DNA of 64,000 nucleotides, taken from NCBI RefSeq assembly GCF_001522545.3, contig NC_031769.1:147941361-148005360 (forward strand), in the 5' to 3' direction. Positions 1 to 64,000 of this stretch are shown here, one piece after another. This DNA is from Parus major. Taxonomy: Eukaryota > Chordata > Aves > Passeriformes > Paridae. Under the pieces are notes generated by a model that was not told the origin of the DNA, made no database searches, and saw only the letters and a program-made list of their open reading frames with translations. Position 1 is the first letter of the stretch. Each line of letters begins with the position of its first letter. The translations under genes and the position numbers were made by a program.

Positions 1-3000
1 GAAAGAAATTAAAATTATGTTGGAATATATCCTAGGATTCTTTTAATGTCTGGGGAACTTTGCTGGCATAAAGGCATCTGACTTGAGGCTTTGTCTGTAT
101 TTCTGTGAGTCCTTTACATTATTTTCATAATCATTAAAAGGAAACAGATACATTTATCCTGATTTTTTTTCCTTCACTCATAAAGAAAGAGGGCAAATAG
201 AAAAAGGACTCTGCTGCTATCAGGGTGCTAAAATTATGCCTCTATGCAAGCTGGCATATCTCTGTACTGAGAACTGTAAAAACAGACTGTGAAGAGCTGC
301 TCCAGCTGTGTGGTAGCTCTAAGCTGCAACAGGAACCTGAGATAAGGGTCCATCCTCCAGCCCTCCTCAGCTTCAGAGAAGCATCCTTCCCTTCTTTGAG
401 GTTTGCAGTTTAGACTCTGCTCGTTTATTTAGTCTGGGCTGTTCTGGCTGTGAATTAAAGAGTTGGTCTCACGGGAAGATAAATTATCCAGAGTAATAAA
501 CTAATTTGTCCCTACCTGCTGCTGCTTCAAATCAAGTGAGATCTCTGTCTGGGCAAATATGAGGACTCATATCACACTGTGTAAATAAGCTGTGATCATG
601 CAACCTTTGGCATTTGCAAATTTAGATGGATTTAAGGCTTTCTCATAGATTCAAATCTCAATGAACTTCTCTGTTGGAGAAGGCTCACCCAGGTAAATCA
701 CAGTCCATCATTAATAGTAGATGACCATTGTATATGCAGAGCTTTTGGGTGGTTGAATGCTTCTTTAAAAGTGTGAAACACTGACAGTCATTAGAAGCTG
801 ACTGAGATGAGTGAAGGTGGCCCACAAAATTACCAATTCTGCATCAGTAATAGGAGTGAGATGATCCAAAGCTCATTAAAATTATTATTAGCGTTATTTA
901 AAGGCTCTTTCCCATCATGTCAGACTCGGGGAGGGAGGGAGCCTGTGCCAGTGCTGGACCCTCAGCACAGGTATCCTGAGTTGCAGCCCACCAAAAGGAA
1001 ATTAGAAAACCTTGACTCAATTTTGTTAATTTTTGTTTAAGTCAATTTTGTTTTCTCTTATTTTGATTTTTTTTCAGTGTTCTGATGAACCTGTTTCACA
1101 GGCACTACTGTGTTTTGATATTTTCACACAGAAACCTTCCCATATGCAAATTTATGCTAATGAAACCCATGTCACAATATACTTATCTGCTTTCCTCTGA
1201 ACCTGTTGCGTACTCTACAGAGTTTCAGATGTGCATTGTGAAGTAGCTTCCAAATATCACAGAGCTGAAATCTTCTGACATCCTCTCAGTCATGATGATG
1301 AATGAATGTAGAACCTAAATTAATCTGAGAGGCTGATAGTAGGGGTTGCATTTTGAAACATGAGGATCTAAATTTTCTATTGCTGAAACTCCTGAGAGAG
1401 TATTAAAGGGAAAGCAGGAAATCTCTGGTTGTAGTTGCTAATATTCTGATTTTTACTTCCTGACAATATGGTAAATATACTTTGCTTCTGTGCTCAGGAT
1501 TCAACAGATCAACTGCTTTGAGCATCAACATCAAATTTACCCTAAGTCAGATAACCTTTCTCTGCAGTTGGGGTGCAATTTGTAGCTTAACTCATTTGAA
1601 ATTAATCTCTTCACTCTGTGGTGGTGGGGAATGGCCTCTGAAAACCCTTTCTGACCACTTTGATGAAGGTTTCCAGATGGGCCTGATATAAAGGGTTTAA
1701 TATATACATAAATTTTAATGATGTATTTTCAGGATAGAAAAGAAAAAAAAAAAGACAAGGAAAGGAAGAAAAAGGTCACAGTACTGAGAAAACCTGTGGT
1801 GTTTCCTGCCTCTTTGAAGCTGAAGTTAATCAGATAGCAGATTAGTCTGAGAATTACATTACTGACATTGCAAACCTTTCAGGCCTTTAGCAGGGCCTTT
1901 TTTCAAGTGTAGTACATGATGATGAGATTTTGCCTTCAGTAAAGATTGTTGTTTCATCATTTAAAGTTCATCTCTTTAAAGAATCCTGCCCACTAATTTT
2001 CTAGGGAAGCAAATGATGTCCACTTTTCATTACAGAATTTCTTTAGTGTACAACTGCCCACAGCAGGAAAGCTGCTGCTCTTATTCAGCCACACTGGTCA
2101 TTTCTGCTTATACTGGAGTTCTAACAGCTTCTTAAAATAGGACAGACCTAATAACCCAAGAGTCTTCTGTAAGAAAACAAATGAGATGGCAGGGTGATGA
2201 TAGACCCTGTGCAATATTGCTTAATATTCACTTACACTTTTATTTCCCCTGTGAATTCTCTTAATGGCATCAATGGTTCCCAGAAGCCACTTTTGATTTA
2301 ACTTCACTGAAATAATTTCTTTTTCTGTTTAGAAAGATGGCCCAGTAGAAATCCAGGTCCTTTGGAAGTCCAGAGTATTTTTGGCCCTGATATGATGCTC
2401 TTCAAATTTGGCATCTGCAGATCATTGTTAAAATAGGAGTTTTAGATAAAGATATTAATGCAAGTGCATGGGTATCTTTCAGAAGCCACCACAAGGTGTG
2501 TTTTGTGGAGAGTGTGGCTTAATCCTAAAGCAAAACTAAACCAAGGAATTAGATGATACTGGGAACAAAACAAAACCCCAGCAACAAATCCCAAGCCTGT
2601 AGACCAGGCACCGTTTGGGGGGCCAAGAAAGGTGTTGTCTATCCAAGTCAGTTCCTTGGGATTCACTACACTAAAAGAAATCCCAAATATTTTTCATTTT
2701 TGTGTTTGAAGTTAGCCATGTGCCCAGCAGGAATTTACCCCGTGCATTTATGTCTGAGCCCTAAAGATTTATCTTAGCAGTGCACAGTACATGACAAAGT
2801 TTAAGTACAACTGGTACTCATGTAGACCTGTAAAAAAGGTCTGCAGCAGTTCAGAATTTGCACCTGGCAGGAAAAGCTGCAGAAGATGGCATGATAATGG
2901 CAAGAGATATAATAGGTGATACCACATTTCAGAAGTGAGTATTGCTAGCTGAACTTCCAGGTTCATGAGAAAATTCGTTTCACAAAGGTGGAACGCCCAG

Positions 3001-3664
3001 TGCCTGGGAGGTGACACATAATGAATTAGAGTAATTCTGCCTAACCTGTTGAAAACAAATGCTGTTATAGAAGTAGCAGGGCCATTTGCATAAAGATTTT
3101 TAAATTACCTGATGTTGAATATGTGAAACATCGGGTAATGACATTGCAAACTCAGCTCTGATTAAATGGCAAGTGAAGAGCGAATCTCAGCAGCATTGTC
3201 TTATCACATTAAAACAAGGGGAAAATCTATTTATGAGTGAGCTGACCTCATTTTTTCTCTCACAGCCCGCTGTGCGTGGCAGAGCTTGGAATGATTGAAA
3301 AGTCATTGCACACTTCTTTAACATGACAATGTTTAATCCAAGAAAAAGTTCCTTTTCAACCTCCAGCAACTTTTTTTCTTTTTGAGTGATACAGTTGATA
3401 TAACCCCTGAATGCATTTTTTGAGGTTGTGTGAGGTTTAAAATTTGGGTTCTAACAAGTTCTCCCAGAAAGTTCTGACAGGAAACCTCAGGAGCCACCTG
3501 AAGCACAAACTTCATCCCTGTACTATAGCGAGTCAGGAAAGAGAAATAATCAAACCCACTTAATAATAAGGTCCTGCTTTTTCTCATGGTCACAAGTCAC
3601 GGAAGATGCTTTCCTCCAAAGAAATGTGTACTCATTTTCTCTTAATATTACTTTTCTTGTAGAA
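1..3664. other. Unique intergenic sequence
   Basis: AT-rich sequence with no repeat family, splice-bounded exon or RNA gene that I can recognise. Open frames are at most 86 codons and look random. Confidence 0.7.
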
Positions 3665-4054
3665 GCACTGTCCCCCTGTTTGGCCTGGAGAAAAAGGAGG
3701 ATGAGGAGTGACCTTATTGCTTTCTACAACTATCTGAAAGGAAATTGTAGTGAGGTGGGTGTCAGTCTCTTCTGCCAGGTAACAAATGACAGGAGAAGAG
3801 GAAATGGTCTCAAGTTGTGCCAGGGAAGATTTAGAGTTGATATTACAAGGATTTGTGCCATGGAAAGGGCTGTAAAGTAATGGAACGGGCTGCCCATGGA
3901 AGTGGCAAAGTCACCATCCCTGGAAGTGTTTGAGAAAATGTTTGGATAACCACCTGAGGACTTGGTTCAGTGGTGAATGTGGTGGTGGTGGTAGGAGGAC
4001 AGCTGAACTCAATGGTCTTAGAGGTCTTTTGGAACCTTAGAGATTCTTTGATTT
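3665..4054 (+). mobile_element. CR1 LINE fragment, 5'-truncated
   Basis: It shows the ordered landmarks of a CR1 3' region on the plus strand: TGGCCTGGAGAAAAAGGAGG, CTACAACTATCTGAAAGGA, GAGGTGGGTGTCAGTCTCTT, ACGGGCTGCCCATGG, CCCTGGAAGTGTTTGAG, and an AGATTCTTTGATTT tail. It is diverged and has a GTGGTGGTGG insertion near 3,980. Any open frame inside is incidental. Confidence 0.9.
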
Positions 4055-7000
4055 GACTTCTCAACAAAAACATCCTTGTCATTTCCTTCACAACGTTCCT
4101 TGGGATTTCCTTCTCAACAGCCCAGTAAGAAACTAAAGAAATTTATCTGGAATCATCTTTTTCTGAGGACTGAAACTTAGAAGAGTGAGGCTCAAGGTAC
4201 AGAGGAGGGCTACAATTTTATTTTGTTCCCTTGACAAAAAGGTTAAAATTTCCCACAATGTGTGATCTAAATCTAAGTGACAGAATGACCAAGAAAATAC
4301 CATTGGTTGTTCTTTATCCATGGGTTCACTTTGCAGTTTAAGTTGCAGTAACTTTCCACAGCTGCAAGAAGGTTCTGTGAAAGAGGCCTCACATCTTTTC
4401 TGGTGTGAGTAGCTACTGCCTTTCCCCAGCAGCACAGGGCTCACATTTGGCAACTCCTGAGGTGTGGAGGGAGGGAGGAAGGAGAGAGAAAAGCAGCTTC
4501 ATGAATATGTGGAATTATTCTGGGAAGCACTCAGGATAATGTAAAAACGAGAGACATAAAACACTGGCCAGCTAAGACACTAAGAGAGATGAGATAGCAG
4601 ACCTGGCAAGTCATCCATTTGCACCAGTGTGGCAGATCTTGTGGCTTTTTTGGGAACAAGCAGTTATTGGCATTTGACTTTCCTCTTGGATTAAGTACCA
4701 GGAGGAAAAATGCTGACTTACGTTAAAATGTGTCTGGTTGCAGGACACACTCAAGGAGATGGATGTTTAAGCACTGGAGTACACGGCCAAGGCTGCCAAA
4801 GATGCAAATCTCTCCGTGCCCATCCAGTGCCTCGTTACTATTCCACCATCCCTGAGAACCTGCCATGGGGAAATACCAGGCTTCCACCTTGCAGCTGCTT
4901 TTAACTACAGAGCAAGCAAATCACAGCTGTAAAAGTTGACAGAAACCCTTAAATTCTCATTCATGTGTTACTGGAAATAAACCTTAAAAAAGCCCACAGA
5001 AGACACACAAAATGGTTGGCATTAAACTATTCCAGCTAAGGGAGCAGGAGCTGCATGCTCCAGTTCTGCTGAAAGGGAGCTGGAGGAAGAATAACGTGGT
5101 TTGTGTAGAACTGGAGAAAATAAGAGCTGAAAAGGTTCCCTATCAGGAAAGAAAAACACACTTGCATTACAAGAGTTGCTGTCTCACACACTGATGGGGG
5201 TTTTCAGAGCAGCAGCAATGCATATTTAAACACAAGAAGTACCTTCCTCAGATAATTATTTTAAAGACTATTTAACTATGAAGGAAACAAAACTGTTTTT
5301 AGTCAATGAGGACAGAGATGGAATGGACACAACTCTTAACACTGGAAATAGAACTGCAACTTATAATGTTTTCATTAAGAACAGCACTGGAAATAAATTG
5401 CCGCATAGAGAGCTAATTAAAAAAGAACTAATAAATTCTATAGATTTAAATATAATGTTGTTTTTTTTTTTATCCATCTGGGCTCTAGCTGTTGTTAACT
5501 CTGGGTGATGCTGGTTTTACATACATATGTTGGTGTTATCCCTACAGATGGTGCCAGGGCTGAGGCACAGGGTGGAAGGAAGCTTCACACATTTGCTTTG
5601 CTTGCACTCTAGCAGTCAGTACTGGATTAATGCAAACCCTAATCCCATCAGAAAAGAGATATTTTAGTAGACACCAGGGAGACTAATGCAGCTGATCCCT
5701 GCTTATGGCAGGAAAATGCACATATGTCAGGGCTTTCACTCTGATATTTCTAGATAACCTTGATAAATCTGTTGGACACCTCCTCATTTGGGCCTTAGTG
5801 GGTTGTTCATAAATAAGGGTAAAAATAGCTGAGTTGACTTTCCTGTTGATCTCTTCCACCATTCTTCCAGTGTAGGTGGGTGAAATATCCTGCCTGGTGG
5901 ATGTTTATTCCTTTTTCTGCTGCTCCAGATCAGTCAACATGGAATATTATGGATGAGATTATTTTCATTCAAATTCAAATGCACCAGATCAACACAAATC
6001 ACCCTCATTTCTCTTTAGAGAGGAGAGAGGACAGTCTGGTGCATCTTTAACATATCTATTCAATAGCTTAAAAAAATATCTATGCATTAGCCTGAACATC
6101 AAGTGACAAGTTCAGTTTTAGTTATCTAAACTTCAGTGATATTAATCTCATTTTTTTTCTTTTTTTTTTTAAATATCCTAATTCTGAAAAAAAATATTTC
6201 TTTACTACCTTATAATGTTCGCAGGTTTTTATAGTTTGCCTTGTGTATTTTTCTATAAATAAATTTTCAGTGACCAGATAGGTGAGTGTTGCAATCACTA
6301 GTGTCAGAAAGAAACCTTTATTTCTAATGTGCCCTGAAATTTAGAAATTTAGAATTTAGATTGACCTTCCTTCCTTCCTTCCTGCCTTCCTGCCTTCCTG
6401 CCTTCCTGCCTTCCTTCCTGCCTTCCTTCCTGCCTTCCTTCCTGCCTTCCTTCCTGCCTTCCTTCCTGCCTTCCCTCCTGCCTGCCTTCCTCCCTCCCTC
6501 CCTTCCTTCCTGCCTCCCTCCCTCCCTTCCCATTTTTATATGGAATCCGAATTATTTTAATTTTCTTGGGCAGCATTATTGGAAATAAGCATAAGTATCA
6601 ACTCCCATGTTTGATCCTACTGGGACCCGTCTAATGAAAGCTTTATAAATTCTTTAGTTACTGCATGGGTACAACTCCCATCTTGTTTTTCCCCATGATG
6701 TTCTCCATGCACAGAAAAGCAACCCTGTCCTCCAATATCTATGTTCTCCTGCCATCCTCACCAAAAATGAATAAAATAAAACCCACAGGTTGAAGGGAAG
6801 AATAGAAAAATATTTCAAAGCGAGACCTCTGAGTTACTAAGCAAGAAACAATGTCAGAACTCCCTGAGCAGGAAATAATCAGGAACTTGGACAGTGCCTG
6901 AGGGAATGTTTTATGTGCATAATTTGTTATTACTCTTCCTTGAGTGCCTGTTCATTGGCACTGCTGGACACAGTCAAGGGGTGAATTATTATTTTGTGCT

Positions 7001-8983
7001 GGCCAGGCTGGGTGTCCTAACATTCCCCAAATCAGCTGTGTCAGATTTATAAGGGTGCTGCATCCATTTAACTCCTCCTTGTTTATTGTCACTGCTGGGA
7101 AGAGCAGCACTAAAGGGATTATGTCGAGTTCCAGAAGTGGAGAAGTGTCTCCATTTTCTTTTGGAAAGGAACAGGAGTTTGTTGGGGAGGGAAGTTAATC
7201 ATGAGTAATCACTGAAGAGTCAGTTGTACATTATATATTCTGCATCATGCCTCTGGTTCCATTTCTGTGAGCAGAAATGATTAAGATTTTACTTCTGTCT
7301 TAGCATGTAGTGCTATAAGGGATTAAGAGAGAAAAGAGGGGAGATGAAGTATTTAAGGGCTCCAGTAGACACAGAGAAAGCTTTAGGGTACCATAAAAGC
7401 CTCTTTACAGCTCAAGTCTATTAAAGAAGAGGCAAGGAAAGAAAAAAAAAAAGGGATATTTGTTTAGGTGTTTTTAACAAATCTTGGATTCTACAGTGAC
7501 TGGGGTGTTTGACATGCTTAACATGAAAGTGAAAAACTAGTGTAGACAAAATACAAGATAGGAAATTCCAGGGAATTACTGTGAATCCATGGAATGGGTA
7601 GAGATTTTTGAGTTTTCTTTATGTCTCTGCAGCTGTTTGAAAAGCAGAATAATTTTGGTAGTTGAGGCACAGCCTTCTCTGTCCAGCACAACCAAGATCT
7701 CCAAGACAATGGCATTTAGCAATGAATTTTGGGACTGCCCATGGACTTCTTCAGAGGGCTTTTACTGCACATCATATTTAACAGGACTGAACAGAAGTCT
7801 ACATGTTCTTATATGCACCAAGCAAGTGGAGATCCACTCAGATACTGAAATTTCCTCTTAACAAGAATGGCAGCAACACTGAAAAAACAAGCAAAGAATC
7901 AAACTAAAAAATCAAAGGCACAATATTTATTGTTTGTTCTTCACCTGCAGCTGGCAGCAGCTGGAAGAATCAGAATAAACTCAAAGTACACCTTGGCAAG
8001 TGTTTCTTTATATGTCTTTTGCCTTCACTGCACTGGATTCCTAGTTTGGAATTCCTCCTTTGGAGGTGGAAGATTCCTGCAGCACCACACCCCAGCCCAC
8101 CACTCCAAGTGACGCCTCAGAATTCCCCTCCATATTTCCCCCTCAATAAAGCTGTAGTGCAGCTGCATCTGGAAATAAAGAACTCCCTCCTCCTCTGCAG
8201 CAGGTGGAGCCCAGAGCACACCCTTGTCTGCAGCAGCAGTGATGGAGTTGGGAAAATTCCTCCACCGTAGGAGGGATCACAGACTTTTGGGAGACCATTT
8301 TGCCTGTTATCCCCAAGTCTGAGGATGAAGAAGAAGTGAATCATTATGAGAAGGAAGGGAACATACAGCAAAACATATCAGGCTGTGATTTAGGCCAGAT
8401 TCATCCTTGTTCTTTGGTGAGGAATGGTAAATATTTTAAGGGGAAACCGTGATGCTACTTAAAAAGCACTTACCTAATTAAACCTCAAGTGCAGGAATCT
8501 TTATTCTGCAGAGCTGCACTCTGTGATGCTCAGCACCTCAGGCTATACCTCAGCCATATGGCACTTTAATAGGCACTAGCAGAGGGAGCCCTTTTTATAT
8601 TTTAACAGATGGGTGCAAGCTACTGGGGTTGGATCAGAGGGCAGAATGAAAGAAAATGTAAGAAAAGAGAATAAAGAGAAAGTTCAAAGGATAAATTCTT
8701 ACTGAACTCTTTCACTTCTGCTTAAAACAGCTTGAGGTCTTCTTTCTTTCCTAGAAGGAGCTTCTGTTGTATCCAACCCCTTGGACTCAGACTCACCAAT
8801 CACAAACCATTTCACAGCAGATTTACTGTGGGAGGCATTGTCCTTGCAGCAGAAATATCACTGCTGATTTCAGAGCCTGCTGGCCCAACAAATACTTTCA
8901 TGAGTTTAGGAATAGGACTGAAGCTTTTATAGTGTTTCTTCTGCTGCACCTGTGCCCCTGTATATTAAGAGTGTCTCCCTTAC
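4055..8983. other. Unique intergenic sequence around the CCTT array
   Basis: Apart from the polypyrimidine array at 6.4 kb I see nothing identifiable. There are short A and T runs, and the open frames have no recognisable motifs. Confidence 0.65.
6365..6531. repeat. Polypyrimidine array with nested CCTT/CCTG units
   Basis: It begins with CCTT units, then three 8-mers CCTTCCTG (6,385-6,408), then five 12-mers CCTTCCTTCCTG (6,409-6,468), then a CCTTCCCTCCTG variant and CCCT-rich units. The strand asymmetry makes the reverse frames read as Gly-Arg-Lys-Glu runs, which are artefacts. Confidence 0.97.
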
Positions 8984-9367
8984 AAGGAAAGGCTGAGGGA
9001 GCTGGGGCTGTTCAGCCTTGAGAAGATAAAACTGAGATGGGACCTCATCCCTGTCAGTGTCTGCAGGGAGGGCTCAGAGCAGGGACCAGGCTCTGCTTGG
9101 TGTGCCCAGCAATGGGACAAGAGGAACAGGCAGGAACTGGTGCCCAGGAAGTTCCAGCTGGAAATGAGCAAGAACTTCTTCCATGAGCAGTGATGGAGCA
9201 CTGAACACATTGACCAGAGGGTGTGGAGTCTCCCTCCCTGGAGATATTCCAGAACTGTCTGGACACAATCCTGTGCCAAGAGCTCTGGGATGGCCCTGCT
9301 GGAGCAGGGAGGTGGCACTGGATGACCCCAGTGTGGCCTCTTCCATCCTGACCCATTCTGTGTGATT
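8984..9367 (+). mobile_element. CR1 LINE fragment
   Basis: The plus strand reads GGCTGAGGGAGCTGGGGCTG, then the CR1 3' core (AATGGGACAAGAGGAACAGG, GTGTGGAGTCTCC, GGATATTCCAGAACTGTCTG-like), and ends near CATTCTGTGTGATT. The three or four overlapping minus-strand open frames here are shadows of this GC-richer repeat. Confidence 0.92.
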
Positions 9368-10617
9368 GGGTAAGATTGTGGTTTTAATTGCAGCAATTGC
9401 ATTCAACAAATAAGACTATCAGCCAAAGGGTCCATAGGACTAAAGGATTATTATTCCATTTACATTGTGGTTGCTACATGGTTTAATGTTTCCAAAATCT
9501 GTTTGGATGGCTGCCATTTCCTAGCTTTGTTACCTCTCCCAAAACGCCGTGTGATGCCTGTCTCACCTTCCTATCTTTCCTGGACTGTACTTCCATAAAC
9601 ACCATTCTTTTCATCATATGCATTTGTTTCCCACTTCACAGGGTAATTTTAATTTGTCCCCAAAGTCCTGTGGCTGCATCATTCAACTGCAGATATTTCT
9701 GTCTGCTGATATTCCTGCACCAATTCTGGGGCTGCATCACCCAGGGTTAAGCAGTAACCCCTTCTGCAAGGGTACACAACATTCAAAGTTTTTAATGTGT
9801 GCTCTTGATAAAACACTCTGCGTGTTTCCTTGTTCTGTAAAAAATGCAGATCCATGAAATGTATTAAATATTTATTTAATCAGTGATTTTTCTATATTTG
9901 TTCTGTCTTGCAGTGTCCATTGGTGTACCATAAAAAACAATGTTCTGTGAATGTGTTCTCAGAGCATTAATTCCTTTATTGAGAAAAATCTCTTGTTATT
10001 TTAATCCTCCATCTGAATTCCTTATGAAGAAAATTATAATTAATGTAGAATTTTTATTTTCATTATTATTCATCACTCTCTGCAATAGTTCAGTATTTTA
10101 AAAAGGCAGAACTGGATGTTTCCAACAAAGCACAGATTTCATAATGGATTCCACTGGATTTTAACTACAAGAAATAATAAACAGAAATGTGTTAATATGC
10201 TTATGTGTATTTCACATTGTTTTTCTAAACTATCCACAGGTCTATGTCAGATTTGAATGCCTGTATGAGAAAATTAGTTCTACTCATGGCTGTCACATTG
10301 GAAATTTTTTGATGGACTTAGCAGGTCATGACATTAAATTTATTCTTAGAACATTATCAATTCTTATATTAAATTTTATTTTTATTTAACAAACTGGAGA
10401 CTTTTGACTGGAACTGTCCAGTTTATATGTTTAGGGTTTTTTTTATTTTTTTCTATGTGGCCAAGTCTGTTTTGGTCAGGTTTTACCCAGTAATTGAGAA
10501 GTAATTGCCATGGATCAGCTGTACACAGGGGTAGGATATTCTAAGTCCAGCGTGGGGTTCATGCAATCAATACCAGAGTTTCAGCAATGCATCTGCTTTT
10601 TCCTGCTTTAGAAATGT

Positions 10618-10704
10618 CTTTTTTTGGTTTTTGTTTTTGAGGTTTTTGTTTGTTTGTTTTATTTTTTCTCTTTTTTTGTTTGTTTGTTTTTTTGGTTTTT
10701 TTTG
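10618..10704. repeat. T-rich (TTTG)n low-complexity tract
   Basis: Poly(T) blocks are punctuated by GTTTGTTTGTTT. The Lys/Asn/Gln-rich reverse frame is an artefact. Confidence 0.9.
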
Positions 10705-11096
10705 AGGGGCATTCTGTTATTGGATCTTTTCTAGATACTCCAAAATTGTGCAAACTGAAAGGAAGAAGCTCTTCCAGCTTGAAAGTGAGGAAATAGCCAC
10801 GATGAACCCTCTGTTAGGAAACTGGAAAGTGTTGCACCATCTTGGGAACTTGGTTGTAAAACTGCTGCAAACACACTGGGTCTGGTTCTCACATTAGGAA
10901 CATTTTATGCTTAATGTAATTCAGTTTATGGCCCCAATGCACTGCAAGAATGGTGTAAATTGGAGCTAAAGTTAATGAGAATTAGGCCTAGGGAGTCTAA
11001 TATTTGTTTTCTACAGTGTTTGAAATTACTTCTGTTGTTTTATAGCAATGTTTAAAAGTCAGCACAGAGACATTATCAACAAAAAAGCTTGGGTCA

Positions 11097-11160
11097 CATC
11101 CATCCATCCATCCATCCATCCATCCATCCATCCATCCATCCATCCATCCATCCATCCATC
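11097..11160. repeat. (CATC)16 microsatellite
   Basis: Sixteen perfect CATC units with no interruption, so a young and probably length-variable locus. Confidence 0.98.
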
Positions 11161-12002
11161 AGAAATGCACTGCAACATTTGATTCAGAGTCTAAGCCTTG
11201 ATTTAATTACAAGTAGGATTAATTTCACCTTTTAAATGTAGATGTGGATACAGTACTTTATCTAAATCCATGTCTTTCAATCATTTAAAACACTCAACAC
11301 TTTATTCAAAGGTAAAAGTTTTTGTGAGCCTCATTTCACATTTCTTCTGTGAGTAAAAAATGACGAAAGGATAACAATAATAAACGCAAATGGTGTATCG
11401 TGAATAAGTTTCAAAATGCTGACAGAAAATATTTGCCCTTGCATGAAAGAAATGCTTTGGGAAAAGAGAAACAGATATTTCCTTTACCTTCAAATGTAAT
11501 AACCTTTTTAATGACTTGGGAGCCATCTGATTGTTTGTTATGAAACTCACTGTTTCTGCTTATGTAGGGTTTTTGTTTATTATTATGGTGGTATTTGTCT
11601 TTTTCTATCCAGAATTAGTTGGTGCCCAAAGGAAAGCACTAAAAAAGAATTCACAAATTTCTGATATTTCATCATTTCAGTTATATTTTAGCAAATATTC
11701 GGATCTCTGAGGTACTCTCAGAGCTGTGTTTTGCAGTGGTGTTTTATTTCTATGAGGCTTGAGAGAAATATCCAAGAATACAAATGCATTGAGACTGTTC
11801 TTTTTTAGGAGGAAAAATCTGCATGACTACAAAAAAATAATTGCAATCCATGCAGATGCTCTTTACATTTTCTTATTAAAATTAATCATTTTTATATAGA
11901 CCAAAATAAAAAAAAAAAAAACAACAAAACAACAAACTTTTAAGTATATTTACTGCCATACATTATTTGAAGGCAAAAGGTGGGAGATAAACCTTAATAA
12001 TT

Positions 12003-12256
12003 GATAAGACAAGGTGAAAAAACCTCAAGTTGTGTCAGGGGAGATTCAGGTTGGATATCTGGAAAAATTTCTTCACTAAAAGAGTGGTTAAACATTGGAA
12101 CAGGCTGCCCAGGGTGGAGTCACCATCCCTGGAGTATTTAAAAGATGTGTCATGTGTGATATGATTTACTGGGCATGGTGGGATTCAGTCAGAGGTTGGA
12201 TCTGAGGATCTGTGAGGGATTTTCCAACTGTAAAGATTCTGTGATTCTATGATTTA
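12003..12256 (+). mobile_element. CR1 LINE fragment with terminal ATTCTRTG repeats
   Basis: It reads CCTCAAGTTGTGTCAGGGGA, TTGGATATCTGG, GGAACAGGCTGCCCAGG and CACCATCCCTGGAGT, and ends in AAGATTCTGTGATTCTATGA. The short 8-bp direct repeats at the end are the diagnostic CR1 3' terminus. Confidence 0.92.
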
Positions 12257-13682
12257 ATTTAAGGTGTTCAGAATATTTCTTGGAAATGAAGTTCAGCGTC
12301 CTGAAAACCATCTAAGAGAGAAATATTTAAATGACATGGCAAAAGATTTATATGAAACTCTTATTTGTTGAAATTTCATAGATATTCATGGTTGATGTCT
12401 CTATGGTATAGAAATTCTGTTGAAAAAACATTTTTTAAATGGACTATTAATCTGGGATAACTGAAAATGTGAGAAAATATGAGAATCTCTGCAAACCTCA
12501 TTGGCAAAATTAACAACCTCCAGGCTTGAGGTTTCTTCTGGGTAATTAAAAAAGGACACATAGCAATCCCAAAACCAGTAAAGAAAAAATCAAATTCAAA
12601 ATTCAAAATATCACCTCCAAAATACTTTGTAGTCAAGAAAACCATCCAAAGGCTTTAATACAATCCTGTAACATAAAACAGGAATACATGTTTTGGAAAC
12701 TCAAGGAATTCTGACTCACTACTCACAGAGTCTGAAATCAAAACACAAATAAATATAATTTTTAGCTCAGGCTAATTTATTTTTTTTTGGGTAGTCATTA
12801 CAGAGGATGTCTTAATAAAGGACTTGAAGAAGAATGGAGAAATAGATTTCCTTCTCTTTCCCTATCCAGGGATCGAGAAGGCAGAAATGCCAAGGTGCAC
12901 TTACTGCCTTGGAAAACAAAGGCTGACAATTAACATTTCTATTTAGAAGTTGGTGCAATTTTCTCCCTGCCAGTATGCACTAATTAGCCCTGGAAATGCA
13001 AAACATGTTTGTGTAACTTTGTGGATTCTCATTTTCTAAACTTTGCAATCAGGAGGACAGAAATTCCTACTAATGTCAATCTTTTTGCTTAATGATTTCA
13101 TCTTTTGATTCTTGTTTGTTAGCTTGCTTGCTTTGTTTTAAAGGACTGCCAGTGGAAGAAGTACATTTTGTATAACCTGTTTCTAAAGGGAATAGAGGGA
13201 TTTCCAAACTCTATAAAATCACACTTCTTATGGTAAAGGAAGAGAGAAAAAGGACAGTTTGCTGAAGCAAATTATCCGTTGAAAAATTCAGAAGCACATG
13301 AGCTACCCTCAACGTCAGCAGAATAGCACATTTCAACATACCCATAAAAGACTCTAGAAAAGAAAAGCTTAATATTCCATCACCAGCACATCCATCTCCC
13401 TCTGCCATATTCCATTTCCCTTCTCTTTGCATTTAAAACTCTTCTTACATCACATTTGGGGACGAGACCTCAGCAGAGATGGCTTGAACAGGACACGTCT
13501 GTCACGGGCCGTGGTGTCACAGGCTAAAAATGTCCTTGTGGAGCTGAGAGTTCATTTGCAGGTGAGAGTCCTGTTTCTGATACTTCCTCTTGCCTTCTAG
13601 CCCTGCTCACACTGTGCCATGAAGCCTTGAACCCCTGCATTTTTTAGCTCATGGACTCTAAATATGAACTATGTTCACAGAA

Positions 13683-13927
13683 CAATAAAATCAGAATGGT
13701 TGGAAGAGACTTTAAAGATCATCTCATTCCACCTCCTGCCATGGGCAGGGACACCTTCCACCGGCCCAGGGTGCTCCAAGACCTCTCCAACCTGGCCTTG
13801 GACACTTCCAGGGATGGGGCAGCCACAGCTCCTCTGGGCAACCTGTGCCAGGCCTCACCACCCTCATGGTAAAGAAATTTTTCCATAATCTAATCCAAAC
13901 CTACTCCCTCTCAGTTTGAAACCACAT
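13683..13927 (-). mobile_element. CR1 LINE fragment (younger-looking copy)
   Basis: On the plus strand it starts AATAAAATCAGAATGGTTGG and runs through GACACCTTCCACC, CAGGGTGCTCCAAG, ACACTTCCAGGGATGGGGCA and CCTGTGCCAGGCCTCACCAC, so it is a minus-strand CR1. It shares the GGAGCACCCTGG variant with the copies at 50.96 and 56.61 kb. Confidence 0.93.
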
Positions 13928-14027
13928 GTTCTACAAATTATACAAGCTGTGTCTGAACATAAATGAAAACTCACTGGGAAGTTGGGCTCTTCCCTTATCT
14001 CTGAGGAACAGAACTCCCTATCTTGCT

Positions 14028-14092
14028 NNNNNNNNNNNNNNNNNNNNNNNNNNNNNNNNNNNNNNNNNNNNNNNNNNNNNNNNNNNNNNNNN
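14028..14092. other. Assembly gap (65 N)
   Basis: The run of N ends exactly where a GGGAT array begins, so the missing sequence is probably more of that array. Confidence 0.99.
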
Positions 14093-14134
14093 GGGATGGG
14101 ATGGGATGGGATGGGATGGGATGGGATGGGATGG
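14093..14134. repeat. (GGGAT)n array next to an assembly gap
   Basis: About eight GGGAT units remain after the gap, and the true array is likely longer. Confidence 0.95.
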
Positions 14135-14281
14135 ACAACAAAATGCAGAAGGACCTCATGGAACCTGAAGTGACAAACTGGAAAGTCCAGGTCTCAAGTG
14201 TTATACAACAGGGAGCATTTAGAATGATCAAAAAGCTTTAGTGAAGTTCTCCCAAGAGGTACTGACCTCAAAGCTGATTTA

Positions 14282-14475
14282 GGATCATGGAATATCTCAA
14301 GATGGAAGGGACCCATACTAAAACTAAATCATCTGACTAAAAGCTTTGTCCACACCTTCCTTGAACTCAACAGACTTGGTACCCAGACCACCACCCTGCT
14401 GAGCCCAGGAACTGACCTCCCTCTCAGTGAAGAACCTGAAAATGTCCTTTATCCTAATGGAAAACCTTAAAATCC
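14282..14475 (-). mobile_element. Old CR1 LINE fragment
   Basis: It opens GGATCATGGAATATCTCAAG then ATGGAAGGGACCCAT, and continues with TTCCTTGAACTCAACAGACT-like and CAGTGAAGAACC words. This is the antisense layout of an older CR1 subfamily, clearly more diverged than the neighbour at 13.7 kb. Confidence 0.75.
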
Positions 14476-16427
14476 TGCTGGATGAAGATGTGGTGTGACT
14501 CGTTGGGTTTCCTTAAAGGCTATAAATAAATGCAAACTGTGGGGTGCTTTTCTCTTCTTTTCATAAAACATTTGGAAGGCAGAGAGAACAGACTTTCTAA
14601 TTTTCTGTTTTAACAGTGGCTTGTTATATATGAAGTCATTAGGAACAATTAAGTGATAATGCTGAACATTTTAGTAATGGAATTAGAAACCTGAGAAAGT
14701 ACAGGAAATGCATAATCTATGTAATTTGGGTTCCAATTCCCCCAGTTCTGCCACTGCTGCTGCTCTGTGCAGCTTCATCACAGCAGACTGTGTGCTCTCT
14801 GTGACCTCCACCTTGGCACGGTGAGCAAGACTTTTGAATTCAACTACATTTGTGGGAATAAATAAAAACTCCTTGGATTTTAATATTAAATCCAGTTGGT
14901 AACAGGCTGGATTTGGTTTGTGTTCATAGAAGAAAATCACATTTTTTTCAAAATCACAAAAAAAAGAAAAAATCAAAAAAAAAGAAGAGAACAAAAAACA
15001 TTATTTTCAGCTTGAATAGAATTTTTTTGGAATAACTCATTCAAATTCCCTTTTGACTATTGAGTCAGTAATCTTGTAAAGACAGGAAAAATGTGTCACA
15101 AAATTACTATATTTTTTTTATCCCTATTCTGGTAGCTGCAGGTACTGTGATCACCCTTAGTGAAGCACAGGACAGGGATCTCTGGGTTGTTTTAGTTCTT
15201 TTAGAAGATGCAAAAAAATTCAGCTTTTGATTTCAGCTCTGGAAAAAAAAAAAAAAAAAGAGTTTGGTTTCCTGTGTCTGCAGCACCACTCAGTCCTTCT
15301 GGCACCAAACACCAACCAGCTGCAAAGTTCATTAAAAAACAATATCCTATCATGAATGGTTACATCAACACCCAAGCTGAAGCCAGTCAGCAATGGGACT
15401 TTTTCCTTTTTAATTTTCTTTTTTAAAGAACAGCAAAACAAAAACAACAAAAAAACCAGAAATTTAGTCAGATGAATATTTCATCACCCAGTTTACATCT
15501 CCACTTTGAACCCAAATTGATGTTTCAGCAGGACTACAAGGCATGCAGCCACCTACAGAACTTCCCCAGGCAGAAATCATATGTACTTTTTGAAGTTAAA
15601 CAGAAATAAGACAGTGACAATTTTTTCCGTTTTGTTCCCCTAATTGCCAGACAAAGTGCAATTTTCTGTTCTGTTCTATCAACCAGATGCCTTTGTCATC
15701 CACCATTGTGCTACAGTAATGGAACTTGACGTCCTCTTTGTTGTTTCTCGCTGCATTTGTGTGACTCACTGCTCAAAATAAAAATGTACTAAGAATACCA
15801 AAGGTTGTTGTCATAGAAAAGTTATGAAATTCCTTTCATCTAGTTGCTTTCAGGGTTTCTCTTTGTTTTTTTTTTTCCAGGGCTGGGGCTTTTGAAGTTG
15901 TCTTGATATGCTGTGAGCACCCAGCCATGGGGTTATGTACCAGCCAACACATCAGCTTTCAGCAGAAACCCTGCTAAATGTAACATTTTCCAAGGTACTT
16001 TGTCACCTAAAGCACTGAGTGGAGACTTGAGCAAGCTTCCCAAAGATATGAAAGCTGCAGGATAGCTTTTGAATACTTTACTCAGTTGAAAAACTGTCCA
16101 GAAATTACAAACGACCACAAATGACCCCACAGCACCACAAATCAGCTGAAGTTGTGGTGCTCACCACTCGAGGCATTGGAGCATCACAAAAGGTTAAAAA
16201 TGAAGGAAGGAATTGTGGCATTGGTTCTCGAAGCCAGGACACACAGGTAAGTCCAAGTAGGAGAAATTCCTTTCATTTTTTTAAGAATTAAGAAAGCAAA
16301 TCAGCCATTTCATGACTGCTTTGCAGCTCCACAACAGCAAAATCCTCACATCAACTTTTATTTGTGAGGCCAATCCAAGACTGAGTCAGAAATTTCAATT
16401 GGAAAGATAATGACATTCTAAAAAATA
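14476..16427. other. Unique AT-rich sequence
   Basis: A-runs at 14.95 and 15.24 kb and nothing else recognisable. Confidence 0.65.
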
Positions 16428-16639
16428 ATGGAATGGAATGGAATGGAGTGGAATGGAATGGAATAGAATAGAATAGAATAGAATAGAATAGAATAGAATA
16501 GAATAGAATAGAATAGAATAGAATAGAATAGAATAGAATAGAANAGAATAGAATAGAATAGAATAGAATAGAATAGAATAGAATAGAATAGAATAGAATA
16601 GAATAGAATAGAATAGAATAGAATAGAATAGAATAGAAC
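16428..16639. repeat. Compound (GGAAT)n-(GAATA)n array
   Basis: About seven GAATG-type units, one of them GAGTG, pass into about 35 GAATA units, with a single N at 16,544. The right end runs into a CR1 3'-end remnant. Reverse frames read as Leu-Phe-Tyr-Ser-Ile runs and are not genes. Confidence 0.97.
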
Positions 16640-16683
16640 AGTTCAGTAGGAACCAGCCTACAATGACCATCCAGCCCAAGGGA
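16638..16683 (-). mobile_element. Short CR1 3'-end remnant abutting a microsatellite
   Basis: GTTCAGTAGGAACCAGCCTA followed by CAATGACCATCCAGCCCAAG matches the antisense 3' terminus of a CR1 subfamily. It directly joins the GAATA array. The call is tentative because only about 45 bases remain. Confidence 0.5.
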
Positions 16684-19600
16684 TTTATTTTAAAGTTAAA
16701 ATCATATTTCTTCATTACAAAAAAGTTGATGCACAAAAGTCAAAGCAAGGACAACAAGTACTGAAACAGAACTGAGGGACTGACTCAAGGGAAGAAACAT
16801 TAAAATTGAATGTATTTAATTTTCCTTAATGATTTTGGAATATGCTGAGAATTTGCAACAGTGGCAAATATAAAATTAGAGGTGGCAGGTCAAACATTTA
16901 GAGTCTCAGTCAGAATGAGGTGAAGAGATGGTGAGGATGGAATGACTGGTAAGAGGAAAATATTCTCCCAAACAATAGGAAAATTTGGGAGATTTATTAT
17001 GTAAATAACATACCAATGACATGGTAATGTAGTTAAAAACATGTAAAATAATATTTTACCAACGTTAAATTAAAACTCAGAATTGATCCAGAATGATATA
17101 GAATTATGGAGTAGGAGTAAATTGAAAAGCTTTGTTCCAAATGACTGATAAATCCCACACATAAAGTTAAATCTGTGAAATTCACTGCCCTGTGATGCAT
17201 TTCAGGTTTTAGTAGAGCAGTTCCTAGAGGTGTGGATAAAAATGCTATCAAACTTCATCCCAAAATATTAAAAAAAAAATGAGAGCATATGACACCTTCA
17301 CTGTTAATAGTTTTAAACCCCAACTTTGTGAATTAGTAATTAGTATGAAAGTACAGGTTGGTCAAGGTGAGAGAGGAAATATTTTTATCTTGTACTTAAA
17401 GTAATCTGCATTTTATTCTGAATATCTGCACCAGAATTCAGGGATGCTCCTCCCTTGTGATTCCAGCCTAACTCAAGCCAAGGAGGTGATGGGCTGAAGA
17501 GTAAGAATAGAAGTAAATCAATAAAGTTCTAGAAAGAGGGGAGAGGTGAAAATCCTGAAGTGAGATACATTTTTAACAAAACCAGACAAATTCCTTCACC
17601 ACAACACCTCAGTCAGACAGGAGCCTCTCTCCACAGCACCCCAGCTGCAGTGTGGCAGCACGATGGCCTTACAGACAATTTTCCACCTTCAAGTCTTGTG
17701 AAGTTTGTGTATATTCTTATTTTAAAGGAATTTTTTTTTCTGCATTTTCACCCTTATACCTTACTCTCACAAGATTTGATGCAGGCCTGAATGAGTCAGA
17801 AATTACATAAAATTGATCACAAGCCAGAATGGAAGCCACAGCACAAGGAAAAAACTATAAAATCAACTATTTTAACAGTCAAAGGAGTTTAAAAAGGCAA
17901 AATTCTTAAACCTAGAAACAATCAGCTGCATTTCAACAGAGGCCAGAAGGGCTCTGCCACACTCCAGAATGTCTCATTCCAGGTACAGTGAATTGTTAAT
18001 AAAAATTTGCTTGAGTTAGGGAATGACATACTCAGGCTTTCATGGGAATTTTGCTGTGTTTTAGGTATAAGATGACGAATGTAAAACAGAGTTTATGACT
18101 CCTTACAGGCATTTTGAGCCACAAGGAGCTCAAATGGCTCACCAAGAGCTGTTTGACAATCAGATGGCAGAATCTGCTTTTCATCATGGAAGTGGATAAT
18201 ATAAAACTCAAAATTCTACTGCAGCAGCTGTTGAAGACAGTGACCCCTGTGCTTTAGTACCACTTGTTTTGCATGCATTTATCCTATAATTAGCCAGCAC
18301 AGTGTTCCCACCTTTTGATGCTGAAGTGGCCTACATTTATACATTTATATCAAGCTTTAATTTTTGCTCCCCAAGGATTTATCTCCATTGTCACATGGTT
18401 TATCGTGGATGTTCGATCACTGGTTATCTCTGAGCAGCAGCAAGAATGAATTGGCTTTGTCAAAATCCTGTTTTGTTTTTTTTTTTAACTTCTTTTTCTC
18501 TCCATTTTGCTGACTTTATTTTTTTTTTTATTATTATTATTCTCTTCCTCTCCCAAGTTTGTAATGTGCAAGTGTATCCATTGCTGGAAATAACCTTAGC
18601 TTTAATAGGCTCATTGATGAGGCCATAAGGGGGCACATAACCATTTAAATGAGCTTACCCAGAATGATTCGCTGCCAGAAATGCTTGAAACATCCTGTGC
18701 ATCTCTGCCTCCCTCTCAATGAGGGTCATTCTTTGCTTGCTGATTACCACAGATCACCTCATACAGCGGAGAAAACTCGGTAAACTGATTAAACTTTGCT
18801 CTTTTTTATCCACAGTCCTAAAATATTCCTCAGATGCCTTACTGAGAAATTCTCGTGTAGCCATTTTTCAAACAGGGGACTGATACTGGCAGTGGCACCC
18901 AGAATATTGCTTTTGTCATTCATTTGAAAAACAGATGCAGGGCTGGATTTGCCCATGTTTACTATAACCATAAAGCATGCCTACTTCTAAATTGTTCATA
19001 AATTTAAAATTCTTTAGAAATGTCACCTGCATGATCCAAGCAGTTGCTCCTGTCTTCATCCCACAAGCTCTGGGGAAGTGGAGGCAATGTCAATGCCTCT
19101 TCCATGCTTCCCTTGACTTTTGCTCACAGGGAAACAACCATCCAAAGACTTGTCTGCAAAACTTCTGGGAATGCACATCTGCTGCTAAGATCTGTTGTGG
19201 AGACACTGGCTGTCATCTGGCTCAGCTCTGGATAAAACAGGCCGTAAGCATCAATAATTCAGCATCCAGATGCCACCAATCACTTTTGGCATCTCTGCAC
19301 TTCAGCCTCTCATTCATAAAATTTGATCAAAAAAGGGTGATCCTACATAAAAAGGGTGTTCTTGATATGCAGTCATTAAGTGAGACATGGATGGTCCCAA
19401 AGAAGAGACTAAATTTATGTTTTTGGTTTGAATGGTGTGCAGTAAATTGGACCTGTGACTACAAGGTAAAGATGAGAAGGAGAAATGATTGTTCACTGGC
19501 CACTCACCGTTCTGTGACTAATGTCATGTTCCTTAGAAGAGGGAAGTTTATATCCTACCAGAATATATACAAAAGGGAGATTAAATAAATTATATAAGCA

Positions 19601-20590
19601 ATATTAATCTTTGCTAACAATAAAATAGTTTAATGTTTAAATATTTTACTCCTTTTAAAGTTCTGTATCTTTGCATAAACAGTTTATACTCATTTCACAT
19701 AAAACACACTCCTGCTTTGTTGCTGAATCATGTGATTATTTTTTCTCAAGAGATTAAATTTAAGCTGAATATATGTGGAAAAGTGGTAATCCCCACGTGT
19801 CAAGCATTGTTTCATTTTAAACTACCACCACACAACACTGAAAGCCAAGCACTGAATGTAAAATTCTTCATTCAGACATGACAGTTCTCTTTGTCTTTTT
19901 TTTTAGGTGCTTTGCCACACATTTTTTGGGGACAGCCAATTTAAATCCAAATGCCAAAGAATTCCTCTCCTGTTAGGTTCCAATTAGGATTAGCCCTAGC
20001 TACACAGCTGGCTGTTCCCCTTTTATGAGGCTCGTCTTGCTTTGCAGCCTGACTGCTGAAGGCTCATTGCCTCTCCCTGGGTGTCAGATATAACTCGATG
20101 GGATGTGCCTTTAGGGGGTTCTTACACTCCCTGTTGGAGGAGCCAGTTGCCAGAGGACGTTAGAGATTCCAATATATTCATTTTTGTCAAGGCTGCATTA
20201 AAAATAAACCGATCCCTCTCTTTGTGTGGAGAGGCTGAGGTGCCTTTCACACTCGTGGCAACTTTCTTTCGATGTCTGCAGGAGGCTCCCTGTGATTTCA
20301 ATATCACTGTTCACATTTCATGGGATTTAATTGCTCAGTCCAGGACTCATTATTGGCCTGGTGCTTCCTGTCAGTGCTCAGAGCTCTCCTCCCTGAGCAG
20401 GGACAACAGAAGCGTTGTGCAGTAGCTGCTCACAGTGTCATTGACTGAGAACCAGAGCAAAAGGGGCTTCCTTGCTCTTTTCATAGATTATAATGGTCCA
20501 GGTGTTACTTAAGATTGGTGTCTTTAATCTGTTGCTTAAGACAGATGCTGCCCAGCTGTGGTCTGCAGCTTTCTCACTGATCTCCCCTCT
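16684..20590. other. Long repeat-free unique block
   Basis: Almost 4 kb without a recognisable transposon. It holds the CTCF-like word (18.6 kb), a 203-codon plus-strand open frame at 18,977-19,588 with no known motif, and a CpG-containing stretch at 20.0-20.4 kb that could be conserved non-coding DNA. Confidence 0.55.
18623..18635 (+). promoter_or_regulatory. CTCF-like word CCATAAGGGGGCA
   Basis: The AGGGGGCA core and leading CCA fit the CTCF consensus. The two bases between them do not. It lies in unique sequence. Evidence is limited to the motif. Confidence 0.3.
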
Positions 20591-20867
20591 GTGACAGGAC
20601 CTGAGGGAATGTCCTGAAGTTGTGTCAGGGGAGATTTAGGTTGGATATTAGGAAAATGTCACCCAGAGTGTTGTTGGGCACTGCAGCAGGCTCCCTGTGG
20701 TCACAGCAGAAACCTGGCAGAGCTCAAGAAGTGGGAAGTGTCCGGGGCCAGGCTGGATGGGACTCTGGGCAACCTGATCTGGTGGAAGGTGACCCTGCCC
20801 ATGGCAGGGGTTGGAACTCAATGACCTTTGAGATCTGTTCAACCCCAAACCATTCTGCAGTTCTTTT
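20591..20867 (+). mobile_element. CR1 LINE fragment
   Basis: The landmarks are GTGACAGGACCTGAGGGAAT, GAAGTTGTGTCAGGGGAGAT, TTGGATATTAGGAAAATGTC, CTGATCTGGTGGAAGGTGAC and CATGGCAGGGGTTGGAACTC, ending in ACCATTCTGCAG. The 186-codon open frame across it starts in the CR1 and runs into flanking DNA, so it is not a gene. Confidence 0.9.
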
Positions 20868-21620
20868 ACCCTCTAGAATTGGACCTACCGGCATCTTCAA
20901 GGGATCACTGCTGAGTATCAAGCCAGCAGGGACAGGACCACACAGGCTCTGCTCTCAGACCGTCTCATCCATTACAGCTCTCACAAAAAGAACAGCTCAG
21001 TCCAGGATGAACTGTGAGAAAATGCCTATCAAAGTGAATCCATTACAGCAGAGTTTGGGAGCACAGCAGTCGAGACCCTGCCACCAACGGGAGGCCACAC
21101 CAGCTAACAACAGCCTTCAAAGATGTCTTCACATAAAGAGATGGTTCTTTTATCTGTCTCCTGCCTGGGAAGCAGGTTAGGAGAAGCTTAGCAGCACTTT
21201 TCTCTAAAGATGCTCAACAGGAGCCTTGCTGCAGAGATTGAGATGAAAGTGGTCTCAGCTTCTCAGTGCTGGAAGGTTCAATTTGGTGGCAGACACTTTG
21301 CAGCCTCTCCAAAGCAAATCAGTGGCCTCATCCCCATTCCTGGGAGGCCTTGATGGTTAAAGGTACCAATGATTGTGGCTGTGCTGCTGATACTGTCTGG
21401 AGAGGTGCCAGGGGATAAATTCTTTGTGCCTCTCAAAGGTTTTAGTGACTTTGAGAGACAGCACAAAGTCTTGTATGACCTTAGGTGAGATCTTAATCAC
21501 TCTTGAATTTCTTGAGCTTTGATAACACTTTCTTCCCCACAGATGAAATATGTGCACTTATTTATGTATACCTATATAGCTAATTTCACCCAAACTACAT
21601 AAATTAGCAGTTCAAATTCA

Positions 21621-21742
21621 AATTTTACCACACCATAGCTTTTTCCAGTGGTGGAGCACGGAGCAGATGTCAGACCTGCCTGGTCTCCAGGTCAGGTCCT
21701 GTGACCACGGAAATAAGTGGCAAAATTCGAGTTAATTCACTG
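21621..21742 (+). repeat. Left arm of a 122-bp inverted repeat
   Basis: The arm starts AATTTTACCACACCATAGCT and ends GAGTTAATTCACTG. Its reverse complement matches 23,944-24,065 at 119 of 122 positions, counted base by base, with no indels. It resembles no repeat family I know, and similarity stops sharply at both ends. Confidence 0.95.
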
Positions 21743-22451
21743 AAATGGGGAGGATATTACTGAGCATGTGAAATAAGACACACCATTCATACATTAAACA
21801 GAGATCTCAAACAAATTTTTTCTCTCAACCATGAAAGATGCCTACCTCCCTGTTTTTCATTTTCCCCTCCTTTTCATTTCTCAAACCCCCTCACTTCAGC
21901 ACTTGCTCCGTGCTCATGCAAAGGAGATTGGGGTGACTTTAGGTGCTCCCACTGTGCTCAGGGATGGCTTTTGCAGGCTGTGGAGTCCTCCCATGTGCTG
22001 GGTGAAGGATCCTACCAGAGCTGCCCAGTGAAATCAATCCTGCACCTCCACACCACGGCCTGAAGTATTTGTGGGCACAAATGTAAACCCAAAATATTAA
22101 AGACAAAACTAACTGTTGATTCTTCTTGTTCTATCTCCTCTTCTGATGTATCTTGGCGGAGTTTCTAAAATATTTTAGAATGTAATGCTTAAATTCATTT
22201 AGTATGGCAACTTATATTCTTAACCTCATAGCTCTGCCTCTCATTACAGCTCTCCTGATGTCCCAGCTTAGATCCCTTCCTGCTCTGTCCTGTTTTGAGG
22301 GAAAAGAGGGAAGAGCTGCATAATCTATTCTGCTAAGTGAGTGGACTTTTAAAGCAACAGATGCACAATGAGAGCTAAAGTCTCAAATTTTCATCCTGTT
22401 GTCTGCAGACAGAACCGGGAACAAAACCACTGCAGGATCAATCAAGTCCAT

Positions 22452-22637
22452 GGAATAGAATCACAGGATCACAGAATCATGAAAGCTGGAAAAAGACCTT
22501 TAAGATGATCAGATACAACTGTCAACAGGGCACCATCACCATGACCATTAAGCAACGTCCTCAAGTGCCACATCCATGTTTTTGAGCACTTCCATGGATG
22601 GAGACTCCACCACCAGGTGCTTTGGCTGGTGAACTTC
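22452..22637 (-). mobile_element. CR1 LINE fragment
   Basis: It begins GAATCACAGGATCACAGAAT, the reverse complement of the CR1 terminal repeats, then AAAGACCTTTAAGATGATCA and GGAGACTCCACCACC. It lies inside the interval bounded by the 122-bp inverted repeat. Confidence 0.85.
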
Positions 22638-23943
22638 ACTATATATTGTCTACACAGCCATGGATCTGGGTTTTTTAGATGGCAATTCTTTTCCTATTCA
22701 GTTCTTCTCTGAAGGTCTCACATAAATCTACCTGAAGTTTCAGGCATTAAACACAATCTTGTATTATATTAATTTTTACAGGTAACAGTTTTGTTTTTTT
22801 CTTATCCCTTCCCTTGTGTCACATGGCTGCAGAAGTATGTCCCAAGAGAAAATGCTTGTGCCCTTCTATTGAAGGACAGACATAAACAAGAAGGCAAACC
22901 TAGAAGTTATCACTGGGCTTCAAATAGGTTTTTCCTCTCGATTTGTGGATTAAAAAGAAAAATATAATAAACAGCAAAAAAAAAAAAGAATTGGGTTTTG
23001 TCAAAAAATAAAATCTAAAATTAAAATAAATTAAATAAGCATGAGGATAAAATCTATGCTTAAATATTTTCAAAATAAAATAGAGGGAATTGGAAAGTTG
23101 AACAACTTTATTTCCATTTAAAATTTCAAAGTTAGGAAATAGAAGAAATTAAAAGAAACTGAAACTGAAATATTGGTTGACTTCAAGCCTTAATAATTTT
23201 TGTAGTCGTTTAACAGCTTTTTTTTAAAATTTAGACTTTGTTTTGGCTTGATTATTTTTTTCCCTTTCTTGTTTTTTAGATCTATTTGACATTACAAATG
23301 TCTAGGATTGTCTTAAATGTTGGAATAAAAATGGATACAAATAAAAGGCTATTAAACAATGGGATCAGTAGGATGGGATCCCATAACAGAAGGAAAAATA
23401 ACTTCTCTGATGACCTTGGGTAAATACAGGATTTAAATAATGGAAAAATTCTTCTAGTTGGGTTTTATCACCGTGATGTGGAGATTCCTAACCCACAATT
23501 TCAGCCCTTTAAAACCAGATGCAAACACGATTCCCAGCTATAAACTGAAGTTCAAAAACATGATACAACTCTAGTGGACGTTCTCTGGGGCTCAGTCCTA
23601 CAAACTGACCTGTGAGCGATCCTCAGTTTTAAATTCCCTGCACCACAACAGTTTTTAGCCATAATCTCTATCCCTTATTTCTGTACTCTCTGCAATAGGT
23701 GCACACAGATGTGTTTTTTCCTGTGCCCAAGTGCAGTTCCACAGTTTGACGTGTCAGCTCCAAAGTCATCGGGAATCATTTAAAGAAGTATTTCCTACAG
23801 AATTCCTCTTGACACCTCCCAGGCTACCCCAGATGTCCTACAAAATATATTCACTATATAATTAAAAAATCTGACACGTTTCTTCTGCAGAATCCTGCCT
23901 TAGACATTTCCCTTCTACTTTCATAACTCTGTCTTCTCTTCCC

Positions 23944-24065
23944 CAGTGAATTAACTCAAATTTTGCCACTTATTTCTGTGGTCACAGGACCCGACCTGGA
24001 GACCAGGCAGGTCTGACATCTGCTCCGTGCTCCACCACTGGAAAAAGCTATGGTGTGGTAAAATT
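23944..24065 (-). repeat. Right arm of a 122-bp inverted repeat
   Basis: The arm starts CAGTGAATTAACTC and ends GGTGTGGTAAAATT. It pairs with 21,621-21,742 across a 2.2-kb spacer. The three differences are all CpG versus TpG or CpA. I see no matching target-site duplication next to the outer ends. The spacer holds a CR1 fragment but no transposase-like frame. Confidence 0.95.
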
Positions 24066-25639
24066 AAGGCATTTTTAGGTCTTACCCCAAAATGTTAAAT
24101 GTGTTGTGTTTAATTTCCAGACACCAATGAGAATATTTTTTTGTTTTGTTGTTTTGCTTTTGTTTTAGTTTGTTTGGTCTGGAGTTTTTTGTTGGTTTTA
24201 TTTTGTTCTATTTTTTTACATATGAGATAATCTAGGACAGGTAATGGCAATGAAACCGTGTTTTAACTGTTCCATTGGTAGTCCTCAGCTGGGACATGAA
24301 TTATTTCAGACAGATGTGAGAGTCTCATCTTGTTGCCACAGATATTCCAAACTCTGTTTCCAACCAAGATGAGGCTCAGCTGATGGCAATGATGGTGGCA
24401 TTAGGTGTGGGGAGGGAGATTTTTCAAAGTTACAAAAGCACCTTCTCAGTGTCTCCTTCTCACTGCAAACCAATGAGTTATAACATTTTACACTTGGTTT
24501 GGACCTTTGCAGTCCTCCTTCTTCTCCATTAAAGAAATTATATTCCTGCTGACTCATTCTGTGCAGATCCTTTACCCAAATAAGCATTAAAACTCATAAG
24601 AAATCCACATGGCTACACAAGACCATGTTATTGCATCTGCCAAAATAACTGGAACTCCAGATGATAACTTGAAACCACCAGCATAACTCAAACAGCACTG
24701 AGGTAAATGCACCAGCTTCAGACTGAGAGGGAAAAAAAATGTGAGATCCCTCCTGACCCCCAGCACCTTTTAGGCTGCCATATCCTTCCAGATTTCCATT
24801 GCCTCTGATCCTACCTGAGGTATTTCTGAATTTAAGCAGCTCTGCAGGTAGCACAGCAGCAATAACCAATGATGGAGAGCCACAAAGTTCTGTGAAGAGA
24901 GCACTTGCAAAAGCCATAATCCTGGAGCAATAAAAGAGCTCCCCTGTACCACTTAACAGAGTGAGAATTCATGATTTTAGGTGGTTTTTGTTTTTTTTTT
25001 TCTCTATGCATAAAGAAGATGCACATCCTGTATTGAGCATTCATTGGTTTGCACTCTTCCCCCAGTTCCTAAAGAGTGTGCTTAAAGTGAGAAAGATATT
25101 GCATGAGTGGAGTGCTGGCATTTTTCCCAGCAAGGATCTGAGCACTGGCACTTTTCCTGAGCTAAAAGGGACATTTCTATTTTGTCCCTTTCTGTTTTAC
25201 TCGAACAAGGATAAAAAAAATAAAAAATGTGCAGCAATAAAAGGAATCAAGAAACCAACCAATCCTGCAGTTAATTCTGCTTCCACATCCTGCTATTTCA
25301 CTCCAACACATGCTGCAGTGTCCAAGCCACTCTCATTTTCCTGGATGTCTCTGCATAACAAACCTCTGTGCTGTATTCCAGGTGGTGCCTGTGGAGAGCA
25401 GCTCTTCCCAGGCCTGGATCTGAGCAAGCAGCTCCACTATCAAAAGGTTTTTCATGAGAATCATCCCATATCTGTGATCAGCATCATTGCTTTCCTCTAC
25501 ATTTTGTTCCGTGTCTCTATAACTTCCAGAGGCAGAGCAATTAGTCTGGCATGCAGCTTCTGTATCATTGCATCCTGTGAATTTTTACAGACCAGCTTAA
25601 TGATGTTTTCTGGTTTGTTCTCAAACAGTTTTCAAATAA

Positions 25640-25925
25640 TTCCTGTCATTATAATTGCCCTTTTGGCTGTCACTGAGCTCTGAGCTGGTTTTTTCAGGTG
25701 ATGACTTTACGATTTCTCCCCCAAGCTGGAATAGATAATTTGAGTTCTGACAATAATTACCACCGTTTCCATATTTTTTCCTATGCACTCGTTTTTGTTT
25801 TTGTCAACAGTGAATTTTATTCTTTTGTGCAGTCATTGAGATCATTTGAAGACTCTTTAGTTCTAAATAACCTGAATAACTCTCCGTCAGCAGTAATTTT
25901 ACCAGATCATTACCTCACTTCTTGA
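25640..25925 (-). mobile_element. Ancient CR1/L3-like LINE remnant
   Basis: It preserves in order the antisense words of an old CR1/L3 family: a GCCCTTTTGGCTGTCACTGA-like start, GATAATTTGAGTTCTGACAA, a CAGTGAATTTTATTC core, CAGTCATTGAGATC and TAATTTTACCAGATCATTAC. Divergence is heavy. Similarity may extend faintly to about 26,100. The end of the 240-codon open frame overlaps it. Confidence 0.6.
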
Positions 25926-27534
25926 AAGAGCATTATGCACAGCACAGCCAAGGCTCCTGTTCATAATTTCCTCCACCATGAAAATTAATCACCTTGTTTC
26001 TGATCTCTTTTGTTTCTGATCTTTTTCTCACTGTTAGTTATCAACCTTCTTTCTTACATTGAGACAGCTTCTTTAAATGTGGGTGTGGAATCATTTCTTT
26101 GGTGCTGTGGGAACCAAAGCACCCTGTGCTGACCACTTGTTCTTGCCTGTGTATTCTGGGCCCTGACTCTCTGTATCTGACCCTCTGTTCAGTTTTTTTT
26201 AAAAAAACCCTTTTTTAAATTTTTTTTTAATTTTTTTTTTTTCTGTTCTTCACTTACCCAGCAGTGCTGAAGGTTCTTTTGAGACATTATCCTGCTGAAT
26301 TGTCATTTAAAGTTTGTAACACTGAAATTACACCAGCCAGGCTGAGAGAGACTCACAAAAGGGGAACAGACACCGACAGAACAAGAGCGAGGCAGAGGCT
26401 ATGACAAAACCCCAGATAACAAACAGCATATGGAATTGCAAACTTGTGCTGATATAAAACCAGATAAACAGGCAGGGATGCATTTCCAGTAAATCTCCAA
26501 GGATATGATCTCCAGTTCTGCAGTCCATTCTGCTTACACTGCACACCCAGCTGTCTGAAAAATACATTGTTCTTCTCATCCCAATCTTGCCCTAAAACAT
26601 CTGACGGGTTTTATAACATCAAGCTGAGTTTATTTGTCTGCTGGGCAGGAGCCCCTTTGAAAGTCTCACAAGCTGAGTTTCGGGGACTGACTGGGTCAGT
26701 GAGATATTCCCTTTGCCTCAGTGCTATCAGTGATAGAATAACAACAATTTCACAATGGCAATCAAGGTGGGACTCATCATTCCAAAGGGAAGTCACTGGG
26801 AATTAAGCCCTGCACTCCTTCATTCCTAAAAATGTCTGCTTTCACTTCCAAAATGATTTGAGTTTTCATGAGTATGGCGCTGTTCTTCCTACTGAAGGAA
26901 AATATCTGTACTGAAGGTACAGCACTATAAAAAAAGGGTGCAAAAATATATATATTCTTTTCTTCCTGGTTGTTCAAAATCTGGGTAGTTTGTGTGCCTG
27001 GCTAAAAAGACACCAATGTATCTTGCTGTTCCCTATTCCTGTAAGACATTTTCTCTGATTGAAAATAAAGATAATCTTCATTTTCAGAGGCAACCATCAA
27101 CTTCAGAAGAACTGGGCTCAGGCTTTCTGAAGAGGCTCTTCTTATGAGCAAATGTAAGGCATACATGAGGAAAAATAAAAATTTGAATAGGACTTCTGAA
27201 CTCTCTTTGACAACAACCACATGATATTTACCTGCAGCTCCAGCTCTCTGCTGTTTTAATAAATTTATTAGATCTATGGGGCTATTGTGAAAATGGAAAG
27301 GTACACAATGGATTTTCAGAGTTTTTTTGTGTTTGCAGTTGTTTTCAGCTGCTATTTGAAAACATGAGTATCATATGGTTTTTACCTTGGGATGGGCAAT
27401 ACTCAAAGTTGGTATAAAAGCAATTTATATGAAATTATTTGGAAGTCTGTATTAATTATAATGCCTCAACAATAATATTTTTGTTACAGGACTAAATCAA
27501 CAACTAGAAATAATTTTCATGTGTCGTTGAACTC

Positions 27535-27958
27535 ACTGGATCATAGAACAGCCCAAGTTAGAAGGAACCTCAAAGCATCATCTTTGGGTCCAAAAAAAGG
27601 CCCAACCTTTTCTGGGAAAGGGAGCCTTGGTGAGACCTTTTAGGGCTCTGTCCAGCCACAGATGGAAAGCTTCCAGGGACAGGGACTCTGCCACATCCCT
27701 TGGGGGGTTGTCCCAGTGATTGGTTGTTCTCACTATAAAAACCTTGTTTCTTCTCTCAAGATGAAACCTTGCCTGGTCCAAGTTGGCTTGTCCATGTGCC
27801 TCCTTGTGGTGAGAGAGCCTCTGCCCAATTTGTGCCACCCTTTGGGTTCTGGAGTACCCTAAAAAGCCTTCCCTTCTCCAGGAAGAGAAAGTCTAACTCC
27901 TCCAGTTGCTCCTTGCTATTTTCCTTATTTTTATCACTTTCATACAGGTGATAGTAAA
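27535..27958 (-). mobile_element. CR1 LINE fragment
   Basis: It reads GGATCATAGAACAGCCCAAG, TTAGAAGGAACCTCAAAGCA, TCCAGGGACAGGGACTCTGC and CTTCCCTTCTCCAGGAAGAG. This is an antisense CR1 of a subfamily different from the GGTGTCCCTGCCCATGG group. Confidence 0.88.
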
Positions 27959-28662
27959 AATCAGGCCATATTTGAGATTGTGCTGCTGCTGTTGGCACCT
28001 CTGTCAATCTCCCACCACTGCTGCACTCTGTCCTGCTCTTTTTTACCCAGCCTTCCATCCTGACCCCAAAAAGCTGCCCTTGATTCACTTCCACAATTTC
28101 CCAGACTCTGTGGATCTCTGCCTTGCCTTACGTGGCCACTTTATGGTGAAACTCTCCTTGCAAACATCGCCAGCCCCCCAGACTAAGTGGGATTGATGTG
28201 AAATTAAGAGCACTTTGGGGAGGGTTTGTTCAGCCTGTACACTCTGCAGCCCCATCTTTCTGCATGGAATGTTAAATTTATGTTAATTAAAGCTGAAAAA
28301 TGGCTTCTGCTGCAATTGTGTGTTTGCATGATCTTTTATCTCCTTTTTATTTTGGAGTCAGAAAACAAGTTTTACTGAGGAAAAAGCTGCAAAGGGCCCC
28401 ATCAAGGGTAGTATGGATGTATCTTGAATTCCTTGGTGAAACAACCAACCTGAATATCATGACATCACCGAGCTCCTAGTCCGCCAAATTGGAATCAATA
28501 TCACTTAGGACAACATTTCATTAGAATTTTATGCCCCTAATTATAATATATACTGCAGCTCGTGAAGGGCCTGTTCTCTGCTTGTCGATTCAAGTGCCCT
28601 TGCCAAGGTAACCTGTAAACTGCATTATATAGGATTTATTACATAATTTCCTTTGTGAATAT

Positions 28663-28679
28663 AAGGTGATTATCACCTT
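28663..28679. promoter_or_regulatory. Palindrome AAGGTGAT-T-ATCACCTT
   Basis: Eight-base arms are perfect around one T. Each arm holds an AGGTG/CACCT core, the word bound by ZEB/SNAI-type zinc fingers. Function is inferred only from the motif. The surrounding unique sequence (28.44-28.83 kb) has several TAATTA-like words. Confidence 0.35.
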
Positions 28680-30375
28680 CATTACCAGTCATAGATGTAT
28701 GCACTATTGTATTTTAAGTGTATTAGTGCCTTCCACGTGGCACAGGGTAATTTACAATTACAATCGCTTCCCCTTAATCGTTACACTACAGTCTATTAGC
28801 AAATTGCATTTCCTAAGGCCTAGAAACATTTTTTTTAATCATCCTTGAAACACAAGGGTTTTGGTTTCTTGATGGTTGATTGCTGTTTCACTTTTACACT
28901 AACTCCTAAATTGTTTTTCCTTGTCTCCTATCACCCTTGAAACCAGTGTGCTGAAGGTATTACCCAGCAATCTTCACCCTCTTATGCCAGAAAATACAAA
29001 AACACCCAGGAAGACACTGAAAAATACAAAAAAATAAATTAAATTACCCCTTATCTTGCACTTCCAAATTAATTACTCAATTCTGTGCCAAAATCATCTC
29101 AACTGCAGAGCATCTCCAGAGCAATTTTTAAACCAAACCTGGATGGGAAAGGAGTTGGTACTTCAGGCCCTGAAGTATTTTCTCAGTGTTTTAAAACCCA
29201 AGGCTATCAATTAATCATCACTGTCAAACTGTATCCAGAATGCCACTATGCTGATTGCTAAAAAAAACCACCCACTTCCCAGTGGAACAGAGGAATAAAG
29301 GATAATATTATACAATCTGTGTGATATTTTTTTCCTTTAACTTCATCTTCAGTCATCTCCCCATATAAGAGGGTGTCTCAGATATTTTTTATACTTTTCT
29401 ATTAGTAAAATTTACTCTTTACTCTTCAATTTATCAGGCCAGATATGACTTATCTGTAGATTTTCTGTCACTCAGGGGATTGGATCATATCACAGAAGTT
29501 AAATGAAAATTTTCGTGATATTTAAATAAAAAAAAAAAAAAATAGAATTATCTGTCCTCAAATTTTACCACTGGGAAAATCTGCTGGAGTCTCTTAATGA
29601 CCAACAGCTTAACAACTGAATCTGCAACACTTGTTTATTCCTGAGAATATCAATTTCATGTTGATTCAGAAGGAAGGAGTCTGTATTTTCAATATAAAAC
29701 ATCCCTCTTCCATCCATTCTCCTCAAGGCTTCCTGGCCAACAGCAGCAAGGAACAAAAAACCACGATCTGATCTGAGGCACCACTGAGTAAATCCCTGGT
29801 GCAAACCCAGCTGAGCGTTGGAACCTAAGAAACCATCCCCAGGAGCCTTCAGCAGGGCAGAGGATAGATCTTCCCTTCAGGGAATGGTTTGGGAAGTGAC
29901 AGGGACAGTGGTTCAGGAAGTGGCAGCAGAGCTGAACAAGCTCTGAATTTTGTATTGAGATCCGTGTTTCCCCATCAGAAAGGTTCTGGATGAGTGAAGT
30001 TGAACAAATGAGCTCTGAGTAGATATTCTGGTTCACTTATCTCCGAGCTGCAGTCTGCACTGAGCTGTGTAGCACATTTTCTAATCTCTGTTTCCCCAGC
30101 ATTAGAGTCGGGGACTGATGGGATGCTCAGTCAAGACTGCAGGACAGACTCTTCTTTTCTCTCCCTTTGACATTTAGAGATTCAATCCTTCCTAATCTGT
30201 GTGTGTCTCACTGCCCACTACAAGTTGGTTTAACCCTTTGTTAGTCTCACTCAGCATTTTTGAAACAGGACTGAAAGGAAACAAAAAAACTATCAAAAAA
30301 CAGCAGTGTGTTTGAATACAGATTTCTAAACTCTCTACTGATCTGTATCAAGCATATTAAAGGGAAAGGATGAAA

Positions 30376-30433
30376 AATTATATACAAATTATATACAAAA
30401 ATTATATACAAATGTGTGTGTATATATATATAT
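30376..30433. repeat. Triplicated ATTATATACAAA plus (TG)n(TA)n
   Basis: Three near-identical copies of ATTATATACAAA are followed by TGTGTGTG and then a TATATA run. Confidence 0.85.
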
Positions 30434-30929
30434 TTGGGACAATGCATTGATTTATTCACAGTTTTAAAACTGAATCTGTGAACCTTTCTTAGCTGGATCT
30501 TTGTCATGGGTTTATAGAGAGCAGTTTCCTCCACTCTCAGATTCCTTTTTGCAAAAAGAATCAACAGAAGCCCTTTGTGGGCTCTGTCACATCTCATTGC
30601 AAACAGGAGCATGGAAGTGCTGAAGGAGAACCCACAGTAAATGGGGAAAACCACTGTAAGTGACCTCCACTGCCTCTAAATAGGATCGAGTGCCCCAGCC
30701 CAGGAGTGAAATATAGCCCTGCTCATGGCCAAGCTGAGCTGTCTGGGGCTTTCTCTAGAGCTCAGCTGATCAGCCCAACCTCATTAGACACTTTTGTAAG
30801 ACAAGGTCTCCTCCTTGCTGTCCCAGGAAGCCCCTGCAGTGCTCCAGGCTGGGGGCAGAGTGGCTTTCCCAGCAGGAAAGGCCCTGGGGCTGCTGGCCAG
30901 GGTGTGCCAAATGGGCTCCTGACCTTCTG

Positions 30930-31498
30930 TGTCAACATTGGTGTGGCCAGCAGGCCCAGGGTGGGGATTGTCCCTCTGTGCTGGACACTGGGGAGGTCAC
31001 ACCTCAAATTCTTGGGTCAGTTTTGGGCCCCTCACAAGAGAGACATTGAGGGTCTGGGGTGTGTCCACAGAAGGAAACAGAGCTGGGGAAGGGTCTGGAG
31101 CACAGGTCTGAAGAGGAGCAGCTGAGGGAGCTTTGCAGGGGCTCAGGCTGGAGAAAAGAAGGCTCAGAAGGGACTTCATCACTCTCTACCGCTCCCTGAA
31201 AGGAGGCTGCACCAAGGTAGGGGTTGGTCTCTTCTCCCAACTAGCAAGTGACAGGACAAGGGGAAATGGCCTCAAGCTGTGCCAGGAGAGGTTGCTGTTA
31301 GGAAGAATTAGGTGGTCAGGTATTGGAACAGACTGTTCAGGGAAGTGGTGGAGTCACCCCGCTTGGTAGGGTTCGAAAAACAAGCAGATGAGGAACTCAT
31401 GATGTGGTTTAGTGGGCACGGCAGTATTTGGTTGACAATTGGACTTAATGATCTTGGAGGTATTTTACAGCTCTGATGATTCTGTGAGCCTGTGATTC
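30930..31498 (+). mobile_element. Longest CR1 LINE fragment in the window (end of ORF2 plus 3' UTR)
   Basis: About 570 bases run from GTGTGGCCAGCAGG and GATTGTCCCTCTGTGCTGGA through GGGGAGGTCACACCTC, CAGTTTTGGGCCCCTCAC and GAAGGGTCTGGAGCACAGGT, then the 3' UTR (GCTGCACCAAGGTAGGGGTT, GGAAATGGCCTCAAGCTGTG) and a GATTCTGTGAGCC-like end. The first part corresponds to the C-terminal end of the reverse-transcriptase ORF, but stops and shifts break it. The element may begin somewhat upstream, towards 30,800. Confidence 0.9.
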
Positions 31499-34157
31499 AC
31501 TAAGCAGTAACTGCTTCTCCCCCTGATCCACCTTCCCAGTTTGAGTTTAGATTTCTTAGCCATAAGTATGTGTTGTATTCCAGAGGGAAATCCTGTCATC
31601 ACCTGTGCAATGCCATAATCATTTGTGTATCCCATCTGGGAATGGATTCATTGGAAAAGGCCTCCTGAACATCCCACATCAATGCCTCACCCTCCCATCA
31701 GCCAAGTCCCTGCGTGAGGGAAGAAGTGGCATCATTTCTCTGAGTGTCTCTGCACTTTGCTGGTGAAAATAAGCTCTGTTTCTCTAAACTATCACTGTGA
31801 GGAAATGAGATGGGTTCTGCTTTGCCTCCTATATAATGCACTATATATTTTTCCTGAGTATCTGTGACAGGGTGTGCTATTAGTAATGATAGGTGATTCA
31901 GAAAGAATAGGGGGGTTGTCATATCCCAGGCATGATCTGGTCTGTATCGAAAAACAAAACTTTCAACTGACATATAGAAATGTCAGTTCATTTTGTAGGA
32001 GTGATTTCCCTTTCTGTTTCCACTGGAGATGTGCTATCTTTGGATTTCACTGCAGCGTGATGTTACACTCATTGTAGTACTGAAGAAACAACTGCTCTGG
32101 TGAGCAGGAATGGCAAACAAAAATGATAAATGGCTGTTAATCTTGAAGTTCTGATAAAAATCTTAAAGAAGATTAATATGTTTAAATATTTTGAACTAAA
32201 AGATGAGAGATTTAGATTAGAAATTAGGAATGTGAGGGTGGTGAGGCCCTGGCAGAGGTTTCTCAGAGAAGCTGTGGCTGCCCCATCCCTGGAAATTTCA
32301 GGACTTGGGTGGGACTTGGGATAGTGGAAGGTGTCCCTGTCCACAACAGGGGGCTGGCAAAGGATGATTTTGGGGTTCACTATAACCCAAACAGTTTTAT
32401 GACTCTATAATTTTTATACTCTTTATTCTAAGTTATCTCCTTTAATAATTAAAAAATAGTAAAGTGGGATTGAAAGAGAGTAAAAACTTGTTGTCTCTCC
32501 CTGTTCCACTAGAATTTGATGTTTTTATGTGGAATGGGAGAGATCCATATGTATTTCTAAAGGTAGGGAAGATAAAAGGCCCCATAGAATGTATGTGTTG
32601 CACAGCTGCAAGTATTTCAGAAAATGCAGATAACCACCATGCAAACAAATGCTTGTTTGAGATCCCAGAAGTAGGAGAGAAGTTATGAACAAAACGTAAG
32701 TCTGTTTCCTTACATTCCAAGAAACAGCAGTAAGATCTCACTAAATCTGAAGTGAGCCAGAAATTGGTGTTCTTTTTCACAATAATTCTAGAAGTATTGA
32801 TGAAATTCCTAATAAATAAGCAAAGCTGAGTTTTCCTAGTGCACATAAAGAAAAAAAAAATCTAAAAATCTTAGTGGAAATGTAATCAAAATTAATCTTG
32901 AATGCTCCAGAACCAAAATTCATAGCTTTTACCACAGGAGAAGGAAGTCCTGTGCTGACTGCTCTGACAGAACAGCAAGGATAAAACAAAAAGACCAGGT
33001 AATATATGAGGACAAATGTTAAATGCTTCATCAGGCAGGACCAAGGAATTACCTCTTAACAGAAACAGTTCAGCCCTCTTAGGTTTGTTCCTGTAAAACT
33101 GAACTAAATAGACAGTAAAAATAACCTTTTATTTTAGAGTGTAATGGAACAGAAGTTCTTTTTTTTCACCTCTGATGCCTTTTCATACAGGGTTGTGTAA
33201 AGATAACTTTTAAGTAATGGAACATCTAGTACAGTAAAAATATCTTATCTGGAAATGCATTTTTAAGAACAACACAATATACAGTAGGATTATAAGGGTA
33301 TTTAAGTTTACATAGCTTTCACTGTTTCTTAGTGAAAAAAAAAGGGGGAACATTTTGGTAATACAAAAAGACTCTGTTCTCACCCTTTCAAAATCTAAAT
33401 TTTGTCTCTTTACAGTCTTATTTTTAAGTCTCAAAATCCTGTTTCTCTGATAAACCTGTTTAAGAGATTAATTTCTTAAACTACTAAGAATTAATGACTG
33501 AATTTCAAACAGTCCTGACTTCAGCAGATATATCATTGAGGAGCGTGTCCTCCCAATTTTTGTGCTCCTATGATTCTCTCACTCACAAGTTACTGATTGC
33601 TTTCTCTACCTACTACAAAATATGCCAAAAAGTTCATAAAAAGAAACAAAAATCTGAAATAATTAGATTTGGTGGCAGTTGTGCAGTTCTCTGAAGGAGA
33701 TGGCTGACTCCTAAGGAATTACTGGAGAGGAAAAGGCGATTACAGCAAATTTGAGCCAACACATTCTGCTGGGCAAAAGGAACAAGGTAGAATAATTTCT
33801 GTGCATTCATGAATTTATTTAGATTATACAGACTGAAGGGCATTGAAAATGCTGCCCTGGTTTCCTGTTAGCAGGCAGGACCATCCCAACACAATTAGCT
33901 CCCAAATCCATTTAATAAATCCACAAATCACATATAAAAGCAGCAGTAGGTCTCCCAGACATCCATGGAGCCAAATACAAAACACAAAATCCAAACAGAG
34001 CTCAGGGAATTTGGTAAAGGACATTCATGTCACTCACTACTGACTTCCTAATGAAATTTGTGAGAAGCTGCAAAATTGATCACACCATTGTTTGAGGATG
34101 TTTGGCTTGCCCAGGCAACAATGTTCCCAGTTTTTTCTAATTATCAGCATCTGGAAT
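31499..34157. other. Unique AT-rich sequence with one CR1
   Basis: Apart from the CR1 at 32.2 kb nothing is identifiable. Minus-strand frames near 32.5-33.0 kb are short and hydrophobic, as expected from A-rich DNA read in reverse. Confidence 0.6.
32203..32412 (+). mobile_element. CR1 LINE fragment
   Basis: It reads GAGATTTAGATTAGAAATTA, GAGGGTGGTGAGGCCCTGGC, GCTGTGGCTGCCCCATCCCT and GGAAGGTGTCCCTGTCC, and ends GTTTTATGACTCTATAA. It is an older relative of the copies at 50.96 and 56.61 kb. Confidence 0.88.
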
Positions 34158-34640
34158 CAGAGAGTCATGGAATGGTTGAGGTTGAAAGGGATGATGTCCA
34201 CAGGGAGCCTCTTGTGTTTCAGTTTGTGCCCATTGCATCTGATCCTGTCACTCCACTGGAAAGAGCCAGGCTCCACATGTGCACCCTCCCTTCCCATATT
34301 TTTGGGAATTAATAAGATTCCCCTTCAGCTTTCCTTCTCCAGGCTGACCAGTCCCAGCTCTGGAAGAGATGCTCCAGACCCTTATTCCTCTTTGTGACCC
34401 TTTTGCTGGACTCTCTCCATTATGTCCAAGTGTCTCTTGTACTGAGGGGCCCAGAACAGAAACAGGACTTCAGGTGGAGCTTGGAAGTGCTGAGTAGAGG
34501 TAAAGATCACCTCCCTCACCTGGCAATGCATCTAATGCAGCTGAGGATCCCATTTTCTGCCTCTGCAGCAAGGTCCTGCTGCTGGCCCCTGCCCATCTTG
34601 GTGTCCACCAGCACCTTCAGGGCATTTTCCACAGAACTTT
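34158..34640 (-). mobile_element. CR1 LINE fragment
   Basis: It begins AGAGTCATGGAATGGTTGAG with TGAAAGGGATGATGTCCACA, and continues through TTCTCCAGGCTGACCAGTCC, GACCCTTTTGCTGGACTCTC and AGAACAGAAACAGGACTTCA. This is the antisense CR1 order, reaching into the ORF2 end. Confidence 0.88.
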
Positions 34641-34894
34641 CCAGAGAACTTTTTCATAAGTAGTAGGACCAGGTTTTTTTCTGAAAGCACCAACATTTCT
34701 CTTAAGGGCATCCAGACCTTGCTTAAAAAGCAGAAAAGTTGCAGTATTTGAGTTCCAGACTGGGCAGTAACACAAAGTGCTCAACCCTGTGAGGACATCA
34801 AGGTGTGAGGGACGAGTCTGAAAGCAAGGGAGGAGACAATTGTTAGGGAGACAACAGGATGGCTGGTTTATGGATGTGGGACCATTACCAATCC

Positions 34895-35265
34895 GAGAAT
34901 CATATTATAGAATTATAGAATGGCTTGGGTTGGAAAGGACCTCAAAGATCACCCAGTTCCACCCCTGGCTGTGGTACACCTTCCACTAGAACAAGTTTCT
35001 CCAAGCCCTGTCCAACCTGGCCTGGGACACTTCCAGGGATGGGGCAGCCACAGCTTCTCTGGGAAACCTGTGCCAGGGCCTCACCACCCTCTGAGTAAAG
35101 ATTTTCTTCCTAACATATAACACTGCCCTCTTTCAGCTTTAAACCACTGCCCTTGTCCTGTCACTACAGCCCGTGTCAAAAGTCTCTCTCCAGACTTCTC
35201 GTAGGCTCCATTCTCACAGATGAAGGCCAGAATAAGGTCACCCTAAAGCCTTCTTTTCTCCACTC
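34895..35265 (-). mobile_element. CR1 LINE fragment
   Basis: It begins AGAATCATATTATAGAATTA then GGTTGGAAAGGACCTCAAAG. ACACTTCCAGGGATGGGGCA, CCTTGTCCTGTCACTACAGC and AAGCCTTCTTTTCTCCAC follow in the expected antisense order. It has the same orientation as the 34.2-34.6 kb copy but is a separate insertion with its own 3' end. Confidence 0.92.
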
Positions 35266-37199
35266 CATAAAATCAACTTATATTCATGACTTTCCACTAT
35301 ATTAATGAATTTCCAGTGGTGTATTTGTAGTTTTGATCTACCAGTTCAGGAAAATGCTGTTGACTAAGAATGCCACAGCTTCCTGTACTCATAGTGGGAA
35401 ATTACATTGATAATTTGACATCACTCTTATGAGGACCCCATTGATATTATATAAACTTTGATTAATTTTAAACAACCACTTTCTGGCCACAAGTTTCAAG
35501 AGTTGCTTATTGTGCATGAACTCTCCCCACAAACCACATCAAACTGATAAAAATAGGTTTTTAACACAAATAGTAAAGTCTTTACTCAAAAATACATCGG
35601 TTCCAGTTTTGAGTACTGGCTGCATTAGCACACAGGAGCCAGCAAGTCTCACTGCTGGATAAGGTACTCAGTCATTTGATAAAGACTATTAGACTATTAA
35701 GCCATTACTGATAATATAATTTACCTTGCTATTATGGTCATTATTATCAGTATTTATGTTGCTTCTGGAAGGTTGACTCAGACAATGCTTTCACTAACCT
35801 GGATTTTACCAGGTTTTATTGTGGAAAACACAATAATTCCCTCCAATATGTTCCCCAAACCTCCTGCAGCTACAGTTCCAGCAGTGGACCAGAGTGGCCT
35901 TTCTCCATTCATAGAACTATTTCTATCACAATTTTGGCCTGGGACAGCTATTCCTGCCTAGAAAAACTTGAAACTGTGGCTGAATGGTAGCAGGGACCAA
36001 AGACAATGGATTATTCCCCCCATGGATACAGGAACTCCATGCCAGCTGAGCCTTGGCACTCTTCTCTGCGATGGAAGTTGTAGGAGAGCTCTGCTCTTCC
36101 CCAGCCAACAGAACATGGGCAAGACAAACCAGATCTGTTTATATTATTCACCTCACTGCCATGGGATGGGGGCAGACACGGGGCTGTGATGTGTCTCAAG
36201 AGAGGCCACCTTGCTAAAAGGCTTGGTAAAAATACCTGTCCTTATATCCTTTATTTTACCTTTTTTTCTTCCTCTTAAACAAAGTCTGGATGCTTTTTGA
36301 AAGCCTGGACTGTGAAGCAGGACCCAGCTGAATTCACCTGAGCTGGTGCAGGGCACTCTTTTGCAAGCTGGCTGATCACAGTGATCCCATTGTGGGTGGC
36401 CCCTCGAAAACTCCAGGGATACTTCAAAGGAAATGCATTGAGATGGGGGAAGGCAATGGGAAGGAATTTGCATTTTAAATATGACACTTCCATGAATGAA
36501 TAATAAGGGATTTGTAAGGCTGGCCACCAAGAATTAAAAGAATAAAACCTTCTTCATTGGTGCTACAGTTAATTCTTCAGGCCTGTTTTCCAGTGATATA
36601 AACTCACAGTTTATTCCAGCAGAGGCTTTAGGCAGCCAAAATGATTAAAGCAGTCCATCAGTTAAATAACAGACTACTCTAGGGAAGGTGGAGCCCAGAA
36701 CTTAATCTCATGACACTTGAAACCTGTCAAATTGGCAGCTGGACTTCCATAGGAGGTCTCCAGTCAATCTTAGGAATGGTCTGTACGTCTTAATATTATG
36801 AAAATTAGTATGAAGCAGTTTTCCTAATATTCCTTTAAAATGGAAGTAAGGGTGAATTTTATTTTACTTTTTTTTTTTTTTTTACTTCCATTAGACTTCC
36901 AGATTTTCAATACTTCATGTGTGGCAGTGACACTCATCAGGAGTAACTCAGCTGAATCTCCTCTGTGCTTGGGCCCTGCATCATTGTGAGAGAGTTTGGA
37001 GAACGAAGCAGTACATTCACTGTGGTGCTGTGCATCCTTCATTAGTCCTGGCCTCATTATTGTGAGCCTTCTGATGTCCTGCAGGATCCAGATTCCTCCT
37101 TTAGAGCCCCCCAAACACCAGCTTTCCAGCAAGAAAAGTCTCCTGTGACACTGCACGTGCTGAGAAACCTCAGTGATGAACACAGGAACCCCATCAGAA

Positions 37200-37219
37200 T
37201 TAATTAATTTATTAATTAA
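37200..37219. repeat. TTAATTAAT palindrome
   Basis: TTAATTAAT, TT, ATTAATTAA: 9-bp arms with a 2-base spacer. It contains four overlapping TAAT cores of the kind homeodomain proteins bind. Confidence 0.85.
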
Positions 37220-37677
37220 TAAAAAAACCCAACAGATAAACAAGCAAATAAATAATTAGCCTCATCTCTGAGTCCCAAGCAGCTCCTCCCCTCAGTGACC
37301 AAACTGCCTCCTAACAATGATCAGTTTGGAATGGAAGAGATTCTTTCTCTCCTGTCATCAGAGTAACAATTAAAAGATGGATTTATCATTAAACTACATC
37401 TAACCAAGCGCAGCTGGGTGCAGGAAATTTGGCTGACAGAGGCTGGAGAAGATGTTGCAGTTGGAGTAATCATGTGGCAATAAAACAGGAGGAGTGGTGG
37501 TCGTGTGCTTTGAAGTTCTTTATTGAGGACTTTCAGTGTGATACTGGGAAAATTGCTGAACTGTGTGCTGCTGTTTCCTCAGTCACTAAAGCCCAGTTAA
37601 TATCATGTGCTTTCAAAAGCTTTTGGAGGTGTCCAGATGAGAAATTGTGCTGCACAGCTGACAGAATGCTCCTGCTT

Positions 37678-37706
37678 TTGATTATTATTATTATTACTAT
37701 TATTAT
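37678..37706. repeat. (ATT)n microsatellite with one ACT unit
   Basis: ATTATTATTATTACTATT-type run, short and imperfect. Confidence 0.85.
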
Positions 37707-38081
37707 AGGGGTAAAAAGGACAAAACCAGGGTTGTTTCCTCCTCTGTAGTTTCCAGTGTCATTTAGAAAGGAAAATAGAAAGCTATCTCTGGAATCATTC
37801 AAGGCATAAAATAAGAACATAACTAGTACCAAACCTGAATATAAGAATTATTTTGATTTTTAGATAATTAAAAAAAAAAAAAAGAAAGCATTATCAGAAG
37901 AAGACACAAAACTCTGCTTCTGGTAGCTGAAGGAAAATCATATATGATGCCATTTGAGCTACATTTTCTAGGTAAATTTTAAAGAAAAAAGAAAGAATTC
38001 TGAAGCATAAATGAGATTTTAATTTTAGACACCTTATTCTAACATTTGCCTTTTTGTTGTCTTTCAAATATAAAGGAGAAA

Positions 38082-38128
38082 TAAATAATAGAAATAATAA
38101 ATAATAGAAATAATAATAAAAAAAAAAA
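38082..38128. repeat. AT-rich imperfect AATAATAG repeat
   Basis: GAAATAATAAATAATA-type units are repeated and end in poly(A). Confidence 0.8.
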
Positions 38129-38893
38129 TTCTGCAGAAGCACCACATTCTTCTTTTGGATTCCTGTCCATTTTATTGTTTGTGGCTGTGAATCACATTAT
38201 AGTAAAAAAAGGCAGCAGTCGTAGATCCAGGTACAAGCTCCCTGAATATGGAGCTGGATTCTTTAAAATATTTAGGCATTCAGTAAAGGTTAAGTTATTT
38301 TGGAAGGTACTAAAATATTGTTCCTACTCTCAGGCTTTTTAGCAAAGCCAAAAAGAAATTAACACAAAGCACTGGAACAGTTGGAATAAAGCAGGAAAGA
38401 AATCTGAACTTCATGTGTTGCGAGTTTTTGATGGGTATTTTAAACTAATTAATGATTTTTATTCACCTGATGTCCTGACTGTAACACCAGGGCTGAAGAA
38501 AATAACCAGTATTTCCAGTTTGGAAACAATAAATTAGATAATAATAATAACAATAATAAACGATTTTGTTATTTGATATCTAACTGTCCCCTTGCCTACA
38601 CCCATGACCAGTTTGTCCTGCTCTGTATTTTATCCTCAGTTTTAGCCATGGACTCTTCCCAAACACATGGGATAAAGCTCTGTGCACTTCACCATCCTCA
38701 CTGTCTAGATGGGTGAATTAGAGGCAGTAAGCAGAAAAAGTTGAGTTAAACTCCATGGTGGATCTTTTTTTTAAAACTTTGCAATGATACAGTTTACTTC
38801 TTTAAATGCTTCTTACTCTTTTTTTTCCTCGTCTATTTTCTTTGGCATCCCTAAATAGGTCCCATCAAAAATCATGGTTGTGGACTGGATGGA

Positions 38894-39152
38894 CTTTCTC
38901 TTCTTCTCTTCTTCTCTTCTTCTCTTCTTCTCTTCTTCTTCTCTTCTTCTGTTCCTCTCTTCCTCTCTTCTTCTCCTCTTCCTCTTTTCCTCTCCTCTCC
39001 TCTCCTCTCCTCTCCTCTCCTCTCCTCTCCTCTCCTCGAGTCTCCTCGAGTCTCCTCGAGTCTCCTCGAGTCTCCTCGAGTCTCCTCTCCTCTCCTCGAG
39101 TCTCCTCTCCTCGAGTCTCCTCTCCTCGAGTCTCCTCTCCTCTCCTCGATTT
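38894..39152. repeat. Long polypyrimidine tract with regularly spaced CTCGAG sites
   Basis: TTCTC/TTCTTC units (38.89-38.95 kb) grade into CTCTTC and then pure TCTCC units (to about 39,034). The tract then becomes TCTCC-TCGAG decamers and their 15-20-bp variants. CTCGAG occurs at 39,035, 39,045, 39,055, 39,065, 39,075, 39,095, 39,110 and 39,125, with a decayed CTCGAT at 39,145. The open frames across it (Ser/Leu and Glu/Arg runs) are artefacts. Confidence 0.97.
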
Positions 39153-41172
39153 TCCAAAGGATATTTACCCAGATCTGTGCAAAGCCATCATAAAGGAGCA
39201 GGCAGCTCCCAAAGCTGGTTCATCATCTGAGATAATATTAAAAGAGAGGCAGGACTGCTCAGCCTGTATTTATAGGAACAATTTTGGCTGTCTAAAGGAG
39301 GGTTCAGAGAGCTCACTGAGGCTGAAAATCTAACTTTTAGATGGACAAGTTCAAGATGATGAATCTTGACTTTCTCTGCTTGACTTTGGTCTGCCTTTCC
39401 TTAGGAATCCTTACAGCTGGTTCACATGGGGATTTTTTTTTATTATTATTATTTTGCATTAAATGAGGTATAAGAAAGAAAATTCAATGGTAAATATTAA
39501 CACCTTGCTCATGCAGGGGTCACAATCAATATTTGACCCAAACACAGGAGTGAAATTATCAGCAGAGGTTGCGTTTACACCTGAAATGCCTTAGATGGTT
39601 AAAAATACACTGTAGTGAAAAATAATGAAACACTACTAAACCCAAACACAATTATCAGCATGAAGACAAATGACCTACTGCAACCCAGTGCAATCAATTC
39701 CCCAGCAGCCCCAATAGGTGGGACCAGTGTGCTTTAAATACACACAGCAGAGTTCCTGGTATCTACCCAGAAATGAGCAGATCAAATTAATCCCCAAAGC
39801 ACTTCTGCTGAAATCGCCAGATTTATGCCACAGATATTTTCCCTTCATTTATCTAAACATATACTTTGAAAAGAGTGTGGTGCAAATAAAATCTCTTTGA
39901 GATTGAATGGTGAGAGCTTGGGAGGAACTGACACAATTGTGCTTCTCTAACAGCCTCCAGCAAGTGACTTAATCTCTTTATATCTCAGTTTTGCTGCCTT
40001 TAAAACAAGAATATTGAAAGTTCTGCCCCTCAGAGGGGTGCTCAGAGTGTAAGCTGAGACCTGCTGGATGAAAGGAATGCAGGGCTTTTATTTATATGTG
40101 TAACAGCATCTTCAGTTCAGCACAAAGGTTTAGTCCATTATTAAAGGAATGTGAGGCAAACAACACTGTTCAGCACTAAGTGCTTCAATTTCTATTCATT
40201 CTAACGAAAAGAGTACCTGGATTCTCATTGACTTCCAGAACTGACAGCCTGTGTTCACTTAATGCCAGCCTCCGCAGTACCCTCTTATAAATCCATTTTT
40301 AATTTATTATTTTTTGCACTTGGCTACATGCAATTCTGCTGCCTCTTGCTCGAGAATCAAACCCTTGGTCTCAGCCCTTGCAAAACCTGATAGTGCATTT
40401 CTCATTATGTCCACAGTAATTTCAATTATTTTCTTTTGTCTAAGACTTCTGTTACGCTTTGGTGCCTGTAGACATTTTAAGTAACTACCTTTTTTATTAG
40501 CTGACTCAACACATGACAGATTATTCTGTCCAGCTCTTCTCCTTAGGTCCTTTTATCAGCCTAAGTCCTTATACGACCTCTCTTAATGTTCCTGTATTAT
40601 CTGTGAGGGTGGAAGCACTCAGTGAACTTGACATAAAAACACACCTTTGGGTCAGAGATTTACACCCACTTTTAGAAGAACTGACCCAAACGACCCAAAT
40701 AATTGAAACAATTGGTCCAAACACCTCTGTTAAAATCTGGCAAAGAGAAATGAACACAAAAATGGGCTGTTTTCCCATGGAAAGAGACATGTCGAAATCA
40801 AGATTTAAGCTGGGATTGTCACTTTTCCATCCAGTTCCTTATCAGTCATCAGATCGGTCCTTCAGTGCAAAGAATGAAAATAAAATATAGGTTTTGTGCA
40901 TTCTGGAACCTAACTGCTTGATTGTTTCTTGGGCTTTTCTTCTGCAAAAGGAGAAAGGCTGAAGTCCCACAGCTGGAGCTGTTTTTCTTGCACAAGTATT
41001 TTCACTTTTGTCAATGTCTGTCTCTCCCTCTGGTCCCCAACAACATCAGAACAGTCAAATATTTAAAATCTGTGCTGCCTGAAGGTTTTTCTGTGGTAGA
41101 ACTGACATTCTCAGGCAGAACACACTGCTTTCTTTTGATCCAAGGGTCTTCCGAGGGGTGGATGCCTCAAGC

Positions 41173-41196
41173 CCATCCCATTCCATTCCATTCCAT
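41173..41196. repeat. (ATTCC)n array running into an assembly gap
   Basis: CCCATTCCATTCC units continue up to the first N. The sequence on the other side of the gap is not repetitive. Confidence 0.9.
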
Positions 41197-41437
41197 NNNN
41201 NNNNNNNNNNNNNNNNNNNNNNNNNNNNNNNNNNNNNNNNNNNNNNNNNNNNNNNNNNNNNNNNNNNNNNNNNNNNNNNNNNNNNNNNNNNNNNNNNNNN
41301 NNNNNNNNNNNNNNNNNNNNNNNNNNNNNNNNNNNNNNNNNNNNNNNNNNNNNNNNNNNNNNNNNNNNNNNNNNNNNNNNNNNNNNNNNNNNNNNNNNNN
41401 NNNNNNNNNNNNNNNNNNNNNNNNNNNNNNNNNNNNN
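41197..41437. other. Assembly gap (241 N)
   Basis: A run of N directly after ATTCC units. The 206-codon open frame spanning it is meaningless. Confidence 0.99.
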
Positions 41438-43115
41438 CCTTACCCCAAACCCACCTCTCCTTGCTGTCTCTCTGGAGATGACTCAGACACAGAAGTTTTA
41501 GGCACAGTCTACCACAACTGCTCCAAAAAGCTTCCCAACTGAAGCTAAAAAAAAAATCTCTGTACCTTTTCCAGCAAATTCTGTGGCACTTCTTAGCTCA
41601 AGAGATCATCCTCCTCAGTAGAGTGTAAGAGTGTGGGTACTTCCAGGGACAGAAACACAGCAAAACTGTTTTTAAATTGTTTAAAAATGCTTTAAAAATG
41701 TTTCAAAATGCCTTAAGACCACAAAAGAGCCACACAGGACCCAGAGAAGACTCCAGGTTAAGGAATATGAGTTGCTACCTTACACTACAGAACTGCAGGA
41801 TTTGCTTAAGTAACAAACTTGTAATTTAGCCCTGAGGCCAGAGAAATGTTCTTGGTATTTTTAAAATCAGCAATACACCTGAGGCCCCTGGAGGTCTGGC
41901 CTGAGCTAGAGCAAGGGCTATGAATGGAAAATACACAAATGTTTATACTCAAGCATCCTTTAGTCTAATTTTCATTTGCATGGCAGGCAATTTTCCTGTC
42001 TGTACTGCCATTACACTGAGTTTTCAACTCTTCTTCTCCCCCAAGAAAAGCAACAGCAAGCAAAGTTCAGTGTGGAGAAAAATTCTCATTAACACTCTGA
42101 AATAAGTTGGGTATATAGTGACATTTTCAAGAGATCTTCCTCCCTCTAGGATTCATTTCTCCAGGAATTTAACTCAAGATGTACAGAATAGAAACATCAC
42201 TTCCCATGGCTCTTCTGTCAAAAGACAAAAAGATGAAATAATGTATAAAATTTTCCTTAACCCTGAAACAACCCCCTTAAAAATCAAAGCCTTTCCTTCC
42301 TTCTGACATAACATCCTCACCTGAAAAACAGGCTCTTAAATGGGACTGTTTCTGCTGTCTCTGGCTCTGGATATTGTGAGTTAAATAAGAAAAAAAAAAA
42401 TCTGTAACTAATATTAAGTTCAGAACAAGTCTTAGTGATCTCACTAAATGCTAATTGAGTTTTAATGCTGTTTTCATTAACTCTGTGCCCTTTCATATAA
42501 AGCTGGAGGGCTACTCAGTGATAAGAGAGCCCCACCAATGGAGTCATGTGAATGGATGCTAAATGCAAATTCTGGAAGCACTGGGCAATGCTCACAGCAG
42601 GGCTTTGACAGGATAAAGATTTTATGGAATGTCATATCAAGACTTGTTGAGGAGGCTGAATGTCAAGAATAACAGCAACAACAGGAGAAAATGAAAGCAA
42701 GAAGGACTCTGAAGTGATGAAGTGGGGTCTTTCTGGTGTTTTTTTGTTTTGCGTTTTTTTTGTTGTTGTTGGAAACCACAATTAAAAAAATTAACTTTCT
42801 ACTGTAAGTAGCTAAAAACCCAATAGGAAGCTCATCAAAAGGAGATTAAAAATAAAAATCAAAATCTGACAGAGAGCAAAACCCTGCCTTTCAGTGGAAA
42901 GCCTAAGACAGGCTGACTTTCCCAACGATTCAGCAAGGGATTTGGTTCTCTGAGCTGCTGCATCGAGCACAAAGCTTAGGCTGGGGATTATTTTTTGGTG
43001 GGGGTTGGATGGCAGGAGGAAGACCTCTCATGAACAGGAGAATCTTACAAAACCAAAGCGTGTTCCTACATGGAACTGCAGGGGAGGATTTGGAGAAAAT
43101 GTAGAATTTTAGGAG

Positions 43116-43410
43116 TACCTAAAGAGGCTCCAAGAGAGCTGGAGAGGGATCTTTTACAAGGCATAGAGGGATAGAACAAGAAGGAATGGCTTCACTCAGC
43201 CACAAAGAAGTTTTTGATTGAATACTAGGAAGAAATTCTTTACTGTGAGGGTGGTGAGGCACTGAAACTTCTCTGGAAGTGTTCAAGGCCAGGCTGGGTG
43301 GGGCTTTGAGCAGTCTGGTCTGGTGAAAGCTCATGGTGGGAGGTTGGAATGAGATGGTCTCAAAGGTCCCTTCAGTTTCAGTCTCACAGTGGATGAGAGA
43401 AGTGGTGCAG
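43116..43410 (+). mobile_element. CR1 LINE fragment
   Basis: It reads GAGAGCTGGAGAGGGATCTT, GGAAGAAATTCTTTACTGTG, AGGGTGGTGAGGCACTGAA, GAAGTGTTCAAGGCCAGGCT and GGTTGGAATGAGATGGTCTC. A short internal deletion removed the 'lower-grip' segment between the CACTGAA and CTCTGGAAGTG words. Confidence 0.9.
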
Positions 43411-43797
43411 CACCCTGGAAGATGAAAATGTGCTTTCCTGGCTACTGAGCAGCTTTCCTCCACTGTGCCTGTGTGCACCAAGATCTTACCTGGATACAAC
43501 ACAAATTGTATGGACTCGCAGCAGGATTTTCTGTTCCCATGGAAGTAAGCTCATTAACTTCCCGGTTTTTCAGATAAAAACAGCCCTCATGACCACTCAT
43601 TATAAACTGCACAAAAGAAAGAATGACCAGTTTTTGACTTAGAAAAACATTTCAAAGGGAAAACATACAGTGTTTATTCACAGAAATGGAGAGTAATCTT
43701 AAAGCCCTTTGTTTTGTATTGAAACAATTGAAACCAACAGTATCCGATTTGCAGGATATTCCATAGTGAAACTAAACTGGTTTTAGCAAAGAAAGTG

Positions 43798-44165
43798 ATC
43801 ATACAATCAGAATGGCATGGGTTGGGAGAGACCTTTAAGATCATCTCACTCCAACCCCTGCTGGGGTTTAAGGATGTCACTCACTGGATCCCAGGTTGCT
43901 CAAAGCCCCATCCAACCTGGCTTTGAGCCCTTCCAGGGATGGGGCAGCCACAACTGGTCTGGGCAACCTGTGCCAGTGCTTTATCATCCTCTGAGCAAAG
44001 AATTTCCTCTGGACATCTCATCTAAACTTGCTCTCTGTCAGTTTAAAACCATCTTCCTTTGCTGTGTCGCTGTACAAAAAAAGTCCCTCTCCCTTCTTTT
44101 TATCAGCCCCCTTAAGGTGCTCTAAGATTTTCCCAGAGCCTTCTCTTCTCCAGGCTGAACTCTCT
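43798..44165 (-). mobile_element. CR1 LINE fragment
   Basis: It begins ATCATACAATCAGAATGGCA then GGGTTGGGAGAGACCTTTAA. TCCAACCTGGCTTTGAGCCC, CTTCCAGGGATGGGGCAGCC and GCCTTCTCTTCTCCAGGCTG follow. Its 3' end faces the 3' end of the plus-strand copy that stops at about 43,410. Confidence 0.93.
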
Positions 44166-45753
44166 CATCCTCTCCCCAGCTCTCTCTCTCATCCTGTCTG
44201 ACACAGATATGAACAGAAAAACACACACACAGATTCAGGTATGTAATTCCTAATCCTGTTAGTGCTTTGTCCTTCAGCCCCAAGAAAACTGAAGGGAAGG
44301 CTGGCTGTGTGTTAACCTCTTGCACTCTCATTCCTCCTCATATCTGGGGAAATCTTTACTTTTATCCCTGACTGTAATAACTTCTGTGATTTTTTTCCAC
44401 ACACCAAGTTCAGGGGATTTTTTTTTAGTGTTGCTGATTACCCCAGATTCCAGGTGCATGTGTGTGCATGCATGTTTATGTGTGCTCAAGGGAAAAAAAA
44501 TGTTGAGTTCACCTGAAAGAAAATCCATCCACAACAGAAAATTGAACTGAAATTGCCACACCAAAATGTCAGCAGGTTCTAAAATTCAGTATATCCACAA
44601 TTTTTAAAAAGACATCCTAAGGCAATGGCCTTTTCCTTATCCACATTTTTCAACAGTTGTATGATACTCAAATTTCACTTTATCCCTGTGAGAATGAAGG
44701 ACAGAAATGGCTCTGTCTTTGGGTGCTCCTGAATGGGTTCCTTTAATCCCACAAGAGTGAGGGAGAACAGTTTAGTGCTCTGCACAATATTCCTTCTGGC
44801 TTTAGGTTTATGTGGTTAAATGAGAATTCAAACTTAGATCTTGCCTTAAACCCCGAGTAAGGGTTTGAACCGGATTCGTGCCATAAACCAGGAGGGTATG
44901 AGACATGCAGGAGAGGTCAGCATTTAATCTGTTCTGTAGTTACTTCACTTTTCCAGAAGTGTAAAGGACTGCTGAGACAGACATTAAACAGACACAGTCC
45001 CATTGCTTGATAGCAAAGACAGAAAGGAGAGGCAGTCTACTCAAATTCTGGTCTTCTCATCAATAAATGTTTAAGTATTCATTGAAAGTGGAAAAGATGT
45101 AAGGAAAAGAAATCAATTCCTCCCCCTCTTTCCCATGTCTGAGCTGATGTGAGCTCCCTTTACCAAACTGATCATCGTTCTGCCTCTGAAATAATTTGAT
45201 TAGATTTAAGGTAAAGCTGCTCTTTAGTTTCTCTTCAGATCAAAATCAAAAATGCATTAGAGATGGGGAACATTCCCTGGTGATCTCTTGGAAAACCTGA
45301 GCCATGAAAAATCTGCCTCTCTCTGGGAGATATCAAACCCAGATGTGCCATGGATGAGGCACCCTCTGGCTCAGCCAGATACTGAGCAAAGGGCACAAGG
45401 AAACTCAGTTTTCCATATAACAGCTCATTACAAACAGCAAATAATAAATATTTACCTCAAATCCAGCCTGGAAAATTGCCTCCCCAATTATCTCTGGAAA
45501 ATTGGTGAGCTTAACTGCATGTCAAGCAACTGTGATATGTTTGTATTAAACAATAAACTATTACCAGCCCTTTTTGACCCAGGAGAAACAGATGTAAATT
45601 AATATATACCCAACTCAAGATTAACATCTGCTACAGAAGAAATGTTGATTAAAAGCCACAATTAAGTAGTTCACAGTAAATACATTGGAAAATTATCCAG
45701 GACCAAAGAAGAAAATCAGAAATTATTGCTAGCAGTAGATGGCAGAGAAACAT

Positions 45754-45792
45754 TAAAAAAAACCCCAACAAAACAAAACAAAACAAAAAAAG
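45754..45792. repeat. (AAAAC)n A-rich tract
   Basis: AAAACCCC followed by CAAAACAAAACAAAAC units. Confidence 0.85.
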
Positions 45793-45831
45793 AACCCTGG
45801 CTGTTAAAATATATTTTATACTGATAAAATT

Positions 45832-45874
45832 AGCCTTAATGAACTATAAAATAAATAAGCCTTAATGAACTATA
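45832..45874. repeat. 26-bp tandem duplication
   Basis: AGCCTTAATGAACTATA occurs at 45,832 and again at 45,858. The second copy is complete for 17 bases. Confidence 0.9.
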
Positions 45875-48246
45875 GCAGCCACTTGCAATTATTTCTGTAC
45901 TAGTAAGCTTGGAGAATATATTTGCCACATACTGGTCATTAACAAGATATTCTTTGAAATATGTAATTCAGTAAAGGAGAAGTTGCTATAAATTAAAGGG
46001 ATTCCAGGAAATTTTTGTGCCTGTCACTCCACAGAAATATTTCAGTGTCAGAAGAGAAGATTTCCTAGGCCAATGAATACCCAAATTTGTTTAACAGGCT
46101 GAAATGGAGGTTTTATAGCTCCTCTCTTGCATTACTTTTCTTCTCTATTGTCTTTTCAATACTGTTTTCCCAAAAAAAATGTAAATAAACATTGATCATT
46201 GGGATCTGCCTTGTAAGAACATTTAATAGGAGTCCTTAATTGCATGTTGTAAACATATTACAAATGGCAGTTGTAAAACTGAGAACAATTTTGTTCCAAA
46301 TAATCAACAAGAATGCTTCTTCATAGAGCAAACTCTTACAAGGAACAGTAAAAAAAAACATTAAAAAAAACCAAAAAAAACCCACCAATCCTTGCAGAAA
46401 TTGAAACAGAGGAAATTCCATTTTTGGCTTAAGAAAGAAATTCTTGTTCATTGGATAGGATTTTATGAAAAAGCAGATGCCTTGAAAATATTCCACAGAT
46501 GATACAGCTTTTCACTTCTTTTTTTAATTAAATATCTGAAAAGCAGGCAGACAGTGAAAAGGGATCAGATGATTGCTGTTTAATGAGTTACTGCTCGTCA
46601 GCTGAGAGGCAGTAATGGCTGGGATGTTATTCTTGGCAAGTTTTGATGACATGACATCAGGACTAATGCATTTTACTCTGCACTCTCAGCAGGCTGTGCA
46701 TGGACAGCCACGGCAGTTCAGCTAACGAGAGGTAATTCAATCAACCTCAGTAATGTGCAAATTGAAGTGATCTCCCTCCACTCCACCTCGCTCATTGTTT
46801 CAGTGACAAGAAGTTTCGCCCATCATCTGGGCTGGGATGATGAGATCCAGGTGTAAAAGTGGTGGCTCTTTGTACAAGCCCCACAAACGCAGTAATTTCT
46901 GGTGACCTACTTGTGAGAGGAATTAAATGGTTTATGGACTATACAGCAACACTGTAATGTGAAAAAAAAATCCCATTTCAGCGTCAAAATGTGGCTGCTG
47001 AGGAAATAAGAATCTGTCAAAGTTCAAGCAACATCCACACCAAACTCAAAAGTATAAAAGCCATTTCTCCAGCAGTATTTTAGGAAAAAAAGACTACTGG
47101 ATACTGAAGTAGCCAAAAGTCAGCTTTTCCACATACACCTTTAAAGCCTATCCTGAGAGCTGAAGAACATTCTGTAAATGAGTGATCATTGTGAAGCAGG
47201 TTCCAACCCCTTTTAAAGCCTAATGAAGCTACAAGGAATATTTCAGAAAATTCACTGAGTAGGATGGAATTATAATTCTCTTTTTAAAGTTGGTTTGAGA
47301 ATCTCACATAGAAAGATGATTGCAATTAGGAGTTTACTATTTACATATTGAACAGACTATATATATTGTCAAAGATATATTATCAAAAAGTGGACATTTC
47401 TAGTTCCACTTGAGGAGGTGGAGAACTAACAAAGACATGGTTACCACCACGTCAGAAAGAATGAAGCGGGAGTTTTAGATTTTTTATCTTATTTTTATAA
47501 TTTTTATAAATTTATACTTTTATTTCCTAGGAAGAAAAGGAGGCCACCAAAGGAGCCTTGAAGAAGCCCTGATTTTTCTCTCAGTTTTAAAGGGTAACTC
47601 CCAAATCATTGTGGTTGCTTGGAAAGAGTCATGTGGCTGCAAAGGAGAATTTAACAACCTGCAGCACATCATGGGATAAGGCCATGTCCCAAAAACAGGT
47701 TGATCACCACCAAAGCTACAGAGGAAATGGCTGGGACAAAGCACAGCAATTCAAAAAGTACATTTAATCACTTGCAGGGATTTTCCTCTGACACTGAAAT
47801 GCTTTTCCAACCTGTTGAACATCTCCAAGACAGCACTCGGATTTTGGCACTGGAGAAACAGAACAATCTTCCCATCTACCTCACCCTGAGAGCCACAACA
47901 CCAGACACACCATCCCCTCAAATATCTTTTTTCATGAAGACATAATCACAGATGTGTAGCCTTTCTAAGAGTCTGCCCTGCTGGGACATGAGATTTTCCA
48001 GCTAAACTGACAAAATATTTATTCTTTTACAGACTTTTACCAAAGAAAACCTCCTGTGCTGAATTTCAGGTTATCTTCCAGACAACACTGATCCAAAATT
48101 GCCTTGCTTTGACACCACCACCAAGGATAATCGTCAAGTAACACTTTCAAGGAGTTTGGACACCAACAAGAATCAGGCTCTGTTGTGTAGGGAACATCTC
48201 TGATGAAGTTTGTGCTGCCCTATTCCCAAGAAAATCTCTGAGAATC

Positions 48247-48480
48247 TATGGTGGTTTGACCAGGTGATCACCAGGCTGCTCTATCCCTTCCCTCCTCAGC
48301 AGGATTTCAGCAGTGGGAGTGGATAAAATAAGGTGGAACATAAAAAAACCCCAAACATTTGGATGAGGTAAAGGCAGTTTAATAAGGCAAAAGTAAGGGC
48401 TGCACATGGAAATAAAGAAAAACAAGAGATTTATTCTCTACTTCCCATCTACAGACAATGTCCAGCTAGTTGAGATAACT
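48247..48480 (-). mobile_element. Degraded ERVL-type LTR fragment (3' half)
   Basis: Read on the minus strand it has, in order, ATGGGAAGTAGAGAATAAAT (carrying the LTR poly(A) hexamer), CTTATTAAACTGCCTTTACC, and near the end AAACCACCATAG. From memory this is the R-U5 order of a widespread avian ERVL-class LTR. The 5' half of the LTR and any internal viral sequence are not visible, so this is at most a truncated solo LTR. No viral coding sequence is present. Heavy divergence indicates an old insertion. Confidence 0.6.
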
Positions 48481-50959
48481 GGAATGATGATAAAAAATAC
48501 AGAATTTGTGGCATTTGTTGGATCAATACAGGCTAGAACAGAACTGGCCATGCCTGTTCCCCCAAACACCAAGCTCTGCACTCAGGGCAGCAACTTCACC
48601 CATCACCTCATCATTCCCTGGCCAAGAGGAATTGGTCTCCACAGAGGAACTCGCTGCTTTAGCTTTGTAAAACAGAACCACACGCCCTCCCAAGCTGACT
48701 GCACTGCAAATCCACTCACTCCACAGTCCATGGGCACCAGGATGAATGAGGGACTCCCTGGTGCTGATCTTTGCTCTTGTCCCTCACAACAGCAAAAGCT
48801 CACTGTGATTTTTGGGGCTCAGTGAGACCGGTAAATCCAGCATTGCTGGCTGAAAATATCAGCTGATAGTGGCACAGTGATGTGAGAGCAGTTTCTGACT
48901 CTGTGGTACTCCTATAAAGAGTTTAATCCTCCCTTCTCCTGGGGCTACTGATTTATGCCTCAGAGAACCCTCCTGAGCCATTAATCACTGCAATTGCTCC
49001 CTGAGCTGAGCACCAACTGCTCCCTCAGACATCGCTGCTCCTGGGGAGCTGAGACTATCCACAGGGAAGAGGTCACTTGGCTCTGACTCATTCAAGTATT
49101 TTAGACTTACAATTATAACAATCTTTTCCAAGTGGAACCTGAAAATTTCGTCATCTAAAGCCGCAATTGGGCTGTACTGGTCCACAATTCTAGTTGAAAT
49201 ATCAGCTTTTCACATGCTATTTCCTTAAACATCTGTGAATGGGACAGTAAATGAAAGAAAAACCATTGGTCTGAATCAGTTCATCCATTTTTGTGCTGTT
49301 TCACAGTTCAAACTGAATGTGCTGAAAATCACCCTCTCTGCCAGGTCCATAGAGGTGTGTCAGGATGGTTTAAGTTTAAAGGATTTACAAAGCATAAATA
49401 ATTTGTGTCTTCAGAGTGCTTTGGGAAGTTCAGATCAGAGACTTGGCATCCCTCAGAAAGGTCAATATCGTGAATTCAGTGGGAGTATCCCATTTTCATA
49501 CTGATGGCAAAGAAACCTGAGATGGGATGAAGAGAGCTGCTGGCTGCTAAAAAGTCCTACTGACTTTGGAATCAAATCAATGAACTCAAGTTAATTGAGC
49601 TGCAGGAACTGTCTGCACATTGACTCTTAAACAAAGGTAATGTGATACATCCTCCCTTCACTCTCTCACAGAGTTAATGACCTGGCATTATGTGATACTT
49701 ATAAAGGTCAAGGACCATAAAATGGGCAACAATCATAATCTAAAATACATTAAAACACAGTAACCTGATTGTGTGATGTCCCATAAAAACATTTATCTGT
49801 TCGAAGGTTTGTCTCAATGGTAAAAACTCAGAGAAATTCTTGGAGATTAATCTGATTATTTCCTGGCACTTCTGCCTTTCTTGCTTGGTTATTTTGGTGT
49901 TGTTTTTTTTTTTTTTTCCCACAAAGCAGACTCTTTCAAAATTTCTTTCTCTACTAGTAATAATTTCTCTCGTCTGCACACTTGTGGCATTTTTCTCATG
50001 CTGTTGGGGAAATAATTTAGCAGGGAGAAGTGGAGACGTGGCCATTGGCACCAGGAAAGTCTTAAAGGATACAAATGTTAGCCTAATTTAAGAAATTGGG
50101 CCAAATCATAAACCTAGGTCCATTATACATTATTATAGTGAAAATTCAGATCTTGTTTTTGACTCACTTAAATTTGAAGCAAAAAGTTATTGTGGAATCA
50201 GAACGTACCTCAATCTTCTTCTCAGAGCAACAACTGAGCAGGGATGCCTGGATCCAAGCAATTAATTTTAGGCTAAAAGACAAGGACTGAAATGACAAGA
50301 ATTGACACCTGACTCTAAATGTAAGAATGTTTTCAAAATAATAGGGTACAGGGGGAAAAAAAATATTAGAGAGCTATTGATTCCTGATTGTGCTGCACAG
50401 CAAATATGGCAGCAGTGCCACAGCCAGGGCAGAGGGGTGAATTATTTTAGGATTTCATGACAGCTGCCAAAAATATTATGACCCTTAAAGAGCTTGAAAG
50501 ATTGAAACAAGATTGAAAACTTAGCCACTCACATAGTAAGCCACATATAGATGTGTGATGAAAACAGAGACACCAAGGAAAGCTCTGTGATAACAATTTA
50601 AAAAGCAAAAGCAATACCACAAAACAGAACTTTACAAAGTTCCTTAGGTTAAATTATTTCTCTGTTCAACCAAGGATGGGCTGTGTCAAATCAGCTGTCT
50701 GAACCTCAGCCTCATTGATCAGGGTACATAAAACATGTAACCAAATTAGAAGCCCGTAAATGAATTATGCAAGGAAAGCTGTAACTGTGAGGGAGGGGAA
50801 AAATGATAGAAACTAAAACAATATTTTCTATTTTTTTTCTATGATAATTCAATTTCAATTAAAAACAAGAGAGTTGCATAGTCAGGAAACACATACTTGG
50901 AGCCTGATTATTACTTTTTTACATGGCCTATAGCCCAATTAAGGAGACATTGTCCAAGA

Positions 50960-51176
50960 TATTGAGATATTAGAAAGAAAATCTTTACTGTGAGGGTGGT
51001 GAGGCCCTGGCACAGGTTGCCCAGAGAAGCTGTGGCTGCCCCATCCCTGGAAGTGTCCAAGGCCAGGTTGGATGAGACTTGGAGCACCCTGGGGTAGTGG
51101 AAGGTGTCCCTGCCCATGGCAGGAGGTTGGAACTGGATGATCTTTAAGGTTCCATCAAAATACAGACCATTCTATG
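50960..51176 (+). mobile_element. CR1 LINE fragment (younger-looking copy)
   Basis: It reads GAGGGTGGTGAGGCCCTGGC, ACAGGTTGCCCAGAGAAGCT, CTTGGAGCACCCTGGGGTAG and GGAAGGTGTCCCTGCCCATG, and ends in ACCATTCTATG. It is nearly identical over long stretches to the copy at 56,612. Confidence 0.93.
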
Positions 51177-53568
51177 TTTATGTCTGTACATTCAAGATTA
51201 CATGGAAACTGTAATCAGAGTGCCACTCCTCACTCAGGATCGTTAATATTTTAGAAGTTTATGATGGTTCAAAATCCAAATGGTCAAATTATCAAAAAAG
51301 GAATGAATGAATGTTCATTAAAGATTTGATAACTTGTGTCCTGTATCAGGAAAGCTTTGAGCTTTAAGTTGCTAATTGCTGGGAAAATCTGATGAGTCAC
51401 AGCCCACAGGATTTAAGGAATCTACATGGCAAAGTCTGTGTGCTCAGTCCAGTAACCTCTGTCTGACAGAAATGTGTCTTGGTAATGGTGAAGGCACCCT
51501 CTGCTGCGAGGACTTCTCCCAAGAACAGGGCTCAGTCATCATTCATTCTCTCTTTCTTTGGGTAAGGGGATTGAGATGATGAAGTTGTCACTGTATTTTC
51601 CAGCTGTCACATACATGCAGCGTCTTTCTCAAAGTTTGTCACCTCTATTTTCCTATAAAGAAGGCTTAAAACTTAAGGTTCCAACAGTCTTGATTGTCAC
51701 TTTGGATAAGTGTGCACTCATGCAAATGAGTCAAAAGAAGGGCACAGAAGGTCTGTCTGGCTGAAATATTGACACTATCCAAAGCTGTTGTTAACAAAAA
51801 AGCTTCTTTGAGGCTGCTCCTGCAATATTGTCCTTTTGAATGGTCACTGATGTTGATGGAACAGCAAAAAGAGCAGCTGCAGTGCTGCTCCAAGATGTGC
51901 ACAACGTGACCCAAAAGTTCCTGGGCTATTTTCCTAAGGTGTCAGCAAACAAATGTACAGACACAAGTCCTCAGGAGTTTCTCTGCACGCTCTGTAGACG
52001 CTTTTCTCTCTCTCTGCCAGACAAACTGCCCCGAGGGAGCAGTGACACACTTATGGCAGGGCCCTCGACAGGCAAAAGTCGGGGCTGGGAGCTCTCCTGA
52101 ACAGCTGCTCCCTCTCTGCACGCACTGAGCAGCAGCCAGCAATGGCACAACTGCTTGGGAAACTCACAGGGAAAACTGCTTTTTACTTTGCAAGATTCAT
52201 CAAGTGATCTCCCCTACGAGAGGAATGGGCTTGTCTGTCCAGGCTGTGTCTGATTTGTGGTGTGGGGAAAAAAATTCTTCTTTGGAGAAGAACTGTTGGT
52301 TCAGTATCATTATTGCAAAAGCAGAAACATCAACCAATTTAAAAAAAAAAAACAAACCAAACAACAAAATCTTTATATGCTAATGATCAAAACAATAAAT
52401 AGTGATCATAGATATTAATGGCATAATTTCTTTAATTCAATGAATAGTGACCTTCAAATTTCTTATCACCAGCCACGAAAGCTAAAGAAGCCTATCTTCA
52501 ATATCCTGCAAATTGGATTTAAACCACTGGAATGGAGTGGCTGGGCCTTTTTCTTTTGGCTCCTTACTAATCCAGTATGGAACAAACATTCTGAGGAGAT
52601 GTTAAATGGACGTTCTTGCTAATCATTACCAAACTTGGGATTTTATTCAGTGATATGTCCTGTGCCAACCAGGGTGTTTAGTAATTAGTTCCCTCACTTG
52701 CTTTCCTCCCTTTATTTTGTCTGAAGTCATGGAGAGCTGTTAAATCCCAGCTGTTCTCTATCTCCCTAAAGTGTATAAGTGAGCTTTATACGAACCTGTT
52801 TCTTGAGGTAGTCCTTATATCCACTGATATTTTAAAAACCATGGATTTTTAAAAAGTTTGCATTAAAAATCACAATACTATTTAATTTATAACTATGGAC
52901 ATAGAAACCCTGAAAACATCCTGGTTCAGAAATCCCCAATATATAAAAATATGAAATCTGCTGCACACCACTAGGGCTAAGCTGATTAAGAACCATATAT
53001 AAAGATCAGAAATCATCATTGTTCCAGTATAACTCAATGCAGGTCCTGCCTCCAGTTCTACTGCTGCAGAGTAACTCTTGTTTTAGAAGCTCAATAATTA
53101 GTTTCACAACTGATGATGAAAAGTAGAGCATGATATTTTTCCTGGGGCTTTCATTAGTATCTCTAGGTTCACTTCCCTCAAGACATGGATCTCATAGCAG
53201 GAGATTAATTTTAGTTTTCCAATGGAGTTTTATTATAAGAATATTTTGTTCTCTGACTTTCTCCACTAAAGGGATTTTGATTAAAATGTATCTAGATGTA
53301 GTCAACTAATGATGATAAGATTTGTAATTTCCAGTAGATAGGAATATTTAACTATACTAAAAGAAATTGTGTTATATTACAGATTATCCTGATAGAACAC
53401 ATTTCCAAACGAATGCAGAGTAAAAGCAGAGTAATGCAATTAAAATTATTGCAGTTGTTCTAGATTTAAATTATCAGGGCAGATCCTGATTTGCACACAT
53501 GAGCAGTGTCTCTTATATAAAAGTGAGATAAAAAAATATATATAGAAATGATAGTTAGATAGTCAAAC

Positions 53569-53603
53569 AGATAGATAGATAGACAGATAGATGGATAGAT
53601 ATG
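53569..53603. repeat. (GATA)n microsatellite, imperfect
   Basis: GATA units interrupted by GACA and GGAT variants, so an ageing array. Confidence 0.9.
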
Positions 53604-54331
53604 CTGTAAAAACATCGATATTCAGTCAATTAAAAGTCCATTTCACTGATATCATCCTTGCTTCAGGGCTGGCCAAACACCTAAGTGGAGATTCAAGTGT
53701 AGTAAAATATTTTCACCTCTTTGCCCTAGCAATGAAGTAGGGCTTGTGATCATCCTCATCCAAACCAGTGAGATGGTTCTTGACATCCTTCAACAATTTT
53801 TATCTTTTTGATTTGTACAATTCCTTCTTGTACCCAAATTTTGATGACCAGAATGAAGAAGAAGTGCCAAAGCTTAAGAAGGGTGAAGAACCATCTTTCC
53901 ATCATGGTTTTGAATCAACCCCTTTTAGTTCCCAGTGGAAAGAAGACACTTTAGGATCCTCATCCTCATGTGGAATATGAGCATTTCAAGTAACACTGAA
54001 CACTTGTTAAACAAAAAAATTAACAAAATCTCTCAATCCTCTGTGCTTTCCCAAGGATACTTTCACAGGACAGTTTCTGTCTGCAGGAAAAGTCCCATTG
54101 CTGCTTTTGGGATACATTTTACCAGATGGGACCCCTGCCCTGGCAGCAGGCACACAGCCCCCCTTTGGGGGTAGAAAATCTGTAAATCTGATATTCTCTC
54201 CTTTAATAATGGCCTGGCAACTTTCTAAAGAAGGAGAAACCCAGACATGCTTTGCATCAGGAAGAGAATATCACAAATAATTGATGAGTCATTCTCTCAG
54301 GACAATGAGGGAAAAGAGAGGAAAATACTTA

Positions 54332-54341
54332 TTTATTTATT
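54332..54341 (-). promoter_or_regulatory. Candidate distal poly(A) signal (two overlapping AATAAA)
   Basis: The plus strand reads TTTATTTATT, which gives two overlapping AATAAA hexamers on the minus strand about 685 bases past the TSNARE1 stop. Confidence 0.4.
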
Positions 54342-54528
54342 TTTTGTGGCTTATAACTTACATTTAAAGCACATTTTGTTTTACAAAGTAAACATGCTAT
54401 AGGTGAAACCTCACCAATAGGATGAAGTTGCTTTGCTGTCTTACCTATATTAGGTAGCCCATAAGGCTACTAGAGACCAATATTCCATCTGGCTATAGAT
54501 CCAGAGCAAAGATCATCAGGAATCTGTT

Positions 54529-54534
54529 TTTATT
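54529..54534 (-). promoter_or_regulatory. Candidate proximal poly(A) signal (AATAAA)
   Basis: TTTATT on the plus strand is AATAAA on the minus strand, about 490 bases past the TSNARE1 stop. It may be an alternative to the distal pair. Confidence 0.35.
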
Positions 54535-55021
54535 TTTCATCCCTACTGAAATCTCCAGCTGTTTGTCTTCCTGCTCCTCAGGAGGGTCTCTGAAACATCT
54601 CAGAAGATAAAAGCACTAGGGAAGACCTCTGGGCTGTTGGATTTCCCCTGGCCCTGCTCCAGCCTGGAGTCTTTAAAACTGCTTCTGCATCTCCGACTCC
54701 TAATCCTAATAACTAGGATCCATTAGTTATCATTACTATGAGATTCATGTAAAATCAAACACAACACAAACAGCAGAGGAAAGGGTCATATGTTGTTTTG
54801 TTGGACTATCACCTTGGCTTAATTTTAAGGATCCAATAAGAATATTTCTAATACCCTTTAAAAGAAAATATTTTAGTATGCGCTTCATATATTCATAATA
54901 TTTCACTCTGCAGATATTTTTTTCTTACCATAATCAGCTTCTTAAACTGTTTTTCAGGCACCTGACAGAGTATGATAGAAGACTTGGCTAAAGGGTTTTA
55001 CCTGTGCAAACCTCTGCCAGG

Positions 55022-55117
55022 TCAGTGCTTGACGGAGACCGCGATGATTATGACAATGAGCAGCAGAACAGCCAAGGCGATGGAGAGAAGGCAGCACTTC
55101 ATCTTCCTGGCTCGTAG
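55022..55117 (-). CDS. TSNARE1: Terminal coding exon of TSNARE1 (t-SNARE domain-containing protein 1): tail-anchor segment
   Basis: On the minus strand a pyrimidine-rich tract ending in CTCAG (about 55,118-55,140) is followed by 32 codons including a TGA stop at 55,022-55,024, in phase 0. The 31 residues are a basic start (LRARKMK), a cysteine pair (KCC), a hydrophobic stretch of about 19-20 residues, and a short tail ending SVKH. That is the layout of a C-terminal SNARE membrane anchor. From family knowledge, human TSNARE1 ends with the same arrangement: basic residues, KCC, a Leu/Ile/Val anchor, then SVRK, with the same number of residues after the exon junction. TSNARE1 is a syntaxin-like Qa-SNARE thought to act in endosomal membrane fusion. 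Its SNARE helix would lie in upstream exons, at higher coordinates, which I did not find here. The exon has several CpGs, unlike its surroundings. The assignment rests on a short exon and remembered homology, not on a search. Confidence 0.8.
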   Translation of the reverse strand, partial: LRARKMKCCLLSIALAVLLLIVIIIAVSVKH

Positions 55118-55140
55118 CTGAGAGGAGAAAGACAAAGAAA
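55118..55140 (-). promoter_or_regulatory. 3' splice acceptor of the TSNARE1 terminal exon
   Basis: The minus strand reads a nearly unbroken pyrimidine tract (TTTCTTTGTCTTTCTCCTCT) and then CAG, directly before the in-frame exon. This is a textbook acceptor and it fixes the exon start. The open frame continues upstream of it, but that extension has no SNARE-like residues. Confidence 0.75.
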
Positions 55141-56611
55141 TTAATTCATGGAGATTAAATCCACAAAGAAATGTTGTATTTCCGTTGAAAGGATGGTTTG
55201 GAACAAGCTGAAGCAATATAGAGAATTTCTTTATTTTTTTGGACTGATTTATCCTTTTGGATAATCCAGATTCCTCCTCCTGGATACAATCCCCTTTTTC
55301 TACACTACTTTCTTCCTGCTTAAATCCCTCTGTCACACTAAATTTCCCGGCTCTACTTGGAGGGCTGAACTTGGGTAAGGCCACTCAGTTTGGTTTTGGT
55401 CTGGGAGTGTTGGGGCTGCATCCAGGAGAAAACTGTTCCCTGCAAGAGAAAGAGCTCCCTCTCCACTCTGCTGTGCAGTGACATTGAGACAAGCACTGAC
55501 ATGGGAAGCAAATGTGCTTCCAGTGTTAACCACCCTGATCTCATTCACTTTCAGGTACGGTAAAAGATATTCTACGGAGTTTTAATTTTGATGTCTCTTT
55601 CTACTTCAACCCATCAGTCTTCCTAGTGACCACCATGGACGTGATGTTTTTTCTTCCTATTTAAAAGCTTTGCAGATAATTCAGTTCCCTTTCTTCCTTT
55701 TCAGATGGATTAGAAGAAGGGTGTTTCCATGATCCTGCAATGTTAGTCCTGTTATCCAATACACACACAGAAAAGTAACTTCAGTGAAGTCCTTAACTTG
55801 GATATTTTCCTTGAGACCAGATGAACCAGTCCTCCAGCCACCAGAGCTGGAAACATCATCTTGATGTAACAAACCAGCTGGTTTATTCCAGAATCCTTTA
55901 CCTTCCTTACAAGTGAAGCAACACTCTCTCTGGAGAAATGATGTTAATATTCCTGCTGTTATCCACTTTTCCTTCCTTTCCTTTCCCTAACTGCTACAAT
56001 CAGGTCTCCCAGCCTGCCTTGGATCATTCTCTTACAGCTTTACATCACTCTGCCCTTGGCATTTCCCACAGAGCCACCGTTCCCCAGCTGCTCTGTTCTG
56101 TGGATGTTTTTGTCTCTTACACTGCAAAGGACAGGAGACTCATCTCTTCCATTGGTGTTCCAGATCCTGTCCTTCATTCCCTCTCAGGGCCCAAACAAGC
56201 TGGAGAAGCACTTCCAGCAGGGAACAGTGATGCATGAGCTGTCCTCTCTTCCAGAATCAATCGCCAATCAAACTGGTGGTTTTATCAAAGTATGGATTTC
56301 CAGATTATTATTTTTTCACCTTAAAACGCTGCACTGTCCTGCCTCCCTATCAGATAATCAGTGAATCATTGTGACTCTCCATCAGCTTTTCAATCATTCA
56401 AACAGAAAGATTTTCTTTGATTTGGAAGAGGAAAAAAAAAGGGTGTTTTAAATATATCATTCCGTGTGCATTTGTGAAGAGGGATCTTGTTGTCAGGCAT
56501 GCGAGGAGGGAGTGTATGAGTATTTCTACTTCCCAAAACCCCTGCTTTGGAGAATAGATTTTTCCATCAGCTTACTGAGACACTGTGGAGGAGAATATGA
56601 GTGGGCAAAGG

Positions 56612-56823
56612 CTCACAGAAATTATTGTGATGGTGGTGAGGCCCTGGCACATGTTGCCCAGATAATCTGTGGCTGCCCCATCCCTGGAAGTGTCCAAGGC
56701 CAGGTTGGATGGGGCTTGGAGCACCCTGGGGTAGTGGAAGGTGTCCCTGCCCATGGCAGGGTGTGGAAGGAGATGATCTTTAAGGTCTCTTCCAAATTAA
56801 ACATTCTGTGATTTTCTGATTCT
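56612..56823 (+). mobile_element. CR1 LINE fragment (younger-looking copy)
   Basis: It carries the same core words as the 50.96 kb copy, including CTTGGAGCACCCTGGGGTAG and GGAAGGTGTCCCTGCCCATG, and ends AACATTCTGTGATTTTCTGA. It lies in the inferred TSNARE1 intron, antisense to the gene. Confidence 0.93.
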
Positions 56824-57531
56824 CTTTAAATTTTTATTTTTTTTATTTTTTTCACACACAGAAGGATGTTTCCTCACAGTGGATCCTCACTGACGCTTTA
56901 ATTTCTTCAGGAGAAACTGCAATGCATCCTGAAAGCTCAGCCCGGGAGACAACAGATTTGCCACTGCTTCCCCTTTAATTTTAACCTTCATTAATTCCAA
57001 GTCAAACCAGGAAACCTCTGCTTCAAACTGCAGACTTTCAAAAGCACTTGGATGTCCTTGTCCACTTCTAAAACGTCAGAGCCTGTGTTTGGTCAGCAGA
57101 GGATGCTAATGGGTCATTTAGCTTCAAGCAGAATTCTCAACTAGTCCCATTAAGAGCTTCAAAGACTGCACAGTTATCATTTCACATGGCTTTTCCATCA
57201 TTCCCTTTGCAGAGACATTCCCTTCTTTTCCTCTTTCCAGTATTACAAAGTCTGAATCACTCTTCTTTTGCATTTGCATAGTCTCTTCTGCCTTCCCTTT
57301 TTTCCTTGCTTTTAACCAACTATACTATAAACAGACTGAGGCTGATCAGAGGACAGGAGAGATGCAACCCAGTCTGAATCCTGGGATTTGCTTTATATTT
57401 TATGAACTTGTCCTGGCTATCAAGTCAGGGTAATGATTCCTGCTCTTTAAAATATCTCCTAGCATATTTAGCATAACTGCCCTTCATAGCCATAAAACCC
57501 ATGGCAGGATTCTCCTTTCTATTCCTAGTTT

Positions 57532-57578
57532 TGGGTTTGTTTTTTTTTTTTTTTTTTTTTTTTTTGGTTTTTTTTTTA
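57532..57578. repeat. Long poly(T) tract
   Basis: A run of about 25 T, then GG, then about 10 more T. No retrotransposed body is recognisable on the side where a minus-strand tail would attach. Confidence 0.95.
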
Positions 57579-57857
57579 TCTTATTTTACATTTTAATAAG
57601 GAAGACGAATTCTTTGAGTTGCTTTAGTCTCCAGCCATAAATCTGTACATGCTGGTGGAGCTGTAGAAGCCGCTTCTGATCCCTTCCTGGACACACCAGC
57701 ATTCCCACAAATCCTGAGGAAGAGTGGCAGGATCCCAGCATCCCAGGGTTTTGTCATTTAGTTATAAAAATACTGATATATGAGCAAAAGCAGAATGTCC
57801 CTTCACTGGACAAGTGCACACCTTTCTTCAGGAAGAGCCTTGAAAGAATCCCTTCAA

Positions 57858-57934
57858 TGAGACTTGGCACAAAGACTGGACTTGATGACCTTGGAGGTCT
57901 TTCCCAACCTTAATATTCTGTGATTTTATGATAC
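57858..57934 (+). mobile_element. Very short CR1 3' tail
   Basis: CTTGATGACCTTGGAGGTCT, TTCCCAACCTTAATATTCTG and a TGATTTTATGAT terminus show a severely 5'-truncated plus-strand CR1. Confidence 0.8.
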
Positions 57935-60900
57935 CCCGTGGAGCTCACCAAGCCTGTCCTGTGGAGAGGACCAGCCTGAATTTCTGTGAGCTCCAGGGAC
58001 CCTTCCCCTGCCTTTATCAGAGGAGAAAGATGAAAGCACAGAATGTGTTGAACAGATTCTCTTCCCCAGACAGAATCTGCAGACTGTGGTATGGTCACCC
58101 TCACTTGTATATTACATAAATATACACTAATAAACAACCTAAATAATAATATTATTTTAGATAATATCTATCTAAGTCTTTATTATCGCTAGTTTAGGTT
58201 AACAGAGTGTGATTGCCAAACTGAGATTACAAATGGCGTCTTAATGCCCCACTGCCATTCTTAAAGGAAATTGAGAGACAAAAATAAACACATCCCTTTT
58301 AATGAGATTTTCAAAGAGGTTTTTTAAGAACCCCGAGGTAACATTGCACACTGGAATCACAGCAACCTCAGAAATGTAAGCACTGAGCAACGAAGAAATT
58401 CCAGAGTTTGTGTTTTCCATATATGCATATACAGGGAGCAATCCTTGCCCTCCCTCTAAAGCAAGATTTCTGCTCTATTCAGTAAGGGAGTAATTATTAT
58501 GCTGCATACATCACACATGTTTAGAAATTTTACTCATCTACTCAAGTCTTCTCAGGACATCTATCTAAAGTCAAGTTCACATGAGACCACGCAAAGCTCT
58601 CACTTAATGTAAAGATCTTAATTTTTCCCTTGGAGTTTCCATGACAGCAGAATCATATAATTAATGCTTTCCATCCCAAACATCAATGCAATGATTGGGT
58701 TACATCCATTTGAAGTGGAGGAAGTAGAGACACATTCCATGGGTGAAAGTACAGCTGATCTCAAGAGAGCTCCATTTTTTCCAAGGAATAAAAAAAAAGA
58801 GAATGAAAAGCAAATGTGATTCATGATGCCACCCCTTGCATCAAAGTTATATCTACACTTACATGGAAATGGAAAACTGTTTCCAAACCTGTAACAGGAT
58901 TTCTCACCAGGACAAATTCCTTACTGAGACAGACCCTACAAGGTTTCTGCCATAATTTTAGTAGTCTCAGAATAACAGAAACATAGACACAGAAAAACTG
59001 AGGGAAAATTTTTAAAAAAACCCCAAAACTAAACAACCCACAAAAAGCCAAAGCACCTGTAAAATGAATCATTTATGTTACAGCACAATTCTTCGGGGAG
59101 CTTTGCATTTTTGTAGCATTCCCCACGCATCCGACTAATACGCAATGGATTTCACTCATCTTTTCTCAGCTCTCTCTCCCCTCAGCTGCTGAGGATCCTT
59201 CTCTCACACTCTGCTTTATCCCAATTCCCTATCTTCCTTGACTTTCCTGGAAGCTCTGAGGCAACGTGACCTCCTCTCAATTCCTGCAGCTACACCCATG
59301 ATCGCTCACAGGAACAATTTTAAGACCATTTTTCTCAGAATCTTCTACCCACACTTGGAGTTAGATGTTTGCAGTCAAGACATACCCAAGATCCTTGGCA
59401 CAGGAGATGAATCAACATCTGAAGGGAATTTTTGGTGCAAACTAAATTTGGAGGGTCTTCACCTCAACTTCAAAAAGTATACAAAAAACCTGAGGGAATA
59501 TCTGTTTTGTTGTTTTTTTTTCCCAGAGATGTGGAGGTTTTACCAAAAAATTGTGGAGGTCACAAAAATCTATGGCTGCTTTCTCCATTTTTTCCTGTTA
59601 AATTGCAAAACTCTGTTTACATACAGGAATTTAACAAAATCTCCCAAAAATCCATGTTTCTCCCAGGGAAACATATCCTGTAACTCCACTTTGGAAAGCA
59701 TTGGCTCCCTTTAACTATCTGTTAAAATGAGTATTTAAATAGAGATAGAGAAATCAACGCAACAAACAATTTCAGGCTGAATTTGGGAAAAGTTCAAAGC
59801 TACAAGATTATCTTCTGCTGGAAAATGTATGAGAAATAATTATAATCCCACTATCTGATTTCATTTTAATTATCTTAGCTTATTCTAAACCTTGAATGCT
59901 ATGCTGCAGCACTGCTCTGGTTTTACAGCTCTGTCCCAACCTGTTGTAAGTCCATTTCCCATAACACCTAGAATTTGTTGATTAAATTGGAGCTAATCTA
60001 TTTTCATTGTACACATTTTCCCAAGATGAAAAGAACGCAACACGGGACCGAAAAAATTCTAATCCTGCAGCAAGACGTAATGGCTTTTTACAGTTATTTT
60101 TTTCTGGGTTCTCAGGGTTTTTTAGTAAAATAAGACATATTTTAATCCTGACAGAGGCTCTTTAAACACACATGTGAAATAGGAGTGAAAAGCAGGGAAG
60201 GAATGAGCAAGGCTATTTAGGGACACAGCTGAGAACCACTTTATATTGACAGGCAAACTGGATGTGACTGAGCCTGGAAGAAACCTTTCCCTCATTGTTT
60301 CAGAAAATTAAGCTGCAAGTCATATTTTACAACCTAGAAGATATTTATTTCTTGGGGGGGAAATGTTGAAAGATATTTTAATTATGTCACAACAGATAGT
60401 TAAGTAATTAAAACCCATTAAAGCCCATTACGGCCCCAGGTCCAGAAAAGTTAGTTCCATCTTGGAAATTCCTAAGCAAACACATTTACAAGGAGGAAAA
60501 AAAAATGCTTTCTTGCTAAGGATTCAAAAACCAGCTGAGGCCAAGCATAAATAATAGAAGAGGCTAAAGGAAACTCTTTTTCTTTTATTTATATTGAATG
60601 GAAAAAAACAAGCAAACAAACAAACCAAAAAGGACTTGATTCACATATAGAAAAGCAGCACTGAGCTCCTCCACCCTTTGTGGATTGATTGCATGACAGA
60701 CTGTAAGGCAGGGAGGTTGAGATTTCTCAACTGCCTCCACAAAGGAGGTGAAAATCCCTAGAAACAGGAATTTTAGTTCAGGCAGGGATTTGTACTAGAA
60801 CAGCTGCTCTATTCTGGGAACATCAGAGCACATGACTTCAGAGCAGAGTTACACCCTGAGACTTCATGGCTGGGGAGTTTTCTAGGTCTTCTGCAGGACA

Positions 60901-61071
60901 GAATTGGGCAGGTTTCTTTCATTCAAAATCAATTAAATTAATCTCTCCAGTTTGGCACCTTTATTCCATCACTCCCAGGTCTCAGCTCTGGGTAGGGATG
61001 ATGACAGTAACCAAGGAGCTTTGCCCAAGAGGGTTAACCCAGGACCACCTGACCCTGTCTCTCCCTCCCTA

Positions 61072-61098
61072 ATTTAACATTATTATTTAATGTTAAAT
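61072..61098. repeat. Perfect hairpin, 11-bp stem and 5-bp loop
   Basis: ATTTAACATTA and its exact reverse complement TAATGTTAAAT flank TTATT. It lies 12 bases before the 3' end of a CR1 copy. Confidence 0.9.
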
Positions 61099-61110
61099 AA
61101 TACAAACATT

Positions 61111-61310
61111 CATAGGAAAATGGGATTGCTGAGGTTGGAAAAGACCTCTGAGATCACCAAGTCCAACCATCAAGCCAGCAATCACCATCATGTTCACCCT
61201 TAAACCATGACCTGGAGTTTCATATCCACAGGTTTTTAAACAGTTCCAGGAACAGTCACTCCACCACTTCCCTGGGCAGCCTCTCCCAATGCTCCCAAAG
61301 TTTAGGAGAG
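61111..61310 (-). mobile_element. CR1 LINE fragment
   Basis: It reads GAGGTTGGAAAAGACCTCTG, ATCACCAAGTCCAACCATCA, CACTCCACCACTTCCCTGGG and CAGCCTCTCCCAATGCTC. This is an antisense CR1, in the same orientation as the host gene. Its 3' end is 12 bases from a perfect 11-bp-stem hairpin (61,072-61,098). Confidence 0.88.
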
Positions 61311-61909
61311 AGGACTAGAAACAAATCAGGAAATACCCTAAACTTTTCAGTTCGATTGTATGGGAAAGAACCTGTTTCCTAGTGAAAAAGGACCATTTTT
61401 CCATTATAATTTCTTAGAATATTATGGTATATGAGCAAAAATCTATCCATGTACTCAATGCCAACAGACTCAATAAGACAATCCATTTTACTAACAGAAA
61501 TTCTTACCCATATTTCAAACACAATTTTAAAATAAAGAACAGACCATGAAGCATTTTCAAACAGAGCCAGGACTGAAAGAACTTCTGAAAGTCCAATTCC
61601 ACTACTTGAGCAAAGAAACCTTTGCAGACCAATCTGCTCTGGAAATTTATTTCCTGCAAACCCATTCAGCAGATAAAAACCAAAAATTATTAAATTTAGC
61701 AACCACACAATAACAGCCTCCAGTTATCAGGTCAGGTCCTTTTAAGGGCCTCTGTTGGGCAATGAAAACCCACCCTGATTAATTTTCAAGTGCTGCTTCC
61801 TTTATTGTAAGATTAACAAATCTGTTTGACATAAAATGGTTCATTTTATATGCAAATCTCTGTAGAGAGTTTTGTGACATTAAAGAGGTTCATACAATTT
61901 TGTTCACCC

Positions 61910-61924
61910 TGACCTCAGAGGTCA
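61910..61924. promoter_or_regulatory. Palindrome TGACCTC-A-GAGGTCA (nuclear-receptor half-sites)
   Basis: Two perfect AGGTCA half-sites are arranged as an everted repeat with a 3-base gap. The reverse strand adds GGTGAA directly after, making a DR1-like AGGTCA-G-GGTGAA. It lies in the inferred TSNARE1 intron. The motif is seen in the sequence; binding is inferred. Confidence 0.35.
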
Positions 61925-62238
61925 TTTGGAATTTCATGAAAGCATTTGTCTATGCTCTTAATACGCATTTTGAAAGCTAATTTGAGGTCTGCTGGATTGA
62001 GAGCCCAGGTTCTTAATTACGTTTGGACGTGTTTATAGAGAGATGATATTATGAATCTGAAACTGCTGTCATTCCAGTGGACAATAGCAGAGGCTCTGCT
62101 GAAGGCTGGGGACTTCTTAGGAGGAGAAGAAAATACTGAAGCAACACAGCAGAAAGTCAGACTTTGTAGATGTGTGGTTAACTCCAAGAATTATGTAAAC
62201 ATGCAGAGGAAAAAAATACCCTTATACTTGCAATAGTA

Positions 62239-62265
62239 CTATTATTATTATTATTATTATTATTA
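62239..62265. repeat. (ATT)n microsatellite
   Basis: About nine perfect ATT units. Confidence 0.95.
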
Positions 62266-62809
62266 ATTTCATATTCCATTTACATTGATAAGACCCCTTA
62301 GCTAAGCCATACTCAATCAGCTCTGCTAAGAGAGTAAACACTCTGTGTTATTGCAGTGGAAGGGAGGAACATGACCTTTAACGTGTGTACAAATTAAAAT
62401 GCACTGACCAAATTTGGTGACCTTTATGGTATGGCTTCCTTATAGAGCTACAATGAATTTGCAATCAAATATCACTGCTTCTGCAGGCAGGCTAGAAAAG
62501 GCCAGGAATATTATTAAGCACTTACAGTGTTTTTAAATGAGAACAAAGTAGACAAGTTACATATGAATAAAACCCAGAAGATATGAGAGCAACAGGGAAA
62601 GGCCAGCCCACAGCAGCAGGGAAATAGATCACTTGGCTTTGACATATTGTTTTTGGGCCTTCACTTCCATGCCATTTGGACTGATTCCCTGCTTTCCTTT
62701 ATGATGCAGTGTCTGTGTATTTGCTGTTTTCCACTAATCCTGTGCAGTTTTCCCATTCCCCATAAGTTTCTTCATGATGCCCTTCTCATTAATTAATTTC
62801 CTTTGTATA

Positions 62810-62952
62810 CATCTCTGGAAGTGTTCAAGGACAGGTTGGATGGAGCCCTCAGAAACTTGGTCTAGCGGAACCCATGGCTGAGGGGATAAACTGGATGATT
62901 TTTAAGGTCCTTTCCAACACAAACTATTCCATGATTCCACATGTTTTTATGA
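62810..62952 (+). mobile_element. CR1 LINE fragment
   Basis: It reads CTCTGGAAGTGTTCAAGGAC, AGGTTGGATGGAGCCCTCAG, ACTGGATGATTTTTAAGGTC and a CCATGATTCCA terminus. It is short and plus-strand. Confidence 0.88.
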
Positions 62953-63209
62953 TATATCCCTGGAGAGGCCAAGTGCCATCTACAGGTATGATTACTCAGC
63001 ATATCCTACTGCAAGATTGTGTTTTAGTTAGCCAGGGACAACCATCCAGTGATGGATTTCCCTTGCCTGGAATCTACCCCAAGCTATTTCTTTTAAATGA
63101 AAATCTGACAGCCAAATCAAAGGAGAAAACTATTAAAAAAATTCCAAGTGTCCCATCCTGAAAAAGATAATAGAAATATTTTCTCTACTCCCTCCCTGCT
63201 TTGGGGAGA

Positions 63210-63512
63210 AATCACAGAATCATAAGGGTTGGAAAAGAACTCCAAGACCATCAAGTCCAACTTTTTGCCAATCACCACCTTGCCCACGAAACCATATGGA
63301 GAAGTTCCTCATCTACTCCTTTTTTGAACACTTACAGGGATGTTGAGTCCACCCTGGCCCTGGGAAGCCTGTTCCAATGCTTGACCACTCTTTCAGAGAA
63401 GAAACTCCCTGATTTCCCACCTGAACCTCTCCTGGTGCAACTTGAAGCCATTTTCCCTTGTCCTGTGTGAGGAAGGACAGGGAGAAAGCAGCTTGTCCCT
63501 TTGATGAGGGAG
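63210..63512 (-). mobile_element. CR1 LINE fragment
   Basis: It begins AATCACAGAATCATAAGGGT then TGGAAAAGAACTCCAAGACC. CATCAAGTCCAAC, CTGTTCCAATGCTTGACCAC and CCTGAACCTCTCCTGGTGCA follow. It converges on the plus-strand copy ending at 62,952. Confidence 0.92.
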
Positions 63513-64000
63513 CTCATTTTTGTGTTTCTAGGAAATTTTGCTCAGTTTAAGAAAGACATGACTTCTCTCAAGCCCTTGTTCATGTACACTCTTGACTAGT
63601 TCAAAATTTGAGATAATTTTCACCATCTGTCCCATCTATCAGAAAGAGGTGAATCCTCATTCTCAACACTTTCTGTGTTGGTTTGCCTAAAAGCTGACAG
63701 GGGCTGATGCTGTGCCTGTACACACAGATTTAATTGCTGCATTTTCTACCTCCTGAATGCTTGAATTAGCAATCTTAATATTCCCTTAATACACTTGTTT
63801 TTCTAATGGCTGAGACATCATTTGTAATAACACATGATAATGGCTTACATTTCTAGCACGCCTTTCAAGGCAGCAAACCTCCAACGTGATTTACAAATTC
63901 ACTATAAAGAGGATTATCTTTTTACCAGCTCTGGATTGAAGCCACCTACCTCTGGCAGCTGTTTGAGTTCTACACAGCAGACCCAGCCAGCAATTTAAAG

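What the first reader, a model, noticed from the sequence alone, without database searches (positions are those of the whole stretch)
21621..24065. Near-identical 122-bp inverted repeat, 2.2 kb apart, whose only differences are CpG decay
Arms 21,621-21,742 and 23,944-24,065 are reverse complements at 119 of 122 positions with no indels. All three mismatches are CpG versus TpG or CpA. Two CpGs survive only in the left arm and one only in the right, as if methylated-CpG mutation were the sole change since copying. Everything around the arms is unrelated and the ends are abrupt. Possible explanations are terminal inverted repeats of a non-autonomous DNA transposon, two insertions of an undescribed short repeat, or arms homogenised by gene conversion. 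The spacer has no transposase-like frame and I see no target-site duplication.
Basis: seen in the sequence. Interest (0 to 1): 0.75.

Follow-up and report, generated by a model that had tools for sequence, protein, structure and literature searches.

The report
Local inverted duplication, two copies only
A 122-base stretch of DNA, apparently from a bird, is found at just two places in its genome, 2.2 kb apart and in opposite directions; it looks like a scar of DNA copying or repair rather than a mobile element.

Summary
The spacer's only full-length match is itself; its other 39 scored matches are a ~160-bp dispersed fragment. A repeat or transposon family is not supported. No Rfam family passes, the 99-codon spacer frame has no Pfam match, and the 4-bp repeat around the left arm is chance-like. 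Most likely this is one local rearrangement a few million years ago: a template-switch type templated insertion, or a 2.2-kb microinversion whose staggered breaks duplicated 122 bp. Orthologous DNA, not held here, would separate them; 0-2 bp of junction microhomology is weak support for the first. CpG-only differences have P 0.046-0.135 at CpG rate ratios 8-15. One oddity: one end lies at the foot of an 11-bp stem (post hoc). Ordinary; low interest.

The parts
21621..21742 (+). left arm of the inverted duplication, 122 bp; CpG at arm positions 39, 88 and 108
   Evidence: one of two matching places in the genome
23944..24065 (-). right arm, reverse complement of the left arm at 119/122; CpG at arm positions 39 and 73
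21743..23943 (.). 2201-bp spacer; only full-length genome match is itself; the one stop-to-stop frame of 90 codons or more has 99 codons and no Pfam match
22455..22615 (.). dispersed repeat fragment inside the spacer (the name CR1-like is recalled from the look of the sequence, no library hit)
   Evidence: 39 further scored genome matches at 73-79%, all within query 713-873 (40 of 376 candidates scored); also in the regional sample
21621..21727 (+). 107-bp hairpin-forming part of the left arm: an 11-bp stem, 10 of 11 paired, closes exactly at the outer end of the arm

Best explanation
A local, non-recurrent duplicative rearrangement in the germline: one 122-bp segment was copied once, in inverted orientation, to a site about 2.2 kb away. 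The most likely route is a replication or break-repair template switch (microhomology-mediated break-induced replication or polymerase-theta end joining): a 3' end at a break or stalled fork annealed to the opposite strand of nearby DNA, copied about 120 bases, then rejoined. Afterwards the two copies drifted apart, losing CpGs. Shown: two matching places only, inverted, abrupt ends, spacer not repeated as a unit, no significant target-site duplication. Inferred: that it was a copying event, the enzymes, which arm is the copy, and the age (most likely 2.5-6.1 My under assumed rates). No function of the pair is implied.
For: Two matches in 1.02 Gb, both here; spacer not repeated as a unit; flanks of both arms without a match in the 354-kb sample (dust on, E 0.01); arms end abruptly. 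One end coincides with the foot of an 11-bp stem (0.14% of 8000 random starts, post hoc); that hairpins can stall a fork is general knowledge. Published human germline work reports template switching and signatures of theta-mediated joining at meiotic breaks, with an excess of structural variants of sizes within the ~2-kb resection range (PMC7615360, section 10 read; applying that range to the distance seen here is my inference), and inverted templated insertions as germline variants (PMC8421209, passages).
Against: Junction microhomology is 2 and 0 bp if the left arm is the insert, 0 and 0 if the right is. In PMC7615360, non-tandem-repeat deletions and duplications under 2 kb showed microhomology in 84% and 94% of events, medians 10 and 15 bp, so the junctions here fit that class poorly. 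Template switches found in apes have a median copied length of 12 nt and a maximum of 128 (PMC7954356, passages), so 122 would be at the top; that method and MMBSearch, which looks within 100 bp, are short-range by design, so they cannot say how common a 2.2-kb jump is. No orthologous locus was available: neither an empty site nor the polarity was shown.
Confidence: 0.54

Rival explanations
1. A 2.2-kb microinversion: staggered breaks at one end left 122-nt overhangs that were filled in, so that the same 122 bp now flank the inverted segment in opposite orientations. The spacer would be inverted relative to the ancestor.
For: The arms sit exactly at both ends of a segment that is not repeated, the arrangement described for staggered-break inversions in Drosophila (PMC5080602, passages). 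Joining after fill-in needs no microhomology, which suits the 0-2 bp seen.
Against: Nothing here shows that the spacer is inverted; no repeat (354-kb sample) and no frame of 90 codons or more spans a breakpoint, so there was nothing to read the orientation from. The Drosophila cases are chromosomal inversions, not 2-kb ones.
Confidence: 0.27
2. An old inverted repeat whose arms are kept alike by gene conversion.
For: 98% identity without gaps; nematode inverted repeats with arms more alike within than between species have been explained by conversion or selection (PMC1803023, passages).
Against: The differences are compatible with one simple age, so conversion is not needed. The arms are short and 2.2 kb apart.
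Confidence: 0.09
3. Terminal inverted repeats of a non-autonomous DNA transposon, or two insertions of a short interspersed repeat.
For: Inverted, discrete ends; the arm carries an 11-bp imperfect inverted repeat spanning 107 bp; AAAT is repeated around the left arm.
Against: Two matches in the genome; spacer not repeated; a match of 4 bp or more arises in 24% of 2000 random trials, and none of 3 bp or more was found around the right arm; the shared sequence runs 15 bp past the 107-bp hairpin unit; no Rfam match at gathering score, no Pfam match in the 99-codon spacer frame.
Confidence: 0.05
4. Assembly artefact.
For: Reads were not available.
Against: The arms differ at three positions and have four unrelated flanks; no N run lies within 21-25 kb.
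Confidence: 0.04

Closest known systems
Inverted templated insertions / short-range template switching (MMBIR, polymerase theta end joining)
   Same: An inverted copy of nearby DNA, abrupt ends, no target-site duplication
   Different: The catalogues that I saw are short-range by design: copied length median 12, maximum 128 nt, template within 100 bp; here 122 bp at 2.2 kb, with 0-2 bp of microhomology
Staggered-break inversions (Drosophila)
   Same: Inverted duplications at both ends of a segment
   Different: Here 2.2 kb instead of a chromosomal inversion, and inversion of the spacer is not shown
Long-maintained inverted repeats (Caenorhabditis)
   Same: Near-identical arms around a spacer
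   Different: There tied to gene pairs and kept across species; neither was shown here
MITEs and other non-autonomous DNA transposons
   Same: Inverted repeats around a spacer without a long frame
   Different: No family found: one pair in the genome

Membership tests
Local inverted templated duplication | Two copies near each other, in opposite orientation, otherwise single-copy | tested here: met
Local inverted templated duplication | One arm absent from the ancestral locus (empty site) | not testable with these tools
   no relative of this genome is held (stated)
Local inverted templated duplication | Microhomology at the junctions | tested here: inconclusive
   2/0 bp or 0/0 bp by direction; low against the medians of 10 and 15 bp in PMC7615360
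Staggered-break microinversion | Inverted duplication at both ends of the segment | tested here: met
Staggered-break microinversion | Spacer inverted relative to relatives | not testable with these tools
   no orthologous DNA
Non-autonomous DNA transposon (MITE) | Multiple copies with the same ends | tested here: not met
   2 matches in 1.02 Gb, both this pair; spacer only itself. The tool warns that it skips very common words; a laxer search did not complete
Non-autonomous DNA transposon (MITE) | Target-site duplication outside the terminal repeats | tested here: not met
   by eye: CAAATTCA before the left arm and AAGGCA after the right arm share one base at most; not scanned by script, since looked around each arm alone
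Short interspersed repeat | Many dispersed copies; duplications around each copy | tested here: not met
   AAAT around the left arm, 4 bp or more in 24% of 2000 random trials, nothing of 3 bp or more around the right arm
Known structured RNA | Rfam match at gathering score | tested here: not met
   0 matches in the window
Conversion-maintained inverted repeat | Arms more alike within a species than between species | not testable with these tools
   no orthologous DNA

The most novel reading that the evidence does not exclude
The copied segment is set by its own hairpin: the foot of an 11-bp stem marks exactly where copying began or stopped, so this is a fossil of a hairpin-directed template switch acting over 2 kb, well beyond the 100-bp reach of the catalogue that I saw; if the locus is transcribed, the two arms would also pair into a 122-bp double-stranded RNA open to editing.
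Probability: 0.08. Interest if true: 0.4.

Novelty: new member of a known kind. Interest (0 to 1): 0.17.

Why it matters
Little by itself. It is a clean example of a local inverted duplication that can be dated roughly, and an outgroup comparison of one locus would say whether it arose by templated insertion or by microinversion. It also shows that a near-perfect inverted repeat with CpG-only differences need not be a transposon.

Tried and rejected
Transposon or short-repeat family: rejected on copy number. Structured RNA gene: no Rfam match at gathering score; the permissive scan of 21000-24700 gave three weak hits, none overlapping an arm; no tRNA. Arm folding: z from -1.6 to -3.1 on the four strands; conservation not tested. 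Protein coding: no stop-to-stop frame of 90 codons or more overlaps an arm; the 99-codon spacer frame and two frames outside the pair have no Pfam match at E 0.1. Target-site duplications: AAAT around the left arm, 4 bp or more in 24% of 2000 random trials; none around the right. Viral contigs: no exact match to a 26-base core of the arm (the tool says that records of this or a very near genome may be left out). The hairpin-foot coincidence was looked for after the fold was seen, so it is post hoc.

Not done: whole-genome searches for diverged copies of the right arm and for the two outer flanks (not answered, see below); orthologous loci; reads; methylation or expression data.

The age uses assumed rates of 1.5, 2.2 and 3.3e-9 per site and year and CpG ratios of 8 and 12 (the rates are from memory). 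A zebra finch pedigree study gives 5.0e-9 per generation and speaks of a generation time of about 2-3 years (PMC12047795, passages), which falls within that range.

Full report
Observation. The inverted repeat exists exactly as described: arms 21621-21742 and 23944-24065, 122 nt, 2201 nt apart, 119 of 122 complementary, no gaps, with mismatches at arm positions 74, 89 and 108, each CpG in one arm and CpA or TpG in the other. One further CpG (arm 39-40) is kept in both. The 60 bp beyond either end show no alignment. The arms are richer in G+C (48%) than the spacer (38%) and have 3 and 2 CpGs, observed/expected 0.42 and 0.29, against 0.18 in the spacer and 0.11 in the window; the counts are too small to lean on.

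Copy number. The left arm, searched in the window's own genome (G000, 1,020,301,622 bases, 1669 contigs; the window is C2:147941361-148005360), gives two matches of two candidates, the two arms themselves. The tool warns that it skips very common words and scores only the best candidates; both of the two candidates were scored. The spacer gives one full-length match, itself, and 39 further scored matches at 73-79%, all inside query 713-873 (40 of 376 candidates scored); I recognise this fragment from memory as CR1-like. A search with the right arm at a lax threshold, and searches with the outer flanks, did not complete (listed under Tried and rejected).

Regional sample. In 354 kb of the same genome (264 kb including the window, 3 x 30 kb elsewhere, about 4 kb N) the flanks of the arms have no match besides the arms themselves; the nearest repeats are at about 20575-20875 and inside the spacer. 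Of 112 pairs within 20 kb and at least 40 bp long, this pair alone passed 85% identity and low repeat depth. The 111 others were dropped by those filters without being printed; pairs of dispersed repeats, such as the 95% pair 50985-51123 / 56622-56760, are meant to fall there. The sample was drawn around the pair, so it gives no unbiased rate.

The contig lengths (C1 114,059,860; C2 150,265,477; C3 111,636,321; C4 68,030,631) are, from memory, those of the great tit (Parus major) assembly; no call confirms it.

Not a transposon, repeat or gene, as far as tested. No family of copies. Where a transposon bounded by the arms would have a direct repeat, the flanks share one base at most, by eye. 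Around the left arm alone AAAT is repeated, which 24% of 2000 random trials match or exceed; around the right arm nothing of 3 bp or more was found. Rfam has no match at gathering score in the window, ARAGORN no tRNA. No frame of 90 codons or more overlaps an arm, and the one in the spacer has 99 codons, stop to stop, without a Pfam match at E 0.1. A 26-base core has no exact match in the viral contigs.

CpG pattern and age. If the ancestor had four CpGs, three of three differences at CpGs has P = 0.018 at a CpG rate ratio of 5, 0.046 at 8, 0.070 at 10, 0.135 at 15 and 0.199 at 20: mildly unusual at most. With rates of 1.5-3.3e-9 per site and year and ratios of 8 and 12, the most likely age is 2.5-6.1 My, with support from 0.6 to 16.3 My over all settings. 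The zebra finch pedigree rate, 5.0e-9 per generation with a generation time of about 2-3 years (PMC12047795, passages), lies within that range.

Mechanism. If the left arm is the insert, junction microhomology is 2 and 0 bp; if the right is, 0 and 0. This does not settle direction, and it is low: among human hotspot deletions and duplications under 2 kb outside tandem repeats, microhomology was seen in 84% and 94%, with medians of 10 and 15 bp (PMC7615360, section 10 read). The same section reports template switching and signatures of theta-mediated joining, and an excess of structural variants in the size range of resection (~2 kb); taking that range as a possible reach for the jump here is my inference. 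Birds differ from humans in how breaks are placed: in zebra finch, recombination is enriched near CpG islands, as in mammals without PRDM9 (PMC12047795, passages). Inverted templated insertions occur as human germline variants (PMC8421209, passages), found by a program that looks within 100 bp of the template. Template switches in apes have a median copied length of 12 and a maximum of 128 nt (PMC7954356, passages), also from a short-range method. A microinversion with staggered breaks gives the same picture at its two ends (PMC5080602, passages) and needs no microhomology; only the spacer's orientation in a relative would tell. Conversion between arms is one published reading of nematode inverted repeats (PMC1803023, passages) and is not needed here.

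A possible detail. The outer end of the left arm is also the foot of an 11-bp stem, 10 of 11 paired, that closes a 107-bp hairpin. 0.14% of 8000 random starts have such a partner in the same distance range; allowing 2 bp either way, 0.2% of 2500; and 2.7% of 150 random 122-bp segments hold one anywhere. The test was made after the fold was seen. The other end lies 15 bp beyond the hairpin, so the hairpin unit was not by itself the thing inserted; it may have stalled a polymerase. This is inference.

Literature. Eight full-text searches were used to find mechanisms. They were not searches for this locus, and I make no claim that it is unpublished. The songbird CNV paper PMC6389189 was looked at in passages: it holds 'template switching' once and 'microhomology' and 'inverted' not at all, and was not used further.

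Verdict. A real, ordinary scar of a local rearrangement; the best guess is a templated inverted insertion (0.54), the main rival a microinversion (0.27). Interest 0.17.

Noticed in passing
window 16379-16693: Tandem array whose copies fall in register every 10 bp, probably a 5-bp unit, with a single N at 16544.
   Followed up: no
window 38951-39165: Tandem TCTCC array in which some units read TCGAG, giving interspersed CTCGAG sites.
   Followed up: no
window 6365-6540: Pyrimidine-rich tandem array of CCTT and CCTG units.
   Followed up: no
window 14028-14092 and 41197-41437: Runs of N; on one side of each, the translated frames read as short tandem repeats, so these may be gaps or masked stretches inside tandem arrays.
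   Followed up: no
window 50985-51123 and 56622-56760: Two copies of a dispersed repeat, 139 nt and 95% alike, 5.6 kb apart in direct orientation, with a 91% inverted partner at 13700-13852.
   Followed up: no
window 21621-21742 and 23944-24065: The arms have a higher CpG observed/expected ratio (0.42, 0.29) than the spacer (0.18) or the window (0.11), on 3 and 2 CpGs.
   Followed up: no
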